Shown: positions 1 through 64,000 of the stretch, one piece after another
Layout of the letters: each line of letters begins with the position of its first letter
Numbering within the stretch: the first letter of the stretch is position 1
NCBI RefSeq assembly: GCF_947166265.1
Contig: NZ_CAMVDO010000011.1
Span: 1 to 64,000 of the forward strand
Length of the DNA stretch: 64,000 bases
Direction: 5' to 3'
Source of the DNA: an uncultured Fibrobacter sp.
Lineage (GTDB): Bacteria > Fibrobacterota > Fibrobacteria > Fibrobacterales > Fibrobacteraceae
Notes under the pieces: generated by a model
Databases searched by the model: none
Seen by the model: only the letters and a program-made list of their open reading frames with translations
What the model was told of the DNA's origin: nothing
Program-made: the position numbers and the translations under genes

Positions 1-49
1 GTCGGGCTCATAACCCGAAGGTCGCAGCGTTCAAGTCCTGCCCCCGCTA
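1..49 (+). tRNA. Initiator tRNA-fMet (CAT), 3' part only
   Basis: The first 49 bases are the anticodon arm, variable region, T arm and 3' acceptor strand of a tRNA cut by the window edge. The anticodon CAT is at 9-11. The anticodon stem carries three consecutive G:C pairs (4-6 with 14-16), the hallmark of initiator tRNA, and the arm is identical to the E. coli initiator arm over this stretch. No CCA is encoded after the acceptor strand, so it would be added after transcription. The T stem pairs imperfectly as I read it. The exact 3' end is uncertain by one or two bases. Confidence 0.9.
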
Positions 50-56
50 CTAAAAG

Positions 57-89
57 AAACCCGTCCTTTCAAGGACGGGTTCTTTTTTT
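57..89 (+). terminator. Rho-independent terminator after tRNA-fMet
   Basis: A stem of about 10 bp (AACCCGTCCT pairing with AGGACGGGTT, loop TTCA) is followed directly by a run of seven T at 83-89. It lies a few bases after the tRNA end. Confidence 0.9.
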
Positions 90-149
90 GACTTTCGCAT
101 CAGCAGGGATTTTCTTTTCATTCTGCATTTTATAAATTTACCTCGTATT

Positions 150-1190
150 ATGTCACGCCTTACTGAATCCGAAGCTTTAGACTTATTCTTAAACGCACCG
201 CTCGACGAACTTTGCGCACGCGCCGACGCCGAAAAGGAACGCCGCCACGGCAAGTCCGTATACTGGGTGAACAACCGTCAGATCAACTACACCAACGTGT
301 GTGTGTTGCACTGTAAGTTCTGCGCGTTTTCGAAGATAAAGAAGGATTCTCCTACCGCCTACGACTGGGACTACCCCACCATCCGAAACAAGGCTGCCGA
401 GGCGATTGCCGGTGGTGCCCGCGAGTTGCACATCGTCGGTGGACTCCACCCCGACCACCCCTTCGACTACTACATCGAAATGCTTCGCAAGCTGCGCGTA
501 GAATTTCCGAAGGTGAACCTGAAGGCTTTTACTGCCGTCGAGATTTGCCATTTCGCAAAGATTTCGGAACAGACTCCGCTACAGATTATGTCGACGCTTA
601 AAGAGGCGGGACTCGACGCACTCCCCGGAGGAGGAGCCGAGATTTTGGTGCAGGACGTGCGCGACCAGATTTGCCCCGGAAAGGAAACCGGCGAAGAATG
701 GCTCGATGTTCACCGCGCCGCCCACAAGATCGGTATTCCGACAAACGCGACGATGCTATTCGGTCACATCGAAAAAATCGAGGACCGCATTGCGCACATG
801 AAGATGTTGCGCGACTTGCAAGATGAAGCACCGGGATTTTTCGCCTTCATTCCGCTCGTGTACCACCCGGAACATAATGCGCTGCATAAGATTGTTCCGA
901 ACATCACCAGCGAAGAAGACATTCTGCGGACGGTCGCCGTTGCAAGACTTTTCCTCGACAATTTCCCGCATATCAAGGCCTACTGGATTCAGATGGGAAT
1001 TGAAACCGCGATGAAGGCGCTCCACGCCGGCGCATCGGATTTGGACGGGACGATTATCGAAGAGAAAATCACGCACGCCGCCGGCGCCACGGTTCCCGTG
1101 GGCATGAGCCCCGAACGCATGAAGAGCCTTATCTTAAATGAGGGGCTCGAACCGGTCGAAAGAGACGCACTTTATGAAAGATTCTCTTAA
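150..1190 (+). CDS. mqnE: Aminodeoxyfutalosine synthase MqnE (radical SAM)
   Basis: This protein of 346 residues is a radical SAM enzyme of the futalosine route to menaquinone. It joins the chorismate-derived enolpyruvyl benzoate to SAM to give aminodeoxyfutalosine. The iron-sulfur motif CxxxCxxC is at Cys51, Cys55 and Cys58. Blocks typical of MqnE rather than MqnC follow: HIVGGLHP near residue 95, LPGGGAEI near 155 and the TNATMLFGHIE block near 198. Length is normal for the family. The start has no Shine-Dalgarno sequence, but TATAAA lies at 131-136, so a very short or absent leader is likely. Menaquinone would serve anaerobic fumarate respiration, in keeping with a succinate producer. No other mqn gene is in the window. 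Confidence 0.88.
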   Translation: MSRLTESEALDLFLNAPLDELCARADAEKERRHGKSVYWVNNRQINYTNVCVLHCKFCAFSKIKKDSPTAYDWDYPTIRNKAAEAIAGGARELHIVGGLHPDHPFDYYIEMLRKLRVEFPKVNLKAFTAVEICHFAKISEQTPLQIMSTLKEAGLDALPGGGAEILVQDVRDQICPGKETGEEWLDVHRAAHKIGIPTNATMLFGHIEKIEDRIAHMKMLRDLQDEAPGFFAFIPLVYHPEHNALHKIVPNITSEEDILRTVAVARLFLDNFPHIKAYWIQMGIETAMKALHAGASDLDGTIIEEKITHAAGATVPVGMSPERMKSLILNEGLEPVERDALYERFS

Positions 1191-1201
1191 CGAGAATCTT
1201 T
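1177..1201 (+). terminator. Hairpin over the mqnE stop codon
   Basis: A perfect 10-bp stem (AAAGATTCTC with GAGAATCTTT) encloses the stop codon TAA in its 5-base loop. Only a weak T-rich tract follows, so this is a possible terminator or mRNA-stabilising hairpin. Confidence 0.5.
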
Positions 1202-1297
1202 CCTTAGACAAGGAGAGGCTATGCCCCTCCTAAGACCTTCCTTTTCCAAATGCAGCGTAGATTCTCTTAACGAAAAACGTTCTAAAACAAGGAGAGG
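1179..1297 (+). repeat. Imperfect 80-bp direct duplication of the mqnE 3' end
   Basis: AGATTCTCTTAACGA occurs at 1179-1193 and again at 1259-1273. ACAAGGAGAGG occurs at about 1208-1218 and again at 1287-1297. The two blocks have nearly the same spacing, so the end of mqnE and its trailer seem to have been duplicated once, with later drift. The second copy is non-coding. Confidence 0.6.
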
Positions 1298-1335
1298 TTC
1301 AGCGCCGACTTCATACCTAAAGGTATTAACAAGAA

Positions 1336-1357
1336 ATGCCCCGCGTTCGCGGGGCAT
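1336..1357 (-). terminator. Hairpin terminator downstream of the xylanase gene
   Basis: A 9-bp GC-rich stem (ATGCCCCGC with GCGGGGCAT, loop GTTC) lies 40 bases past the xylanase stop codon and between two convergent genes. The T tract on the minus strand is weak (TTCTTGTT), so it may act for both strands or only poorly. Confidence 0.6.
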
Positions 1358-1396
1358 CTCCTTCATCCACTATATAGGAGCATTGGATGTTAAGTA

Positions 1397-3106
1397 TTAG
1401 CGGGTTACGCGCACCGTCTGGAACTTGCTACCCTGCTTGATCATGTAGATTCCAACCTTCTGGAACTTGGCAAAGAGAGCTTCTGCAATAGAGGCGCCGT
1501 TTGCGACATCGACTTTACCGAGCATACGGCCCTGCATGTCGAACACCTGGAGCGTCTTGCCAGCGACATTCAGGCGCAGATTAGCTGCAGCCAATGCCTG
1601 CGGGTCTTCACCTTCGGAAGCAGTGGTGAAGACCAGCTTGACGTCACTAATCTTGACTGCACCTGTAGCTTGTCCCAAGTTGAAGGCAAACTGAGCGGCT
1701 TCATCAGTATCTTCTTCCATAGCAAAGATAAATGTGTATTCCTTTTCCGTAGTGGAGATGTCAAATTCCTTAGTGGCGTATGAACCCCAGGGGTCTACGG
1801 ATTGTTGGAAATTAACTTCAATCTTGCGATCTACATCAGCGCTAGCCTTAAAGGACAACTTGTACTTCATGCCCTTATCAAGAGCCAGATTGTACTGAAC
1901 AAGCTGCGGCTGGTAAGTTTCTGTACCAATAGTGGTAACGTTAACCGTAGCCGTGCCACCAGAAACAGAAGTCTTTGCAGCAGAGTTACCCCAGTTTGTA
2001 CCCTGACCCAGGAACCAAGATGCATCTTGGCTTGTAGAAATCACGCTGCCGCTCGGGAAATTACCATCCTTAAGAAGGTTCACTGTAGTTTCGCCAACCA
2101 ATTCAAACTTGGCGACCACAGACTTTTCCTTGTCCATGGTTACAGAAATGGTTTCGGTAGAACCGGTAGCACCTTCCCAACCCACAAACTTCCAGCCTTC
2201 GTTGGCTTTGGCGGTGAGCTGTACAATTGTGTTTGGAGCATAATAGTTAGCGTTCGGGCTCTTTGTCACAGTACCTGCAGCAGCCGGAGATGCAGTTACA
2301 TTGAGGCCAAGTTCATCGGCACTGCCACCGATTTTCAGCAGATTCTTCTTAACTTTAGCATAACCCCTTGCAGAGCCCGTATTTCCGGTGTAGGATTCAA
2401 TTTTCATGGAAGCAACTTCATACAGTCTACCCATCTTCATACCCGCTTTAGCCCATTCGCTGAAGTGCTTGGAAATAGAAATGGTACCCTTGGTGCGATG
2501 CTGGCTCGTATTCGACGGGATGGACCAATACTGCTTAAAGGTGCTGGTACCCGAAAGAGAAGGTTGATTAATACGGTCGGTAGTATAGAAATCGTAGTCA
2601 ATACCATCAATCTTTGCAGAACCCCACTTTTTACCACCCGAGGTAGGATTGTAGCTTCCGCGATCCTGGACAATATAGTATTCAATTTCATCGCTGAAAC
2701 CACCACTGGGAATGTCCTGCTTGTCGTAATAGCCCCAGCCATAGACACTGACATACTTCACGTTGTCAGAGGAGTTCCATTCCACTTCAAATTCGGCGGT
2801 AATATTACCCACATTCTGTACGGTAACAGTGGAGTTAGCCCCCCAACGCTTTCCGGAACGGGCCAACATGTTGATAGTACCACTCCATTCAACTTCGAAA
2901 GCACCACCATTTTCGGTGCTTGGGTTAAGCGTCATAGTTGCGTTACCGGCACCATTCTGGCTCCAGAGTTCGTAATCATAGCCTGCGCCGCTACCAAACT
3001 TCTGGGACGTGCCATTAGAGCAGTTTAGAGTGGTCTGCCCCCAGGAAATGGATGACGAAATTGCGACCATGGCAAAGGCTGTTGTTAAAAAATTTTTTAC
3101 ACTCAT
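1397..3106 (-). CDS. Secreted modular GH11 endo-1,4-beta-xylanase
   Basis: This 569-residue protein cleaves xylan backbone outside the cell. Residues 1-23 form a signal peptide. Residues 25-265 are a glycoside hydrolase family 11 domain: the catalytic nucleophile is Glu142 (EIEYYIVQ) and the acid/base is Glu237 (KIESYTG), and the conserved RINQPS and FKQYWS blocks are present. Then come a beta-rich 'bacterial repeat' of the InlB/Listeria type (about 270-337, GWKFVGWEG), a carbohydrate-binding-like jelly-roll module (about 340-490, NLLKDGNFPSG) and a C-terminal domain (about 503-569, LQVFDMQGRMLGKV) like the terminal sorting-type domain of other secreted Fibrobacter hydrolases. The Shine-Dalgarno GAGAGG lies 6 nt before the ATG. 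It is a monocistronic gene with its own promoter. Confidence 0.93.
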   Translation of the reverse strand: MSVKNFLTTAFAMVAISSSISWGQTTLNCSNGTSQKFGSGAGYDYELWSQNGAGNATMTLNPSTENGGAFEVEWSGTINMLARSGKRWGANSTVTVQNVGNITAEFEVEWNSSDNVKYVSVYGWGYYDKQDIPSGGFSDEIEYYIVQDRGSYNPTSGGKKWGSAKIDGIDYDFYTTDRINQPSLSGTSTFKQYWSIPSNTSQHRTKGTISISKHFSEWAKAGMKMGRLYEVASMKIESYTGNTGSARGYAKVKKNLLKIGGSADELGLNVTASPAAAGTVTKSPNANYYAPNTIVQLTAKANEGWKFVGWEGATGSTETISVTMDKEKSVVAKFELVGETTVNLLKDGNFPSGSVISTSQDASWFLGQGTNWGNSAAKTSVSGGTATVNVTTIGTETYQPQLVQYNLALDKGMKYKLSFKASADVDRKIEVNFQQSVDPWGSYATKEFDISTTEKEYTFIFAMEEDTDEAAQFAFNLGQATGAVKISDVKLVFTTASEGEDPQALAAANLRLNVAGKTLQVFDMQGRMLGKVDVANGASIAEALFAKFQKVGIYMIKQGSKFQTVRVTR

Positions 3107-3142
3107 ACTTTTCCTCTCAAGGGGTTATTTATACTCTCTTTT

Positions 3143-3171
3143 AATTTATACTATTCTACATAGGTTGTCAA
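3143..3171 (-). promoter_or_regulatory. Sigma70-like promoter of the xylanase gene
   Basis: On the minus strand TTGACA (3171-3166) is followed after 17 bases by TAAATT (3148-3143). An overlapping TATAAA has a 15-base spacer. The start codon at 3106 leaves a leader of about 30 bases with a Shine-Dalgarno site. Confidence 0.65.
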
Positions 3172-3189
3172 GCACTACTGGATAATTCC

Positions 3190-3207
3190 GTTGTAACCTT
3201 TTACAAC
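3190..3207. promoter_or_regulatory. Perfect dyad upstream of the xylanase promoter
   Basis: GTTGTAA-CCTT-TTACAAC is a perfect 7-bp inverted repeat ending 18 bases upstream of the -35 box. It is a candidate operator or activator site for the xylanase gene. The rest of 3208-3299 shows nothing I recognise. Confidence 0.4.
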
Positions 3208-3299
3208 AGCTACAACAGGTAAAATATTCCCTTTTTCTGGCAATTTCAAAAAGACTCTTTTTTAGACAACCCATAAAAACATTCTTTTATAAAGCAAAA

Positions 3300-3331
3300 A
3301 ATCCCCGCTGCAACAGAATGCAGCAGGGATT
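3300..3331 (-). terminator. Terminator of surE-gyrA
   Basis: A long stem (AATCCC and GCTGCA paired with TGCAGC and GGGATT, one bulge, loop ACAGAA) is followed on the minus strand by TTTTTGCTTT. It lies 39 bases after the gyrA stop. Confidence 0.85.
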
Positions 3332-3370
3332 AATGTTTTGAAGCTGATCTAGAACAAGCTTCAGTTTATC

Positions 3371-6076
3371 CTATTGCTCTTCGCTTTCGCTAGGAACACC
3401 GATCTGCTGTTCCGGAGAGTCTTCGATCTTTTCGACAGAATCGTCGTCGACTTCCACGCCTTCGACCTTGTCGAAGGTTTCCTTAGCCTCGGCGCTATCC
3501 TGTTCGATATCCTCGACGCTCGGGAGTGCGGTAGCATCTTGCACCACATCGCCTTCGCGCAGGCTAATCGCCTTGACACCCTGGGCGTTACGGCCCGTGA
3601 GGCGGATATCGGCAGCCTTGATACGAATCACCTGGCCTTCGCGGCTGGTAATGATCAAGTCATAGTCGTCAGCGACACTTTCCACGAACACGGCTGCGCC
3701 GACCTTGTCGGTCACGTTCAGGTTGCGAACGCCCTTGCTTCCGCGACGGGTAATGCGGTAAGTCGAAGGTTCGCTACGCTTGCCGTAGCCGTTTTCGGTG
3801 ATGGTCACGATCTTGTTGCCGGCCTTGAGCCACAACAGAGAAATCACTTCGTCGCCTTCGGCCAAGGTAATACCCTTCACGCCGTGCGTGCCGCGGCCCA
3901 TGGCGCGGAAGCAACTGATCGGGAAGGTCACGGCCTGACCGTTCTTGGTCGCAAGCATCAGCAAGTCCTTCGGAATCGGACGACCTTCGATATCTTCGGC
4001 GTCTTCGGATTCCTCGGCGATGGCGGCCTCGGCAGCCTGTGTTTCGGCTTCAGCATCGGCTTCTTCGCCTTCGGCAGCCTGGCTGGCGTTGAATTCTTCG
4101 GCGCTCATGCCGACGAGCTGAACCTTCACCAATTCATCATCTTCGTCGAGGCTGATGGCGTTCACGCCGGCCTTACGCGGACGGCTGAACAAGGTGAGGT
4201 CCATCTTGTTGATGACCCCCTTCTTGGTCGCAAACACGAGGCAGAAGTAGCCACCGAACTTGCGCACCGGCACAATTGCCTGCACCTTTTCACCTTCGGT
4301 AAGACCGATGAAGTTGATAATCGGGCGGCCCTTGCCGTTGCGGGTTCCTTCGGGCAAGCGGTAGACCTTGGTCCAGTAAGCACGACCCTTGTTCGTGAAC
4401 ACCAACAAGTAGCTGTGAGTGCTTGCGGTAAAGATCTGTTCAACGTTGTCTTCTTCCTTGAGTGTAGCGCCGATAATGCCCTTACCGCCGCGGTTCTGCG
4501 CCTTGAAGGTATCAATCGGCAAGCGCTTGATATAGCCTTCGCGGCTGAGCGTAATCACCTGTTCTTCTTCGGCAATCAGGTCTTCGTAATCGTAGTCATC
4601 GACAGCGTCTTCGATAGAGGTACGGCGATCGTCGCCGCACTTGTCCACGATGGCGTCAAGACGGTCGAGCATAATCTTCACGCGGCGTTCGCGCTTTTCC
4701 AAAATGTCCTTCAAGTCGGCAACGGTAGCAACGAGTTCGTTGTATTCGGCTTCCAACTTTTCGATATTCAGGCCGGTAAGCTGAGCGAGGCGCATGTCCA
4801 CGATAGCCTGCGACTGGATTTCATCGAGGTTAAAGCGGTTCTGCAAAGAGGTCTTCGCGGCTTCGGTCGTCGGGCTCGACTTGATAATCTGCACCACTTC
4901 GTCGATATTCTGCGTTGCAATGCGCAGGCCTTCGATAATGTGGAGACGGGCTTCGGCCTTGTTCAAGTCAAACTGCGTGGAACGCGTAATCACTTCCAAG
5001 CGGTGATCCACATAAACCTGGATGAGTTCCTTAAGCGTCAGGAGCTTCGGCAGGTTGTTGACGAGCGCCAAATTGTAAATGCTGAAGGTGGTCTGCAGTT
5101 GCGTGTTTTTGAACAAATTATTCAAAACGACTTCGGCGACCACATCCTTGCGCATTTCGATCACGATGCGCATACCTTCGCGGCTAGATTCGTCACGAAT
5201 GTCCGTAATGCCGTCGACGCGCTTGTCCTTCACGAGTTCTGCAATCTTCTTACAGAGTTCGGCCTTGTTGACCATGTAAGGAATTTCGGAGACGACAATG
5301 CGCGGCTTGCCGCGGCTATCCACATCGATTTCGGTACGGGCACGCACGCGCACGCGGCCATGACCCGTCAAATAAGCATCGCGGATGCCCGCGCGGCCAC
5401 AAATCACGCCACCGGTCGGGAAGTCCGGACCGGACACGTACTGCAAAAGGTCTTCGCCAGAAATGTCCGGATTTTCAGCCACCGCATGAATGGCGTTTGC
5501 AATTTCGCGGAGGTTATGCGGAGCCATGGAAGTCGCCATACCCACGGCGATACCGGTGGTACCGTTTACGAGCATGTTCGGGAGAGCAGACGGCAAAACT
5601 TTCGGTTCTTCCAAAGATTCGTCGAAGTTCGGGCCCATGTCCACGGTATCTTTTTCCAAATCTTCCAACATGAGCGCACCCATGTTGTTCATCTTGGCTT
5701 CGGTGTAACGCATAGCGGCAGCGCCGTCACCGTCGATAGAACCGAAGTTACCTTGACCGAACACCAGCGGGTAGCGCAGCGAGAAATCCTGTGCCATACG
5801 CACCAAGGTTTCGTACACGGCAAAGTCGCCATGCGGGTGGTACTTACCGATCACGTCACCCACGATACGGGCGGACTTCACCGTCGGCTTGTTCGGCACC
5901 ACGCCGAGCTTATGCATACTGTACATCACGCGGCGGTGCACCGGCTTAAAGCCGTCACGCGCATCAGGGAGTGCACGAGCCACAATCACGCTCATGGAAT
6001 AGCGCAAGTAGCAATCCTGCATGTCCTTTTCAATCAAGGACCTGATTTGCGAACCTGGTACCAATTCTTCTGACAT
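3371..6076 (-). CDS. gyrA: DNA gyrase subunit A
   Basis: The 901-residue A subunit of DNA gyrase cuts and rejoins DNA to introduce negative supercoils. The catalytic tyrosine is Tyr124 (AAMRYTEAKM). The GyrA box (QNRGGKG) in the C-terminal domain marks it as GyrA, not ParC. Two features stand out. In the quinolone-resistance region the usual Ser/Thr (E. coli Ser83) is Phe85 and the usual Asp87 is Glu89 (HPHGDFAVYE). A strongly acidic insert of about 45 residues, rich in Glu and Ala, interrupts the C-terminal domain near residue 680, and the C-terminal tail is acidic. The start codon overlaps the surE stop as TAATG, so the genes are translationally coupled. Confidence 0.97.
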   Translation of the reverse strand: MSEELVPGSQIRSLIEKDMQDCYLRYSMSVIVARALPDARDGFKPVHRRVMYSMHKLGVVPNKPTVKSARIVGDVIGKYHPHGDFAVYETLVRMAQDFSLRYPLVFGQGNFGSIDGDGAAAMRYTEAKMNNMGALMLEDLEKDTVDMGPNFDESLEEPKVLPSALPNMLVNGTTGIAVGMATSMAPHNLREIANAIHAVAENPDISGEDLLQYVSGPDFPTGGVICGRAGIRDAYLTGHGRVRVRARTEIDVDSRGKPRIVVSEIPYMVNKAELCKKIAELVKDKRVDGITDIRDESSREGMRIVIEMRKDVVAEVVLNNLFKNTQLQTTFSIYNLALVNNLPKLLTLKELIQVYVDHRLEVITRSTQFDLNKAEARLHIIEGLRIATQNIDEVVQIIKSSPTTEAAKTSLQNRFNLDEIQSQAIVDMRLAQLTGLNIEKLEAEYNELVATVADLKDILEKRERRVKIMLDRLDAIVDKCGDDRRTSIEDAVDDYDYEDLIAEEEQVITLSREGYIKRLPIDTFKAQNRGGKGIIGATLKEEDNVEQIFTASTHSYLLVFTNKGRAYWTKVYRLPEGTRNGKGRPIINFIGLTEGEKVQAIVPVRKFGGYFCLVFATKKGVINKMDLTLFSRPRKAGVNAISLDEDDELVKVQLVGMSAEEFNASQAAEGEEADAEAETQAAEAAIAEESEDAEDIEGRPIPKDLLMLATKNGQAVTFPISCFRAMGRGTHGVKGITLAEGDEVISLLWLKAGNKIVTITENGYGKRSEPSTYRITRRGSKGVRNLNVTDKVGAAVFVESVADDYDLIITSREGQVIRIKAADIRLTGRNAQGVKAISLREGDVVQDATALPSVEDIEQDSAEAKETFDKVEGVEVDDDSVEKIEDSPEQQIGVPSESEEQ

Positions 6077-6885
6077 TAGTTTTCCTCTATCATTTCATTT
6101 ATTACTTCTAAACTTTCTTCGTCGGTCTGGTCGATACGGTGGGGCGTAATCGTCGCGTAGCCCTGATTCAACAGATAGTCGTCGCTATCCTTGGGCTGTT
6201 CATCCCACAGTTTATCGCCATCCAGTTGCCACAGTCCATTTTCGTGGGAGTAGTGGTCAGTAAACATTCCAAGAGCCATCTTGGTAGCCTTAAAGCCTTT
6301 AAAGGTTTCGGCGGTAGCCTTTGGAAAATTCACGTTCCAGAAAACGCCTACGGGAATCCGTTCGAACAGACGGTCCCTGACCACCTTCACGGCAAATTCC
6401 TTCGCCGTTTCGAGCATGTTGGCGGTTGTGCCTCGGAGCGAAAGCGCAATGCCCGGCACACCCCAAAGAGCCGCTTCACGAGCTCCTGCGACCGTGCCCG
6501 AATAAAGCGACGACACGCCGGAATTTTCACCGAGGTTGACACCCGAAAAACACACGTCAAACGGCCTCTGGTCTAGCCCCGGACCACCCCCCTCGGTGGT
6601 AAGCCCATAGGCTGCAAAATGACCCACCGCAAACTTTACGCAATCGGCGGGAGTCCCAGACATCGAATACGCCTCGATCGCAACATTCTCCGCAACCTTC
6701 ACCTTTTTGACCGAAAGTCCGCGCCGAACTGTAAAGGCGTGACCTACCCCGCTCTGCTCCGTTTCGGGCGCAAAAACGCACACATCCGCATAAGGGACAA
6801 GCGCACACGCCAAAGCGAGCATATAGCCACTCTGGATTCCGTCATCATTTGCGATGAGGACACGTGTCTTCGGGTAGTCTTGCAT
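6076..6885 (-). CDS. surE: 5'/3'-nucleotidase SurE
   Basis: This 269-residue protein is a SurE-family metal-dependent nucleotidase that removes phosphate from nucleoside monophosphates and is tied to stationary-phase survival. The metal-binding motif NDDG is at residues 13-16, followed by SGTPADCV near 98, SGVNLGENSG near 134 and YSGTVAGAREAA near 149, all in family order. It is the first gene of a two-gene operon with gyrA, joined by a 1-base stop/start overlap. No Shine-Dalgarno site is obvious before the ATG. Confidence 0.95.
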   Translation of the reverse strand: MQDYPKTRVLIANDDGIQSGYMLALACALVPYADVCVFAPETEQSGVGHAFTVRRGLSVKKVKVAENVAIEAYSMSGTPADCVKFAVGHFAAYGLTTEGGGPGLDQRPFDVCFSGVNLGENSGVSSLYSGTVAGAREAALWGVPGIALSLRGTTANMLETAKEFAVKVVRDRLFERIPVGVFWNVNFPKATAETFKGFKATKMALGMFTDHYSHENGLWQLDGDKLWDEQPKDSDDYLLNQGYATITPHRIDQTDEESLEVINEMIEEN

Positions 6886-6993
6886 GTAAGATAAAAGATA
6901 GAAAAAAAGGGGGCAGGCCTCAGGTTTAAGGCATCAGATTTTAATAAAAAAGAGGCCCGAAATACACCTTAAAAAGCACCCCCTTAAGCGCCT

Positions 6994-9705
6994 TTACCGA
7001 GGACTTTTTTCGAGCGTTTTCAGTAACGAATCGAGGCGCATGGTAAGCACTCCCGCGCCCCTCCAACACAAGTGATCGTAGTCATAAGCGACATCGCCAA
7101 GGTAATCGTGTTTTCCCATCTTATTTTCGTCCATCAGCACAAAATTTTCATTTTCCAGACTCAGTTTCTCTAAACGTTCCTGGAGCATTTTTGCCGTGGA
7201 CCGACGCATTCCATGTCGCCCATAGCTGCCTGTATTTTGGTAATACGGGCTCAACGGGAAAATGAGGCCAACCACAACAACATTGTGTTGCTCCGCGATT
7301 TTCAAAATCCGGTCTAGTTCAGCGAAATTAGACTCGTAGCGACGACTGTCATCGCTCCAGGCGCTATCCACCAGGACTTCTGCAAATTCTTTTCCGTTCG
7401 ACAACCAATCCAAAACACAAAAGCCATTTGTCCAGCCCCTATTCGAACGTACGGAAGCAAAACCCCTACGGGATTCCGCAATTTCAGACACGCGGGCAAC
7501 AAACAAACTATCCACTCCCTCTCGCCAGAATTCATGATTTGCATCATACACAAAACCAGGAGCCTCCCCCTTGTTCCAGGCCATGCTTTCTCCCGGTTCG
7601 TACTCCCCCCACAAATCAAAATCGAGTCCAATCACCAGGTACTTAAGATTTGTCACCTGAGGCGAAACATATTTTTCATAGAGTTCTTCCACGCAATGCA
7701 AATCACAGGGAACCGCCGCTAAATTGATTGCAAACAAACTCATTTGGTTTGCAGCAACCCCCATCTGCATGTGTGAATTTCCTAGACACACCACTTCCGC
7801 CGAATCGCGGTACATCCACAAGAGAGGAATTCGCTGCGCCAAGAATTGCGTCGCCTGTCCATTTTCCGAATAATAAAGTCCCAGGCTATCGTAATCCCAA
7901 CGCACATTGGCGTTACGTTCATGAGCCCAAAAAGCAGGATGCCAAACTTCCGTGCCTTCGACAAGCGAAAGCATTTTAGAGGTATTCGCATTGACAAGCA
8001 CAATTTTTCGATGAGCGCCATTTGCATCGACAAGTGTCGCCACAAAAAGTGAATCCGACCCGTTCACCCACTCGACATGATCAAACGTAAATCCCTTCGG
8101 AGCAGAAACGGACTGAATCAACTTTCCGGTACGATTCGCAATCAAAGCACGTTCGTGAGTTCTATAAGTCGCACCGACAAAATCACGTCCCATTTTCGCA
8201 CCAAAATCCAAGAAAAGCGTTTTATCGGCCCCACCTTGACTCAAGGACACATTGCAAGCCTGATTTTTCCCATACCAAACCCGTTCTGAACCATCTACAG
8301 AAGCGCGCAACAACTGAGATCCCGTCACAGCCAATTTTCCGTCTTTTGAAACTCCACCGTGATAGGCTCCGTCGAACAATTTTTTGGGCTTTCCAAATTT
8401 TCCATTCGAAAAACGCACCTGCCATGTTTGGCGACTCTTGAACGCAGCATCATCCTTATTATTGCCAGCATCGCTCACATACACAATGACCGTATCCCCA
8501 TTTTCAAGGACGCGAAAACGAGGAATGGCGGCAGACTCGGCAGGAAGTTCTACCGGAGTATCATTCTCGGATAGTCGACGGACATAAACCTTTGACGGGC
8601 CCGAAACACCCTCAAGTCCTGTACAGAAGGCAACATATCTACCGTCCGGCGAAATATCCGGATGGTATGCCGACACCCCCGTATTCATTTCGACCACGGA
8701 AACATAGGCATCGTTAAAGTCGACATAAGCCAAATTGCCATGCACATCTTCTCTAAAGACCAACTTGGAAAGTGGCTTATCTACAAATTTTTTGACAGCA
8801 CTGGACTTTACCAAGAGCGAATAATTTATTTGTATTTCGTTTCCCATTTCATCTAAATACGAGGGACTAGGAATGGCGCCAAACGCCAAACGAAAACCTA
8901 CATAAGAAGCCTTGGTCGAAGAGGTCACCATATAGACATCTCCCCGATTGTACAAATGGATTGAAGACGAAGCATTATGGACGCTCCCCCCCTTCAGGAC
9001 GCGTTCTTCAATACCATCGAGAGGCTTTCCGCCGACAAAATCACCCACCCCTTTAGAATGGAACGGCACCCACAAATCGTTCACCCACTCCAAGGCATTT
9101 CCCGCCATATCGCAAATTCCATTTTTATCGATATAGGAGGTACAAACCGGATGGAGTTCAAAGTCCGAATTACCGTTGTGCCACCCCTTTTCCGGTTGCC
9201 AATCGAGTCCTGCCGCATAAATCCACTCGGCTTCAGTCGGCAAACGAAAGCCTTGAACTTGGGGATTAAAGACAAGGCCGTCCATTCCGACACAGGCTCC
9301 GTCCCCGTCAAAAGACAAACCCGTATAGGAATACACCGTATCGAAACCATTCGACTTGCTCATTTTATTCGCATACAGAATGGCGTCAAAGTAAGTGACA
9401 TTTGTCGCGGGCAGTTTTCCGGCACAGGCAAGCCCCATATCACCGCAAGTCACTTCCTGTTTACCGATTAGAAAATCGTAGTCAAACGAAGCTTCCATTG
9501 AGGGGCGATCTTTTACAGAAGCAAACTCATCGTCCGTTCCCAAAGTGACCGTTTTTCCCATGGAACGCACACGCACAAAGCCGTCCAACGAAAGGGAATC
9601 CAGATTATCGGGATTATCCTCCGATTCGTAATTGAATTCAGAATTCGAGCATCCTATGAATCCAAGACCCAGGGCTAAAGCCAACATTCCAACTAATTTT
9701 ATCAT
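6994..9705 (-). CDS. Fibrobacter paralogous-family lipoprotein with FGE-like domain (TIGR02171-like)
   Basis: This 903-residue protein begins with a lipoprotein signal (lipobox FIGC, Cys19). Residues about 45-280 are an FGE/SUMF1-type (formylglycine-generating-enzyme-like) domain: FRLPTEAEWIYAAG, MAGNALEWVNDLW and VLKGGSVHN are diagnostic. Residues about 325-640 resemble a TolB/PD40-type propeller (HPDISPDGRYVAFCTG). The C-terminal 270 residues look like an SGNH-hydrolase-type fold (VVCLGNSHMQMG, then DYDHLCWRGA). The length, lipobox and domain order match a Fibrobacter family of unknown function. Whether the FGE-like part is an enzyme or a binding fold is unknown. TATATT lies 7 nt before the ATG with no Shine-Dalgarno site. 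Confidence 0.8.
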   Translation of the reverse strand: MIKLVGMLALALGLGFIGCSNSEFNYESEDNPDNLDSLSLDGFVRVRSMGKTVTLGTDDEFASVKDRPSMEASFDYDFLIGKQEVTCGDMGLACAGKLPATNVTYFDAILYANKMSKSNGFDTVYSYTGLSFDGDGACVGMDGLVFNPQVQGFRLPTEAEWIYAAGLDWQPEKGWHNGNSDFELHPVCTSYIDKNGICDMAGNALEWVNDLWVPFHSKGVGDFVGGKPLDGIEERVLKGGSVHNASSSIHLYNRGDVYMVTSSTKASYVGFRLAFGAIPSPSYLDEMGNEIQINYSLLVKSSAVKKFVDKPLSKLVFREDVHGNLAYVDFNDAYVSVVEMNTGVSAYHPDISPDGRYVAFCTGLEGVSGPSKVYVRRLSENDTPVELPAESAAIPRFRVLENGDTVIVYVSDAGNNKDDAAFKSRQTWQVRFSNGKFGKPKKLFDGAYHGGVSKDGKLAVTGSQLLRASVDGSERVWYGKNQACNVSLSQGGADKTLFLDFGAKMGRDFVGATYRTHERALIANRTGKLIQSVSAPKGFTFDHVEWVNGSDSLFVATLVDANGAHRKIVLVNANTSKMLSLVEGTEVWHPAFWAHERNANVRWDYDSLGLYYSENGQATQFLAQRIPLLWMYRDSAEVVCLGNSHMQMGVAANQMSLFAINLAAVPCDLHCVEELYEKYVSPQVTNLKYLVIGLDFDLWGEYEPGESMAWNKGEAPGFVYDANHEFWREGVDSLFVARVSEIAESRRGFASVRSNRGWTNGFCVLDWLSNGKEFAEVLVDSAWSDDSRRYESNFAELDRILKIAEQHNVVVVGLIFPLSPYYQNTGSYGRHGMRRSTAKMLQERLEKLSLENENFVLMDENKMGKHDYLGDVAYDYDHLCWRGAGVLTMRLDSLLKTLEKSPR

Positions 9706-9712
9706 CGTACAA

Positions 9713-9732
9713 AATATACTTTTTTCTACATT
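9713..9732. promoter_or_regulatory. Back-to-back -10 boxes of divergent, probably leaderless genes
   Basis: On the minus strand TATATT (9718-9713) ends 7 nt before the ATG at 9705. On the plus strand TACATT (9727-9732) ends 6 nt before the ATG at 9739. Only 33 bases separate the two start codons and neither gene has a Shine-Dalgarno site. Confidence 0.5.
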
Positions 9733-9738
9733 TTTTTC

Positions 9739-10491
9739 ATGTTTTCCGAAAAGAAATTCCTAGCGACAAAAGAGACTTCCAAGGCCAAACGTATGGCCGA
9801 ATTGCTGCGCGTTATCATTCTGCAACTGGGTGACGACGTACCCCGTGCAAAGCGTGAATTCGAGACCTACGCCGAATGGATGAAACTCCCTGAAAGTGAA
9901 CGCCTTACCGGAAAAAACCAGGCGCAAATGATCGACCTATACAAGACGTTCCGCACACGTGCAGGCCTAGGCTTTGAACGGGACGTTTACCTGGAACAGG
10001 AACCTGGCGACCGCGAAACGCCGAACGAAGCTCCGCTTCCGTTTGCCGTTCTGGTGCATAACCTGCGCAGCGCCTTTAATGTCGGCTCCATCATTCGCAG
10101 CACGGACTGTTTCGGACTCGAAGGAGTCCACCTGAGCGGCTACAGCTGCGGCCCCGACCACGTGACCGTAAAAAGTGCTGCCCGCGGATGCCAGGAATGG
10201 ATTCCAATCAAGCGTTGGGAAAACCCCTTCGATTGCGTAAAATGGCACAAGGAAAACGGCTACGAAATTATCGCCCTTGAAACCGGCGAAGACATCCCGA
10301 GCATAAACAACGTAACGTGGCCCGAAAAAGGCCTAATCATCCTCGGGAACGAAGAACTGGGAATCGCTCCGGAACTCATGGCCGAAGCAACCATGAAGGT
10401 GACAATCCCGATGGCAGGCCGCAAGGCAAGTATGAACGTTGCCGGGGCATTCGCCATCATGGCTTTCAAGATTCGCTCAGCACATTCGTAA
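9739..10491 (+). CDS. SpoU/TrmH-family RNA 2'-O-methyltransferase
   Basis: This 250-residue protein has the three SPOUT-class motifs that form the knotted SAM site: the NVGSIIRS block near residue 112, IILGNEELGI near 203 and IPMAGRKASMNVAGAFAI near 226. It should methylate a ribose 2'-OH in rRNA or tRNA. The N-terminal 90 residues are helical and not typical of a standard substrate-binding domain, so the target cannot be named. It is divergent from the lipoprotein at 6994-9705. Confidence 0.85.
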   Translation: MFSEKKFLATKETSKAKRMAELLRVIILQLGDDVPRAKREFETYAEWMKLPESERLTGKNQAQMIDLYKTFRTRAGLGFERDVYLEQEPGDRETPNEAPLPFAVLVHNLRSAFNVGSIIRSTDCFGLEGVHLSGYSCGPDHVTVKSAARGCQEWIPIKRWENPFDCVKWHKENGYEIIALETGEDIPSINNVTWPEKGLIILGNEELGIAPELMAEATMKVTIPMAGRKASMNVAGAFAIMAFKIRSAHS

Positions 10492-10630
10492 GTAAACTGT
10501 CGAAAACATTACAAAATTATATTTTTCTTACAAAAAGAATCGGACATCGGCCAAAAGACCTACAAAAGCGCCCTCTTCTTTTCTAAATTTGGCGCGGTTT
10601 GTAAAAAAGTTAAAACAATAAGGTCTGAAA

Positions 10631-11836
10631 ATGATTATTGAGCCGATGATTCGCAGCAATATGTGCGTGAACGCGCACCCGCAGGGCTGCGCCATGGACG
10701 TCAAACGCCAAATTGAATACGTCCAGAAAAAACGCGCCGAACGCGGCACGCCGAAAGATTCCCCCAAAACCGTACTCGTGTTGGGCTGTTCCACCGGTTA
10801 CGGACTCGCTAGCCGAATTTCTGCAGCATTCGAATTCGGAGCCGCCACCATCGGCGTTTCCTTTGAAAAAGAAGGGGTCGACGAACCTCGTCAAAAACCG
10901 GGAACTCCCGGCTGGTACAACAACATGGCATTCGACAAATACGCCAAGGAAGCCGGACTCGAAGCCGTGACCTTTAACGGCGACGCCTTTTCCCATGAGA
11001 TGCGCAAGAACGTCATCGACACGCTGAACAAGATGGGCCGCAAAGTCGACCTGCTGGTTTACAGTGTCGCTTCGGGCGTCCGCGTGGACCCGGACAACGG
11101 AACGCTCTACCGTAGCGTACTCAAACCCATCGGCGAAACCTTCTCCGGAGCAACCATCGACTGCATGACCGGAAAAATCAGCACCATCAGCGCCGAAAGC
11201 GCCACCGAAGAAGAAGCGGCGAATTCCGTAAAGGTGATGGGCGGCGAAGACTGGGCACTTTGGGTACGTCAACTCAAGGCCGCCGGCGTTCTTGCCGAAG
11301 GCATAAAGACAGTCGCCTACTCCTACATCGGCCCGAAACTTTCGCATGCGATTTACCGCGACGGAACCATCGGCGGAGCCAAGAAACATCTTGAAGCCAC
11401 CGCCCGCGAACTCGACGCCGAACTCCAGAAAGAGCTGAAGGGCGAAGCCTACGTATCCGTGAACAAGGGACTCGTGACTCGTTCCAGCGCCGTAATTCCG
11501 ATTATCCCCCTGTACCTTTCCGTTCTTTACAAGGTAATGAAGGAACAGGGAACGCACGAGGGTTGCATCGAGCAGATGGAACGTCTGATGAACGAACGCC
11601 TTTACACGGGTGCCGCCGTTCCGACCGACGAAAACCACCTGATCCGCATCGACGACTGGGAACTCGACCCGAAGGTGCAGGAAGAAGTCAACAAGCGCCT
11701 AGCCACCATCACGCAGGAAAACCTGGCCGAAGTCGGCGACCTTGAAGGCTACCGCCACGATTTCTTGGCTACCAACGGTTTCGACATCGAAGGCGTGGAC
11801 TACAGCGCAGACGTCAAGAGCGTCGCCACCATCTAA
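10631..11836 (+). CDS. fabV: Enoyl-ACP/trans-2-enoyl-CoA reductase FabV
   Basis: This 401-residue protein is the large single-chain NADH-dependent enoyl reductase of the FabV/TER family, which performs the last step of fatty-acid elongation. The nucleotide-binding block GCSTGYG is at 52-58 and the catalytic Y-x8-K pair is Tyr242 and Lys251. The N-terminal block with NAHPQGC is conserved in the family. FabV enzymes resist triclosan. A promoter-like CTAAATT at about 10583 and AAGG about 8 nt before the ATG fit a short leader. The gene ends at a strong terminator, so it is monocistronic. Confidence 0.95.
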   Translation: MIIEPMIRSNMCVNAHPQGCAMDVKRQIEYVQKKRAERGTPKDSPKTVLVLGCSTGYGLASRISAAFEFGAATIGVSFEKEGVDEPRQKPGTPGWYNNMAFDKYAKEAGLEAVTFNGDAFSHEMRKNVIDTLNKMGRKVDLLVYSVASGVRVDPDNGTLYRSVLKPIGETFSGATIDCMTGKISTISAESATEEEAANSVKVMGGEDWALWVRQLKAAGVLAEGIKTVAYSYIGPKLSHAIYRDGTIGGAKKHLEATARELDAELQKELKGEAYVSVNKGLVTRSSAVIPIIPLYLSVLYKVMKEQGTHEGCIEQMERLMNERLYTGAAVPTDENHLIRIDDWELDPKVQEEVNKRLATITQENLAEVGDLEGYRHDFLATNGFDIEGVDYSADVKSVATI

Positions 11837-11891
11837 AATTGCCACTCATCTTAGCGCCACAGATTTTAGCGCTACGAAACATTACGAAAAG

Positions 11892-11917
11892 GACGCGGCA
11901 TAAAGCCGCGTCTTTTT
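11892..11917 (+). terminator. Terminator of fabV
   Basis: A perfect 8-bp stem (GACGCGGC with GCCGCGTC, loop ATAAA) is followed by TTTTTGTT. Confidence 0.92.
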
Positions 11918-11939
11918 GTTGAAAACAAATTTAATGCAA

Positions 11940-13124
11940 CTACAGAGTCACCTTGACTTTTTCGCGCATCGCCATGACTTGCGCCTTGGCCTCTTCCACG
12001 GTGTTGCGGCGAGCAAGCAGCACGCCCAGGCGACGGTGGCCCTTGAGTTCGGGCTTGCCGAACAGGCGGAGCGCAGTGTCAGGTTCAGCAAGCACTTCTT
12101 CGAGGCCGCCAAACTTCACATGGTCGGAATTGCCATCAACCACGATCGCCTTCGAGGCACTCGGGCCGTGGAACGCGATGTTCGGGATGGGCAGGCCGAG
12201 AATAGCGCGAGCATGCAGCGCAAATTCGGAGAGGTCCTGGCTGATGAGCGTCACCATGCCGGTATCGTGCGGACGCGGGGACACTTCGCTGAACAGAACT
12301 TCGTCCTTGCAAACAAAGAGCTCGACACCGAAGATGCCACGACCGCCGAGAGCGTCGGTCACCTTCTTTGCAATCACCTTGGCCTGTTCCAAGAGTTCCG
12401 GCTTCATCGGCTGCGGCTGCCAGGATTCCTGATAGTCGCCGCCCACCTGGTGGTGACCGATCGGTTCCAGGAAGCTCGTGCCCGCCACATGGCGAACCGT
12501 GAGCAAAGTAATTTCGTAATCGAACGGCACAAAGCCTTCGACAATCACGCGACTGGCGTGGCCCGTGCGGCCCTCGTGCTGAGAAATATCCCAGGACTTC
12601 TGAATATCGGCTTCGGTCTTGATGACACTCTGGCCATGGCCCGAGGAACTCATGACCGGCTTGATCACGCACGGGATACCGATTTCCTTGACGGCCGCCT
12701 TGAAGTCTTCAAAATTGTCGGCGAAGCGGTACGGGCTCGTCTTGATGCCGAGTTCTTCGGCAGCGAGGCGGCGGATCCCTTCGCGGTTCATGGTAAGCTT
12801 GGTAGCCTTGGCCGTCGGAATGACGTTGTAGCCTTCCTTTTCCATTTCCACGAGCGTGTCGGTCGCAATGGCTTCGACTTCGGGAACAATATAGTCGGGC
12901 TTTTCAAGTTCAATCACGCGGCGGAGTTCTGCTCCGTCGAGCATGTTAATCACGTGGCTGCGGTGAGCCACCTGCATGCCAGGAGCATTGGCATAGCGGT
13001 CTACGGCAATGACTTCGACGCCGAGACGCATCATTTCGATGATAACTTCTTTACCCAGTTCGCCGGCCCCGCAAAAGAGGACCTTGGTTGCACTAGAACT
13101 TAGAGGTGTACCGATTTCTGCCAT
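11940..13124 (-). CDS. purT: Formate-dependent GAR transformylase PurT
   Basis: This ATP-grasp enzyme of 394 residues forms formyl-GAR from GAR, formate and ATP in purine synthesis. The N-terminal dinucleotide-like fold starts with [13 protein letters not shown] near residue 15. The ATP-grasp part contains [17 protein letters not shown] near 151-167 and the metal-binding [12 protein letters not shown] block near 275. Length is normal. A good Shine-Dalgarno AAGGAG lies 8 nt before the ATG. It converges with fabV, sharing its terminator region. Use of formate as a one-carbon donor suits a fermentative anaerobe. Confidence 0.96.
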
Positions 13125-13213
13125 AATTAAACTCCTTAGTTTTCAGGAATAATATAGGTAATAGACGAGAGAAAATACTACTCAGAACTTAGGAAAAGGG
13201 GGGACAAATGGGG

Positions 13214-14788
13214 TTAAAACTTCGTGTCGACCGGATTGAAGGTCATCTTGATGCCAGAGCGGATCCAGCCGTCCTTGCCGTCTTCATGCTTGTCGTGCGC
13301 CAGGTTTTCGTAACTGCGGAAACCGCCGCCGAGGTAGAAACCAAACCAACTGTTGTACTGCATTGCGTAAAGAGCATCGAGCACGTACTGAGTTTCCTTG
13401 ACTCCAGACGGAGAATGTTCTTCCTTGATGGCAATGTCGTAGTCAGTGTAGAGCTCCTTGTCGCCCTGGCGGAGCCAGGCGAGCGTCATCTTGGCAGAAT
13501 GCCGTCCCCATTTCCAGCCGAGGTCTAGCCACAGGTCAAGAGCGTCGGAGCCGCGGCGGTAACCGATCGGATAATCGACAAAGTACATGTCGGCATAGTC
13601 AGAGTCATCCTGTTCGCGGTAGTTGCTGCGGTAAAGGCGGCGGCTCGAGTATTCCAGCAGCGGGAGGCGTCCATTGCCATGCAGCGGGTCGGTACGCACG
13701 GCGTCGAATCGCCACGAGAAAGTTCCGTAACGGAGCGTCGGGAATTCCTGATAGTAGCCCGCCATGTAGCTGATCATGCTTCGGTTCGTGCCCTTGTCGT
13801 CATCTTCACCCACGGGGCTATTGATGTCTTCCATGCAAATTTGTCCATAAAACTTGGAGCCCTGCACCGGAGTGAAGCCTATTTCAAACGAGGTAACGGC
13901 CTTGGTGTAGCCGCCCGCAAAATTGTTGTGCAAGAACATGAACGGATTCATGGAGCGGAATTCCAGATCCTTGCCACCGACCATGCTTTCTTCGATGACA
14001 TACGTCCAGAAATGTTTCGTCTCGACACCGATGCGGTGATACACAAGATTTTTCACGTTTTCGTCGTAAACGCGGTCGCGCTGGTTACTCGCCTGCTTGC
14101 CCTTTTCGGGGCATTTCTGTTCAGCCGCTTCGGAACCTTCGGGGTAGCGGCACCCCGTTGCGTCCGGTTCACCGGGAACATCGTCAAAGAGCCATGCATT
14201 CAACGAAGAAAGCAAATAGTCGTAACGGAAAATGCCCGCCTTGAATTTCCAGTGCAAACCGTCGTGATACGGAGCACCGCCAATCGTCAGGTCGTTCGGA
14301 GATACCTTGAGGTCCGGGTCAAATCGGCCCAACTGCACATAGCCTACGGGGTTGTTCCACAGGACATAAGCATTTATAGGAACGCCAATGTCGAGTTCAC
14401 TCGGTTTGTAGGTAAAATTCGTCTTGAGGTCGCTTTCGTACCAGGCCTCGATATCCTTACGCAAGGGAGCTTCGATCAGGAAATGGAAATCCCCGTAGCC
14501 CGCACGGAAACTCAGCATAAAGAACGGTTCGATATGTTCTTCGTAGCTGCGGCCATTTTCGAGCGGAACACGGAGCCCACGCCAGTTCTTGCCGTAATAC
14601 TCGGCGGTATCCACGGCAAATGTCGGATCGGTGGGGCCTCCGTTCAGGCCGAAATTGAAATCGGTTCCAATCTGGAAATATCCATTGTAATGAGCGGAAT
14701 CAGCCGCAAGGGAATCCCCCACTGCAGAAGAGGCAAAAGCAAACGCCCCAAGGCAAGCAATAGCAAACAAACTCGAACGGAATAACAT
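13214..14788 (-). CDS. Predicted outer-membrane beta-barrel protein
   Basis: This 524-residue protein has a signal peptide (about 1-19, cut after FAFA) and then alternating aromatic and polar strands throughout, for example DFHFLIEAPL, AKMTLAWLRQ and GFYLGGGFRS. It ends in Phe, the usual signal for outer-membrane insertion. The layout resembles the Wzi/capsule-assembly barrels, but that is only a guess and no catalytic motif is seen. A four-cysteine-free loop with low-complexity charged residues lies near 195-225. TAAATT lies 8 nt before the ATG with no Shine-Dalgarno site, so the mRNA may be leaderless. Confidence 0.65.
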   Translation of the reverse strand: MLFRSSLFAIACLGAFAFASSAVGDSLAADSAHYNGYFQIGTDFNFGLNGGPTDPTFAVDTAEYYGKNWRGLRVPLENGRSYEEHIEPFFMLSFRAGYGDFHFLIEAPLRKDIEAWYESDLKTNFTYKPSELDIGVPINAYVLWNNPVGYVQLGRFDPDLKVSPNDLTIGGAPYHDGLHWKFKAGIFRYDYLLSSLNAWLFDDVPGEPDATGCRYPEGSEAAEQKCPEKGKQASNQRDRVYDENVKNLVYHRIGVETKHFWTYVIEESMVGGKDLEFRSMNPFMFLHNNFAGGYTKAVTSFEIGFTPVQGSKFYGQICMEDINSPVGEDDDKGTNRSMISYMAGYYQEFPTLRYGTFSWRFDAVRTDPLHGNGRLPLLEYSSRRLYRSNYREQDDSDYADMYFVDYPIGYRRGSDALDLWLDLGWKWGRHSAKMTLAWLRQGDKELYTDYDIAIKEEHSPSGVKETQYVLDALYAMQYNSWFGFYLGGGFRSYENLAHDKHEDGKDGWIRSGIKMTFNPVDTKF

Positions 14789-14816
14789 TGCACGTAAATT
14801 TACTAAAAAAGTGCCA

Positions 14817-14834
14817 CCGCTCAGGATGACACAT
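14817..14834 (-). repeat. Partial dispersed palindromic repeat
   Basis: CCGCTCAGGATGACAC at 14817-14832 is the 3' half of the repeat seen whole at 52348-52393. It lies just upstream of the outer-membrane protein gene. Confidence 0.5.
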
Positions 14835-14889
14835 CAAAAAAGCCGAAGCTAGAAGCGAGTATAGCAACGCCGCTAGACGAAGCTTATAG

Positions 14890-16674
14890 CTACGCTTTCG
14901 CTCTTGCGGCAAGTTCTTCGGGGGTACGGCACAGAATATCCCAGTCGCCGCGCTTGATAATCTTGTAAGCGTACCCCTGTTCGGTCAAGAACAGCTGACG
15001 GTTCATGGCGAATTCCTGTTCCTTGGAATCCTGCGTCACGATGCTGTAGAAATGCGCTGCACCGCCGTCGCTCTTGGGACGAAGCACACGGCCAAGGCGC
15101 TGGGCTTCTTCCTGGCGGCTACCGAAAGTACCCGAAATCTGGATGAGCACGTTGGCATCCGGCAAGTCGATGGCGAAGTTACCCACCTTCGAAACCATTA
15201 GGTTTTTCTGGCTACCGTTACGGAAGGCGGCATAAAGTTTTTCGCGATCCTTGTTCGGCGTCTTACCCGTAATCAGCGGAATCTGCAAGTCTTCGGAGAG
15301 GGCTTCGAGCTGGTCGATGTACTGGCCGATAATCAGCACACGGTCATCAGGCTTGTCGAAATACTTGAGCAGGCGTTCCACAATGTCGGTCTTTTCGGGG
15401 TTTGTGGAAGCAAGCGTAATCTTTTCACGCACCGGAGCAAGCGCGTACTTCATCTTGAGTTCCGCTTCCATCGGAATGCGGATTTCATTACAGTCGGCAG
15501 TTGCAATCCAGCCCTGCGCTTCCAAAATACGCCACGGAATATCGTACTTTTTCGGGCCAATCAAGCTGAACACTTCGGTTTCCTTGTGGTCTTCACGCAC
15601 AAGCGTCGCGGTAAGGCCCAGGCGGCGAGTGGCCTGCATTTCGGTACTCAGGCGGAACACCGGAGCCGGCAGCAAGTGCACTTCGTCGTAAATCATCAGG
15701 CCCCACTTTTCCTGGCTGAACAGCGGGAAATTCGCGAGTTCCTTCTTGACTTCTTCTTCAGTCAAATCGTCCAAGTCCGATTCAGCCTTTTCGTTTTCGG
15801 CCTTCTTGGTACGCTTGCGCTGAGTCAAAATCTGGTAGGTCGCCACCGTCACGGGGCCAATTTCCTTGACTTCGCCGGAGTATTCCTTCACCTGGTCGAG
15901 CGTCAAGTCCGTCTTGTCGCAAATTTCGCGAATCCACTGACGGGAGGCAGAAATATTCGGCGTCAAAATCAAGGTCTTAGTTTGTACCAAAGCCATCGTG
16001 GCAAGACCAATCACGGTCTTACCCGAACCGCAAGGCAGCACGATCACGCCCGAACCACCCTTCTCGGAACCGCTCGCGTAGAACACCTGGGCAGCTTCTT
16101 TCTGGTAATCGCGGAGGGCAAACGGCTTTCCGCCCACCGTCGTTTCACGCAGGTGAATCGGGAGCGGATCACCCACGGTGTAACCAGCCAAGTCCTCGAC
16201 CGGGAAACCCGCATTCGTGAGAGCCATTTTCAAGTGGCCACGACGTTCCGGATCCACCTCAGCGTGCAGGTCATCGATAAACTGGAGAATGTACGGTTCC
16301 ACTTCCTTGAGGTGGCAAATTTCGGTAAACATGTACTTGTCGTCGGATTCGACAATCAGCTTGCCATCCTCTTTTTTAAGGCGCAACAGACCATAGCGGT
16401 CCATATAGTCCTGAATTTCAGTCACCACGGTTTCAGGAATCGGGAATCGGCTCTGGCCTTCGAGGCGTTCCAGAACTTCCAGTGCACGAAGCCCCGTCGA
16501 AGCAGCGTTCCACAGGCTGAGGGGACTAATCTTGTAAGTATGCAGATGCTCGGGGCTCTTGACCAGTTCGGTGAAAGGGGCAATTGCGTCGCGGGCAGCT
16601 TCGTAGGTGGGAGCATCAACTTCCACCATAATTTCCATATTACTCTGAACAATAATGGCGCCATTCGGATTCAT
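14890..16674 (-). CDS. XPB/Rad25-type SF2 DNA helicase
   Basis: This protein of about 594 residues is a superfamily 2 helicase of the XPB type, known in archaea and eukaryotic TFIIH and found in some bacteria. The N-terminal 180 residues include the helicase-conserved damage-recognition-like region. Walker A is VLPCGSGKT, the Walker B box is DEVH (YDEVHLLPAPVF), then GLTATLVRED, and the C-terminal RecA lobe has QEEAQRLGRVLRP. An insert of charged residues (KAENEKAESDLDDL) separates motifs Ia and II. I chose the ATG at 16674 rather than the TTG at 16683 because TAAATT lies 8 nt before it, as in other apparently leaderless genes here. Likely role: DNA unwinding in repair. Confidence 0.9.
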   Translation of the reverse strand: MNPNGAIIVQSNMEIMVEVDAPTYEAARDAIAPFTELVKSPEHLHTYKISPLSLWNAASTGLRALEVLERLEGQSRFPIPETVVTEIQDYMDRYGLLRLKKEDGKLIVESDDKYMFTEICHLKEVEPYILQFIDDLHAEVDPERRGHLKMALTNAGFPVEDLAGYTVGDPLPIHLRETTVGGKPFALRDYQKEAAQVFYASGSEKGGSGVIVLPCGSGKTVIGLATMALVQTKTLILTPNISASRQWIREICDKTDLTLDQVKEYSGEVKEIGPVTVATYQILTQRKRTKKAENEKAESDLDDLTEEEVKKELANFPLFSQEKWGLMIYDEVHLLPAPVFRLSTEMQATRRLGLTATLVREDHKETEVFSLIGPKKYDIPWRILEAQGWIATADCNEIRIPMEAELKMKYALAPVREKITLASTNPEKTDIVERLLKYFDKPDDRVLIIGQYIDQLEALSEDLQIPLITGKTPNKDREKLYAAFRNGSQKNLMVSKVGNFAIDLPDANVLIQISGTFGSRQEEAQRLGRVLRPKSDGGAAHFYSIVTQDSKEQEFAMNRQLFLTEQGYAYKIIKRGDWDILCRTPEELAARAKA

Positions 16675-16725
16675 AGGCGCCAAATTTAGTAAATGTTTCG
16701 GTTTATGCCAAGATACCCAATCTTA

Positions 16726-18888
16726 CTAAAAACTAATGCTACATCTCATATCTTCGGATACCGAGATAGAGAATTCTTCATTACAGATGCTTGAGTCTAA
16801 ATTGCCTAATATAACCCACCCCGATCCTGAGAAGTTTTTGTCCCCAACGGTAACAGTAGCGGGATCTCCACTAGAATATTGACAAGTAAGGCGAGGAGAG
16901 CTATATCCAGCGCTGCATCCACCATCCAATACGGCAGTATAAGTTATACCTCCTTCGAGTTCTACATTATCCCTCACATCATTGGTGAATATAACAGCGG
17001 ACTCGGTGTAACCTGCACGAACCGTCGGGCAAGACAGCCTTTGCGGAATATTAACGTATTCGTCACCCACTTTCATCTTGTTATTGACTTTAACCAGCGG
17101 AGTCACAGACTCAAGCGCATCAAACGTTTTCGTCGCCTGGGCACCGGAAATCGTTACGCCAGCAGATTGGCCACCGAAATCCCAGGAATAGCCAGAAATT
17201 TTATTACTGCCTTTCTTGCAACCGGAAACACTCCAGGTGACAGACGTGTTTGACGGATCTACTTCCGAAGTACATTCGCATTTCGAAGCGGTGATGTGAA
17301 CATCCTCATAGACACAGCGAACACGTCTAGCCGATTTGTCATCGGAGTTAAGAATACCGACGTTGCACATAAATCGATTGCCACTACAGGTTAGAGATAT
17401 TCCATTTCCATAGCTATTTGTCGCAAAGTATTTGAGTTCTTTTCCCTGTTCGAATGAATAGTTTATTTTCCCTGACATTTGCACAACATCCATCAATTCG
17501 CGTTCCGTAGGCAGGCGCCAACCTGCTGGGCAGGCATAAAGTGCATCTTGCAGCGGGAATTCGACAGAACCATTATGTGTTAGGTCCTCAACCATCCAGA
17601 CTAGGGTATCTACAACATCAACAGTCGGTATCGAATCTATTTCTACAACAGGATTCTGCAAACAACGCACCGAAATCCAACCATGAGCACCATCTTCGCT
17701 ATAGATCAAATCGTCTTTATCGAAGGCGAGCTTGTAACTACCACCAAACGACCCTCGCTCCCCCTTGAAATAGAAGCGGGTGTCATCGCCAACATAGCAG
17801 TCGCCCACATCCCAGCAGCTGCCCGCAGGGAGTGCGCTAAAGCCAAAGCGGTCTGTTCCCCTAGTCGCACCGATTCGTGTTGAATCTTCACTACCTATTG
17901 GAGATCCGTTTCCTTCAATGTTTACCGTATCACCTTCGGTGTACCAACCGGTTGTCGTCTTCAGGCTCACTCCGACAGGTTCGCCATCATTAAACGAGGT
18001 CACATGCGAAATCAATTTTTTCCATTCCAGTGAATCAGGGACATGCCAACCTTCAGGGCAAAGTGACAAATAATTAGAGCTGGAATAGGTATACATTTTT
18101 GCATCGCGCCCTTCAAAATTGTATAGGCGCCCATACTTTTCGCAGTTTTCAGCCTCCAACATCGGGCACAATCCGTGACCGTCGTCGTAGTTCAGGTTCT
18201 CAGCAAACCACACCTGATCGCCCATTCGAACGGTCTTGTAAGTCTTGCCATCACGAGAATCCGTGAACGAGCCTGTCACCTCTTCCCACGGATCATCGTA
18301 TTCTTCAGGATCCTCCTCGTCGCTGCTTTCGCTACTAGAGCTATTCGCCTTTTCTTTGCCGCTGCTAGAGCTGACGGACTCGTTTTTGCCACTGCTAGAA
18401 CTCTTAGCGTTGGACTTGCCGCTCGATGAAGACTTCGCCTCAGGCTTTACCACGACGTCTTCAACATCCTCATCTTCGGTCCATTTTCCGTCATTACAGA
18501 CCAGCGCCTGGTATTCATCCAGAACAAATGCCGTTTCGCCTTCGCGCTTCTTAGTGCACTTAGGAACGTCGCTACTTGTCTCGTAGGCATTTCCCAAATC
18601 TTGCCACTTGCCATCGTTGCAAAGCATGGCATCGTCATTCAATAGGACCAGACTTCCCTTGCGAGACTTAGAGCAGTTGGGCAGATCGTCTTCGGACTTG
18701 TAAGTCGGAATGGAATCCGTATCCGAGCTACTTGAAGAATCCTCTTGCTGTACGTCACCTGAATCCGGCTCACTGCTGCTAGAATCGCCACCGCAGGCCA
18801 CGAAGAATACGCACGTAGAGATTGCCGCGCTTGCTTTCAGCAAGCGCGCAATGACGTTGCCTTTTTTGTTTTGAGAGAATGTCTTCAT
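16726..18888 (-). CDS. Lipoprotein with Fibrobacter major paralogous domains
   Basis: This protein of about 720 residues starts at the ATG at 18888, which has AAAAGG upstream and gives a proper lipoprotein signal (lipobox FVAC). The first 210 residues hold two short CNDGKW repeats and several tetraserine linkers. A Fibrobacter succinogenes major paralogous domain follows (KTYKTVRMGDQVWFAENLNY, then CPEGWHVPDSLEWKKL and FGFSALPAG), then a shortened second copy (VDTLVWMVEDLTHN, CPAGWRLPTERELMDV). The C-terminal 180 residues are Cys-containing beta-rich sequence with a WSVSGCKKGS...YSWDFGG segment reminiscent of PKD-type domains. It is probably a surface-exposed outer-membrane lipoprotein. The function of the family is not known. 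Confidence 0.85.
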   Translation of the reverse strand: MKTFSQNKKGNVIARLLKASAAISTCVFFVACGGDSSSSEPDSGDVQQEDSSSSSDTDSIPTYKSEDDLPNCSKSRKGSLVLLNDDAMLCNDGKWQDLGNAYETSSDVPKCTKKREGETAFVLDEYQALVCNDGKWTEDEDVEDVVVKPEAKSSSSGKSNAKSSSSGKNESVSSSSGKEKANSSSSESSDEEDPEEYDDPWEEVTGSFTDSRDGKTYKTVRMGDQVWFAENLNYDDGHGLCPMLEAENCEKYGRLYNFEGRDAKMYTYSSSNYLSLCPEGWHVPDSLEWKKLISHVTSFNDGEPVGVSLKTTTGWYTEGDTVNIEGNGSPIGSEDSTRIGATRGTDRFGFSALPAGSCWDVGDCYVGDDTRFYFKGERGSFGGSYKLAFDKDDLIYSEDGAHGWISVRCLQNPVVEIDSIPTVDVVDTLVWMVEDLTHNGSVEFPLQDALYACPAGWRLPTERELMDVVQMSGKINYSFEQGKELKYFATNSYGNGISLTCSGNRFMCNVGILNSDDKSARRVRCVYEDVHITASKCECTSEVDPSNTSVTWSVSGCKKGSNKISGYSWDFGGQSAGVTISGAQATKTFDALESVTPLVKVNNKMKVGDEYVNIPQRLSCPTVRAGYTESAVIFTNDVRDNVELEGGITYTAVLDGGCSAGYSSPRLTCQYSSGDPATVTVGDKNFSGSGWVILGNLDSSICNEEFSISVSEDMRCSISF

Positions 18889-19321
18889 TTTGATAACCTT
18901 TTTTATCCGCTGTTCCGCCCCCAAAAACGCACGAGCCGTTAATTACCCCTCCTCAAATGTAAAAAATCGAAAAACATAGTCAAGTGCAGCGGGATTTTTG
19001 CATAAAAAACGTTGTGAAAAAGGGAAAGCCAGCCCGAAGTGGACTTTTAGCGATTTTGAGCCCCTATTTTTAAGGGGTGGGGCATATAAATCATCCATTT
19101 TTCCACAATTTATACGCCCCCAGAAGTATTTTTCAGCACGTTTGTTTGCATACAAAATAAAAAGAGGCGTATAAATCAAGGCTAAAACCCGTTTTATATG
19201 CCCCCGCACCCCAAAACATCATAAAAACGGATCGACACACACCTACGGGGTTTGCGACGAGAAAAAAGCCTTTTTTCCTGAAAATTTTATATATCTTTAT
19301 ATTGTAAAAAAAGAGGTTTTT
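18889..19321. other. 433-bp divergent intergenic region
   Basis: This region separates the lipoprotein gene from aroE. It holds the four-copy inverted element at 19079-19204, a small hairpin (CCCCT with AGGGG, 19061-19077) and the aroE promoter. A reading frame at 18943-19209 on the minus strand has no start signal and I do not consider it coding. Confidence 0.6.
19079..19204. repeat. Two tandem inverted-repeat modules (GGGGCRTATAAA / TTTATAYGCCCC)
   Basis: Four copies of one 12-bp element alternate in orientation: GGGGCATATAAA (19079-19090), TTTATACGCCCC (19109-19120), AGGCGTATAAA (19165-19175) and TTTATATGCCCC (19193-19204). Each facing pair is separated by 17-18 bases, and the two modules are about 85 bases apart. 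On the minus strand the first pair forms a full 12-bp stem with one G-U pair. Possible operators for a dimeric regulator, or two RNA hairpins. Confidence 0.7.
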
Positions 19322-19324
19322 TTG
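19298..19324 (+). promoter_or_regulatory. aroE -10 box, Shine-Dalgarno and TTG start
   Basis: TATATT at 19298-19303 is followed by AGAGG at about 19312-19316 and the TTG start at 19322. This gives a leader of roughly 12 bases with a good ribosome site. No ATG is available upstream in frame. Confidence 0.6.
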
Positions 19325-20209
19325 AGCCAGTTAATATTGAATGGAAAGACCGAGACACTTTGCATTTTCGGTCATCCTGTTGGTCATAGCAAGTCGCCGC
19401 TGATGCATAATGCACTTTTTGAAGCATTAGGCATCAATGCGGCCTATTTACCCTACGCCCCGGAACCCGAAAAATTGGCAGACGCCATCAAAGGTTTTAG
19501 GGCCATGAAGTTCTGCGGGGCAAATGTCACGATTCCCTACAAGACACCCGTGATGGACCTTGTAGACGAACTTTCGGACATTTCGAAGTTTACCGGCAGC
19601 GTGAATACGCTCTACTGGAAAGACGGCGTTGTCGGGGGCACTCTATGCGGTACGACAACCGACCCCTACGGATGCATCCGCAACCTGCAGGAATCGGGAG
19701 TTGAGCCCTCGAACAAAAGGGTCGCGCTCCTCGGAAACGGCGGTGCAGCCAAGGCGATCGCCTACACGCTTGCCGAAATGCAGAACAGGCTCACCATCGT
19801 GTGCCGCAGCCGCGAAAAAGGCCAAGCGCTCGCCGATAGCCTGAACCAGTTCTTTAACGGCAAGGCGCCCCAGGTTGAAGTCGCCACGTTCGATGAATTC
19901 CCGAGCATTTCCCAACGCATCGAAATCATCATCAATGCGACCTCCGTGGGCATGACACCAAACGAAGACCAATCGCCATTGACCGAAGAATCCTTGCACC
20001 CCACGCAAGCCGTGATGGACATCGTGTACACGCCGCCCATGACCAAGCTTTTGCAAATGGCAAAGGCCAAGGGGTGCAAATTCGTGACCGGCGAAGGAAT
20101 GCTGGTGCACCAGGGCATCGAAAGCTTTAGAAAATGGTTCCCCGAAGAAACCAAGAACAAGACGAACGACGAACTCGCACAGATTATGCGTAAAGGAATG
20201 CAGGGCTAA
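19322..20209 (+). CDS. aroE: Shikimate dehydrogenase
   Basis: This 295-residue enzyme reduces 3-dehydroshikimate to shikimate with NADPH. The substrate site (FGHPVGHSKSPLMHN, residues 16-30), the catalytic lysine in ANVTIPYK near residue 73, the NADP-binding GNGGAAKA near 140 and the late GEGMLVHQG block near 260 are all present. The start is TTG, supported by AGAGG 6-7 nt upstream. It is the first gene of a dense run to 26187; the next gene starts 1 base after its stop codon and carries two more steps of the same pathway. Confidence 0.95.
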   Translation: MSQLILNGKTETLCIFGHPVGHSKSPLMHNALFEALGINAAYLPYAPEPEKLADAIKGFRAMKFCGANVTIPYKTPVMDLVDELSDISKFTGSVNTLYWKDGVVGGTLCGTTTDPYGCIRNLQESGVEPSNKRVALLGNGGAAKAIAYTLAEMQNRLTIVCRSREKGQALADSLNQFFNGKAPQVEVATFDEFPSISQRIEIIINATSVGMTPNEDQSPLTEESLHPTQAVMDIVYTPPMTKLLQMAKAKGCKFVTGEGMLVHQGIESFRKWFPEETKNKTNDELAQIMRKGMQG

Positions 20210-20210
20210 T

Positions 20211-21821
20211 ATGAACAAGCACATCTTTTTCACCGGATTCATGGCAAGCGGAAAATCCCGCACCGGACGCGCCCTGGCAGAACGGCTCAACCGCCCCTAC
20301 GTGGATACCGACGCCGTTATCGTCGAACGCGCAGGCAAGACCATCAGCGAAATTTTTGAACAGGAAGGCGAAGCCAAGTTCCGCGAAATGGAACGCGATG
20401 TCGTCGCCGAATTCGCCAAGAAAGAAACCCCGCACATTATTTCCTTGGGCGGTGGCGCACTCACACAGCCGGACAACCTGAAGGTTATCCGCGAGAACGG
20501 CACCATCATTCGTCTGTGGGCAAAACCCGAAGTGCTTTCGGAACGCATCGGCCGCAAGAACACACGCCCCCTGCTTGCCAACTTGAGCGACGAAGAACGC
20601 CTCGAAAAAATCAAGGTGATGCTCAAGGAACGCGAAAAGAATTACGCGAACGCCGACTTCAGCGTGGAAAGCTCCGACGAATTCACCGAGGACCACGTCA
20701 TCGAACGAATCCTCTACATTCTGAATTTCTGGAACAGCCATGCACTGGACGTTTGCCCGAGCAGCGGCGGACGCTACCCCATCTTTATCGGCAAGAACAT
20801 CATTCCCGAAGCGGGCGTGCTGCTGGAATGCCTGAAACTCGCACCGAGCCACGAGTTCCTGGTCTGCACCGACACGAATATCGCCAAGGTCCAGAGCCAG
20901 ATGCTCGGCGAACTGAGAGGCCAGGCCGGACGTTGTCCGATTTTCAAGTTCCAGGCCGGCGAAAAGAACAAGACCTTGCACAACCTGAACCAGCTATTCA
21001 GCTTCATGCTCCACCGCGGCTACACCCGTAAGAGTTGCTTGTTGCAGTTCAGCGGCGGCGTGGTCGGCGACATGGCAGGCTTTGGTGCTGCCACCTACCA
21101 GCGTGGCATCCCCTTTATCCAGTTTCCGACAACTCTTTTGAGCATGGTCGACAGTTCCGTGGGCGGAAAGGTTGCCGTGAACCACCCCGAAGGCAAGAAC
21201 ATGATTGGCGCATTCTACCAGCCCAAAGCGGTGGTCTGCGACCTTGCAGTCCTTAGCACCTTGCCCGAAACGGAATACCTGGCAGGCCTTGCCGAAATCG
21301 TAAAGTACGGCGTGATTTACGACGAAGAATTCTTCCGTTATATGGAAGAAAACGTCGAAAAAATCAAGGCTCACGACCTCGATGTTTTGAAGCACCTGAT
21401 TTACCGCAGCTGCGCCATCAAGGCAGAAGTCGTCGGCATCGACGAAAAGGAAGCGGGACTCCGTGCTATTTTGAATTACGGGCATACCTTCGGGCATGCA
21501 ATTGAAAACTTGACGCACTACAGCATGTTCACGCACGGCATCGCCGTGTCGCTCGGCATGCGCGTGGCCGCCCGCGCGGCAGTTCTCCTCGGTAAAATCA
21601 GCGCCGAAGAAGAAGCTCGTCAGAACAAACTCTTGGACGATCTCGGATTCCCGAAGAAATACGACATCGACGTGGAAGCCGCATGGGACGCCATGGCTGT
21701 TGACAAGAAGGCAGAAAAGGGCAAACGTGTTTACATCCTTCCCACGAAGATTGGAGCCGTGGAAAAGGTCGTGAACATCGAAAAAGATATCATTACTCAA
21801 AGCTGGGGAGCTATTAAGTAA
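20211..21821 (+). CDS. aroKB: Fused shikimate kinase and 3-dehydroquinate synthase (AroK-AroB)
   Basis: This 536-residue protein joins two shikimate-pathway enzymes. Residues 1-170 are shikimate kinase: P-loop GFMASGKS at 9-16, the shikimate-binding DTDAVIVERAG near 33 and SLGGGAL near 80. Residues about 180-536 are 3-dehydroquinate synthase: the NAD-binding SGGVVGDMAGF near 279, PTTLLSMVDSSVGGK near 305 and the metal site around NYGHTFGHAIE near 420. Both halves appear complete. Products flow from AroB to AroE and then AroK, so the fusion with aroE next door groups three of seven steps. No stop or frameshift lies between the domains. Confidence 0.95.
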   Translation: MNKHIFFTGFMASGKSRTGRALAERLNRPYVDTDAVIVERAGKTISEIFEQEGEAKFREMERDVVAEFAKKETPHIISLGGGALTQPDNLKVIRENGTIIRLWAKPEVLSERIGRKNTRPLLANLSDEERLEKIKVMLKEREKNYANADFSVESSDEFTEDHVIERILYILNFWNSHALDVCPSSGGRYPIFIGKNIIPEAGVLLECLKLAPSHEFLVCTDTNIAKVQSQMLGELRGQAGRCPIFKFQAGEKNKTLHNLNQLFSFMLHRGYTRKSCLLQFSGGVVGDMAGFGAATYQRGIPFIQFPTTLLSMVDSSVGGKVAVNHPEGKNMIGAFYQPKAVVCDLAVLSTLPETEYLAGLAEIVKYGVIYDEEFFRYMEENVEKIKAHDLDVLKHLIYRSCAIKAEVVGIDEKEAGLRAILNYGHTFGHAIENLTHYSMFTHGIAVSLGMRVAARAAVLLGKISAEEEARQNKLLDDLGFPKKYDIDVEAAWDAMAVDKKAEKGKRVYILPTKIGAVEKVVNIEKDIITQSWGAIK

Positions 21822-21841
21822 TTCTATAGGAGTGTGTGAAT

Positions 21842-22825
21842 ATGAGTATTCTTGTAACTGGTGGAACAGGTGCCCTTGGGTACCACATTTTGTCGAGCCT
21901 CGTGGGAACGACGCATGATTTGTTCAGTTTTAGCGACGAACAGCCGCAGCCCTGGCAGAAAGTCGAAGGCGTCGAATACCTGAACGGCGACTTGCTGAAC
22001 TTCAAGCATATGCAAGAAGTGATTCAGCACGTGCAGCCCACGCACATTTACCACCTGGCAAGCCAGTCGTCGGTGGGACTCAGCTACAAGAAACCCTACG
22101 AAACGCTGAACATTAACCTGCTCGGCACGCAGAACCTGCTCGAAGCCGTCCGCCAGAACTGCCCCAAGGCAAAGATCATGCTCTTGAGTTCGAGCGAAAT
22201 CTACGGACGCACCGACCACCAGCTCACCTACCTGCACAAGGAAACGGACGCACCGAACCCGCTCACGCCCTACGCCACTTCCAAGGCTTGCATGGAACTT
22301 CTGGGCAACCAGTTCAAGAACGCCTACGGGCTGCACGTGGTATTCGTGAGACCCTTCCATTTTACAGGCCCACACCATAGCCGCCGTTTCGTGATTCCCT
22401 CAATTACGTACCAGCTTGTAAAGATCAAATATTACGGCACCGAACCCGTTATCTATTCCGGCAGCCTCGACATTAGCCGCGACGTGATTGACGTGCGTGA
22501 CGTGGCCCGCGGCATAATCCAGCTCTTGAACCAGTCGGAATCGGGCGAAGTGTACAACCTTTGCTGTGGCAAGTCGTACACCTTCCGCGAACTCACCGAA
22601 ATGCTCGTCGACATCGCGGGCGTAAGCGTTGACTTCCGCTTTGACCCCGGTTACGAACGTAGCAACGACATTCCGCTTTTGATTGGCAACCCCGAAAAGG
22701 CGATGAGCATGGGATGGAAGCCGATGATCGGAATCGATGACTGCCTTACCGACCTGTTCAACGAAATGGTGCTCCGCCGCCGCACCGAGCTGAAGATGGG
22801 CATGGGACAGGACCTGAGACTGTAA
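21842..22825 (+). CDS. Extended SDR, NDP-sugar epimerase/dehydratase family
   Basis: This 327-residue protein is a short-chain dehydrogenase of the extended sugar-nucleotide type, closest in feel to GDP-6-deoxy-4-keto-mannose reductase or GDP-mannose dehydratase. The NAD(P) motif TGGTGALGYHI is at the N terminus, followed by HLASQSSVG, SSSEIYG and the catalytic YATSK. The substrate cannot be named from sequence alone. I prefer the ATG at 21842 to the GTG at 21836 because AGGAG lies 9 nt upstream of the ATG but only 3 nt from the GTG. It lies 20 bases after aroKB, so it is in the same operon, perhaps supplying a surface-glycan sugar. Confidence 0.85.
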   Translation: MSILVTGGTGALGYHILSSLVGTTHDLFSFSDEQPQPWQKVEGVEYLNGDLLNFKHMQEVIQHVQPTHIYHLASQSSVGLSYKKPYETLNINLLGTQNLLEAVRQNCPKAKIMLLSSSEIYGRTDHQLTYLHKETDAPNPLTPYATSKACMELLGNQFKNAYGLHVVFVRPFHFTGPHHSRRFVIPSITYQLVKIKYYGTEPVIYSGSLDISRDVIDVRDVARGIIQLLNQSESGEVYNLCCGKSYTFRELTEMLVDIAGVSVDFRFDPGYERSNDIPLLIGNPEKAMSMGWKPMIGIDDCLTDLFNEMVLRRRTELKMGMGQDLRL

Positions 22826-22866
22826 TAATGAAGAATTAAAAATGACACTGCAAATATGAGTCGTTT

Positions 22867-23910
22867 ATGAGAAACAAAATAACCTTCATCGCAATTATGG
22901 TGGCACTCTGCGCGTCGTTTGCGTTTGCAGGCGACGTGGTGGCGCCGCAAGGAGCGGTTCGCAATGTGAGCGTCGACGATTTCATGCCGCACCCAAACAG
23001 CGTCAAGGAATACAACGAGACCTGGAGTTACCAGTTCGTTTTCGACAACGGCACCCGAGCCTTTATCAACTATTCCACGCTCCACATTCCAGGCGCCGGT
23101 AGAAAGATTACCTGCGATATGAGCTTCTGGAATTTCAAGAGCAAGACGTACACGGTTGGCCGCCAATACCCGCCCGAACGCCTTAAGGCAGACAAAGCCA
23201 AGGCAAGCATCGACATCAACGACGAATACGCGATGGAACACAAGCCGGGCAAAGGTCACCGCGTGTTCTTTTCTGCCGACAAGGGTGGCAAATTTCTGGT
23301 CGACGTGACCTTTGAATCAGCCGAAGTCGGAAAAGTTCCTGGCAACGGCGTGTGGAAAATCGGCAATGAAAGTTTCGGACAATACGTTCACATTCCTTAC
23401 GGTCGCGTTGCAGGCAAAATCGCTTACAACGATGACACCCTTACCGTGAAGGGCTACGCCTACATGGACCAGACCTGGCAAACTGAAGCTGCCACCGACA
23501 TGGCGGCACGTTCGGTCAACTTCAGCACAAACGCACGCACCCCGCTATTTGCAGGGCGAGTCTCGATTTCTAAAAGTGGAGAACCTTTCGGGTACGCCCT
23601 CTACAAGAACGAATCCGGAATGAAAGTCGCACAGCCCAAGACAATCAAGGAAGACGGCAGCGACTACAGCGGCAAAAAATTTGCAAAAGGCGACCTGACA
23701 TTCGAATGGCAGGACGCAGACATTCCAACACTCAAGTTTAACGTTGCAAAGACGCTCGAAAAAGCAAGTCTTCTGGACAAAGTAGACGGCTGGTTCGCAA
23801 AGAAGGCTTTCAAGATAGCCACCGGCGGCGAAGTCCTCTTTTACAGGGGCCGTAGCGACGCAAGCCACGGAAAAAAAATAGACTGGTGCATTACCGGAGT
23901 TAAAGACTAA
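22867..23910 (+). CDS. Secreted lipocalin-like protein (CrtC/AttH/Svf1-like)
   Basis: This 347-residue protein has a clean signal peptide (MRNKITFIAIMVALCASFAFA). The rest is beta-rich and resembles the paired lipocalin-like fold of the CrtC/AttH/Svf1 group, including KGYAYMDQTWQT, comparable to the GYGYxDxxW block of that group. No enzymatic role can be assigned. The stop codon overlaps the next start as TAATG, so it is coupled to hisA, yet no functional link is evident. Probably periplasmic. Confidence 0.55.
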   Translation: MRNKITFIAIMVALCASFAFAGDVVAPQGAVRNVSVDDFMPHPNSVKEYNETWSYQFVFDNGTRAFINYSTLHIPGAGRKITCDMSFWNFKSKTYTVGRQYPPERLKADKAKASIDINDEYAMEHKPGKGHRVFFSADKGGKFLVDVTFESAEVGKVPGNGVWKIGNESFGQYVHIPYGRVAGKIAYNDDTLTVKGYAYMDQTWQTEAATDMAARSVNFSTNARTPLFAGRVSISKSGEPFGYALYKNESGMKVAQPKTIKEDGSDYSGKKFAKGDLTFEWQDADIPTLKFNVAKTLEKASLLDKVDGWFAKKAFKIATGGEVLFYRGRSDASHGKKIDWCITGVKD

Positions 23911-24731
23911 TGACAAAGTTTCGCCCCTGCATAGACCTGCACGACGGACGTGTAAAGCAGATTGTAGGTAGCTCGCTTTCCGACAGCGGCACGGGCCTCA
24001 AGACGAATTTTGAAACGGACCGCTCCCCCGCCTGGTTTGCGGAACTCTACAAGAAAGACGGAATCAAGGGTGGCCACGTGATTATGCTCGGCAAGGGCAA
24101 CACCGAAGCCGCTAAGACTGCGCTCGCCGCCTACCCCGGCGGACTCCAGGTGGGCGGCGGCATCACTGCCGAGAACGCGAAAGAATATCTGGATGCCGGT
24201 GCATCTCATGTAATCGTGACGAGCTGGATTTTTCCCGAAGGCAAGCTCGACCGTGAGCGCCTGGAATTGCTTTCCAAGACGGTCGGCAAGGAGCATCTGG
24301 TGCTTGACTTGAGCTGCAAGCGCGTGAGTTCTGCGAAGAAAAAGCAATTTGTCCCCGACGACGAAATCGACGATCCGGACGAAGCACGCCCCCGCTGGAA
24401 AATCGCCACGAACCGCTGGCAGACCTTGATTGACATCGAGGTGAACGCTGAAACGCTCGAAGACCTTTCGCGTTACTGCGACGAATTCCTGATTCACGCC
24501 GCCGATGTCGAAGGAAAGCAGCAGGGCATGGACGACGAGCTGATTATGTTCCTCGCCGAACACAGCCCCATCCCCTGCACCTACGCCGGTGGCGCCAAGT
24601 CACTTGAAGACCTCAAGCATTGCAAACAAATTTCTAATGGAACGATTGACCTCACCATCGGATCGGCCTTGGACCTGTTCGGTGGCAAAGGAGTAAAATA
24701 TGCCGACTGCGTCAAATTCAACAAAGCTTAA
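23910..24731 (+). CDS. hisA: Eukaryotic-type HisA, phosphoribosylformimino-AICAR-P isomerase
   Basis: This 273-residue TIM-barrel enzyme opens the ribose ring of ProFAR in histidine synthesis. It matches the eukaryotic form, as in yeast HIS6, rather than the usual bacterial HisA: FRPCIDLHDGRVKQIVG at the start, LQVGGGI near 82, VIVTSWIF near 104, LVLDLSCK near 131, NRWQTL near 174, EFLIHAADVEG near 199, YAGGAKSLEDL near 230 and DLTIGSALDLFGG near 250 follow the yeast protein block by block. An insert of about 20 residues (SSAKKKQFVPDDEIDDPDEA) precedes KIATNRWQ. The start overlaps the previous stop by one base. No other his gene is in the window. Confidence 0.93.
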   Translation: MTKFRPCIDLHDGRVKQIVGSSLSDSGTGLKTNFETDRSPAWFAELYKKDGIKGGHVIMLGKGNTEAAKTALAAYPGGLQVGGGITAENAKEYLDAGASHVIVTSWIFPEGKLDRERLELLSKTVGKEHLVLDLSCKRVSSAKKKQFVPDDEIDDPDEARPRWKIATNRWQTLIDIEVNAETLEDLSRYCDEFLIHAADVEGKQQGMDDELIMFLAEHSPIPCTYAGGAKSLEDLKHCKQISNGTIDLTIGSALDLFGGKGVKYADCVKFNKA

Positions 24732-26187
24732 GCCGACCGATTCACTGGATTCGCGTCCGGCCATCTTTGGACGCACCGTCACGAGCACCTTCAAGAAGAT
24801 GTTCGGTTTCAAGCATCAGCCCCCCGGAAACCTGCGTACCGGCATGATTCCGCCGGTTGTCTTTGGAACACTTTTCTGGAATCTGCCCAAACTTTTGAAG
24901 CTGCGCTGTTACCTAAAAAAGGAACGCCGCCAACGCCCCGCGAACGATGTACGCATTCTGTTCTATTCGGACAACCTCGACGAGACTAACGGAATCGCGA
25001 ACAACTTAAGAAACGTGATTCCCTACATGCGTGCCCATGGGATGCAGGCGTATCTTGCAGGAAACGCATTCAACACGCGCCCCTGCGGAGTCGTTGAAAA
25101 CAGCTATTGTCTTTTGCTCCCCCGCATGTTCAGCATGGAGCAGCTCGGATACGCCAACAGCGAACTCGCCATTCCACGCATCGGCCCGGTGCTTCGCCTG
25201 CTCAAGCGTTACCCTGTCGACCTGATTGAATTCGAGACGCCCAGTCCCGGAGCATGGCTCGTCTGTTTTTGTGCGAAAGTCGCTGGCATCAAGGTGTTCA
25301 GCCACTACCGCACCGACGTTCCGACTTACACCAAGACGCTTGTGAAGGCCAAGTGGATGTTCCATTTTGTGCTTTGGCTCATGAAGATTTTCTATCGCAT
25401 GACGCGCCCTGTGGTAAGCCCCTGCAAGGACTACGCGGATATTCTGACTTCACAGCTGAAAGTGCCCGTAAACCAGGTGCAGATTCTCCCCCGCGGACTT
25501 CCGCTTGAAAAATTCTCACAGGATTTACGCGGCAAAGGCACCTGGGAAAGGTTCAACGGAGCAGGAGTTCCTGCCGCGCAAACGGACTTTGCACAATCGA
25601 ACGCAACTCAGGTTGGAACTGCGCGCAAGGTACGCTTCTCTTTCATCGGACGCATTTCAAAGGAAAAGAACCTGGAATTCCTGAATGGCGTCTGGAAAAA
25701 GTTTGCCGCCAAGCACGATGACGTAGAACTCATGTATGTGGGTTACGGCTGGTACCTCGAAGAAATCAAGAAATTCTTCGAAGGTGATAGCAGCGTACAC
25801 TTTGCTGGCGAACAGGGCGGAGAAACGCTCGCCGGCCTTTACGCTGATTCCGACTTTTTCCTGTTCCCGAGCACTACGGACACCTTCGGGAACGTGGTGG
25901 TCGAAGCGATGTCCACAGGCACTCCCGCGATCGTAAGCGATTACGGCGGACCGCACGATATCGTAATGGACGAAGCCGCAGGTCGCATTTTGCCGATTGA
26001 CGAAGACGCCTGGCTGAACGCCCTGGAAGAATGTCGCAAGCTGTACCTTGAGGAACCCGCCACCTACGCCAAGATGCGAGAGGTCGCCCACGAGCGCAGC
26101 CTCAAGTACACCATGGAATCTTCGACCAAGGCGCAGTTCGAATTCTTCAGGAAGCTGAAAAGAGAAGCGTACGGAATTAGTGGTTAG
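24700..26187 (+). CDS. Glycosyltransferase family 4 (GT-B fold)
   Basis: This 495-residue protein is a retaining GT-B glycosyltransferase. The N-terminal lobe starts its fold at RILFYSDNLDETNGIANNLRNV near residue 86, typical of MgtA/PimB-like GT4 enzymes. The C-terminal lobe holds FSFIGRISKEKNLEFL near 314 and the sugar-nucleotide site DFFLFPSTTDTFGNVVVEAMSTGTP near 385-409, with the E-x7-E pair. An 85-residue N-terminal extension precedes it. The start at 24700 lies 32 bases inside hisA, but AAAGGAG 6 nt upstream strongly supports it. Likely acts on lipid or surface glycans at the membrane. The last codons run into the heptad array that follows. Confidence 0.9.
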   Translation: MPTASNSTKLKPTDSLDSRPAIFGRTVTSTFKKMFGFKHQPPGNLRTGMIPPVVFGTLFWNLPKLLKLRCYLKKERRQRPANDVRILFYSDNLDETNGIANNLRNVIPYMRAHGMQAYLAGNAFNTRPCGVVENSYCLLLPRMFSMEQLGYANSELAIPRIGPVLRLLKRYPVDLIEFETPSPGAWLVCFCAKVAGIKVFSHYRTDVPTYTKTLVKAKWMFHFVLWLMKIFYRMTRPVVSPCKDYADILTSQLKVPVNQVQILPRGLPLEKFSQDLRGKGTWERFNGAGVPAAQTDFAQSNATQVGTARKVRFSFIGRISKEKNLEFLNGVWKKFAAKHDDVELMYVGYGWYLEEIKKFFEGDSSVHFAGEQGGETLAGLYADSDFFLFPSTTDTFGNVVVEAMSTGTPAIVSDYGGPHDIVMDEAAGRILPIDEDAWLNALEECRKLYLEEPATYAKMREVAHERSLKYTMESSTKAQFEFFRKLKREAYGISG

Positions 26188-26441
26188 TGTTGAGTAGTCG
26201 GTTATGAGTGGTCAGAGTTTAGTAGTTAGTAAACAGTGGTTAGGATAATTCGGATTTCAGAGTTCAGAGTTATTAGTTTGTGGAACTTGGAGCTTAGAAC
26301 TTAGATATTTCGGAGAACGAAATTTGGAATTCGGAGTTGGTTTGTAAACCGAGATCAGTAATCAGAGTCAATTTGTCAATAGTGACTTAAGAATCACAAC
26401 TGAGAACAGACAACTAGCAACGGGCAACTCATAACCGCTCA
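26176..26441. repeat. Degenerate heptanucleotide array, about 38 units
   Basis: From the last codons of the glycosyltransferase to just before mutY the sequence can be cut into consecutive 7-bp units that change gradually while keeping their phase. Examples are GTTAGTG and ATGAGTG at 26183-26210, GAGTTCA and GAGTTAT at 26260-26273, TGGAGCT and TAGAACT at 26288-26301, and CAGACAA, CTAGCAA and CGGGCAA at 26407-26427. No gene, promoter or terminator is evident in it, except possibly at its edges. Similar arrays occur at 30354, 35545, 42401, 43011 and 55514. Confidence 0.85.
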
Positions 26442-26451
26442 TCCCCCCCCT

Positions 26452-27600
26452 ATGGACAACACCTCCTTAAAAAAACTGCGCGAATGGTTCAAGAAGAACG
26501 CAGCGGAACTCCCGTGGCGTTTAAAGGACCTTGACGCATGCCGCGATCCATATGCCGTATGGATTAGCGAGACCATGTTGCAGCAGACGCAAGTGGCGAC
26601 CGTACGCGAATATTTCATTCGATGGATGGAGCGGTTTCCCGATGTAGAGACACTTGCCGCCGCCGAAGAAAGCGAAGTATTCCGCTACTGGCAAGGGCTC
26701 GGGTATTACAGCCGCGCAAGGAATATACTGAAAACAGCGAGGATTGTAGTCAATTCTCTTGGAGATTGCCACGCCCCCACCCTGCGGCAGGCTCAGGGAC
26801 CTGGGGATCCGTCGAGGATGACGTTGAAAGGCAAAGCCTCATTGCCCGATAGTCGTAAAGAGCTGGAAGCGCTGCCCGGAATCGGGGCATACACCGCAGG
26901 AGCAATTTTAAGCCTCGCCTACCACCAGCGCGAAGCCATTTTAGACGGCAACTTGGTGCGCATTTTTTCAAGAGTTTATGCACTCGACTTCTTGCCGACC
27001 GATTCGAAGGAGTCCGCCGGGACATATTGGGAATACGCCCGCCAAATCGCAGATTCCCCCAAGGCGTACATGCATAACGAAGCGTTGATGGAGCTCGGTC
27101 GCACCGTTTGCAAAATCAAGAATCCTGACTGTGCGAGTTGTCCGCTTTGCAGAGACTGCATAGCCTTCGCCGAAAACCGCGTCAGCGAATTTCCACCGAG
27201 CAAAAAGCACATTCAAAAAGACTGGCACGGCACCGTCCTTGTCATCGAAAGTGCCGACCACAAAATTTTAGCGGTCCACGGCGGACAAAAGTTTTTCAAG
27301 AATCAGTTTACCTTGCCGCATTTCGAATCACCGCGCAATGCCACCACGGGACTCCCCGCGCAAGCAGAAACCTACGTTAACGCCGACCAGATAAACTCCG
27401 TTCAAAGCATCGGACAAATCAAGCACAACATCACGGTGCATAAAATTGAATGCGACGTTTTGCATATTCTGCTCAGAGGAAAGGCTCCCATTCGCAATAA
27501 ACAAGCAAAAACGGCGCATGAAATTCAGTGGATTGAGCGAGAAGAAGCTCAAGAATTTTTTGCGAACAGCTTCTGCCTAAAGGCGCTAGCGCTTCTTTAA
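26452..27600 (+). CDS. mutY: Adenine DNA glycosylase MutY with a repeat-derived insert
   Basis: This 382-residue enzyme removes adenine mispaired with 8-oxoguanine. The catalytic Glu40 (WISETMLQQTQV) and Asp165 (ILDGNLVRI) are present, as are the helix-hairpin-helix (LPGIGAYTAGAI, 141-152) and the [4Fe-4S] cysteines Cys220, Cys227, Cys230 and Cys236. A C-terminal NUDIX-like domain (about 255-382) should read 8-oxoG. Between SLGD and DSRKELEALPGIG lies an extra stretch of about 25 residues including LRQAQGPGDPSR, encoded by a dispersed palindromic repeat; the frame stays open and every catalytic residue is intact. A run of eight C lies just before the start, and no Shine-Dalgarno site is visible. 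Confidence 0.95.
   Translation: MDNTSLKKLREWFKKNAAELPWRLKDLDACRDPYAVWISETMLQQTQVATVREYFIRWMERFPDVETLAAAEESEVFRYWQGLGYYSRARNILKTARIVVNSLGDCHAPTLRQAQGPGDPSRMTLKGKASLPDSRKELEALPGIGAYTAGAILSLAYHQREAILDGNLVRIFSRVYALDFLPTDSKESAGTYWEYARQIADSPKAYMHNEALMELGRTVCKIKNPDCASCPLCRDCIAFAENRVSEFPPSKKHIQKDWHGTVLVIESADHKILAVHGGQKFFKNQFTLPHFESPRNATTGLPAQAETYVNADQINSVQSIGQIKHNITVHKIECDVLHILLRGKAPIRNKQAKTAHEIQWIEREEAQEFFANSFCLKALALL
26762..26823 (+). repeat. Palindromic repeat inserted in mutY
   Basis: The element begins GAGATTGCCACG and ends CGAGGATGACG, with CTGCGGCAGGCTCAGG inside. These are the same end blocks as the intergenic copies at 27604 and 52348. It encodes MutY residues about 104-124, in the variable loop before the helix-hairpin-helix. 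Confidence 0.8.
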
Positions 27601-27603
27601 CAC

Positions 27604-27641
27604 GAGATTGCCACGCCTCCTTGCAGGAGGCTCGCAATGAC
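27604..27641 (+). repeat. Palindromic repeat downstream of mutY
   Basis: GAGATTGCCACG, then a hairpin CCTCC-TTGCA-GGAGG, then CTCGCAATGAC. The outer ATTGC and GCAAT also pair. It sits 3 bases after the mutY stop and may act as its terminator. Confidence 0.8.
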
Positions 27642-27678
27642 ATCGCGGAGAAAAATTCACAAGGAGCAAATACGTTTA

Positions 27679-29379
27679 CTAGAACGTCTTTTTCGCCGTG
27701 CAGATAAAGCGGATGCGGTCATAGCCGCCGTTCACCGTTTCCATCACTTCGTCGGCCAGCACATGCAACAGCGTTCCCGTCAAAGTCAAGCCGTACTTCG
27801 GAAACATCTGCGAGAACGAAGCATCCCAGGTCCAGTCACCCTTAACCACCATCGGATCGCGACTACGCAAATTCCACTGGGCATCGCTGCGGTAGCGCAA
27901 CGAATGCGAAACCTTGAAGGATCCATTCAAGAGCCAGTCTCCGGTAAAGCCCGTATAGAATTCGGCAGGCGTCACTTCCGCATTTTCAACGGGGCCGTCA
28001 ATGCGTTCAAAACCCGCCATCGCGCTAAACTTGAACATATCGCGGTACCAGGCATTCAGCCACAGTTCTCCTGTAGCACCCTTAATCCAATCGTTGATTC
28101 GAGACACATCGCCATAGCGGGCCTGCAACTTACTTTTCTCGACGACCTCAAAACGCTCTACTTCGAAAGTTTCGGCCCCATATTCCGCCCAGTAGCTTCC
28201 TCGACCTCCGAGAGAGACGTTTCCTAAAGTGTCCACGAACGAAACATAGCCCTGGACGAGATTCATCTGTCCATCAGCAGTCAACTCAATAATTCGATCT
28301 TCATAAAATTCGCGGGTATCCGCCAAGGGATTCAGACGCGTACCCGAAATGTTTTTCACGCCAAGAACCACGCCCAAGTCTTCGGGAGTGGGGGCATGCA
28401 ACTGAACGCTATCCTGCACAAGCCAGTCGCGATCATTTATACCGAACATCACATCGGCGGTCAAGCGAGTTGCGGGTTGAACACGCAGTTCCATAAAAGG
28501 CCATACCACGCGATCATCTTCAAGTTCCGTATAAACCGTACCGTCATCCTCCACCGTACGGAAAGAAAGACCTGTCGACACCTGGAAAATGCCTTGTCTA
28601 CAATTACGGCCACACTTGTAGTAAACAGAACCGTTTACCTCTTTTCGAGATCCCTTTTCCTTTTCTACCTTATTCTGATATTCAATATCCTCGTAGGCAA
28701 CCGTCACGTAAAAATCCTTGATGTCGGCACGGGCTTCAACACGGGGCTTATAATGTAGCGGAATCCAGCGCGACGTCGCCGAATAAATCCAGAGATATTC
28801 TTCGCCCGCAAGCACCGATGCGTTCACAAGAGAATTCGTGTAACCGATTCCGCCGTACGCCGAACTGAAAAGGGGCCAGTTCGCACCAAAGTGCGAAAAC
28901 TTGCCATCTACCCTTTTAACACGATACCCATAGGCACCGCTGCAGAAATGGTCATCTTGAAAGACGCGGCCCGTTGCCCACAGGCCCTTAAAATTAGGCG
29001 TTCGAAAGCCACCTTCCAAAATAGGAGTTCGGTTAGCGGGACGATCGGATTCGGTAATGAAATCCTGATAAATCAAATCACCCAGTTCATTGCCAGTCTT
29101 CACCCAGATTCCCGGTTCGAGCGGAGTCCACGAAGGGGTACCCGACATCCGATTAAAAAGCAGACGCTCACGCAACTTAGAAGGGGACCAAAGTTCGCTT
29201 TCTGAATGTAAACCACCGGCACCCAGGATACGGTCATAAACAAATGTTGGGCCGCCAATCAAAAAAGTTCCATCGGCACGAGTTTCATATTCCATGCCTT
29301 CCATTTCAACGTGAATCTGCGCCAAGGCACCTGCCGCAAAGGCGAGCAAAAGGGAAACTGTCAAAGAAAATCTTTTCAT
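27679..29379 (-). CDS. Predicted outer-membrane or envelope protein, unknown function
   Basis: This 566-residue protein starts with a signal peptide (MKRFSLTVSLLLAFAAGALA). The remainder is rich in amphipathic beta strands, such as GELWLNAWYRDMFKFSAMAGF and LTLTGTLLHVLADEVM, and ends in Phe, as outer-membrane barrels do. No family is recognised. I chose the ATG at 29379 over a GTG two codons upstream, because it overlaps the upstream stop as TAATG and AAAGGGA lies 9 nt before it. It is the last gene of the run fmt, rsmB, 29379-30017, this gene. Confidence 0.6.
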   Translation of the reverse strand: MKRFSLTVSLLLAFAAGALAQIHVEMEGMEYETRADGTFLIGGPTFVYDRILGAGGLHSESELWSPSKLRERLLFNRMSGTPSWTPLEPGIWVKTGNELGDLIYQDFITESDRPANRTPILEGGFRTPNFKGLWATGRVFQDDHFCSGAYGYRVKRVDGKFSHFGANWPLFSSAYGGIGYTNSLVNASVLAGEEYLWIYSATSRWIPLHYKPRVEARADIKDFYVTVAYEDIEYQNKVEKEKGSRKEVNGSVYYKCGRNCRQGIFQVSTGLSFRTVEDDGTVYTELEDDRVVWPFMELRVQPATRLTADVMFGINDRDWLVQDSVQLHAPTPEDLGVVLGVKNISGTRLNPLADTREFYEDRIIELTADGQMNLVQGYVSFVDTLGNVSLGGRGSYWAEYGAETFEVERFEVVEKSKLQARYGDVSRINDWIKGATGELWLNAWYRDMFKFSAMAGFERIDGPVENAEVTPAEFYTGFTGDWLLNGSFKVSHSLRYRSDAQWNLRSRDPMVVKGDWTWDASFSQMFPKYGLTLTGTLLHVLADEVMETVNGGYDRIRFICTAKKTF

Positions 29380-30017
29380 TACCACAAATCCCTTTCAATA
29401 TAAAGTCCAGCATAAAGCATGTCAGAACGTTTAGGGAGTGTCCAAATTTCTTCCCACATGATATTGAAACCGACATGGTACTTTTTATGGTTAAAGAAAT
29501 TCAACTTCAGCCGGGCAAACCATCCGAATTCCGTTTCGTTATCGGTAAGCGTTCCCCCTACATCCGAAAATTCGGGACGGTCCTCTTCTTCGTAATCCGC
29601 ACGGGTCCAGTTGCAGGCAAAGCCTGCCCCAATAACGACAGGACTAATCAGAGGCAAACGCCAATCGAGCCCTACTTTTCCCATCACTTGATGAACTCCG
29701 TCGTAAGGGACTTTGTCTTCGCGGGGTTCAAAATAGGTATAGTGAATCATCACGATGCCATCTACATTTTCCCAATAGGCATAGCGTAAACCAAGCCCAC
29801 CATAAAAGGAATTATCTACAGCATCGATCAAGTCGCCAAACGGATAAACTTCGCCGCCTTCAATAGAAATGGAAACGTGAGAAAAAGCAATATCTTCTAC
29901 GGACGCTGCGTTGTCGGAGGACGTTTGAGATTCTGTGGTTGGTTTTGCCGAAGGTTCTGCAAACAAATTCACAGCAAGTACGAAAATGCCCCAAATCAGT
30001 AATTTTAACTTATCCAT
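29379..30017 (-). CDS. Small predicted outer-membrane barrel
   Basis: This 212-residue protein has a signal peptide (about 1-20, LAVNLFA) and a Thr/Ser-rich spacer. It then shows about eight alternating strands (VSISIEGGEVYPFG, GGLGLRYAYWE, VGLDWRLPL, FGWFARLKLNFF, VGFNIMWEEIW, MLYAGLYIERDLW) and ends in Trp. This pattern suits an eight-stranded OmpX/OmpW-size barrel. It starts 5 bases after the rsmB stop and overlaps the next gene by 1 base, so it belongs to the fmt-rsmB transcript. Function unknown. Confidence 0.6.
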   Translation of the reverse strand: MDKLKLLIWGIFVLAVNLFAEPSAKPTTESQTSSDNAASVEDIAFSHVSISIEGGEVYPFGDLIDAVDNSFYGGLGLRYAYWENVDGIVMIHYTYFEPREDKVPYDGVHQVMGKVGLDWRLPLISPVVIGAGFACNWTRADYEEEDRPEFSDVGGTLTDNETEFGWFARLKLNFFNHKKYHVGFNIMWEEIWTLPKRSDMLYAGLYIERDLW

Positions 30018-30022
30018 AATCG

Positions 30023-31291
30023 CTATTTTCGGCTCAGGGCCTGGGCAAAAAATCCGTCAAAACGAGAATCTCCGGAACCAGGATAAACGGGTTCACCTCG
30101 TTTTTCAAATTCAGGATATTCCTTCACGAATCGATTGATGACCTTGGTCGTTTCCTCGGGATCGGGGCTGCAAGTTGCATACACGAGAATTCCACCCGGA
30201 GCAAGCTTTGCCGAAGCTGCCGTCAAAATATTGTACTGCAATTCAGCAAGTTCCTTGATGGATTCCGGCGTAATGCGATAGACCGATTCCGGACGGCGGG
30301 CGATAACACCCATATTGCTACAGGGAACATCAAGAAGAATTCGATCAAATTCAGACGAGAGACGAGAGACGAGAGACGAGAGAGGTTTGTCAGAAGACGA
30401 GAGGGCATCGAGGCATTCCACGCGGACATTCGTAAGGCCCAAGCGGTCTACAAGGTCACGCATTTTGAGCACACGGAATTCCGAGACATCACTTGCAAGA
30501 ATATCGAGCGAAGCATCCATCTCGGCCATGAGAGCAGCCTTTCCACCGGGTGCCGCACAGGCGTCCCACACCTTGAGGCCCGACTTCAAGTCCAGAAGCT
30601 TTATGACTTCGTAGGCAGAGGGATTTTGCAGGCTGAATTCGCCCTTCGCAAAGGACTCCGACTCTAAAATGGTCTTGAGTTTTGCACCGGCGCCCACCTG
30701 GATGTAACGGTCATACAGAATCGAGGCCCCCGTCAGTCCCAGTTTCTGGGCAACCACCGGAGCAGACGCCTTCTGCAAATTCACGCGAAGCCATTCCACG
30801 GGGCGTTCAAGCGTTGCCTTTGCCATCGCCTCGGCGCGTTCACCGCCGTAAATATCGAACCAGCGACGCACCAGCCATTCCGGCACGGAATTTTCTATAG
30901 AGACGCGGCGAACCCGCTGCGGAGGAAGCTGCGGGAGGCCGGACCTCCGCGCGGCATGCAGCACGGCATTCACAAGCCGCGCGGAGCCTTCTCCAAGGCT
31001 CGCCGCCTTAATCAGCTCGACCGTCGTCGCGACGGCGGCATGGTCCGGCACCTCGGTGAAGAACATCTGGAAAAGTCCAAGCTCCAGTACCGTGCAGACT
31101 TCAAGCGAAGGAGCCTTTTTCACCAGCGACTTCACAAAATACTGCAGGTACAAGTGTCTGCGGCACACCCCCAGCGCGAGTTCCATCGCAAATGGCGAGA
31201 GTCCGCTTTCCTTAATGAAGTTTCCGTCCTTTTGCCAAAGCAAAAGAACACGGAAGGCCTCCATGCGTTCTTTCAAGGATTCATCTAGCAA
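30023..31291 (-). CDS. rsmB: 16S rRNA m5C967 methyltransferase RsmB
   Basis: This protein of about 422 residues has an N-terminal NusB-like RNA-binding domain (about 1-130) and a C-terminal SAM-dependent Nol1/Nop2/Sun methyltransferase domain. The SAM site is VWDACAAPGGKAALMAEM. The two catalytic cysteines are in LLDVPCSNMG and YATCSPDPEE, and the ending DGFFAQAL is typical. The start is probably the TTG at 31291, since AAGGA lies 8 nt before it but only 2 nt before the TTG at 31297. The start lies within the end of fmt. Four perfect 7-bp repeats sit in the coding region (see 30354-30381), encoding SSLVSRLSSEF in a loop before the catalytic block. Confidence 0.93.
   Translation of the reverse strand: MLDESLKERMEAFRVLLLWQKDGNFIKESGLSPFAMELALGVCRRHLYLQYFVKSLVKKAPSLEVCTVLELGLFQMFFTEVPDHAAVATTVELIKAASLGEGSARLVNAVLHAARRSGLPQLPPQRVRRVSIENSVPEWLVRRWFDIYGGERAEAMAKATLERPVEWLRVNLQKASAPVVAQKLGLTGASILYDRYIQVGAGAKLKTILESESFAKGEFSLQNPSAYEVIKLLDLKSGLKVWDACAAPGGKAALMAEMDASLDILASDVSEFRVLKMRDLVDRLGLTNVRVECLDALSSSDKPLSSLVSRLSSEFDRILLDVPCSNMGVIARRPESVYRITPESIKELAELQYNILTAASAKLAPGGILVYATCSPDPEETTKVINRFVKEYPEFEKRGEPVYPGSGDSRFDGFFAQALSRK
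30354..30381 (-). repeat. Heptanucleotide microsatellite in rsmB (four GACGAGA)
   Basis: GACGAGA is repeated four times without error, and a further degenerate copy lies at 30397-30403. Seven is not a multiple of three, so gain or loss of one unit would shift the rsmB frame. Confidence 0.95.
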
Positions 31292-32211
31292 AAGCAAAGT
31301 CCTTCGCGTTTCTGGATTCCACGCATAAAGTCGGCGACAGGCATCGGCTTCTTGCCTTCGGCCTGAATTTCGATCACTTCGAGTACGCCCTCGCCTGTAC
31401 CCACGTAAAAGCGATTATCCTTAAATTCAACCGCACCCGGAGAAAGTTTCGGTCCGTTTTCGGGCGTGTCCGTCTTGCGCAAGTAAACCATACGGCCACC
31501 GAGCTTTCCATAGCCACCCGGCCACGGATTGAAGGCACGAATGCGGTCATGAATTACCTTCGCCGGCAGCTTGAAATCAATCAGGCCTTCTTCCTTTTTC
31601 AGCTTCGGAGCGCCACTAGCCTGCGCATGATCCTGCGACAAGTCCTTTTCACAGCCGTTCTGCAACTGGTGAATGGCATCGTCCAGCGCTTCGCAGCCAG
31701 GAGCCACCATCTTTTCCAGGAGGCTAGCCGTCGTATCCTGATGGTCGATCACCACCGTCTTCTGCGCAAGAATCGGACCGTGGTCCATCTTTTCGTCTAG
31801 GCGGAACACCGTCACGCCGGTTTCCTTAAGTCCATCGGCAATGGCGCGCTGCACCGGAGCGGCTCCGCGGTACTTCGGCAACAGACTCCCGTGAACGTTT
31901 ACGGCACCGAACTTAGCTACAGCAAGAATATTCTTCGGGAGAATCGAATAGGCGACCACCACAAAGAGGTCCGCATCGAAAGCACGCAGGGCGCTCTCGA
32001 ATTCGGGCGCCTTCAAATCAGTCGGTTGCAACACAGGGAGCCCGTATTCGAGAGCCAGTTGTTTCACTGGCGGGGGCGTAAGCACGCGCCCGCGCCCTGC
32101 GGGCCTATCCGGCTGAGTCACCACGGCGACCACGTCCGCAAAATCAGATTCCTTGAGATGCTTCAAAAAACAAGCCGCAAATTCCGGCGTACCCATAAAT
32201 ACAATTTTCAT
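31285..32211 (-). CDS. fmt: Methionyl-tRNA formyltransferase
   Basis: This protein of about 308 residues formylates initiator Met-tRNA with 10-formyl-THF. The N-terminal KIVFMGTPEFA block, the catalytic NVHGSLLPKYRGAAP near residue 107 and the C-terminal IRAFNPWPGG block are as expected. I chose the ATG at 32211, where the family usually starts, over an upstream ATG at 32244. There is no Shine-Dalgarno site, but TAAATT lies 7 nt before it. The 3' end overlaps the rsmB start by a few bases, the common fmt-rsmB pairing. Confidence 0.95.
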   Translation of the reverse strand: MKIVFMGTPEFAACFLKHLKESDFADVVAVVTQPDRPAGRGRVLTPPPVKQLALEYGLPVLQPTDLKAPEFESALRAFDADLFVVVAYSILPKNILAVAKFGAVNVHGSLLPKYRGAAPVQRAIADGLKETGVTVFRLDEKMDHGPILAQKTVVIDHQDTTASLLEKMVAPGCEALDDAIHQLQNGCEKDLSQDHAQASGAPKLKKEEGLIDFKLPAKVIHDRIRAFNPWPGGYGKLGGRMVYLRKTDTPENGPKLSPGAVEFKDNRFYVGTGEGVLEVIEIQAEGKKPMPVADFMRGIQKREGLCFC

Positions 32212-32218
32212 GGCAGAA

Positions 32219-32284
32219 AATTTAGAAAACCGGCTTCCATCCATATTTTCGCTAAAAGAAACTCCCCCCTGTTTATGTTATATT
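32219..32284. promoter_or_regulatory. Divergent -10 boxes of fmt and the barrel gene at 32291
   Basis: On the minus strand TAAATT (32224-32219) lies 7 nt before the fmt ATG. On the plus strand TATATT (32279-32284) lies 6 nt before the ATG at 32291. Neither gene shows a ribosome-binding site, so both mRNAs may be leaderless. Confidence 0.5.
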
Positions 32285-32290
32285 TATGTT

Positions 32291-33064
32291 ATGAAAAAGA
32301 GAATTTTAACGCTATTGTCCCTTTTCTGCACGTTCTCCTTTGCAGACAGAATCGTTGTCGATACCACCATGGCGGCTTCCGACAACAGTGAACATCTTGA
32401 ATACGAAGACCGCGGCTCTTTCGGTCCGTACGTCGAATTCAACAATATCAAGATGAGCAACGTCACCTACAACTACAAGGTACATGGGCACAAATTCGAT
32501 ATTTCCATAGACAATTCCTACATCTACGGTGCCTCAGGAAGCCTGCCGCTAACGGAATGGCTCGACATCTACCTGATGGCCGGCTACCAGTATCTGGGAG
32601 TAAGCCACCATCCGCGCAACAGCGAGGCTGTCTACGCCGATATGGAGGCGCTTTTCGATGACTTCTTCGACGCACCCTTCGACAGTTCTGATGTCGATGG
32701 ACGGCACCAGATTCATACAGCCCTGTTCCAGTTTTCACTCGACTTTTCGCTTCCGCTCGTTTATAGCTACAAGCACCAGTTTATGTTCAAGCTCTACGCT
32801 TTCGGCGGTGCCCTTGTCGGAAAGACATTCTTTGCCGACGACACGCAGTTTTTGTCACCGGTTCTTTACGGCTATACCTACGGCGCGGGGTTCCGTTCCG
32901 CCTTGCACGGATTTTTCTTGTCCGCAGGAGTCAAGAACAGCCACGAATATTTCCACACCTATTTCGAAAGAAAAACGGGTGAAAAGAAGGAGGATGACGA
33001 ATTTATGCTCGACATCAACTCCTATTTCAGTCCCTACGTATCGCTTGGAATCACGCTCTTCTAA
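32291..33064 (+). CDS. Predicted outer-membrane barrel protein
   Basis: This 257-residue protein starts at the ATG at 32291, which directly precedes a signal peptide (MKKRILTLLSLFCTFSFA). Further strands such as WLDIYLMAGYQYLGV, FMFKLYAFGGALVG, GYTYGAGFRSALHG and SPYVSLGITLF, plus the final Phe, indicate an outer-membrane barrel. An acidic loop (ALFDDFFDAPFDSSDVDGR) lies in the middle. No family recognised. It is convergent with mltD. Confidence 0.65.
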   Translation: MKKRILTLLSLFCTFSFADRIVVDTTMAASDNSEHLEYEDRGSFGPYVEFNNIKMSNVTYNYKVHGHKFDISIDNSYIYGASGSLPLTEWLDIYLMAGYQYLGVSHHPRNSEAVYADMEALFDDFFDAPFDSSDVDGRHQIHTALFQFSLDFSLPLVYSYKHQFMFKLYAFGGALVGKTFFADDTQFLSPVLYGYTYGAGFRSALHGFFLSAGVKNSHEYFHTYFERKTGEKKEDDEFMLDINSYFSPYVSLGITLF

Positions 33065-33073
33065 GGCCTGATT

Positions 33074-35368
33074 TTACTGCTTAATTTTGAGACGCTGACC
33101 GGCCTTGATTTTCGTATCTTTAAGGTCGTTCCACTTGACAATATCTTCTATCGTCACCTTGTACTGACGGGCGATATCCCAGAGACCTTCGCCCTTCTTT
33201 ACGGTATGCACCTTGGTTTCCGCTTCGGGTTCGCCACTTACCTTGAGGCGCTGCCCCACATCGATATTCGTGTTCTTCCCCATATTGTTCAGGCTCTGGA
33301 TTTTGGCAACAGTCGTTCCAAACTTTCTGGCGATGACGCTCAAGTTGTCGCCCGCCTGAACCACATACACAGACACCTTTTCAGAGTTTCCCTTCGAGAC
33401 ACTGGCCGCCTTCGGACGCGACTCAACCTTCACACTCTTCACGGCGGGCTTACGAACGTATTCAGGAATGACGAGGGAATCCCCCACCATCAGGCGACGG
33501 GTAAAGCCCTGGTTCGCCTGCATAAGCAAGATAACGGGAACATCATACGCTTTCGCAATGGCTGCGTAGGTGTCCCCTTCCTTTGTCACGTACTTTTCGC
33601 CTTTCGCAAGTTTGGGGCGGCTGATTTCTTCGGCAGGTTTCAATTCCGGTTTCGAGACAAACAACGTATCGCCCGCACTTACAAAGGCAGCCGCATCCAG
33701 GGAATTCCAAATCCGTAGCGATTCCTGAGACACACCGAACTTGCGCGCAATCGAGGCCAGGTTATCACTCAGCTGGACAACATAGATGCGCACCTTTTCC
33801 GGCTTCTTAGAGCCACTTGATTTTGGTTTCGGAGTCACCTTGACTGGGATCAGAAGCGACTGGCCGGCCCGAATTCTAGAGCCCTTCATATCGTTCGCCT
33901 GTTGCAGTTCAGAAACCTTGATTCCATACTGCCTTGCAATAATGCCGAGGCTTTCCCCCTTGCGGACCTTGTGGTGTAGCCAGCTCGAGAAATTATTCTT
34001 TTCCATCTTGTCATAGCCTTCGACAAAAGCGGCACGGGTCCCTACGGGCAAACGCAAAAGATACGATTCCCTATTTGGCGGAGTACACCACTTGACTAGC
34101 TCCATATTGAGGCTCCGGAGAGTATCTTCCTTGACATCTAGGAGTTTAGCGACTTCTTCGAGCGGAAAAGAATCAAAGACCGTCACCGTGTCAAAATCAG
34201 GGCGATAAGTCTTTTCAACCGACATTTCGTACTGGTCCGGATAATGCCCTATAACCATCGCCGCCAAAATTCGGGGAACATAGCGCATCGTTTCCTTGGG
34301 AAGCTCCAGTTCCCAGTAAGACACCGGAAGCGTTGAATCGCGACTTGAATCCGCCTGCATTTCGCGGACAAGCCTACGTACGCGGCCTTCGCCACAGTTG
34401 TAGGCAGCCATCGCCAAAAGCCAGTCCCCAAATTCGTTATGCAGGCGCTTTAAGTACTTAAGGGCAGCCATCGTCGCCATTTCAGGATTGCGGCGCATAT
34501 CCACCCAGTAATCCACTTCAAGACCGTAACGCTTGCCCGTTTCGGGAATGAACTGCCACATCCCCGAAGCCTTCGCACGGCTGTAAGCCTTCAACTTGAA
34601 TCCCGATTCCACCAAGGCAAGGTAAATCAGGTCACGGGGCATATTAGCAGAATCCAGCTGCGCATAGACCAAGGAATCGTACGCCGTTTTTCGGTTTAGC
34701 GATCCCGACATAAAACTACGCGCCGCATTGGTCATGTAGTAGATTTCTTGCAGCACACGGTCGTTAAAGACAACGGGCAACGAGAACTGCGAAACATCCA
34801 GCGTATCCAGGAAACTTTCAATCACTTGCAGGGCTGCGCTATCCGCCTCGCTTTCATCGAGGGCGTCCACCCCTTCGATCGAAACCTCGTTCCGCACAAA
34901 ATTTTCGGCATTTTCACCGAGATCCGCTACATTCGGGTACACCTCATCCAAGGCACGAACAATGCGTAACGGCATCGACACCCGGTAAAGGGAATCCTCG
35001 CTTTCACTCACATTTTTGTAGGTCGAATCAAACTTTTCGGCAACGAGCTGACGCAGGGATTCATCCAGATAATGCCTCGCCAAGAGCCATTCCTGATTGT
35101 CCATCGCCTGCAACGCATACTGATAATAGGTCCAGGAAGGGCGAATCGACAGAGAATCCGAAATTTTTTCTTTCAACGCATTTTCAGCAAACGAAACGGA
35201 ATCCTGTTCCACAACGGCGGGAGCGACAACGGGAGCAACCTCCACAGGCTTGCTTGCGCAACCGACAAAGTTCAAAACCAGGGCGACCAGGCAAAGGACT
35301 TTTACGGCAAGGCCCCTGCGATAACGGTGCGGGACTTCATCCAAACACTTTCTACCAAAAAATTCCAT
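33074..35368 (-). CDS. mltD: Membrane-bound lytic transglycosylase D with five LysM modules
   Basis: This 764-residue lipoprotein (lipobox FVGC) cleaves peptidoglycan between MurNAc and GlcNAc. The GH23 lysozyme-like domain is around residues 245-360. The catalytic Glu is in LALVESGFKLKAYS, followed by KASGMWQFIPETGKRYGL and AMAAYNCGEGRV. Five LysM repeats follow (near 465, 530, 595, 665 and 720; for example VRKGESLGIIARQYGI and VKKGEGLWDIARQYKV), more than the usual two or three. An acidic N-terminal stretch of about 200 residues precedes the catalytic domain. It starts 6 bases after a small membrane protein gene. Confidence 0.93.
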   Translation of the reverse strand: MEFFGRKCLDEVPHRYRRGLAVKVLCLVALVLNFVGCASKPVEVAPVVAPAVVEQDSVSFAENALKEKISDSLSIRPSWTYYQYALQAMDNQEWLLARHYLDESLRQLVAEKFDSTYKNVSESEDSLYRVSMPLRIVRALDEVYPNVADLGENAENFVRNEVSIEGVDALDESEADSAALQVIESFLDTLDVSQFSLPVVFNDRVLQEIYYMTNAARSFMSGSLNRKTAYDSLVYAQLDSANMPRDLIYLALVESGFKLKAYSRAKASGMWQFIPETGKRYGLEVDYWVDMRRNPEMATMAALKYLKRLHNEFGDWLLAMAAYNCGEGRVRRLVREMQADSSRDSTLPVSYWELELPKETMRYVPRILAAMVIGHYPDQYEMSVEKTYRPDFDTVTVFDSFPLEEVAKLLDVKEDTLRSLNMELVKWCTPPNRESYLLRLPVGTRAAFVEGYDKMEKNNFSSWLHHKVRKGESLGIIARQYGIKVSELQQANDMKGSRIRAGQSLLIPVKVTPKPKSSGSKKPEKVRIYVVQLSDNLASIARKFGVSQESLRIWNSLDAAAFVSAGDTLFVSKPELKPAEEISRPKLAKGEKYVTKEGDTYAAIAKAYDVPVILLMQANQGFTRRLMVGDSLVIPEYVRKPAVKSVKVESRPKAASVSKGNSEKVSVYVVQAGDNLSVIARKFGTTVAKIQSLNNMGKNTNIDVGQRLKVSGEPEAETKVHTVKKGEGLWDIARQYKVTIEDIVKWNDLKDTKIKAGQRLKIKQ

Positions 35369-35374
35369 TATAGA

Positions 35375-35533
35375 CTAGTTTCCGACAACGCGCTCTACAC
35401 CAAACCAAATGACACCCGCCAAAATAAAGGCAGCAATCATCTGCAAGATAATGATGACCCGATTGATCCGGTAAGCCTTTTGCGTTTTGCGGTGCCAGGA
35501 CGGCAATTCCTGTTTTTCGTTCGATTCGTTCAT
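35375..35533 (-). CDS. Small single-pass membrane protein (52 residues)
   Basis: An open frame too short for the usual cut-off runs from ATG 35533 to TAG 35375. It encodes a polar start with a Lys/Arg-rich patch (WHRKTQKAYRINR), then one hydrophobic segment (VIIILQMIAAFILAGVIWFGV) and a short tail. Positive residues on the N-terminal side predict a cytoplasmic N terminus. TATATT lies 8 nt before the ATG, in the same arrangement as other genes here without a Shine-Dalgarno site. It ends 6 bases before mltD, so both are probably on one transcript, and mltD has no other obvious promoter. Function unknown. Confidence 0.7.
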   Translation of the reverse strand: MNESNEKQELPSWHRKTQKAYRINRVIIILQMIAAFILAGVIWFGVERVVGN

Positions 35534-35544
35534 TGCGGGAAAAT

Positions 35545-35593
35545 ATAGTAATTAGTAGACAGTGGTTAGGTTACAGGTGTCAGGAGGCAGATT
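35545..35593. repeat. Degenerate heptanucleotide array, 7 units
   Basis: Seven successive 7-bp units all carry AG at positions 3-4: ATAGTAA, TTAGTAG, ACAGTGG, TTAGGTT, ACAGGTG, TCAGGAG and GCAGATT. The first unit overlaps the -10 box of the minus-strand gene at 35533, and the last abuts the promoter of the plus-strand gene at 35614. Confidence 0.75.
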
Positions 35594-35600
35594 ACTATAT

Positions 35601-35606
35601 TATATT
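35601..35606 (+). promoter_or_regulatory. -10 box 7 nt before an ATG
   Basis: TATATT is followed by 7 bases and the ATG at 35614. No Shine-Dalgarno site is present, so the transcript may be leaderless. Confidence 0.5.
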
Positions 35607-35613
35607 TCTGTAT

Positions 35614-37743
35614 ATGAAAAAGTTGTTTGCCGCTTTAAGTCTACTCTCTATTTCCGCCTTTGCGCAGGTGGGAATCGTGCACTCGACGAGCGGCATCCAT
35701 GTTCCGTCGGCAAACACACTCCCCCAGGGGCATCTTTTTGTTTCAGGGGCATTTGAAATGGTTAGCGACGGACAGGCCCTAAGTATGGAAGGCCATTACG
35801 TCGACGAAGACGCAGGCAAAGTCCAACTCGACAAGAACACCCCTTCCAATGACGAGAACCTATTCCTTTCCTTCGGGCTTCTCGACAATTTCGAAATGGG
35901 CTTTACGCTACCGTTCCACTACGACGGTGAAATCCGGGGACACAACCTCAAGGGCCTTGCGCTCGGCGACCTCCAGATGATGGCAAAGGCAAACATTCCC
36001 ATCAACGACTGGTTTCACCTTGGTTTAAGTGGCGAAATTTTCATTCCCACAGGCTCCAAGGAAAAAGGCTTTCGCACCAGGCACCGCTGGTACACAGCAA
36101 CCAACGGAGACGCCTACGCCTATACGGCAAACACCTTAGCCGCCGAAGGAAACCTGCACCTGTCTATAGATATTCTGAATTACGCAACGTTCAATGGCTA
36201 TAGCGGAATTCTCAAGACCATCGAAGACAACAAGAATTTCTTGCTTTGGGGTGCCGGATTCGAAATATTCCCAGAGATGAGACTAACAGTCATCCTTGAA
36301 GCCTCCGGTGAATACCCCTTGCATACGACACATGCTCACAACGATTTCTTGAACAGCCCTTTCCGAATGACCCCCGGATTAAAAATTCACCTGCCCTACG
36401 AAAGCGCCCTCACCATTTCGGGCGACATCGGGCTTGGCTACTTCACCGACAAAAAGACCGAAGACGGCCTCCCTGTAACGCTCCAGTCCACCGATCCGCC
36501 CATTCAGTATACGCAATACGGCTCTCCCGATTTGACTATAGCCATTACCTTCAGCAAGGTATTCGACTTTAGCTGGAATGACGAGGACCATGATGGCGTC
36601 ATCGACCGAAAAGACATGTGCCCGAGTACCGCAAAAGGTCTCAAGGTGAACGAACGCGGATGCCCTGTAGACGAAGACCAGGACGGAGTCCTGAACATCG
36701 TAGACTTATGCCCAGGAACCCCATTCGGGCTTACCGTGGACTACAACGGCTGTCCCCTCGATTCCGACCACGACGGCGTACCCGACTACCTTGAAAAATG
36801 TCACGGCACCCCCAAAGGCTTTGCGGTAGACTCCACCGGATGTACACTCGATACCGACGGTGACGGCATTGACGACAACAACGACAAGTGCGCAAATACG
36901 CCCAGAACAGAAAGGGTCGGTCAAGACGGTTGCCCCCTGGATCAGGATCACGATGGTGTTCCTAACGCAACAGACCTGTGCCCCAACACCCCCGAAGGAA
37001 TTTCCGTAGACAAGTCAGGATGTCCGCTAGACTTTGACGGAGACGGCATTCCCGACGAACTAGACAAGTGCCCCAACACCATTCTTGGAGAAAAGGTGGA
37101 CCCGTGGGGCTGCCCCATCGACAGCGACATGGACGGTGTTCCCGACGCCAAAGACCAGTGTGACGAAACCCCGCTTGGCGCCACCGTAAACGCGCAAGGA
37201 TGCCGCATAGACCTGGATGGAGACGGCGTATTCGATGAAAACGACAAATGCCCAGGAACCCCCGAAGGCGCTCCGATCGATAGCCTCGGCTGCCCCCTGG
37301 ATTCTGACATGGACGGTGTTGCAGACTGGATGGACCAATGCCCGGGAACACTCCCCAATGCAGCCATCAACACGCATGGTTGCCCCATCAACACCAAGCT
37401 CAACTATAATTACATTGCCCGACGCATTCGCTTTAAGGGGGCGGACTCCACCCTGCTCAATTCTAGCTACACCGCGCTAAACGACATCGTCTACATGATG
37501 CGCCAGCACCCCATGACACTTGAAATCCAGTGTAGCGCAAGCGACATTTCATCGGAAAATGCAGAACAGGTGGCAATCGAGAGAGCTGAAGTCATATACA
37601 ACTACCTTGTAAAAAAGGGAATCGACGAAAAGCGCCTCAAGTACAGTGGATTCGCAAAAAAGCTTCCGCCGACACTTACTCAGAAAAAAGGCAGCACCGA
37701 CATTGTGCGCCTAATTCCCGCAATAGAAATAAAGAAAGACTAA
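35614..37743 (+). CDS. OmpA-like protein with nine thrombospondin-type-3 repeats
   Basis: This 709-residue protein has a signal peptide (MKKLFAALSLLSISAFA). Residues about 20-310 form a predicted beta-barrel. Residues about 315-600 contain nine calcium-binding type-3 repeats of the pattern DxDxDGVxD...CPxTPxG...GCP, for example DEDHDGVIDRKDMCP and DSDMDGVADWMDQCP. Residues about 605-709 form an OmpA-like peptidoglycan-binding domain, beginning RIRFKGADSTLLNSS and including the ERAEVIYNYLVKKGI block. It should tie the outer membrane to the cell wall. The ATG at 35614 is chosen because it starts the signal peptide; the frame is open further upstream without coding character. Confidence 0.9.
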   Translation: MKKLFAALSLLSISAFAQVGIVHSTSGIHVPSANTLPQGHLFVSGAFEMVSDGQALSMEGHYVDEDAGKVQLDKNTPSNDENLFLSFGLLDNFEMGFTLPFHYDGEIRGHNLKGLALGDLQMMAKANIPINDWFHLGLSGEIFIPTGSKEKGFRTRHRWYTATNGDAYAYTANTLAAEGNLHLSIDILNYATFNGYSGILKTIEDNKNFLLWGAGFEIFPEMRLTVILEASGEYPLHTTHAHNDFLNSPFRMTPGLKIHLPYESALTISGDIGLGYFTDKKTEDGLPVTLQSTDPPIQYTQYGSPDLTIAITFSKVFDFSWNDEDHDGVIDRKDMCPSTAKGLKVNERGCPVDEDQDGVLNIVDLCPGTPFGLTVDYNGCPLDSDHDGVPDYLEKCHGTPKGFAVDSTGCTLDTDGDGIDDNNDKCANTPRTERVGQDGCPLDQDHDGVPNATDLCPNTPEGISVDKSGCPLDFDGDGIPDELDKCPNTILGEKVDPWGCPIDSDMDGVPDAKDQCDETPLGATVNAQGCRIDLDGDGVFDENDKCPGTPEGAPIDSLGCPLDSDMDGVADWMDQCPGTLPNAAINTHGCPINTKLNYNYIARRIRFKGADSTLLNSSYTALNDIVYMMRQHPMTLEIQCSASDISSENAEQVAIERAEVIYNYLVKKGIDEKRLKYSGFAKKLPPTLTQKKGSTDIVRLIPAIEIKKD

Positions 37744-37820
37744 TCTGCTATTCGTTTTTTCTATATTTGACACCCATTCTTATCGCGGAACAGCACCGCA
37801 AAAACAAAAAAGGATTTTCC

Positions 37821-38420
37821 ATGAAGATTGCCGACAAGACCGTTGTCCAAATGCACTACACCCTGACCTCCGACGAAGGAAAAGTCATCGACTCCTCCGA
37901 AGGTCGCGAACCGCTGCAATACATCCAGGGCGCACACATGATTGTTGTCGGACTGGAAAAGGCCATGGTCGGCCACAACGTGGGCGACAAGTTTGACGTC
38001 AAGGTGATTCCGTCCGAAGGCTACGGCGAATACGACGAATCGATGACGCAGGAAGTTCCATTGGACGTTTTCCAGGGAGTCGAAAAGGTCGAAGCAGGCA
38101 TGATGTTCTACGCCAATACGCCCGCAGGCCCGATGCCGATTCGCGTGAAGAGCGTTTCCGAAAAGACTGCAGTCATTGACGCAAACCACGAACTCGCCGG
38201 TCAAAATCTGAACTTTGCGATTGAAGTTGTTTCCGTTCGCGAAGCTACCGAAGAAGAACTGAATCCCGGACACCACTGCTGCTGTGGCGGCAAGGGCGAA
38301 GGCGAATGCAAGTGCGGTGAAGAAGACCACGAATGCGAATGCGGTGGCCAGGGCAAAAAGGAAAACTGCGATGGAAATGGTGGCTGCGGCTGCCCCAACC
38401 ACGATAAGCATCACGGCTAA
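37821..38420 (+). CDS. slyD: FKBP-type prolyl isomerase SlyD with Cys/His-rich tail
   Basis: This 199-residue protein is a SlyD-type peptidyl-prolyl isomerase and chaperone. The FKBP core (VQMHYTLTSDEGKVIDSS, then QGAHMIVVGLEKAMVG) is split by an insert-in-flap domain (about 70-125). The last 50 residues form a metal-binding tail with many Cys and His (CCCGG, CKCG, CECGG, CGCPNHDKHHG), which in SlyD proteins delivers nickel to hydrogenase. AAGGA lies 7 nt before the ATG. A strong hairpin lies downstream. Confidence 0.93.
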   Translation: MKIADKTVVQMHYTLTSDEGKVIDSSEGREPLQYIQGAHMIVVGLEKAMVGHNVGDKFDVKVIPSEGYGEYDESMTQEVPLDVFQGVEKVEAGMMFYANTPAGPMPIRVKSVSEKTAVIDANHELAGQNLNFAIEVVSVREATEEELNPGHHCCCGGKGEGECKCGEEDHECECGGQGKKENCDGNGGCGCPNHDKHHG

Positions 38421-38449
38421 TTTCGATTTTTAATTTGTTTCAACTTACA

Positions 38450-38468
38450 GGCACCGCTTCGCGGTGCC
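38450..38468 (+). terminator. Hairpin after slyD
   Basis: A perfect 8-bp stem (GGCACCGC with GCGGTGCC, loop TTC) lies 30 bases past the stop. Only ATTGCTTT follows, so the T tract is weak. Confidence 0.6.
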
Positions 38469-38533
38469 ATTGCTTTACTATAGGACATGCTTTGTTTTGT
38501 GGCATCAATGCGTTATAAAAAAGACTAACTCGT

Positions 38534-38787
38534 AAGGCGAGCGAAGCAGCAATGCTTGCATTGCCATTTCCGAGCCGTAGAATTGGCTTTATTTACACGC
38601 CATCAGCCGAATTAAATAAAGACCGGTTCCCAAGGCGAGAGATGCGTCGATGCTTGCATCGACATATCCGAGCCGCTGAATTGGCTTTATTTACACGCCA
38701 TCAGCCGAATTAAATAAAGACCGGTTCCCAAGGCGAGAGATGCGTCGATGCTTGCATCGACATATCCGAGCCGCTGAACCGGCTTTT
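38534..38787. repeat. Tandem 98-bp repeat, 2.6 copies, with internal hairpins
   Basis: Copies start at 38534, 38632 and 38730 (each at AAGGCGAG); the third is cut at 38787. Copies two and three are identical over 50 bases. Each copy has a short hairpin with loop TT: GCAATGCTTGCATTGC in copy one, GTCGATGCTTGCATCGAC in the others. Both arms of the stem differ together, so pairing is kept. A second stem (CTTTATTT with AAATAAAG) encloses the CACGCCATCAGCC block. Confidence 0.93.
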
Positions 38788-38816
38788 CTTTTGTCCCTAA
38801 AGGGACAAAAGAAAAG
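38783..38816. terminator. 34-bp palindrome, 16-bp perfect stem
   Basis: CTTTTCTTTTGTCCCT pairs without error with AGGGACAAAAGAAAAG across a 2-base loop (AA). It lies at the end of the tandem repeat and may terminate both converging transcripts. Confidence 0.6.
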
Positions 38817-38842
38817 AAAGGGCTCCCTTGCGGGAACCCTTT
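38817..38842. terminator. Second hairpin next to the palindrome
   Basis: AAAGGG-C-TCCC pairs with GGGA-A-CCCTTT (one mismatch, loop TTGC). No long T run follows. Confidence 0.45.
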
Positions 38843-39041
38843 CCTAAGAAGGAGAAAATATGAATCGGTATGTGGAACCTTGAACCTACCAGGAGGGGAG
38901 CAATGATAGTGTCGTTTCAGGATTTACCCTTCTACCGTTTCACAATTACAAATATACCCTTTTATTTTCGATCCGGAACTACCAAATTACTTATTTTCCT
39001 AATCCGTTTCAATTACATTCTCGCACAAAGTAACTAGATGT

Positions 39042-40340
39042 TTACTCTTCGCGAAAAATAATCTTACATTTCGGAACAAAGCGGAATCCACCGCGGCGAT
39101 GGCGTTCGATTTCGAAGAATCTCTTTACGCCTTCAGACGGATGTTCCGGGTCATCGGATCCGTTGATGTGAGCAATGACGCGGTTCAAGCGGCTTTCAAA
39201 ATTCGGACGCAGCGGGTCCATGCAAATCGAGGAGTCACGCTTGAATTCACGGTTCTCGAATTCTTCACGGCCCGTGGCGCTGTATTCACGCAACAGGTTA
39301 CGAAGAATACGGGCAGGCACGTTACGCATCAGGTGCTTGTTGTTCACAGAAATAGAATCGTCGCTCTTGTAGTAGATGACCGTCACGGAGTCGTTCATCG
39401 CTTCGAGCAACTGTTCCTGAGCCTTCTGGATGGGTTCCCAGGAATCGAATTCCTGCTTCACCACAGCGCTCATCAACTTGTTGAACGGTTCCGGAGCGAC
39501 AACGTTTGCCTTGTAATCAAAGTAGACCACGCTTGCCGGTGCGCCGTAATAGCAGCCCTTATGAATCAGGACCGCGCCCACCTTTTCGTCGATGACATCT
39601 TCGGTAGCACGGATACAAGCCATCTTCTTTTCGGCTTCAAATTCCCATTCAAGACCGTATTCTTCAAGGCAATCGCCGAACGTCATATACTTACCGACCT
39701 GGCGACCGTTCACGTAAACGCAACCATCATCGCGGACTTCGGCCGGCACTCGGTTTTCAAGAGCTTCGACAAAAGACGTCTGGGAAGCCTTGTATTCAAT
39801 CAGTTCATACGGCGGAGTGTTCAAAAGAATCGTGCCGATCTGCACCAGGCCGTTGAACCACCGCATCGGGTTCGTGATGAGCATACCCGGAGAATCGAAA
39901 CGATAAGAGAAATATTCCTTGCGGAAGCCATCCACCAGGTCACGACGGAGGAACTTCGAATTCGTAAGGAGCGGGTAACGCTTCGGGATAATGTCGAGGC
40001 AGAGCTGACGGACATCCTCGGTCGCATAGAACTGCGAAACGTAAGGCAGATAAGAGCGAAGCACGCTACGAGCAGGAACAGCCTCGAACGAGGCACAGCG
40101 GTCTATAATGCGCTGCACGAAAGCATCCGGATTTTCGCCCCTTTCGTACAGCCAGTTCACCACGTTGTTCATCATCAACCTGTGGATGCCCTCGTCAACA
40201 AAAGAATCCTCAAAGTAGATGTCGTTCAACACCTTGACATTAAAGCGAGAATCCCGCTTGATAAGGGTAAGGATGTCCTTAACCGGATAAGAGATAAGCA
40301 ACTCAATGTGAGTCAACTGCAGGAAGAGATTTGAAAGCAC
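39042..40340 (-). CDS. Unknown protein, possible winged-helix C-terminal domain
   Basis: This protein of about 432 residues is soluble, with no signal peptide or membrane segment. I do not recognise the family. The first 190 residues are helical. The last 80 residues (RNLLREYSATGREEFENREFKRD...FVPKCKIIFREE) loosely resemble a winged-helix or regulator-like module, which is weak evidence. The start is most likely the GTG at 40340, since GAGG lies 6 nt upstream; a longer frame to 40379 has no ribosome site. The same GAGGTATAAA leader precedes the gene at 61210. It is convergent with slyD. Confidence 0.55.
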   Translation of the reverse strand: MLSNLFLQLTHIELLISYPVKDILTLIKRDSRFNVKVLNDIYFEDSFVDEGIHRLMMNNVVNWLYERGENPDAFVQRIIDRCASFEAVPARSVLRSYLPYVSQFYATEDVRQLCLDIIPKRYPLLTNSKFLRRDLVDGFRKEYFSYRFDSPGMLITNPMRWFNGLVQIGTILLNTPPYELIEYKASQTSFVEALENRVPAEVRDDGCVYVNGRQVGKYMTFGDCLEEYGLEWEFEAEKKMACIRATEDVIDEKVGAVLIHKGCYYGAPASVVYFDYKANVVAPEPFNKLMSAVVKQEFDSWEPIQKAQEQLLEAMNDSVTVIYYKSDDSISVNNKHLMRNVPARILRNLLREYSATGREEFENREFKRDSSICMDPLRPNFESRLNRVIAHINGSDDPEHPSEGVKRFFEIERHRRGGFRFVPKCKIIFREE

Positions 40341-40434
40341 TTTATACCTCACTCTTTTGAATGATACCAAAAATACCACTCAGCCATTTGTCTTCTTAAT
40401 TTAGCAAAAAATACGAAATATTCGTTCAAAAGGC

Positions 40435-40440
40435 TATATT
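40435..40440 (+). promoter_or_regulatory. -10 box 6 nt before the mutL start
   Basis: TATATT is followed by TGGGCT and the ATG at 40447, with no Shine-Dalgarno site. Transcription would start at or next to the start codon. Confidence 0.5.
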
Positions 40441-40446
40441 TGGGCT

Positions 40447-42357
40447 ATGAAAACGGCGAAAATACATGTTTTATCCGATGAAATCATCAATAAAATTGCC
40501 GCAGGCGAGGTTATTGAGCGCCCAGCATCGGCAGTAAAGGAACTTATTGAAAACGCAATCGATGCCGGAGCCACCCGAATTCAGGTGACAATCGAAGAAG
40601 GTGGCAAGAAAAAAATCCAGGTGACCGACAACGGAAAGGGCATGAATTCCGCCGACCTGGACCTGTGTTATTTACGCCACACGACCTCTAAACTTTTTAG
40701 CGCCGACGACCTTTTTCACTTACAGACGAACGGTTTTAGAGGCGAAGCCGTTGCCTCCATCGCCGCGGTATCCAAATTAACGATTACAAGTGCAACAGAC
40801 GAAGGCGACAGTGGCCGACTCGTTTTGGAAGGCGGAAACGTTATTCGAAAAGAAGACGTTCAGGCAAGCCGCGGTACCACATTCTTAGTCGAAGACCTAT
40901 TCTACAACACCCCCGTACGCCGCACATTCCTAAGCAGCGAAACTGCCGAAAGCACGCGCATTTTTGACGTTGTCCTAAAAACCGCTATTGCACATCCTGA
41001 AATTCGCTTTGACTATAAAGTCGGCGACAAGTCCGTTTTCACGGGAGTTCCCGGAGAACTCCGCAACCGCATCGCCGAGGCAATCGGTTCAAAAATCGCA
41101 AAGGTACTCCTTCCCGTCGACTACACCGAAGCGGGCGTTCATATCTGGGGGTACATCTCCCCAACCACCGAAACGAACGGCAAGCGGAACCACCAATTTT
41201 TATTTATCCGCAACCGCCCTATCGAAAGCAAGATGATCAGCAAAGCGGTGCAGCAGGCTTACGAACCTTACGGGGCACAGTGCAAACCGGTATCTGTCCT
41301 ATTCATGGACATGCCGGATATGGAATTCGACGTAAACGTACACCCCGCCAAGAGGGAAGTCCGTTTCGCCAATCAGAACCTAGTCTTCTTGGTTGTCGCC
41401 CACGCCATTCGCGATACGTTTACAAAGAATATGGAGTCGAATTCACCGTTCATCGACTTAAGCGATGAAATCGCGGGCATTTCGCAAACGAAACCGACCG
41501 AAGTACAAGACAATCCCAAAGTTCCCTACGGCTTCGAAGAACCGATTTACAAGCCATCATCGAATTTTGCCCCAAGCCCCTCTGATTTTGCTACAAAGGA
41601 ATCCTCGGGCGACATTCCTGAAATGTCCAACCGCCAGGCAACGCCTTTTAACTACGAAAGACATCGCGAGACCCACCCCGCCGAAGACCTTGCACAGGAC
41701 ATGTTCAGCCAGCCCGAAGCAGGCAAAGTAATTTCGCTCGAAGGCCATGTAAACGAAACGCCCGCCCCCACACCACAGTGGGTTCCGCCGACTTTTTTTC
41801 AGATTGCAAACACCTATATCGCAGGTGAAGATTCCAACGGGCTCTTAGTCATCGACCAACATGCGGCACACTCGCGAGTCCTTTATGAACAAGCTCTAGA
41901 GACTCTAAAAAAAGGTTCAGCCCTCGACAGTCAGGAACTTTTGTTCCCCGAACTTCTGGACCTTTCCAAAATAGAAGTCGAAGCACTCCGAAGCGTCGAG
42001 GATCAGTTCAAGCATCTGGGATTCTACATCGAACATTTCGGCGGCGAAACCTATCAGATACGCGCGATTCCAAGCGCACTCCCGCTTTCGCGCGCCATCA
42101 AGGCGGTCAAGGACTTTCTGGATAGCATCGGCGACGAAGGTAAAGGCGAAGGCGACATGGTAAAGGTGCAAGACACCATCGCGAAAGCCTGGGCAAATAC
42201 GAACGCCTACCAGGCCGGCGACAAGCTAAAGCCCGAAGAAATGGCCGCACTCGTAAGTCAACTGATGCTCACCGAAGAGCCCCTCAAATCCCCCTACGGT
42301 CACCCGACGCTACTGCGCTTTACACTCGACGAATTGGCCAAGAAATTCAAGCGCTAG
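40447..42357 (+). CDS. mutL: DNA mismatch repair protein MutL with degenerate endonuclease motifs
   Basis: This 636-residue protein couples mismatch recognition by MutS to repair. The GHKL ATPase part (1-330) is intact: ELIENAIDAGA, DNGKGM, TSKL and GFRGEAVASI. A linker of about 120 residues, rich in Pro and Ser, follows. The dimerisation domain (about 435-636) has DQHAAHSRVLYE, where the metal-binding motif usually reads DQHAxxE; the first Glu is Ser. The later blocks are AWANTNAYQAGDKL and SPYGHPT, where nicking MutL proteins have a Cys-containing ACH-type block and CPHGRP. Nicking activity is therefore doubtful. The 3' end overlaps lpxB by 48 bases, tail to tail. Confidence 0.95.
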   Translation: MKTAKIHVLSDEIINKIAAGEVIERPASAVKELIENAIDAGATRIQVTIEEGGKKKIQVTDNGKGMNSADLDLCYLRHTTSKLFSADDLFHLQTNGFRGEAVASIAAVSKLTITSATDEGDSGRLVLEGGNVIRKEDVQASRGTTFLVEDLFYNTPVRRTFLSSETAESTRIFDVVLKTAIAHPEIRFDYKVGDKSVFTGVPGELRNRIAEAIGSKIAKVLLPVDYTEAGVHIWGYISPTTETNGKRNHQFLFIRNRPIESKMISKAVQQAYEPYGAQCKPVSVLFMDMPDMEFDVNVHPAKREVRFANQNLVFLVVAHAIRDTFTKNMESNSPFIDLSDEIAGISQTKPTEVQDNPKVPYGFEEPIYKPSSNFAPSPSDFATKESSGDIPEMSNRQATPFNYERHRETHPAEDLAQDMFSQPEAGKVISLEGHVNETPAPTPQWVPPTFFQIANTYIAGEDSNGLLVIDQHAAHSRVLYEQALETLKKGSALDSQELLFPELLDLSKIEVEALRSVEDQFKHLGFYIEHFGGETYQIRAIPSALPLSRAIKAVKDFLDSIGDEGKGEGDMVKVQDTIAKAWANTNAYQAGDKLKPEEMAALVSQLMLTEEPLKSPYGHPTLLRFTLDELAKKFKR

Positions 42358-43554
42358 CCCTTCGAGCGTTTTGCCCACCGAGAGTTTTGCGTGAAGATTC
42401 GAGGTTTCGGGTTTCAGGTTACAGGTTTCAGCCCCGTGCAAGTGAGCATTTTCCGTTCCATTCAAGCAATCATCAATTTTTTTTGCCAAGGCACATTGTT
42501 GGAAAGGGCCAAGAATATACTCAGGATACACCTGTTTTCCTAAGATGATATTGGGCAGGGCAAAATACTTTGTCCTAATAAAAATTCGCCCTAGACAATA
42601 AGTCAGCAAATCCGGCTTGGTGCAAACAACGAACGGAATGCCAGACAAGGCAAGTTCTAAAGTCGCCGTACCTGGACAGGCAAGAGCAAAGAAATAGCTG
42701 CCAAAGAACGCCCTTCGGGCTGATATTTCCGACGGCACCTCGACCACCTGCACATTCGCAAGATTCTTTAAACAATGTAAATTACAAAAATCAGTGACAA
42801 ATTCTTGAATAGGCGCCACAAGTTCACTGCGGGCACAGGCGATCGTGACCGACTCTGGAGGCTGATTCAGATTCGCGACGGTATTCAGGTAAACAGGCAA
42901 ATTACGCAACGCCTGCGACTTACGGCTCCCCGGCAATAACAGACAGCTTTGACTAGAGATTGCCGCGGTCGCAGAGATCCCTCGCAATGACGTATTTTCC
43001 TCGATGTACAATTCCGAAATCCGAATTCCGAATTCCGAATTAACGAACGGATGTTTTACGCGCACAACGTTGCAGAGAGCCTCTGCGTAAGCCCGCTCTT
43101 CAAAATCAAAGAATACCGCAAGTTTGACATAAGGGTTTTGGGCAAGAACTTTCGCACGCCCGCGTTTCCACGCCCATACCTGCGGAGGCGCCACATATAA
43201 GGCTGGCTTATGCAACTCCCCCGCCCGTTTAACCAATTTCATGTTGAAGCCGGGATAATCAATCGCAATTAGCCCCAAGCATTCCGGCGATTCAAGAGCC
43301 GATTTTAGAATTCTAAAGCTCTGACGCAGTTTCAAATATCTGGGCAACACATCGCCAAACCCCGAAACGGGCAAATTTTCAAAATCAACCAGGGGAATCA
43401 TTCCCGCATCTTGCATCCGGTGCCCGCCCGACCCCTGAACAAAAATATTTCGAAAGGCCGCATTTTCAGAAAGAAGCGCCCTTACCAAGGGTTCTCCGAT
43501 AACATCACCGGAATCTTCTCCAGCGCAAATCAGAATGTACGGCTTACACGCCAT
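42310..43554 (-). CDS. lpxB: Lipid-A-disaccharide synthase carrying repeat-derived segments
   Basis: This 414-residue enzyme joins UDP-diacyl-GlcN and lipid X in lipid A synthesis. The N-terminal ICAGEDSGDVIGEPLVRAL, the central YVAPPQVWAWKRGR, LLLPGSRKSQ and CPGTATLELAL blocks fit the family. Three segments derive from repeats: EFGIRISEL from a heptad array at 43011, SLRGISATAAIS from the palindromic repeat at 42956, and CNLKPETSNLHAK near the C terminus from the heptad array at 42401. All are in frame and in variable loops or the tail. AAAGGA lies 2 nt before the ATG, and the gene starts 6 bases after dnaE, so the two form an operon. Confidence 0.93.
   Translation of the reverse strand: MACKPYILICAGEDSGDVIGEPLVRALLSENAAFRNIFVQGSGGHRMQDAGMIPLVDFENLPVSGFGDVLPRYLKLRQSFRILKSALESPECLGLIAIDYPGFNMKLVKRAGELHKPALYVAPPQVWAWKRGRAKVLAQNPYVKLAVFFDFEERAYAEALCNVVRVKHPFVNSEFGIRISELYIEENTSLRGISATAAISSQSCLLLPGSRKSQALRNLPVYLNTVANLNQPPESVTIACARSELVAPIQEFVTDFCNLHCLKNLANVQVVEVPSEISARRAFFGSYFFALACPGTATLELALSGIPFVVCTKPDLLTYCLGRIFIRTKYFALPNIILGKQVYPEYILGPFQQCALAKKIDDCLNGTENAHLHGAETCNLKPETSNLHAKLSVGKTLEGLALEFLGQFVECKAQ
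42401..42435. repeat. Heptanucleotide array inside lpxB, 3' end
   Basis: Five 7-bp units (GAGGTTT, CGGGTTT, CAGGTTA, CAGGTTT, CAGCCCC) encode part of the LpxB tail on the minus strand. Confidence 0.8.
42956..42992 (-). repeat. Palindromic repeat inserted in lpxB
   Basis: GAGATTGCCGCGG at the left and CTCGCAATGACG at the right are the same ends as the copy at 27604. ATTGC and GCAAT pair. The reverse strand encodes LpxB residues in the loop before LLLPGSR. Confidence 0.8.
43011..43045. repeat. Heptanucleotide array inside lpxB
   Basis: ATTCCGA, AATCCGA, ATTCCGA, ATTCCGA and ATTAACG follow in phase. The minus strand encodes NSEFGIRISEL. Confidence 0.85.
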
Positions 43555-43560
43555 ATTCCT

Positions 43561-46500
43561 TTACCGTTTTGCGCGGTTAGACACCCAAATTTTCAGGACA
43601 CCCAGGTCTTTACGAAGGAACTGCAACAGTTCGGGCGTATACACCACCTTTTTATTTTTCAGGGTGAGCACATGGACATTTCCCGATTCCGTTTCGACAT
43701 GGGCCACAATTTCGCAACCGCGTTCCCCTTCGAAAGGTTCGTACTTTTCCATCGCAGAGAGCAATTTATCGCTAAACGAATCATCGACCATCGACGAATA
43801 AAGAACCATGTGAATATGGCTCACCATATCTGAACGCACGCGATCCAGCTGAATGACTTCTTCTACAATAATCTGTACGCCATCGCCCATGCGCTGCTGT
43901 TCCAGGGTTCCCTTGACAAGGACTCGGTCATCAAGCGCCACCGTATCGCGGAACTTTTCCCACAGGTCCTTCTTAAAGAACATTTCTAGGTCGCCGTGGA
44001 AATCCTGAATAGACCCCACACCAATGGTATCGCCCTTCTTGGTTTCAATAGAACGCAGCTTGGTCACGACACCGCCCACAATAACCGTACCGCCCACATG
44101 GCGCGACAGTTCTTCTTCATCCAGGGAACACGAGGTAAACCCCTGCAGTTCCGGACGGAATTCATCGAGCGGATGGCCCGAAAGGAACATGCCAAGAACG
44201 TCACGTTCCTTGTTGAGCATTTCCATCGCCGTCCATTCTTCGGCTTCTTCAAGGACCTCAGCGGAGCTATCCATCGAAGGAGCGCTTCCGCCCATATCGA
44301 AAAGCGACATCTGTCCGCGGTCCTTATCTTCTTGGAACCTCGACGCCACTTCCATGGCACGGTCTACGGTCGCCATCAGCACCGCACGGCTTCCCGGCAG
44401 TTCATCCAGGGCACCCGCCATAATCAAGCTTTCAATCAAGCGCTTGTTCATTGGCGGACGCTTTTCCTTCTGTTCGCCCTGGAATTCAGTCACGCGCTTG
44501 CAAAAATCAAAGATATCCTTAAACTTGCCGCGACGTTCGCGTTCGGCCACAATATCTTCGACAACCGCGATACCGACATTTCGAATTCCGGCAAGGCCAA
44601 ACAGAATTTTTCCATCGGGAGTTGCCACAAATTCGCCCATCGAGGCATTGATATTCGGCGAAACCACATCGATATCGAGACGCTTACATTCCAAAATAAT
44701 GGTGACGATATCTTCGGTCTTTCCCATCTTCGAGGTCATCGAAGCGGCCATGTATTCAGGCCCGTAATGAGCCTTGAGGTATGCCGTCTGGTAAGCCACG
44801 TAAGCGTAGGCCGCAGCGTGACTCTTGTTGAATGCGTATCCGCAGAACGGAAGCACCGCATTCCATACCTTTTGAATCATGTCATGGTCGTAGCCCTTTT
44901 CTTCGCACTTTCTGAAGAACTCCGGTTCGAGCTTCGCCATCTTTTCGGGCATCTTTTTCGCCATGATACGGCGAATATTGTCAGCACCACCCAGCGAATA
45001 CCCGCCCAGAATCTGGGCAAGCTTCATCACCTGTTCCTGGTACACAATCACGCCGTAAGTTTCGCCGAGGACCTGTTCCAAATCAGGATGGTAGCAGTCG
45101 ATTTCTTCCTGGCCATTCTTACGGGCAATAAAGTGCGGAATCTGGTCAATCGGCCCCGGACGATACAGGGCGTTCATAGCGATCAGGTCAAAGATTCGCG
45201 TCGGCTTCAGTTCGCGCAGGTACTTCTGCATACCCGGAGATTCAAACTGGAACACCGTCGTCGTCATTCCCTTGCCAAGCAAGTCGAACGTTTCCTTGTC
45301 ATCGAGCGGAATGTGGCCCATGTCAAGTTCTATCGAGCGATTCTTCTTGACCATGCTCACCGTATCTTGAATGATCGACAAGTTGATAAGGCCAAGGAAG
45401 TCCATCTTCAAAAGTCCGATGTCTTCGGCGTAGTGCTTGTCATACATCACCACCGGAGTATCTTCGGGGGCAGCACGGTACAAAGGCGCAAGGTTATAAA
45501 TCGGGGTCGGCGTAATCACCACGCCGCAAGCATGCACACCCGTCTGGCGCGGCAAATCTTCGAGCTTTTTAGCGATATCCCAAAGGTTCTGGTAGCTGGC
45601 GCGGCTACCAATCATCGCCTGCAAGGGTTCCGGGCTGTAACCGTCTTCCAGGTTGTTGCCCTTCTTGTCTTTACCCGTCCAAGCCTGCTTTAGGCTAAAG
45701 TTCAAGGTACGCTGCGGGAACAGCTTGGTAATCTGCTTTGCTTCGGCAGGCGGAAGTCCCAAGACGCGAGCCACGTCGGTAATCACCGCTTTGGACTTGA
45801 GCATACCGTAGGTAATAATCTGGCCCACGCATTCCTTGCCGTACTTGTCCGTCACGTACTGAATCACGCGACCGCGGTCACGGTCCGCAAAATCGGTATC
45901 GATATCCGGCATGGACACGCGTTCGGGGTTCAGGAATCGTTCAAAAAGGAGATCGAAAGTAAGCGGGTCAATGTCGGTAATACCGATAATGTAAGTGACC
46001 AGAGAACCAGCGGCAGAACCACGGCCCGGGCCCACGGGAATCCCATGTTCACGGGACCAGTTAATGAAGTCCCACACAATCAACAGGTAGCCCGCCACGT
46101 TCATGTTGCGGATACAGTTGATTTCTTTGTACATGCGCTTGCCCACATCGGTTTCGTGGGCAGGGAACTTAAAGTCTTCTTTCGGGAATCGCCACTTGAG
46201 ACGCTGATTACAAAGGTGCGTAATGTAAATGTCGGCATCGCCGCCCGGTTTACACCAACGGCGAACACTCTTGTCCCAAGCTTTCTGGTCGTCCTCATCG
46301 AAAAATTCCGGCTGAGACAAACGTTCAATTTCGGCCTTGTCTGCATCGGTCAGGGCATCTTCGGCAATTCCCTTGTCTGCACAATAGGTCGCCGTCACCT
46401 TTTTCTTTTTGTCCTTGATGACACCCTTGAGTTCGCGTTCGCGTACGACCGGATATTCCGCGTCGTATTCCGCCTTCATAATCGCCTTGATGTTCTGGTA

Positions 46501-47421
46501 TTCATCAGAGGCCAAAAAATCTTCGGGAATCTTGAATCGCGGCCAGAATTCATCGCCGATACCGGTCTTGACCGTGTAATTGCATCGTTCTGCAATCTTG
46601 ACCGTATTTTCGATGGCGCCCGGAATATTCCCGAACAGTTCCACCATTTCGGCTTCGCTGCGGAAATAGAACTTGTCCGTCGGAAAGCGCTTGTCATCAA
46701 AGCCGTTCAGGGTTTCCTTTAGCGCAATGCAGCGCAAAATCTTATGCGCCTGGGCATCTTCGGGCTTAATGTAATGAACATCGCCCACAGCTACAATTTC
46801 TCGCCCGAGTTCGCCGGCCAATTTTACATTAAACTCATTCAGCAAGCCCTGCTGCTTAACCCCATTGTCGCACACCGAAATGTACAGATGGTCGTGATCG
46901 AAAATCTTGTCGAGGGCTTCCATGTATTCACGGGCAACGCTATTGCGTCCGGCAGCCACATTCTGGCCATACTTGCTAAAAAAGTCCCCCGCAATGGCAA
47001 TAATACCTTCTTTGTGTTCCTCAACCACGGAAAGGGGAACAGACGGAATTTCAGCCCAGCGGTCGCCGTCTTCGTAACGGTAACTCACGATACGGAGCAA
47101 GTTGTAGTAGCCCTTTTCGTTTTCGACCAACAGCGTCAGGCGTTCAAAGGTAATCGGGTCTTTCTGGTTCGCACTCGAAGTGTCCACGTAAATGTGGCAC
47201 CCGTAAATCGTCTTGACCGGCGGAAGCCCCTTTTCCTTACGGCCCTTGTTCATGTCTTTTCCACGCGTCTGTATTTCAAGGACGCCAAACATAGCCGCAT
47301 GGTCGGTAAGGGCTACGGCAGGGGCGTTTTCATCGGCGGCGGCAGCCAAAATATCATCGAGACGGGCGGACGCCTGTAAAACAGAAAATTCGGAATGAAC
47401 CTGGAGGTGAACAAAAGCCAT
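43561..47421 (-). CDS. dnaE: DNA polymerase III alpha subunit
   Basis: This 1286-residue replicative polymerase is of the DnaE type: an N-terminal PHP domain (HLQVHSEFS, then ALTDHAAMFG), the polymerase core with the catalytic PDIDTDFADRDRG near residue 505, the GRGSAAGSLVTYIIGIT block just before it, and FNKSHAAAYAYVAYQTAYLKAHY further on. A helix-hairpin-helix/OB-fold tail follows (VIVGGVVTKLRSIETKKGD near 1110). Length is near normal, with a modest charged insert near residues 310-390. There is no Shine-Dalgarno site; TAAATT lies 6 nt before the ATG. It is followed after 6 bases by lpxB. Confidence 0.97.
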   Translation of the reverse strand: MAFVHLQVHSEFSVLQASARLDDILAAAADENAPAVALTDHAAMFGVLEIQTRGKDMNKGRKEKGLPPVKTIYGCHIYVDTSSANQKDPITFERLTLLVENEKGYYNLLRIVSYRYEDGDRWAEIPSVPLSVVEEHKEGIIAIAGDFFSKYGQNVAAGRNSVAREYMEALDKIFDHDHLYISVCDNGVKQQGLLNEFNVKLAGELGREIVAVGDVHYIKPEDAQAHKILRCIALKETLNGFDDKRFPTDKFYFRSEAEMVELFGNIPGAIENTVKIAERCNYTVKTGIGDEFWPRFKIPEDFLASDEYQNIKAIMKAEYDAEYPVVRERELKGVIKDKKKKVTATYCADKGIAEDALTDADKAEIERLSQPEFFDEDDQKAWDKSVRRWCKPGGDADIYITHLCNQRLKWRFPKEDFKFPAHETDVGKRMYKEINCIRNMNVAGYLLIVWDFINWSREHGIPVGPGRGSAAGSLVTYIIGITDIDPLTFDLLFERFLNPERVSMPDIDTDFADRDRGRVIQYVTDKYGKECVGQIITYGMLKSKAVITDVARVLGLPPAEAKQITKLFPQRTLNFSLKQAWTGKDKKGNNLEDGYSPEPLQAMIGSRASYQNLWDIAKKLEDLPRQTGVHACGVVITPTPIYNLAPLYRAAPEDTPVVMYDKHYAEDIGLLKMDFLGLINLSIIQDTVSMVKKNRSIELDMGHIPLDDKETFDLLGKGMTTTVFQFESPGMQKYLRELKPTRIFDLIAMNALYRPGPIDQIPHFIARKNGQEEIDCYHPDLEQVLGETYGVIVYQEQVMKLAQILGGYSLGGADNIRRIMAKKMPEKMAKLEPEFFRKCEEKGYDHDMIQKVWNAVLPFCGYAFNKSHAAAYAYVAYQTAYLKAHYGPEYMAASMTSKMGKTEDIVTIILECKRLDIDVVSPNINASMGEFVATPDGKILFGLAGIRNVGIAVVEDIVAERERRGKFKDIFDFCKRVTEFQGEQKEKRPPMNKRLIESLIMAGALDELPGSRAVLMATVDRAMEVASRFQEDKDRGQMSLFDMGGSAPSMDSSAEVLEEAEEWTAMEMLNKERDVLGMFLSGHPLDEFRPELQGFTSCSLDEEELSRHVGGTVIVGGVVTKLRSIETKKGDTIGVGSIQDFHGDLEMFFKKDLWEKFRDTVALDDRVLVKGTLEQQRMGDGVQIIVEEVIQLDRVRSDMVSHIHMVLYSSMVDDSFSDKLLSAMEKYEPFEGERGCEIVAHVETESGNVHVLTLKNKKVVYTPELLQFLRKDLGVLKIWVSNRAKR

Positions 47422-47449
47422 AACTGCAATTTAGTAAATGGAGCCTAAG

Positions 47450-47472
47450 AAAAAAGCCCGCAGCGATGCGGG
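47450..47472 (-). terminator. Terminator of the LamG lipoprotein gene
   Basis: CCCGCA-GCGA-TGCGGG, read on the minus strand, is followed by CTTTTTTCTT. It lies between the lipoprotein stop and the dnaE start. Confidence 0.88.
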
Positions 47473-47498
47473 ACTTGGTTTAAACAGGTTCTGATTTT

Positions 47499-49406
47499 TT
47501 ATTTTTTTGAATCTTCAAAGGGAATGCCAAAAATAGCCGCTCTACCCAAAGAATCATACACGACAAGCGGATAACGTTCCGTGTCTGTATAGTCTATCCA
47601 ATCAACATAACCCGAATCATGAGAATTTGAAGAGGTAATAGGATCAATCGTCGCAGTGGTGTCCACTGGGGTCAAAATCGTATCCATAGCAATCGTCGTA
47701 TCCGGTTCAAGAACCGAGGACTGATCTTCAGAATTGTAGCGAACCACATTCGAGATTCTCAGCTGGTCGTACGCACCCGAAGTTGTCATAGCTTCATTCT
47801 GACCAGGACCTTCCATGCAGCAGTCCGACTTAAATCCAATTACGAACAAGTTTTCGTAAGGATTACTGCGGCTGGCAGCTTCGTAACCTTCTGTATGAAC
47901 CATATCGGCAACCTTTTCGCCATTCACCCAAAGGCTCATAGAGCCGTTGCCCCACTGACCGGCAATCAGGTTCCAATCCTTCTTCAGTTCTACAGCACCC
48001 TTCACAAAGAAGTGCTTGTTATGATGGTTCTTCTGGAAATAAAGTTCGCTATTCTTGTAGAAGAAATGCACGCGGGCGCCATCGTTGCCGAGGAGCGTAC
48101 GGGCGGTTTCAAAGAAATCGTCATTCGGGCGGAACCAGAATTCAACCGTACCGGCAGCCATCGCATCGACCAGATTGATTCCTGTCGGAGCGACTTCACC
48201 ACTCTTCAAGGAAATCGCCTTGCCGCAAACGCCATCGACCGATTCACCTTCACGGTAGACCGTTTCAAGTTCATCTAGATAAAGAGTGGAATCGTCCATT
48301 ACAAGAGCAGGTGCGACACACTTCTTAACGGCAGCCGATGCCACCGGAACCGTAGCATTTTCAAAGTAGCGCGATCCCTGAGCCGCCAACAGCGACCACA
48401 ACGGTTGTTCCAAAGGCGCGGGCACCGTATCGATATTCAAAATCGTGTCGTCAACAATCGTATCGTTAACCAAGGTGTCATCCACCAACGAATCCTTCGG
48501 TAAAGTATCAACAACAGCCGTATCGGAACTTAAAGTATCAGGTTCAACAACGGCATCATCAGCCATCTTGTATCGCGTAATATTGGAAATGCGGAACTGG
48601 TCGAAGGAACCCGAAGTGGTCATTGCTGCATACTGGCCGGGGCCTTCCATGCAGCAGCTAGACTTGTAACCGATTACCACCAGGTTTTCAAACGGAATGC
48701 CGCGCTGAGCCGGAGCATAACCCTTGTCATGTTCCACATGGGCAATCAACTTGCCGTTAACCCACACGCTCATATAACCATCGCCCCACTGGCCCGCAAT
48801 CAGGTTCCAGTCATCGTCCTTGAGTTTTGCCTTGCCATTTACATAGTAATGCAAGTTATGATGGTTCTTCTGGAAATAGAGTTCGCCATCTTTATAGAAG
48901 AAATGAATTCGGGCGCCATCGTTACCGATAAGGGTTCGTGCATTGTCGTAAAAGTCTTCGTTCGGGCGGAACCAGAATTCTACCGTTCCGACCTTCATGG
49001 AGTCAATCAGGTTCACACCGAGAGGGGCCACCTGGCCATCTTGCAACTTAAGTGCTTTTCCGCAGACACCTTCGACCATTTCGCCTTCGTCAAACAGCGA
49101 TTCCAGTTCGTCCAAGTAGCGGGTATTTTCATCCATGGCAAGCGCCGGAGCGGCACAACGGCCATTCACAAGGGCAGAGCCACCGATAATGGGAGCCCCC
49201 TGGTCTTGAGAAAGAGAATCGAAATAGCCGGCAATGCCCAATTCATCGATTCGAGCCCACATATTCTTGGAGTCGTTTTTCTGGAATACCGAATCATCGT
49301 TAGAGATTATCTTATCTGGAGCCGGATCCGATTCGGAACATCCCCAAAGAAAGGCTCCCATAGCCACCAAAGAAGCCGAAAGCCATTTCACCATTTTTTG
49401 ACTCAT
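47499..49406 (-). CDS. Lipoprotein with two tandem LamG/concanavalin-like domains
   Basis: This protein of about 635 residues starts at the ATG at 49406, with GGAGGA 5 nt upstream, and has a lipoprotein signal (lipobox LWGC). Two very similar modules of about 200 residues follow, each with APALxMDxxTxYLDELE, GTVEFWFRPN, RTLxGNDGARxHFFYKxxELYFQKNHHN, NLIAGQWG, VNGKxxA and CCMEGPGQxxAMTTSGxxDQxRISN. They resemble LamG-like jelly-roll domains, which often bind carbohydrate. The linker between them is a Asp/Thr/Val-rich repeat (VDTLPKDSLVDDTLVNDT). The C-terminal 60 residues are unlike either. Probably a surface binding protein. Confidence 0.85.
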   Translation of the reverse strand: MSQKMVKWLSASLVAMGAFLWGCSESDPAPDKIISNDDSVFQKNDSKNMWARIDELGIAGYFDSLSQDQGAPIIGGSALVNGRCAAPALAMDENTRYLDELESLFDEGEMVEGVCGKALKLQDGQVAPLGVNLIDSMKVGTVEFWFRPNEDFYDNARTLIGNDGARIHFFYKDGELYFQKNHHNLHYYVNGKAKLKDDDWNLIAGQWGDGYMSVWVNGKLIAHVEHDKGYAPAQRGIPFENLVVIGYKSSCCMEGPGQYAAMTTSGSFDQFRISNITRYKMADDAVVEPDTLSSDTAVVDTLPKDSLVDDTLVNDTIVDDTILNIDTVPAPLEQPLWSLLAAQGSRYFENATVPVASAAVKKCVAPALVMDDSTLYLDELETVYREGESVDGVCGKAISLKSGEVAPTGINLVDAMAAGTVEFWFRPNDDFFETARTLLGNDGARVHFFYKNSELYFQKNHHNKHFFVKGAVELKKDWNLIAGQWGNGSMSLWVNGEKVADMVHTEGYEAASRSNPYENLFVIGFKSDCCMEGPGQNEAMTTSGAYDQLRISNVVRYNSEDQSSVLEPDTTIAMDTILTPVDTTATIDPITSSNSHDSGYVDWIDYTDTERYPLVVYDSLGRAAIFGIPFEDSKK

Positions 49407-49540
49407 AAAGTCCTCCATTCTTATTCGTAAGAATAATATAACAAAAATCCCTTTTATTTGCAATTTTTTTTATTTTAGATGCAATAAAAAGCACCTGTTT
49501 TGCAAAATAATGTATTTTTCGTCAAAAAAAAGCAATTTTT

Positions 49541-50641
49541 ATGAGCAATACCGGAAATAAGAATTTAAAAATCGCCATTGACGCCCGTATGGTCAACCGC
49601 ACCGGAATCGGAACATGCATTCAGCATTGGCTAAAGGATGTTGCCTATACAATCGCTCTTGGCGACCCCAAGAATCTTGAGCCCTACGGCAACATCCCCA
49701 AGCACATTCCCTTTATCAGCAGCATTTATGGCTACGAAGAACAGCTGAAATTTCCGTACCGAGCGCTCTACCGAGAAAAGCCCGATGTCTTGCACATTCC
49801 GCACTGCAACGTTCCGCTTTTCTACCGCGGCAAAATGATCGTCACCATCCACGACCTGACTCATTTGGTTTATCCCGAATTTTTGCCGATGAAAATTGTG
49901 CATTGGTACTTCAAGTTCATTTTCTGGTTTGTCTGCAAGCGAGCAAATCACATTATGGTCGTATCGGAAAGTACCAAGCGCGACCTTCTGTGCTTTTACA
50001 AGGTGGATCCGTCCAAAATAACGGTCATCCCCCTTGCCGCCGGAAATGAATTTGTCCAAAAGAGTAAAGACGAAGTCGACTACCTGTATGACAAGTTCAA
50101 CATTCCCCGCGACAAGAAAATCATCCTGTACGTAGGAAACCTGCTCCCCCACAAGAACCTGAACGGCCTTCTGAAGGGTTTTGCCCAAATGAACGGCAAG
50201 GAAAATTGCAGGCTCGTTCTTATAGGAAAAGCTTTCGACGGGCGAACGAAAGCCACCATAGAAGGTGACCTTGGCATCGAAAACCTGGTTATCCACGCAG
50301 GAATGGTTAGCCAAGAAGATCTCGTTTGCTTCTACAATCTTGCAGACCTCTTTGTACTCCCCTCCCTCTACGAAGGATTCGGGCTTCCCGTCCTCGAAGC
50401 GCTTGCATGCAAAACGCCTGTAGCCTGCTCCAACACGTCGTCACTCCCCGAGGTCGGTGGAAATGTCGCCAAATACTTCGATCCTAGCGATCCCCAAAGT
50501 ATTGCGCACACCCTAGAAAATTCGATCAACGACAAGGGAAAATACGATCACGAAATAGAAGGATGGGTCAGGCAATTCAATTGGAAAGCTTCTGCCGACA
50601 AAATTCAAAAAATTGCAGCCGATGTAGCTGCAATCAAGTAA
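49541..50641 (+). CDS. Glycosyltransferase family 4
   Basis: This 366-residue GT-B enzyme has the N-terminal IAIDARMVNRTGIGTCIQHW block (like mannosyltransferase MtfB-type proteins), a short basic/hydrophobic stretch (FKFIFWFVCKR), ILYVGNLLPHKNLNGLL near 196 and the donor site DLFVLPSLYEGFGLPVLEALACKTPV near 268-293 with the conserved E-x7-E. It most likely adds a sugar to a surface or lipid-linked glycan. Neighbours on this stretch are a methyltransferase (opposite strand) and a flippase-like protein, suggesting envelope glycan assembly, but strands differ so they are not one operon. Confidence 0.88.
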   Translation: MSNTGNKNLKIAIDARMVNRTGIGTCIQHWLKDVAYTIALGDPKNLEPYGNIPKHIPFISSIYGYEEQLKFPYRALYREKPDVLHIPHCNVPLFYRGKMIVTIHDLTHLVYPEFLPMKIVHWYFKFIFWFVCKRANHIMVVSESTKRDLLCFYKVDPSKITVIPLAAGNEFVQKSKDEVDYLYDKFNIPRDKKIILYVGNLLPHKNLNGLLKGFAQMNGKENCRLVLIGKAFDGRTKATIEGDLGIENLVIHAGMVSQEDLVCFYNLADLFVLPSLYEGFGLPVLEALACKTPVACSNTSSLPEVGGNVAKYFDPSDPQSIAHTLENSINDKGKYDHEIEGWVRQFNWKASADKIQKIAADVAAIK

Positions 50642-50661
50642 TTTTCAAATTCTAAGACAAC

Positions 50662-51285
50662 CTACTTTTTCAGCTTGGTCAGGAATCCGTACTGGAACGG
50701 GATAAAGCTTGAATGGCTCAAAAGGCCCGGCATAAACTTGAGCTGCTTACGGATACCCACAATCTTTTCAACTTCAAGACCATTTTCCTTGGCAAAGCGG
50801 ACAAAGCTCTTCTTGGTCCAGAATGTCTTGTGGTTAATATCCAGCACGCCCAAGGCATGTTCACCTTCGTCCGGCTTAAAGTAGCGGAAATCACGGGTAA
50901 TAATAATCTTGAGCAAATTTTCGATACAGCAGAAATTCGGCAGCGACACCAGAATGTGACCTTCGGGATTCAGGTGCTTTTTGCAGAAGTTAATCAGGTC
51001 TACCGGATCGTTCACGTGTTCCAGAACATCGCACATCACCACGAGATCAAACTTTTTATCTTCGGTGTATTGTTCGTAAAACACGTGATGGTATTCGTTG
51101 AAACCACCCGGAACCTTGTCGATGGTATGCGTATCGGTCCTGTTTTCGGGTTCAATGGCGACCTTGTAGGAATCCTGCGGGTAAATCACATAGTTCAATC
51201 CGGCGCCAGCACCAATTTCTAGGACACTCTTAACATCTTTCGGCACCAACATGGCCACATCGTAACGCGCTTTATTCCGGTACAT
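50662..51285 (-). CDS. Class I SAM-dependent methyltransferase
   Basis: This 207-residue protein has the Rossmann methyltransferase motif I (VLEIGAGAGLNYVIYP) near residue 20, motif II (KVAIEPENRT), and motif IV/post-I CDVLEHVNDPVDLINFCKKHL near 89, typical of the UbiG/Methyltransf_11 set. The substrate is unknown. TATATT upstream (around 51303) and AGAGG 7-8 nt before the ATG give a normal leader. It converges with the glycosyltransferase, 20 bases away. Confidence 0.85.
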   Translation of the reverse strand: MYRNKARYDVAMLVPKDVKSVLEIGAGAGLNYVIYPQDSYKVAIEPENRTDTHTIDKVPGGFNEYHHVFYEQYTEDKKFDLVVMCDVLEHVNDPVDLINFCKKHLNPEGHILVSLPNFCCIENLLKIIITRDFRYFKPDEGEHALGVLDINHKTFWTKKSFVRFAKENGLEVEKIVGIRKQLKFMPGLLSHSSFIPFQYGFLTKLKK

Positions 51286-51345
51286 AAAAACCTCTTTTGT
51301 CCAAATATAATTTTTTATTTGTCAAAAATGCTATTATTGTAACCA

Positions 51346-52287
51346 ATGGCAACCGATAAGACTGTTTCAAAGCTCTTTATCAAGCGGATATTCCAGCTTC
51401 TTGTAAGCGTGGGCGGTTTCGCCTATATCTTTTACAAGATTCCGCTTGCAAGCGTTGCAGAAAACTGGAACCTCGGGATGACCCCCTGGATTCTAGCGAC
51501 TCTTGTGGCCGCGACCCTGATCATGGTGATTCAGGCAAACCGCTGGAAAGGGCTTTCGGTACAAGGTCCCGAAATTCCGTTCAAGACCTACTACGCCTAC
51601 ACGGCCATGGGCTACTTCTTTAACAACCTGTTGCCCACCGGCTTTGGCGGCGACGCCGTAAAGTCACTCGCCTTCGGTAAAAAATTCAACCAGACAAGCC
51701 AATCCATTTCGGCAGTGTTCCTTGCCCGCATCCAAGGGCTTTTGGCAATGTTCCTGTGCTTTTTCATAGCACTCCCCTTCGCCTTGAATCAAGCCGAGAT
51801 TCCCTTTACCTATACGTTAATTATGACGTTCGCCCTTTTGGCCTGCATGGCAATTGTGGTCCTTTGCCTTTTTTCGGACAAGGTTCCCGTACCGGCCGTC
51901 ATCTTAAACAAGCTAACCCTTATTCCCAAAATGCAGAAAAGCCTGTCTATTTACAGGCAGTACAAGAAACAGGTTCTTTTGTCGTCTCTAGATTCCCTGT
52001 GGTTGCAACTTTTGACCCTGTTCATGGCCTACGCCTACTTTAGGGCTGTCGGGCAATCTATCGACATCTGCATTCTTATCGTATTTACAAGCATCACCAC
52101 AATAGTTTCGATGCTCCCGATATCCCTAAACGGCATCGGCGTACGCGAAGGCGTTCAAGTCGCCCTATTTACGGGAATTTTAGGGATTCCTGCTCCGGTC
52201 GTACTTTCTGCAGGGCTCTTGGGCTACATTCCGTTGCTGTTCCAAGCTCTGCAAGGGGCAGTAGTTTTAGTCGGAAGTAGAAAATAA
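51346..52287 (+). CDS. Flippase-like membrane protein (UPF0104/LPG-synthase TM type)
   Basis: This 313-residue polytopic protein has about eight predicted hydrophobic segments. It carries the family signature YYAYTAMGYFFNNLLPTGFGGDAVKSLAFG near residues 82-110 and the C-terminal PISLNGIGVREGVQVALF near 265, as in the transmembrane domain of lysylphosphatidylglycerol synthase and AglD-type proteins. The lipid substrate cannot be named. TATTAT lies 8 nt before the ATG without a Shine-Dalgarno site. It ends at a hairpin shared with gpsA. Confidence 0.85.
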   Translation: MATDKTVSKLFIKRIFQLLVSVGGFAYIFYKIPLASVAENWNLGMTPWILATLVAATLIMVIQANRWKGLSVQGPEIPFKTYYAYTAMGYFFNNLLPTGFGGDAVKSLAFGKKFNQTSQSISAVFLARIQGLLAMFLCFFIALPFALNQAEIPFTYTLIMTFALLACMAIVVLCLFSDKVPVPAVILNKLTLIPKMQKSLSIYRQYKKQVLLSSLDSLWLQLLTLFMAYAYFRAVGQSIDICILIVFTSITTIVSMLPISLNGIGVREGVQVALFTGILGIPAPVVLSAGLLGYIPLLFQALQGAVVLVGSRK

Positions 52288-52290
52288 AAA

Positions 52291-52320
52291 GGGTTGCAAA
52301 CCTTAAAAGATTTGCAACCC
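52291..52320 (-). terminator. Terminator of der-plsY-gpsA, perhaps bidirectional
   Basis: A perfect 10-bp stem (GGGTTGCAAA with TTTGCAACCC) is followed on the minus strand by CTTTTTATTTT. It directly follows the flippase gene on the plus strand, where the T tract is missing. Confidence 0.85.
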
Positions 52321-52347
52321 ATAGTTGAACTTAGTTGGTAAAGCTTA

Positions 52348-52393
52348 GAGATCCTTCGACTTCATCACTTCGTGATTCCGCTCAGGATGACAC
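52348..52393. repeat. Palindromic repeat (GAGATCC...GGATGAC type)
   Basis: GAGATCCTTCGACTTC leads into the hairpin ATCAC-TTC-GTGAT and ends CCGCTCAGGATGACAC. ATCC and GGAT pair as well. It lies downstream of gpsA. Confidence 0.8.
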
Positions 52394-52417
52394 AACGCGT
52401 CTGTTCTAAGCTCTAAA

Positions 52418-53449
52418 TTATCCCCAGACTTCGTCCTTGAGCTCGCGGCCCCACATTTCCTTGATGACTTCGTCCACCTTCTTGCCTTCGAAGAGGAGGG
52501 CGTGTACAGCGTTCACAATGGGCATTTCGACGCCAAGCTTATCAGCCAGTGCCTTGGTGCTCTTGCAAGTCGGTACGCCTTCGGCCACCATTTTCATACC
52601 GGCAAGAACCTGTTCAATCGTTTCGCCCTTACCGATGTGTTCGCCCACATAGCGGTTGCGGCTGTGCTGAGAAAGACAAGTCACAATCAAGTCGCCCATG
52701 CCGGCAAGGCCAGCAAAGGTTTCGGGCTTTGCGCCGAGAGCCTTACCGAGGCGGCACATTTCAGCCTGACCGCGAGTGAGGATAGCGGCACGAGTATTGT
52801 CGCCAATCTTGTACTTGCCACCGGCTTCGAGGCCGTAAAGCACACCAGAAGCGATAGCAATCACGTTCTTGACGGAACCGCAGAGTTCCACGCCCACGAT
52901 GTCGGTAGAAGTGTAGACACGCAGGTAGGAGCAGCTCATGGTCTTCTGGACGAGCTTGGCGGATTCTTCGTTCACGCAAGCAGAAACAATCGCCGTTAGA
53001 ATGTGGCGGCTGACTTCTTCAGCATGCGACGGGCCACTAAAGGCAACCATTTTGTCTTCGGTGAGCCAAGGAACGTTTTCGAGAAGCACTTCGCTCATGA
53101 GCTGGTTCGTGCCTTCGAGAATACCCTTCGTAGCACAGACCACCACCGGTTCCTTGCCCTTGACCGGAGTCCACTTGCCAAGATTCTTGGCGACACCGCC
53201 CATAAATTGGCTCGGCACCACAATCAAAACCATATCGCAGCCTTCAAGGGCGGCGTTCATATCGGTTGTATATTTAAAGTCGGCCGGGAAGATAACGCCC
53301 GGAAGTTTATCCTTGTACTGGTGTTCCGTAGAAAGCAAGTCTACTTCGGCCTGGGAATTGGTCCAGAACATCACTTCATTCTTATTTTCGTACACCACCT
53401 GGCCAAGAGAAAGTCCCCAACCACCTGTACCTAAAACTGTAACCTTCAT
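52418..53449 (-). CDS. gpsA: Glycerol-3-phosphate dehydrogenase [NAD(P)+]
   Basis: This 343-residue enzyme makes sn-glycerol-3-phosphate from DHAP for phospholipids. The dinucleotide motif VLGTGGWGLSLG is at residues 4-15. ELCGSVKNVIAIASGV near 187 holds the catalytic lysine, and LAGMGDLIVTCLSQHSRNR near 249 and EGVPTCKS complete the signature. GAGGA lies 8 nt upstream of the ATG. It is the last gene of der-plsY-gpsA, where PlsY uses the product of GpsA, so the pairing is functional. Confidence 0.96.
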   Translation of the reverse strand: MKVTVLGTGGWGLSLGQVVYENKNEVMFWTNSQAEVDLLSTEHQYKDKLPGVIFPADFKYTTDMNAALEGCDMVLIVVPSQFMGGVAKNLGKWTPVKGKEPVVVCATKGILEGTNQLMSEVLLENVPWLTEDKMVAFSGPSHAEEVSRHILTAIVSACVNEESAKLVQKTMSCSYLRVYTSTDIVGVELCGSVKNVIAIASGVLYGLEAGGKYKIGDNTRAAILTRGQAEMCRLGKALGAKPETFAGLAGMGDLIVTCLSQHSRNRYVGEHIGKGETIEQVLAGMKMVAEGVPTCKSTKALADKLGVEMPIVNAVHALLFEGKKVDEVIKEMWGRELKDEVWG

Positions 53450-53491
53450 AATAAATCCTCGCCTATCACTTTTTCCTATAATCTACAATAA

Positions 53492-54169
53492 TTAAGCCTT
53501 CGGAGTCTTGCGTTTGCTGCCAAAACCGTTCTCGGTGCCGTTCATTAGGCGTTTAATGTTAGCCTTGTGCTTCACAATCACGAAAACCGCAACCAGAAGA
53601 CAGGTAATCCAAAGTCCTTCATTAAACTTTTCCGGAGGGAAAGGCAACTGCAGGTAACCCATTGTCGAAAAAGCGGCAAGCGCCACACAGGCAGCAATGC
53701 TCCCCACCGACACGTACTTCGATGCAAACGTGAAAATAATCCAAACACCAAAGGCAGAAAGCGCGGTAATCGGGCAAAGCGCAAGGAACACGCCCAAAGC
53801 GGCGAGAACGCCCTTACCGCCACGGAATCCGGCAAAGCAGGTAAAACTGTGTCCTAAAATCACCAAGAGGCCTGCAACAAGCGGCACCCAATGGGAGTAG
53901 TCCGCACCACCGGCGGCCACCTGGGCTTCGCACATCTTAATGGCGATCCACGGTCCAAAGAAGCCCTTGAGTAGGTCCATCAGCACCACGGGGAGCGCCG
54001 GTTTCCAGCCAAGTACGCGGAACGTATTGGTGAGTCCCGCATTCTTGGAGCCGTAATCTCTAATGTCGAACGACTTTCCCTTTGCGATTTTTGCGATCCA
54101 GATCGCGCTCGGGATTGACCCCAGCAAGTACGCTATTGGAAGACTCAGTAAACTGTTCAAGATCTTCAT
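53492..54169 (-). CDS. plsY: Acyl-phosphate:glycerol-3-phosphate acyltransferase PlsY
   Basis: This 225-residue membrane protein adds an acyl group from acyl-phosphate to glycerol-3-phosphate. The three family motifs are visible: LLGSIPSAIWIAK near 15, GSKNAGLTNTFRVLG near 40 and GHSFTCFAGFRGGKGVLAALG near 106, on a scaffold of about six membrane segments. The ATG at 54169 lies against AAAGG with no spacing; the TTG at 54160 has a 9-base spacing and may be the real start. Either way the start lies about 100 bases inside der. The tail is basic (KHKANIKRLMNG...SKRKTPKA). Confidence 0.95.
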   Translation of the reverse strand: MKILNSLLSLPIAYLLGSIPSAIWIAKIAKGKSFDIRDYGSKNAGLTNTFRVLGWKPALPVVLMDLLKGFFGPWIAIKMCEAQVAAGGADYSHWVPLVAGLLVILGHSFTCFAGFRGGKGVLAALGVFLALCPITALSAFGVWIIFTFASKYVSVGSIAACVALAAFSTMGYLQLPFPPEKFNEGLWITCLLVAVFVIVKHKANIKRLMNGTENGFGSKRKTPKA

Positions 54170-55502
54170 CCTTTCTAAGGGTTAATTTCTGGTCGAAGTT
54201 CAAGCGGAGGGGCGCACCCTGCAGCTGGAATTCTTCGTAAAACTGTTTGAGCAAGTAACGCTTGTAAGAATCGGCCACCAGTTCCGGTGTGCGGGTTTCA
54301 ATGGCAATCACAGGAGGCTCCACCATAATCTGGCAGGCGCGAGTGAGCTGTACCACACGGGCGTTCTGGCTTGGCACCGGATTCTTTTCCAGGAAACTTG
54401 CGAAGGCGGTTGCCACGCGGTCGCGGCCAAGCACACGGCGGCAGTTGGCATACACCGTCTGAATGGCCTGCACAATACGGTTGACGCGCTGACCTTCCTT
54501 GGCGCTCGCCGAAATAATCGGCACGTATTCAAGCATCGGTTCGCGTTCGAGCATTTCCTTGACCATGTGGTCAAAGGACTTTTCGGTCTTGTCCGGGAAA
54601 ATATCCCACTTGTTGAGCACAAGCACCAAGCCCTTGCCCGCCTTGCGAATTTCAGTAATGATGCGGAAGTCCTGGACTTCAAGCCCGCGGGTGCAGTCGA
54701 CCATGAGTACCGACACATCGGAGCGACGAATGCTTTCGAGCGTACGCATGTTGCTGAAAATTTCGACTTCGTCTTCGACCTTCGCCTTCTTGCGCAGGCC
54801 CGCCGTATCGGTCACCACGAACTTAACACCATCGACCGCAAAGTCGCAGTCAATGGAGTCGCGCGTCGTTCCCGGAATATCGGACACCACGGCGCGGTCT
54901 TCGTTCAGCAAACGGTTCAAGAGAGTGCTCTTACCCGCATTCGGACGACCGAGAATGGCAAAGCGAATCGGACGTTCTTCGCGACGTTCACCACGCACAG
55001 GCGTCGGGAGCACAGCCACGACTTCGTCCATGAGCGAAAGGCAGGCATAGCCCGTAAGTGCGCTGATAGTACGCGGAAGTCCAAAGCCCAGTTTCAGAAA
55101 CTCGTAGCTTTCTTGACGGTCGGCACCGTTTTCGCTCTTGTTCGCGACAAGAATCACCTTCTTGTCGAGCTTGCGGATCATGCGGGCAAACTGTTCATCG
55201 AGCTTGGTAATGCCCACGCGGACATCCACCATAAAGAGCACCAGGTCAGCCTCTTCAACAGCATTAAAAATCTGCGTGCGCACACTGTCGGCAAGCACGT
55301 CGATGGAATCGTCCGGCAAGAAACCACCGGTATCGACCACCGTAAATTCATGGCCTTTGTAATTGGCCGTTTGGTAATGCCTATCGCGGGTCACGCCGTC
55401 GCGGTCAGAAACAACTGCGGCACGACGCCCCAAGATTCGGTTAAAAAGCGAGGACTTGCCCACGTTCGGGCGTCCAACTATACATACGACAGGTAATTTC
55501 AT
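54060..55502 (-). CDS. der: GTPase Der (EngA), ribosome assembly
   Basis: This 480-residue protein has two G domains in tandem, required for 50S subunit assembly: GRPNVGKS at 9-16 and GRPNAGKS near 187, with DTGGF and DTAGL switch blocks and NKSE/NKWD. The KH-like C-terminal domain ends at GAPLRLNFDQKL, where most family members stop soon after. Here a further tail of about 37 charged residues continues (RKDEDLEQFTESSNS...), and its DNA also encodes the start of plsY in another frame. There is no Shine-Dalgarno site; TATATT lies 8 nt before the ATG. Confidence 0.96.
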   Translation of the reverse strand: MKLPVVCIVGRPNVGKSSLFNRILGRRAAVVSDRDGVTRDRHYQTANYKGHEFTVVDTGGFLPDDSIDVLADSVRTQIFNAVEEADLVLFMVDVRVGITKLDEQFARMIRKLDKKVILVANKSENGADRQESYEFLKLGFGLPRTISALTGYACLSLMDEVVAVLPTPVRGERREERPIRFAILGRPNAGKSTLLNRLLNEDRAVVSDIPGTTRDSIDCDFAVDGVKFVVTDTAGLRKKAKVEDEVEIFSNMRTLESIRRSDVSVLMVDCTRGLEVQDFRIITEIRKAGKGLVLVLNKWDIFPDKTEKSFDHMVKEMLEREPMLEYVPIISASAKEGQRVNRIVQAIQTVYANCRRVLGRDRVATAFASFLEKNPVPSQNARVVQLTRACQIMVEPPVIAIETRTPELVADSYKRYLLKQFYEEFQLQGAPLRLNFDQKLTLRKDEDLEQFTESSNSVLAGVNPERDLDRKNRKGKVVRH

Positions 55503-55510
55503 CGAGTTAA

Positions 55511-55516
55511 AATATA
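55511..55516 (-). promoter_or_regulatory. der -10 box, 8 nt from the start
   Basis: On the minus strand TATATT is followed by TTAACTCG and the ATG at 55502. The first heptad of the array at 55514 overlaps the box. Confidence 0.5.
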
Positions 55517-55548
55517 GTAAATAGTGGTTAGGGGTTGGTGGTTAGGGC
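55514..55548. repeat. Degenerate heptanucleotide array, 5 units
   Basis: ATAGTAA, ATAGTGG, TTAGGGG, TTGGTGG and TTAGGGC follow in phase, close in sequence to the array at 35545. Both arrays start at the -10 box of a minus-strand gene. Confidence 0.75.
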
Positions 55549-55560
55549 AATAGCAAGAAA

Positions 55561-55577
55561 GCCCGCCGGAGGCAGGC
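55561..55577 (-). terminator. Terminator of the CotH lipoprotein gene
   Basis: A hairpin (GCC-C-GCC with GGC-A-GGC, loop GGA), read on the minus strand, is followed by TTTCTTGC. It lies 25 bases after the stop. Confidence 0.65.
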
Positions 55578-55602
55578 TCTAGGTGCAAAAAGAAAAAAAT
55601 TC

Positions 55603-58600
55603 TTATTTAAATGTTGCGGTAATCGTCGTCATTTCGCCGGGGTTGACGGTACGCGTAATATCAGTAACGCCATCGCTCCAACCAATGAACACCCCCCCCG
55701 CATTAGATACTGCAGTCAGCGTCACGGGAACACCGCTATAGAAATTCAACGTCATCGAGCTTTGGTCTAGCGGCAAGTCATGTACGGCAATTTGGCCCGA
55801 GCCCTGCACCGTGAGCGTCATTTCTACCGATGACCCCAGCGCAAAATACGATTCCATCTGTTCACGGACCTTCGCCTGGCGAGTCTGCGCAAAGTTCTTT
55901 ATCGTTTCAAGATTACTGCTTACAGACGATGCATCATAGCCCCAGAATTCCACATCACGCGCCACTTCGGCCTGCACCTGCGACTGCAATTCGTCAATGC
56001 GCTTTACAAGCCTATCGGCAGAGAAGTTCATGGACAAGAGTACGCAGAAGCGGTTGATGAAAGCATTCTTGAAACCTTCATTCTGAAGCAAGCGAATCAT
56101 GAGAATCGTGTGTTCCGAAATGGAGCCACTCGTCTGCTGTTGGCCGCCCATGCCAGGCACCATTCCCATGCCCATGCCGTTCGTACCATTTGCATTGGTT
56201 ACATAGCTGAACACGTTACTATTCTGCGTATTGTAGCCTGCGCCAAAACCGAAATCGACATCATACAGGAACCATTTCCATTTGCTCTTTTGGCTCGCGA
56301 CGCGCCACTTTTTCATGTTATTGTGAGGCCAGTCGCCATTATTCACGAACATTTCGGCCTGCATGTAGTTCATGTAGTTGTCGACATCAATCTGGTCGGC
56401 AATTTTCTGATAGTTGGCGTCACTCGTAAGTTCGTTACTCTGGAGCCACTCAATCATCGCCTTGTAATCGGTCGCCGAACCGGCAGAAGCATCGTTATTA
56501 GCATCGATCAAGTCGATATCCGAAGCATCAAGACCGTACTTGGTTTCGTAATAGTATTCGTTGTTACGTTCGCGCAAATCGTGCACACCGTAGTACTTGC
56601 CATTGTAGTACACAACAACATAACGCCCACGTTGGTAATCGACATCCAGGCCTTCTGTCATCGAAGTTCCGATGCGGTCGCGCACATAGTCGTCACCACT
56701 GTTGTTTCCAAAATTACGGAGCGAGAACGCCTTGAACTTTTTGAGCTCGGGGTGATCCGGGAACAGCGTGTATTTGAGGCGTTTATCGCCATATTCTTCA
56801 CGCAAAGTAATCGAGAACGACTTTTTTTCTTTCGCGCGGCTATACTGTCCCGAAATCTTGTAGTCGCCCATCACGCCGAACGCAGGAGTTTTCGGAGAGC
56901 CAGGTTCAAACATTTCCACGTAAACGGGAAGTTCGCGGTTGCTCCAGAAATTCGCTCCCTTCTTCGAATCCATCATCGCGGCTCCGTTACCCGTCATATA
57001 CAGACCCGTATCGGGGCTGAACATCGAAAGCGGATCGGTAGTCACAAACAACGTTGCGATCGAAGGCTGACTTTCAAAAACATAGGTGCGAATAATTTCT
57101 TCGCTCGGATAAGACCCCACGGCATAGGTGCGGCAGCGGAGCACAGCAGTCGCATTTATCGTCAAAGCCTGTTCTACCGTTGGTGAATTCGCTGTCGGTT
57201 CCGCTCCACCCTGTTCGCAGCGCGTACCCGCCGGGAAAGAAACCGTCACCGCAGAGGAATAGAAACCCGAAGGCGGAATATTCACCGCATTCGACTGCGC
57301 CTGCACTGCAAACACCTCGCCCACCGTGTTGCCGTATGGCGAAGGTGATGCAAAACCCCAGTTACCCGCCGCATCGCGAGACCAGGACGCCCCCGTAGGC
57401 ACCGCGGAATAGCGCACCGAATCCAGGATTCCCGTTTCGTTCACCAAGTAAAGCACACCGCCCTGGTCTTCCGCCTTGAAAGTCGTGTGCGGTTCGTGAC
57501 CGCGCTTGCGAGCAATATAAGACGTCACCTTGATCGTCGTCGATTCAGAGCCCTGCGTTTCCGTCGCGAAAGTCGTAGCAGTCACATTGTTACGCTTAAG
57601 GTCAGTCGCGTTGTCGCCAAGCCTTACGTAGTACACCGACGATGAATCGCCCGTTCCGCGAAGGTTCTTGCCCGTCCACGCACTAATATCGTTGCCTTCC
57701 TTGAAATTCACGCGAATTTTGTGAGTCTTGGTGATAAACCCGCGAATCACGAGCTGGTCGGCGTTACCGAGTTTTGCGGCACCGGAATTCACCACCAGCC
57801 GCGTGTACGTTCCCCCTTGCGCCACCCTCATGACGGCACCCACCTGGTTTACGCCATTTTCATTGAAGCACAGCGAAGACTTTCCCGGCAGGTTTTCGGC
57901 ATTCGATGTCGTTGTGGCTCCCGTAGCTCCTGCGCCATTGTTTCCGGCACCTGCATCACCCCCCATACCGGGGATGGCTCCGCCACCAAAGTCACCCATG
58001 CCGCCGCCAAAGTCAAAGCCCGGCATCATGCCAAAGCCACTGCCAGCCGAAGCTTCGGAACTGCAATCGGTCCCAATCATATTGACCGAATCAGAAGGAG
58101 CAATGTAATCCGCATAGTTCTTGCCCGAAAGGAACACGATCATGTGCCCCTTCGCAGGAACCGTCGCATCACCGAACACCCACCGACGCGGGAACCTGGC
58201 GTCATTACTCAGAGCAATACCCTTAAGACTTACCGGAGCATCACTCGTATTGTAAAGTTCGAGCCAGCCGGGGTCATTACCATCGTTATCCTTGAAATTC
58301 GCATTCGACGGAGAAACCTCCGAGAAAATCACCGGGAAATTACCGATAAACGGCACCGTCGTATCGACCGGAACCATATCAGGGTCTTCTCCAGGGAGAG
58401 GCCCATCGTGCGAGCCATCGCTTTTCTTGGAAGACGAAGAATTTCCCTGCGGGTTTTGCGGATCGTCTATCACCGCAGAACTATTCGCAGAAACCGGATT
58501 CCCCTCGCCATCAATTCCAATTTGTGAACCCGACGAAATTTCATCAGGTTCGATTTCATCTGAACTTGCTCCAGATGAGCTGTCCGAGCATGCCACCACA

Positions 58601-58656
58601 CACGCCAGGACACAACAAAACCATACATCCCATAAATTGAATTTCATGGTATGCAT
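55603..58656 (-). CDS. CotH-kinase lipoprotein with lamin-tail and InlB-type domains
   Basis: This 1017-residue lipoprotein (lipobox VVAC, after MKFNLWDVWFCCVLACVVAC) begins with a Ser-rich spacer. A lamin-tail-like domain follows (about 105-240, VIFSEVSPSNANFKD and GWLELYNTS), interrupted by a Gly/Met-rich segment (FGFGMMPGFDFGGGMGDFGGG). Residues about 545-890 are a CotH kinase domain: FSLRNFGNNSGDDYVRDRIG, GVHDLRERNNEYY, the catalytic-region GDWPHNNMKKWR and WKWFLYDVDFGFG. The C-terminal 60 residues resemble an InlB-type repeat (GGVFIGWSDGVTD). CotH kinases phosphorylate extracellular proteins; substrates here are unknown. TATATT lies 8 nt before the ATG at 58656; the ATG at 58647 directly starts the signal. 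Confidence 0.85.
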   Translation of the reverse strand: MHTMKFNLWDVWFCCVLACVVACSDSSSGASSDEIEPDEISSGSQIGIDGEGNPVSANSSAVIDDPQNPQGNSSSSKKSDGSHDGPLPGEDPDMVPVDTTVPFIGNFPVIFSEVSPSNANFKDNDGNDPGWLELYNTSDAPVSLKGIALSNDARFPRRWVFGDATVPAKGHMIVFLSGKNYADYIAPSDSVNMIGTDCSSEASAGSGFGMMPGFDFGGGMGDFGGGAIPGMGGDAGAGNNGAGATGATTTSNAENLPGKSSLCFNENGVNQVGAVMRVAQGGTYTRLVVNSGAAKLGNADQLVIRGFITKTHKIRVNFKEGNDISAWTGKNLRGTGDSSSVYYVRLGDNATDLKRNNVTATTFATETQGSESTTIKVTSYIARKRGHEPHTTFKAEDQGGVLYLVNETGILDSVRYSAVPTGASWSRDAAGNWGFASPSPYGNTVGEVFAVQAQSNAVNIPPSGFYSSAVTVSFPAGTRCEQGGAEPTANSPTVEQALTINATAVLRCRTYAVGSYPSEEIIRTYVFESQPSIATLFVTTDPLSMFSPDTGLYMTGNGAAMMDSKKGANFWSNRELPVYVEMFEPGSPKTPAFGVMGDYKISGQYSRAKEKKSFSITLREEYGDKRLKYTLFPDHPELKKFKAFSLRNFGNNSGDDYVRDRIGTSMTEGLDVDYQRGRYVVVYYNGKYYGVHDLRERNNEYYYETKYGLDASDIDLIDANNDASAGSATDYKAMIEWLQSNELTSDANYQKIADQIDVDNYMNYMQAEMFVNNGDWPHNNMKKWRVASQKSKWKWFLYDVDFGFGAGYNTQNSNVFSYVTNANGTNGMGMGMVPGMGGQQQTSGSISEHTILMIRLLQNEGFKNAFINRFCVLLSMNFSADRLVKRIDELQSQVQAEVARDVEFWGYDASSVSSNLETIKNFAQTRQAKVREQMESYFALGSSVEMTLTVQGSGQIAVHDLPLDQSSMTLNFYSGVPVTLTAVSNAGGVFIGWSDGVTDITRTVNPGEMTTITATFK

Positions 58657-59017
58657 ATTTCAAAAATATAACTTCGCCACCAAAAAGCAACCCTAGAAGA
58701 AGCCAAAATGTGATGCAGCGCACACAAAAACCGGTAAAATTTTCGCAACTGATCCAACGAAGTTTCGAAAAACCTCGGATAGCCAAGCAAAAACAGAATT
58801 CATAGGCTTATTTGGAGTGTAAACAAAAATTACGTTGACAACCTGTTAGTAGCTGCAAACAGTTGTTTGTAGAACAAACAACCGCCTCGGTCATGACAAA
58901 ATGCAAGCATTTTGTCGCGACGCTCGGCTTAAGTTTGTTTGCAAAATTCGACCATTTTTGAAAATAGGCGTTTTTCCTTTGTAGATTTGCTCTCCTGGAA
59001 TTAACGAAGATGTAATT
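58657..59017. other. 361-bp intergenic region with two hairpins before the Rpn gene
   Basis: The left part carries the divergent promoter for the CotH gene. At 58863-58882 GTTGTTTG and CAAACAAC can pair. At 58895-58916 GACAAAATGC-AA-GCATTTTGTC is a perfect 10-bp stem. Its core ATGCAAGCAT is the complement of the ATGCTTGCAT core in the 98-bp repeats. No small gene was recognised. Confidence 0.6.
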
Positions 59018-59953
59018 ATGAGTAAATCCATTTCTGAAAAATTGAAAGGACAAGTCTATATTGATCCGCGACTTGATACGGGGTTCAAGAATCTGTTTGC
59101 AAGCAAGGCGGCAATCAAGGATTTCTTGGACGGAATTTTGCAATTGCAAGGCGACGACCGAATCAAGGATCTCAGCTATTCTTTCGACCATACGCTCCGT
59201 TTCAGGGTTCCCGAAGAGAGAAACGTCATCTTGGATGCATTCGCAACCACGGGAACCAGGCGCTTTCTGGACATTGAAATGCAAAAGGCGGAGCACGATT
59301 TTTTCATCGACCGCACCGTACTGTACAAGGCGTTTCAGATTATCAAGGGCAAACAGGAAATGGAAAACTCGGACGAATTCAAGAACCTCTCCAGAGAACA
59401 GAAGGAATACAGGCGCTACGAAATTCCTGAGAGCGTGTCCATTTGGATTTGTGACTTCGAATTGCCCCAGACTGTAGGAAATTATATCGACGAATGGGCT
59501 ATTTACAGCAGGGAATCGCTGAAAAATGGTATTTTCAACACCATTTCCGCGAAAAATAAGTATATTATGGTTAACCTGCCCAGGTTCAACAAGACCGTTG
59601 ATGAAATCGTCGACCCCGTTGACGTTTGGCTCTACGTACTCAAGCATGCCAGCGATGGCAAGGAATTGCCCAATTTCGGGAGCACCATCGTCAGCGAGGC
59701 TCTAGACCGCATCAAGATCGACAACCTGGACAATAGCACCTTGAACGAGCTGGAGAGAGAAATGACTACAAAAGAGGAAATGGAATGCCGCCTCGCCGGA
59801 GCCAAAATCAGGACTCAACTCGAAACACGGCTCGAAATGGTCGATGCCATGCTCGCCAACGGAAAGTTGACCGATGAAGAAATCTCTGATATGTCAGAAA
59901 TTCCGTTAGAAGAAATTCAGAAACGCAGGGCTCTTCGCGAAAAAAAGCTTTAA
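59018..59953 (+). CDS. Rpn-family PD-(D/E)XK nuclease (putative transposase family)
   Basis: This 311-residue protein matches the 'Rpn recombination-promoting nuclease / putative transposase' family (TIGR01784-like). The start PRLDTGFKNLFASKAAIKDFLDGILQ is typical. The nuclease core is LRFRVPEERNVILDAFATT followed by RFLDIEMQKAEHDFFIDRTVLYKA, giving Asp and Glu-x-Gln at the PD-(D/E)xK positions. The C-terminal 65 residues form a charged helical tail (LNELEREMTTKEEMECRLAGAK). Members are widespread, and some act in phage defence. It lies between repeated palindromes and an FRG gene pair on the opposite strand. The Shine-Dalgarno site before the ATG is poor. Confidence 0.85.
   Translation: MSKSISEKLKGQVYIDPRLDTGFKNLFASKAAIKDFLDGILQLQGDDRIKDLSYSFDHTLRFRVPEERNVILDAFATTGTRRFLDIEMQKAEHDFFIDRTVLYKAFQIIKGKQEMENSDEFKNLSREQKEYRRYEIPESVSIWICDFELPQTVGNYIDEWAIYSRESLKNGIFNTISAKNKYIMVNLPRFNKTVDEIVDPVDVWLYVLKHASDGKELPNFGSTIVSEALDRIKIDNLDNSTLNELEREMTTKEEMECRLAGAKIRTQLETRLEMVDAMLANGKLTDEEISDMSEIPLEEIQKRRALREKKL
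59762..59953 (+). CDS. Possible internal small Rpn product (RpnS-like, 63 residues)
   Basis: An in-frame ATG at 59762 (Met249 of the full protein) is preceded by GGAG at 59752-59755 with a 6-base spacing, a better ribosome site than that of the full gene. It would yield a 63-residue protein starting MTTKEEMECRL, matching the C-terminal tail alone. In E. coli some rpn genes make such small C-terminal proteins by internal initiation, and these block the toxic full-length nuclease. Here it is an inference from the ribosome site and position. Confidence 0.45.
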   Translation: MTTKEEMECRLAGAKIRTQLETRLEMVDAMLANGKLTDEEISDMSEIPLEEIQKRRALREKKL

Positions 59954-59984
59954 GCTGCCCCCCACAAAAAAAACTAATGCATAT

Positions 59985-60908
59985 TCAGGGATAGTATTCT
60001 TCTGGATTTTTGCCATAGAATCTGGAGAAATAATCCGATACGCCAGTCCAATCGGGATATACCGTGTCTATGGTTCGGCCAAGCAGATTAAGCTCTTCGC
60101 GGATTCGGGCCTTAGCGCAATACGGAATAAGAAGTTTAGCCAAACGAATTTCGGGACCTTTGTTGGTTTCTAAGGTCGCCAAGTGATGCTTATCGCCATC
60201 CATTCCAAACAGCAAAAACGCTCCTTGCTGAGAACGAATCCTTGGATTATCTAAAAGAGGATGAACGCAATAAACGGACTCCATATTATCCTTTTTTATC
60301 CATGATTCAAAATAAGGTTTTTCAGCCCTAATTTCATGAAGTAAGTGCTTGATAGAATCATTTTCATTGAAAGCCTTTCGCTCGAATTCATCTGTAGAAT
60401 TTGACAAGCCTCTTATATCAAGATCGTCGTAATGATAAACTGCAATATTTGAAATGACGCTTACAACATCGGAATGCCAGCTGCGAATCGATTCCTTCGG
60501 GACCTCATAGACCAAAACGACTGAATCCTTTTTGTCATCATAGGGATATTTAGGATCGTGATATAATGCAAAAAATAAAGCTTGCAAGGAATCTATAGAA
60601 ACATCAAGAACTCTCGTCGGAATTCCATAATGCTGCATCAAAACCAATTTTTCAAAAGTCGACTTACAGTTTATGAATTCATGACTAAGCCTTCTTTCAC
60701 ATTCTCGAAATAAGTCCGACTCGTTATCTCCTTCAAGCCGATTTCCTCGAGCAATTCCAGGTTGCCCAGCTGTTTCTCCATAATCCTCAGGCTCGCCCCG
60801 AAAATAGATTTGAACATTATCGCGACAACCATCAAGACCATACCGCGAGAAATTCTTAAGAATTTCCAGATAGTCAGCAACGGAATAAACATTGTGACAG
60901 GCTGCCAT
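59985..60908 (-). CDS. FRG-domain protein
   Basis: This 307-residue protein contains an FRG domain, named for its conserved F-R-G: IYFRGEPEDYG near residue 34 and the second block LVLMQHYGIPTRVLDVSIDSLQALFFALY near 87-115. The C-terminal half (about 190-307) is not recognised. The family's activity is uncharacterised, and such genes occur next to mobile and defence genes. No signal peptide or membrane segment is seen. Its ATG overlaps the stop of the preceding 100-residue gene as TAATG, so the two are translated together. Confidence 0.8.
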   Translation of the reverse strand: MAACHNVYSVADYLEILKNFSRYGLDGCRDNVQIYFRGEPEDYGETAGQPGIARGNRLEGDNESDLFRECERRLSHEFINCKSTFEKLVLMQHYGIPTRVLDVSIDSLQALFFALYHDPKYPYDDKKDSVVLVYEVPKESIRSWHSDVVSVISNIAVYHYDDLDIRGLSNSTDEFERKAFNENDSIKHLLHEIRAEKPYFESWIKKDNMESVYCVHPLLDNPRIRSQQGAFLLFGMDGDKHHLATLETNKGPEIRLAKLLIPYCAKARIREELNLLGRTIDTVYPDWTGVSDYFSRFYGKNPEEYYP

Positions 60909-61210
60909 TAGGGCACCTCGACATTTGTGATGGAAAGCGCATTATTCGCATCATCAACAGTCAGTTTCAATGGTTTCTTGTTAAGCATTGCCATTGCAAG
61001 AAGCGTTGTCATTATAGCGCTGGGATTAGCAATGGAGTAAATCTCATCCTGTTTAAGAATTTTAGATGATTGCGGGGTTGAAGTTTCTTCCAACAGGTTA
61101 AAAACCTCGTCCTTTGATTTTTCATAGCGATGTTTGCCAACGCCGCTGATACTTACTTTATTTGCAGAATCAATTTTTGTAATGATTGCCGTGATTGAAT
61201 ATGTCGCCAT
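60908..61210 (-). CDS. Small protein coupled to the FRG gene (100 residues)
   Basis: This 100-residue protein starts at the ATG at 61210, where GAGG lies 6 nt upstream; the open frame to 61345 upstream has no such site. It is soluble, with beta-prone ends (MATYSITAIITKIDSANKVSISG; KLTVDDANNALSITNVEV) and a hydrophobic middle (AIMTTLLAMAMLNKK). No family is recognised. Size, order and the 1-base stop/start overlap with the FRG gene recall two-gene toxin-antitoxin or defence modules, but this is inference only. Confidence 0.75.
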   Translation of the reverse strand: MATYSITAIITKIDSANKVSISGVGKHRYEKSKDEVFNLLEETSTPQSSKILKQDEIYSIANPSAIMTTLLAMAMLNKKPLKLTVDDANNALSITNVEVP

Positions 61211-61244
61211 TTTATACCTCATTGTTTTGGTGAAAAAGAAGTGA

Positions 61245-61273
61245 AGGGCCGTGCCACTGTGTGGCTTGGCCCT
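61245..61273 (-). terminator. Terminator of the second paralogous-domain lipoprotein
   Basis: AGGGCC and GCCAC on one side pair with GTGGC and GGCCCT on the other (loop TGT). Read on the minus strand it is followed by TCACTTCTTTTTC. It separates the lipoprotein gene from the FRG operon. Confidence 0.7.
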
Positions 61274-61295
61274 GTGCAGACCTATGGTGTGCGGT

Positions 61296-63611
61296 TTAGT
61301 CCTGAAGACAACGAACCGATTTACCGTAGCCTTTACCGGTGTCATCGTCTTGGATCACCTTATCGCTTACATCCAATATCCAGGAGTAGGCATGATTGCT
61401 ATTGTACTCAGTGGCGCTCCAGAACTCGACTCCATTACCGTATTCGAGGGGGATTGGGTTCCAAATGTCGCTACCAACAGGAAGAGCGGAGAACCCATAC
61501 GCATCCTCGAATGTCCTGCCCCAACCCGTTTGTGACTTGAGAGTCTTTCCTGCTGTTGATTGCCCACCAACTTCGTTAAAAAGAGTTTCCCATTCCGTTT
61601 TCGTAGGCATGTGCCAGCCCGGTGGACAAACTCCCTGAACCTTTGCCGGGAGAGAGCAAGTCTTGCCACAACCGCAGTCCACACCATTGCCACCGTCATA
61701 AAGGGCTGCGGAATCGATTGCATCACTCCAGGTGTAAAGACGACCTGCCGTTTCGGCACAATTTTTCTCATGATAGTATTCGCACCAACTGCCCCTCGGA
61801 GTCTTCACGCCAGCGGCATAGTTCAGATTTTCAGCCATCCATGTCTGGTTACCAATTTTCACCGTTTTGTAGACTTTATTATCGCGTTCATCGGTCATGG
61901 TGCCGTATGTAATTTCCGGGTTCAGGCGAGCCTCCTTCGGAATATCCCACCTCCACTCCGTCATATTTACCCAGCCGTTTGCCGTGCAGTAGAAAGGAGT
62001 TTCCCATTTATTCTTATCCATTGCTCCTTCACGTTTTTCTGTACAAGCATTATTTAAAGTCTTATCGAAACCATCCGCGATCTTCCATTCGCCCTGCTTT
62101 TCGTCATATTTGTATTTTTCTCCCGTCACAAGCCCCGTCCACAATTCTCCGTCAACGCCCTTATCTTTACCAGACTTATAAAAATCCTTCTCAACATTGG
62201 TCGCTTCAACCCACGCGTCATCCTTACAGATGTAACGAGTCTGCGTCCCATATTTGGAACTATGCTCGTTCTTTACAGCGAGAATTTCGCCCTCATTTTT
62301 TGAATCGCATTCGCCAAGGCCGTAGGTCGTGTACCAGAAGTTACGTACGTACTTTTCAAAATCGGGCACCGTTCCTAGATTCCACATTTCGATGTTGCTA
62401 CGGATAGGGGCTAATTCGCCCGCAAGGTCTTTTGAAGCCGCCCAATCGGCAATTTTTGCCTTTGTTTGTTCGTCATCCCAGCTTCCGTCACTTTCGATAT
62501 CAATCGCGAACTTGGTCAAGAATTCGGTAAGATCGGTTTCGTTCAAGTCACGGAGCGTCAGCACACTTAACGCAAGAAGCGCCGCATTGCCATCGCTCTT
62601 GCCGAAAATGTCAAGATCTTCGGAACTTGCAAACTCACCCTCGATGCCAAAGGCTTTCAGGACTTCGGTAGCAGCCTGTTTTTTGGCAGAGGCTACATCC
62701 ATGCCCGTACGCGCCAAGTACATGGCGCGTTCGTATTCTAGGTGCGTAAGCAAGTTGATGTTCACCGTCTTGCGGTCGGAAAGGTCCGTGAAAGCGTTCA
62801 AGGAGACCTGTCCTTTGGAATTACTTCCCGTGATTTCGTTACGGAAATACCCACTCGTTTCAAGCAACGCATACTGGCTCACAAGCGTCACGTTCGAAAC
62901 GCTGAACTTGCCTTCGTCCGTAGTAATTTTCCCAGTAAAGCTCTTGCCTGTTTGGGCATAGGTCACGCCGTCCAATTCGTAAAGCTTGACCGCTGAACCT
63001 ACTGCAAAAGGGCCTTTCTGCGACACGCCACTAATGGACACGTCCTTAATCTCAACTATGCCAGGCAGTTCAGATGCTGAACTGTTCTCCTCGTTCGTAA
63101 GGGTACTACTAGAAGACTCCCCGTCAAGCGAGGATTGAGAAGATGAAGATTCCGCAGAATCAGAGGACGAGGATTCATCCTTGACGGAGGATGACGACTT
63201 CGCCTTATCCGTACCGCCACTCGAGCTGACTTCATCCTCGCAGTCTTCACAACTCGATGAAGATTTCTTCTTGCCGGTGCTACTGCTAGATTCTTCGGCA
63301 TCCTCCAACGTAGAAGAGGATGACTCATCTTCGTCATTGTAAGAATTCAGGGAATCGACATTTATCCATTCACCCTTTAAACAGACAAAGTCGGATTTTT
63401 CTTTCTTGACAAAGACGGTATCACCCTCTAGGTCATTGGAACAAGCCTCCAAGTCTTCAACAGAAGAAACCAGTTCGTTTTTTTCTGGAGCGCTGCTGCT
63501 ACCGCTATCGCCACCGCAAGCGAACAGAAGCGCGCAACTAGAGATAGCAACGCCTGCTTTCAGCAAGTTTTCAATGATGATTTTTGTTTCCGGTTTTTTG
63601 TTCCAAGCCAT
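61296..63611 (-). CDS. Lipoprotein with Fibrobacter major paralogous domain (second)
   Basis: This protein of about 771 residues starts at the ATG at 63611, with GGAGG 5 nt upstream; the longer frame to 63710 is rejected. A lipoprotein signal (lipobox LFAC) is followed by a long Ser/Glu/Asp-rich linker with many SSSS blocks (about residues 75-180). Next is a carboxypeptidase-regulatory-like beta domain (VSISGVSQKGPFAVGSAVKLYEL), a helical domain of about 180 residues, a region with CTEKREGA and CNDGKW-like blocks, and a C-terminal major paralogous domain (KVYKTVKIGNQTWMAENLNYAAG, CPPGWHMPTKTEWETLF, FGFSALPVG). It ends at CLQD, like its paralogue. Likely surface-exposed; function unknown. Confidence 0.85.
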   Translation of the reverse strand: MAWNKKPETKIIIENLLKAGVAISSCALLFACGGDSGSSSAPEKNELVSSVEDLEACSNDLEGDTVFVKKEKSDFVCLKGEWINVDSLNSYNDEDESSSSTLEDAEESSSSTGKKKSSSSCEDCEDEVSSSGGTDKAKSSSSVKDESSSSDSAESSSSQSSLDGESSSSTLTNEENSSASELPGIVEIKDVSISGVSQKGPFAVGSAVKLYELDGVTYAQTGKSFTGKITTDEGKFSVSNVTLVSQYALLETSGYFRNEITGSNSKGQVSLNAFTDLSDRKTVNINLLTHLEYERAMYLARTGMDVASAKKQAATEVLKAFGIEGEFASSEDLDIFGKSDGNAALLALSVLTLRDLNETDLTEFLTKFAIDIESDGSWDDEQTKAKIADWAASKDLAGELAPIRSNIEMWNLGTVPDFEKYVRNFWYTTYGLGECDSKNEGEILAVKNEHSSKYGTQTRYICKDDAWVEATNVEKDFYKSGKDKGVDGELWTGLVTGEKYKYDEKQGEWKIADGFDKTLNNACTEKREGAMDKNKWETPFYCTANGWVNMTEWRWDIPKEARLNPEITYGTMTDERDNKVYKTVKIGNQTWMAENLNYAAGVKTPRGSWCEYYHEKNCAETAGRLYTWSDAIDSAALYDGGNGVDCGCGKTCSLPAKVQGVCPPGWHMPTKTEWETLFNEVGGQSTAGKTLKSQTGWGRTFEDAYGFSALPVGSDIWNPIPLEYGNGVEFWSATEYNSNHAYSWILDVSDKVIQDDDTGKGYGKSVRCLQD

Positions 63612-64000
63612 GATAGCCTCCATTGTTAAAAACCTATGGAGTTCACTCTTGTAGTATGGCAGGAACCGTGCCAAAATTTGCTTGAAAGCAAAAGGCGCGA
63701 GTCGCTGCATTTACCTAACCGAGGCTCTCGAATGCCTATGCATGATAAACGCAAACGACCCACGCCCCAAAAGGGCGACAACACTGCGGACATGGATTGC
63801 TTCGCATCTACGATGCTCGCAATGACGTTTCCACAATTTGTCGAAACACGCCCAAAGGAGCCACGACAAGTGGCCCGTTAAACGTATCTACGTGAGCGTT
63901 CGCCTTGTCCTCATGCATTGGAAATTTTCGAGATTTCGGTTAGAGAACAAGAGCAAAACTCTATTTTGAATTAAAAATAACATAAAAATTTACAAAACGA
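63612..64000. other. Non-coding upstream region to the window edge
   Basis: Nothing resembling a gene is visible. It includes a palindromic repeat at 63795-63827 and AT-rich sequence near the edge. A 247-base frame at 63636-63881 on the plus strand has no start signal. Confidence 0.5.
63795..63827 (+). repeat. Palindromic repeat (GATTGC...GCAATGACG)
   Basis: GATTGCTTC, then GCATC-TAC-GATGC as a short hairpin, then TCGCAATGACG. The outer ATTGC and GCAAT pair, as in the copies at 27604 and 42956. Confidence 0.75.

Follow-up and report, generated by a model that had tools for sequence, protein, structure and literature searches.

Short tandem arrays of seven-base units in Fibrobacter genomes obey a polarity rule that depends on the gap in which they lie rather than on the genes around it: from either edge of a gap, and whatever the direction of the flanking genes, the AG- or G-rich strand runs 3' into the gap. 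The arrays keep a 7-base period and an AG anchor, their units are copied from neighbouring units, they contact gene edges and they are replaced over time, and the gap-edge polarity also holds in many other bacterial phyla. We tentatively regard them, at somewhat less than an even chance, as scars of a self-templated lengthening, in seven-base steps, of 3' ends that face a break or gap.

The window, a stretch of 64,000 nucleotides from an uncultured Fibrobacter sp., has its strongest lag-7 stretch at 26176-26441, immediately before mutY. Self-match in this stretch is 0.514 at lag 7 and 0.50 at lag 14, compared with 0.21 to 0.26 at the remaining lags from 2 to 13, and lies far above 1000 dinucleotide shuffles (mean 0.269, sd 0.027, maximum 0.359; z = 9.0). 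The 7-bp periodicity that an earlier, sequence-only reading had claimed upstream of mutY is therefore real (0.514 against ~0.25 elsewhere). Its description of the period as strict is correct in that the spacing is 7 throughout 26176-26441, but there is not one strict phase, because the AG anchor changes phase between three sub-arrays:

26177-26237, plus strand (AG strand): left arm of TTAGTGG-type heptamers, starting within the final codons of the glycosyltransferase gene
26247-26340, plus strand (AG strand): middle sub-array of TTCAGAG, TTAGAAC and TTCGGAG types, its anchor phase shifted relative to the left arm
26371-26428, minus strand (AG strand): right arm of CAACTAG and CAACTGA types, with a weak strand call (G-C = -1)

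The TAG stop codon of the upstream glycosyltransferase gene (ORF 24700-26187) is supplied by the left arm, and mutY (ATG at 26452) adjoins the end of the right arm. The gap before mutY, visible in plus-strand loci of G000, G001, G005, G006, G012, G014, G019 and others, is empty in G005 and contains a different array or spacer in G001, G006 and G019. The mutY genes of G001, G019 and G006 themselves have an apparent variable linker of palindromic repeat elements (L276:11647-11793, L278:7803-7874 and L277:10963-11029, respectively). The TTAGTGG unit recurs in Fibrobacter and in ruminant Ruminococcus and Selenomonadaceae genomes (L129, L149, L198).

All six loci for which the sequence-only reading had claimed such arrays hold, the other five also exceeding their own shuffles (z 3.4-5.3). 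Across the whole window seven lag-7 segments score 13 or more, as against 0, 0, 0, 0 and 1 in five shuffled windows, and 464 kb of the same genome contain 22 lag-7 segments (score of at least 11) compared with 1 to 5 at lags 4, 5, 8, 10, 11 and 13. Other Fibrobacter genomes have 3 to 18 lag-7 segments per 100 kb, and none were found in G031 and G040, two of the three more distant Fibrobacterota sampled. The lag-7 autocorrelation that had been proposed as a check thus finds an excess at 7 over neighbouring lags that is genus-wide and, given this excess and the presence of arrays in other Fibrobacter genomes, the periodicity is not refuted. The Fibrobacter sample comprises ~1.2 Mb of DNA taken in stretches, with genes called as longest ORFs rather than by a trained gene finder; its arrays are dispersed and mostly intergenic, with 12 of 82 lying within an ORF of at least 100 aa. 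Two further arrays of the window are intergenic:

35546-35590, plus strand: drifting array, ATAGTAA to TTAGTAG to CAGGTGT (lag-7 match 0.61, z 4.2)
55508-55547, plus strand: drifting array, ATAGTAA to ATAGTGG to TTAGGGG (lag-7 match 0.67, z 4.0)

In both, the G strand is directed into the gap. The former begins 12 nt away from the start codon of a small ORF on the minus strand, as read from the sequence, and the latter 6 nt away from the start of an EngA/Der-like GTPase gene, also on the minus strand. Both drifting arrays open with AAAATATAGTAA (35540-35560 and 55508-55530), the complement of which, TTACTATATTTT, resembles a -10 box of the adjacent minus-strand gene; the start of an array may be the point at which promoter constraint stops. 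The window also contains a 98-bp tandem repeat (38534-38786; 2.6 copies, 92% alike) that is unrelated to the heptamers.

An unsupervised seven-column fit to the G-rich strand of 40 arrays recovers an AG anchor (NNAGNNR) with A at 0.76 and G at 0.78 in adjacent columns, and mismatches between neighbouring units are uneven over the phases (Fisher chi-square 203.7, 80 df). The units do drift, as had been described, but the accompanying contrast with one conserved motif holds only in part, as the anchor is retained. Unit identity in Fibrobacter falls from 0.68 at lag 7 through 0.60, 0.55, 0.50 and 0.46 to 0.43 at lag 42, and also declines in other phyla (0.75 to 0.56 among the matches listed). Since identity decays with unit distance, whereas random errors on a fixed template would keep it flat, units are copied from their neighbours and fixed-template synthesis was rejected; the decay supports the original suggestion of repeated slippage or templated copying. 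G content in the outer and inner thirds of an array is 0.33 and 0.40 in Fibrobacter, and 0.35 and 0.36 elsewhere (among the matches listed), and because this rise is hardly present outside Fibrobacter we claim no directional drift.

Polarity, inverted pairs and intragenic sites lie beyond the account of the sequence-only reading. We defined an edge array as one lying no more than 25 nt from a gene edge, and as inward if its AG/G-rich strand runs 3' into the gap. Inward arrays account for 50 of the 58 Fibrobacter edge arrays and outward arrays for eight (p = 1.6e-8), with like ratios at gene starts (23:4) and gene stops (27:4). The median distance to the gene edge is 4-5 nt for inward and 47-60 nt for outward arrays, and ordinary gaps are without such skew (106 G-rich and 176 C-rich left edges). 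Stop codons adjacent to arrays are TAG in 14 of 27 cases, compared with 262 of 925 overall; seeding by stop codons was rejected as the cause of the polarity because an array can itself supply the TAG and gene starts show equal polarity.

The same orientation was found outside the genus by scanning one genome per species (84,980 species) for the pattern (TAGNNNN)x6, the loci being a sample of which at least 114 were analysed, from diverse bacteria and at least one archaeal genome. Among the matches listed, 123 edge arrays are inward and 34 outward (p = 5e-13), divided as 39:13 at gene starts and 84:21 at gene stops. C-strand partners within 300 bp of a plus-strand TAG array lie downstream in 35 cases and upstream in two (114 loci among the matches listed). 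The two arms frequently have different units, for example TAGTGAA and TTTCCTC in L178, and since units often differ in this way the arms are not copies of one palindrome. Because the polarity rule is tied to the gap and not to genes, the underlying process would act on both sides of the gap.

Half of the window arrays (three of six) are intragenic and in frame:

30353-30385, plus strand (non-coding strand of rsmB): AGACGAG, 4.4 copies (lag-7 match 0.96, z 3.4)
42395-42431, plus strand: GGTTTCA-type array, in frame near the C-terminal end of lpxB (lag-7 match 0.77, z 5.3)
43010-43041, minus strand: AATTCCG-type array (CGGAATT on the G strand), in frame in lpxB (lag-7 match 0.92, z 4.3)

The first of these, in an rsmB-like rRNA methyltransferase gene (30023-31297, minus strand), encodes the peptide SSLVSRLSS, which lies in a variable loop preceding FDRILLDVPCS. 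Across species the RsmB loop contains AGACGAG arrays (G000, G001, G004), short or degenerate remnants (G010, G011) or other repeat elements (G006, G007, G008), and is nearly empty in G014. On the G strand, CTTAGACGA is followed directly by ATGCTGCGG in G014, and the two are separated in G001 by 30 bases of AGACGAG-type units, a difference that could reflect contraction instead of growth. The lpxB arrays (gene at 42310-43554, minus strand) encode ETCNLKPETSNL at 42395-42431 and NSEFGIRISEL at 43010-43041. A palindromic element, GTCATTGCGAG..CGGCAATCTC, lies in frame in lpxB at 42940-43010, where it adjoins the heptamer array and encodes TSLRGISATAAISS. A tilS-like gene, named from a conserved motif rather than by family search, has two in-frame composite insertions in G008 (L091:15640-16040) and G018 (L273), in the order G-strand heptamers, GGAGATCCCCG..CGGGGATGACA palindrome and C-strand heptamers; between the two genomes the left-arm type is retained and the right-arm unit swapped. 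In-frame palindromic insertions in genes are familiar from Rickettsia (RPE), and the Fibrobacter arrays resemble these in their insertion into tolerant protein loops, but differ in that the insert is a heptamer array, sometimes beside a palindrome.

Turnover of the arrays between species is fast. Orthologous loci, compared between species only, differ in array length and in units: at one site the close species G008, G018 and G013 share the bases AATTTAGTAAATAGT at the outer end of the left arm and differ in all that lies farther in, including the spacer; at another (site a) every unit is AGAGACT in one species and AGAGACG in the second; a third site has had its array swapped for one of a different type; and at site e there are point differences alone. 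The inter-arm spacer in G008, G013 and G018 is a dispersed repeat of ~70-110 bp, which suggests mobility. Its core CTAGGGAGAAAT.. (L095:16044-16156, L232-L251) recurs dozens of times in G013 and G018 at 80-95% identity, with drifting CTAG-type heptamer arms on its flanks and other palindromic elements nested in the same places. In a small test, three of seven spacers recurred in the sampled DNA, and inspection by eye of the orthologous gaps compared, few of them clean empty sites, showed no target-site duplication.

According to our preferred reading, an inward 3' end would slip back by one seven-base unit and copy its newest unit again, often with errors. The left and right ends would be lengthened separately, each on its own 3'-ending strand, and then joined, leaving AG-anchored units directed inward from either edge. 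The first unit would be taken from host sequence at a functional boundary, such as a stop codon, a promoter edge or a tolerant protein loop, and the AG anchor would provide the short match that lets the end re-pair one unit back. Period, decay, anchor, inward polarity, unlike arms, gene-edge contact and replacement from inside would all follow from this single scheme. We infer a break or gap as the trigger, growth at the 3' end and the action of a housekeeping polymerase, and are not aware of any polymerase for which terminal extension in steps of 7 bases is documented. As Ku is absent from all 25 Fibrobacter genomes searched (with a positive B. subtilis control), Ku was rejected as the joining enzyme and joining must be Ku-independent here. 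An RVT_1 (PF00078) reverse transcriptase was likewise rejected as the enzyme, since the family is sparse in Fibrobacter (5 of 25 genomes) and had no match in the present genome (G000), making it dispensable. Against extension of ends stand the outward arrays (8 of 58 in Fibrobacter and 34 of 157 elsewhere, among the matches listed), the mobility suggested by the dispersed spacer core of G008, G013 and G018, and the fact that neighbour copying would also result from ordinary internal slippage.

Such slippage during replication, on pre-existing seeds whose positions set the polarity and with a polymerase footprint that favours units of seven bases, is a possible though rather unlikely account. 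It needs no new enzyme, covers period, copying and decay, and fits the concerted change from AGAGACT to AGAGACG in all units at site a, but inward polarity at both kinds of gene edge, starts as well as stops, is not among its predictions, so that slippage alone leaves the polarity unexplained. Seeds at stop codons or ribosome sites would put opposite strands at gene starts. By comparison, if the process acts on DNA ends, arrays should be inward at all gap edges, a prediction that neither plain slippage nor gene regulation makes. Inward polarity would also be produced by MITE-like mobile elements with heptamer arrays as terminal inverted arms, and the many similar copies of the core with CTAG-type arms in G008, G013 and G018, together with the palindromic elements between arms, also favour this reading. 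However, left and right arms are often unlike and contact gene edges on both sides, only the minority of spacers mentioned above is repeated, no target-site duplication was seen in the compared sites, and no transposase could be linked to the arrays. Mobile elements, which we consider unlikely, account for the polarity but not for unlike arms and unique spacers; extension of ends and mobility may combine, as one species group has a dispersed core between its arms.

Retention of the AG anchor amid drift at other positions would be expected of selected elements, whether Chi-like protein sites acting from breaks outward, RNA-binding protein sites or RNA hairpins at gene ends. Chi sites have the same inward orientation around a break, and folding of the mutY array is somewhat more stable than that of its shuffles (z -2.55). 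Selection is nonetheless improbable given that arrays are quickly replaced by other units between close species and also occur within coding genes. Hairpins alone give no preference for G-first over C-first arrangements, no intrinsic terminator (GC stem then T run) was found in 25900-26700 and no Rfam family matched the array, and with so modest a fold score a hairpin or terminator was rejected as the main reading. Addition to ends from a 7-base RNA template, by a telomerase-like or DRT10-like reverse transcriptase, is very improbable, even though DRT10 produces tandem-repeat DNA (PMC12632851) and the inward 3' polarity resembles a telomere-telomere fusion: the gene family is missing here and in most Fibrobacter (PF00078 being the family searched), and drifting units with decaying similarity argue against a fixed RNA template. 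Least probable of all are G-quadruplex repeats kept for regulation, as in Xanthomonas and Nostoc (PMC4692102), with which period, location and polarity agree. Four GGG runs occur in only one of the 58 Fibrobacter edge arrays, arrays without quadruplex potential are equally polar (29:4 inward), and a quadruplex function was rejected because most arrays have no GGG.

Tandem heptanucleotides scattered between genes (STRR) occur in cyanobacteria including Calothrix and Nostoc, and share with the Fibrobacter arrays an excess of period 7 and a dispersed, mostly intergenic distribution; we know of no description of polarity or neighbour copying in them. The mention of cyanobacteria in the sequence-only reading is thus correct but too narrow, since Xanthomonas, Beggiatoaceae, Bacteroidetes and many other phyla have heptamers too. 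The Calothrix repeats are cited in a study of the heptameric repeats GGGAATC of Xanthomonas and GGGGA(C/T)T of Nostoc (PLoS One 2015, PMC4692102), which reports convergent pairs in Xanthomonas and G-rich units downstream of genes on the coding strand and upstream on the non-coding strand. This placement is found in Fibrobacter (50:8, starts and stops alike); however, that study describes one G-rich unit type per genome, reads it as quadruplexes and does not carry the rule over to units unable to form them, whereas a single Fibrobacter genome has numerous dissimilar units, most of them lacking GGG, that drift but keep an AG anchor. The direct repeat TAACTGA, described from Beggiatoaceae and from some Cyanobacteria and Bacteroidetes (MacGregor 2015, PMC4679880), likewise forms intergenic heptamer arrays, and its reverse complement, TCAGTTA, has the AG anchor, but Beggiatoa has a single invariant TAACTGA, with related heptamers rare in that genome, in contrast to units that vary between and within arrays in Fibrobacter. 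Mrazek's proposal of slippage with seven favoured via the polymerase footprint, as cited in both papers (PMC4692102, PMC4679880), is a repeat-count account that likewise favours seven; polarity and drift lie outside the account as given there.

No account of Fibrobacter heptamers was found in the literature searched, which mostly excluded subscription journals, and as far as it shows Fibrobacter is a new host of a known kind of repeat. Polarity across unlike units, the AG anchor and neighbour copying are, as far as we found, undescribed, and multi-unit drift, anchor, neighbour copying and cross-phylum edge polarity together constitute a testable general rule. The bacterial preference for seven-base repeats has been an open question since at least 2007. 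It is conceivable, if somewhat unlikely, that many phyla have an unrecognised end-healing process that, before joining the two 3' ends of a chromosomal break, extends each with self-templated, AG-anchored seven-base units; this would parallel telomere healing but need no RNA template, and would write much intergenic DNA and some protein loops. If 3' ends are extended as we propose, intergenic DNA and new protein segments, such as the RsmB, LpxB and TilS loops, would have a source not recognised before, and bacteria without Ku would have a new route of break repair.
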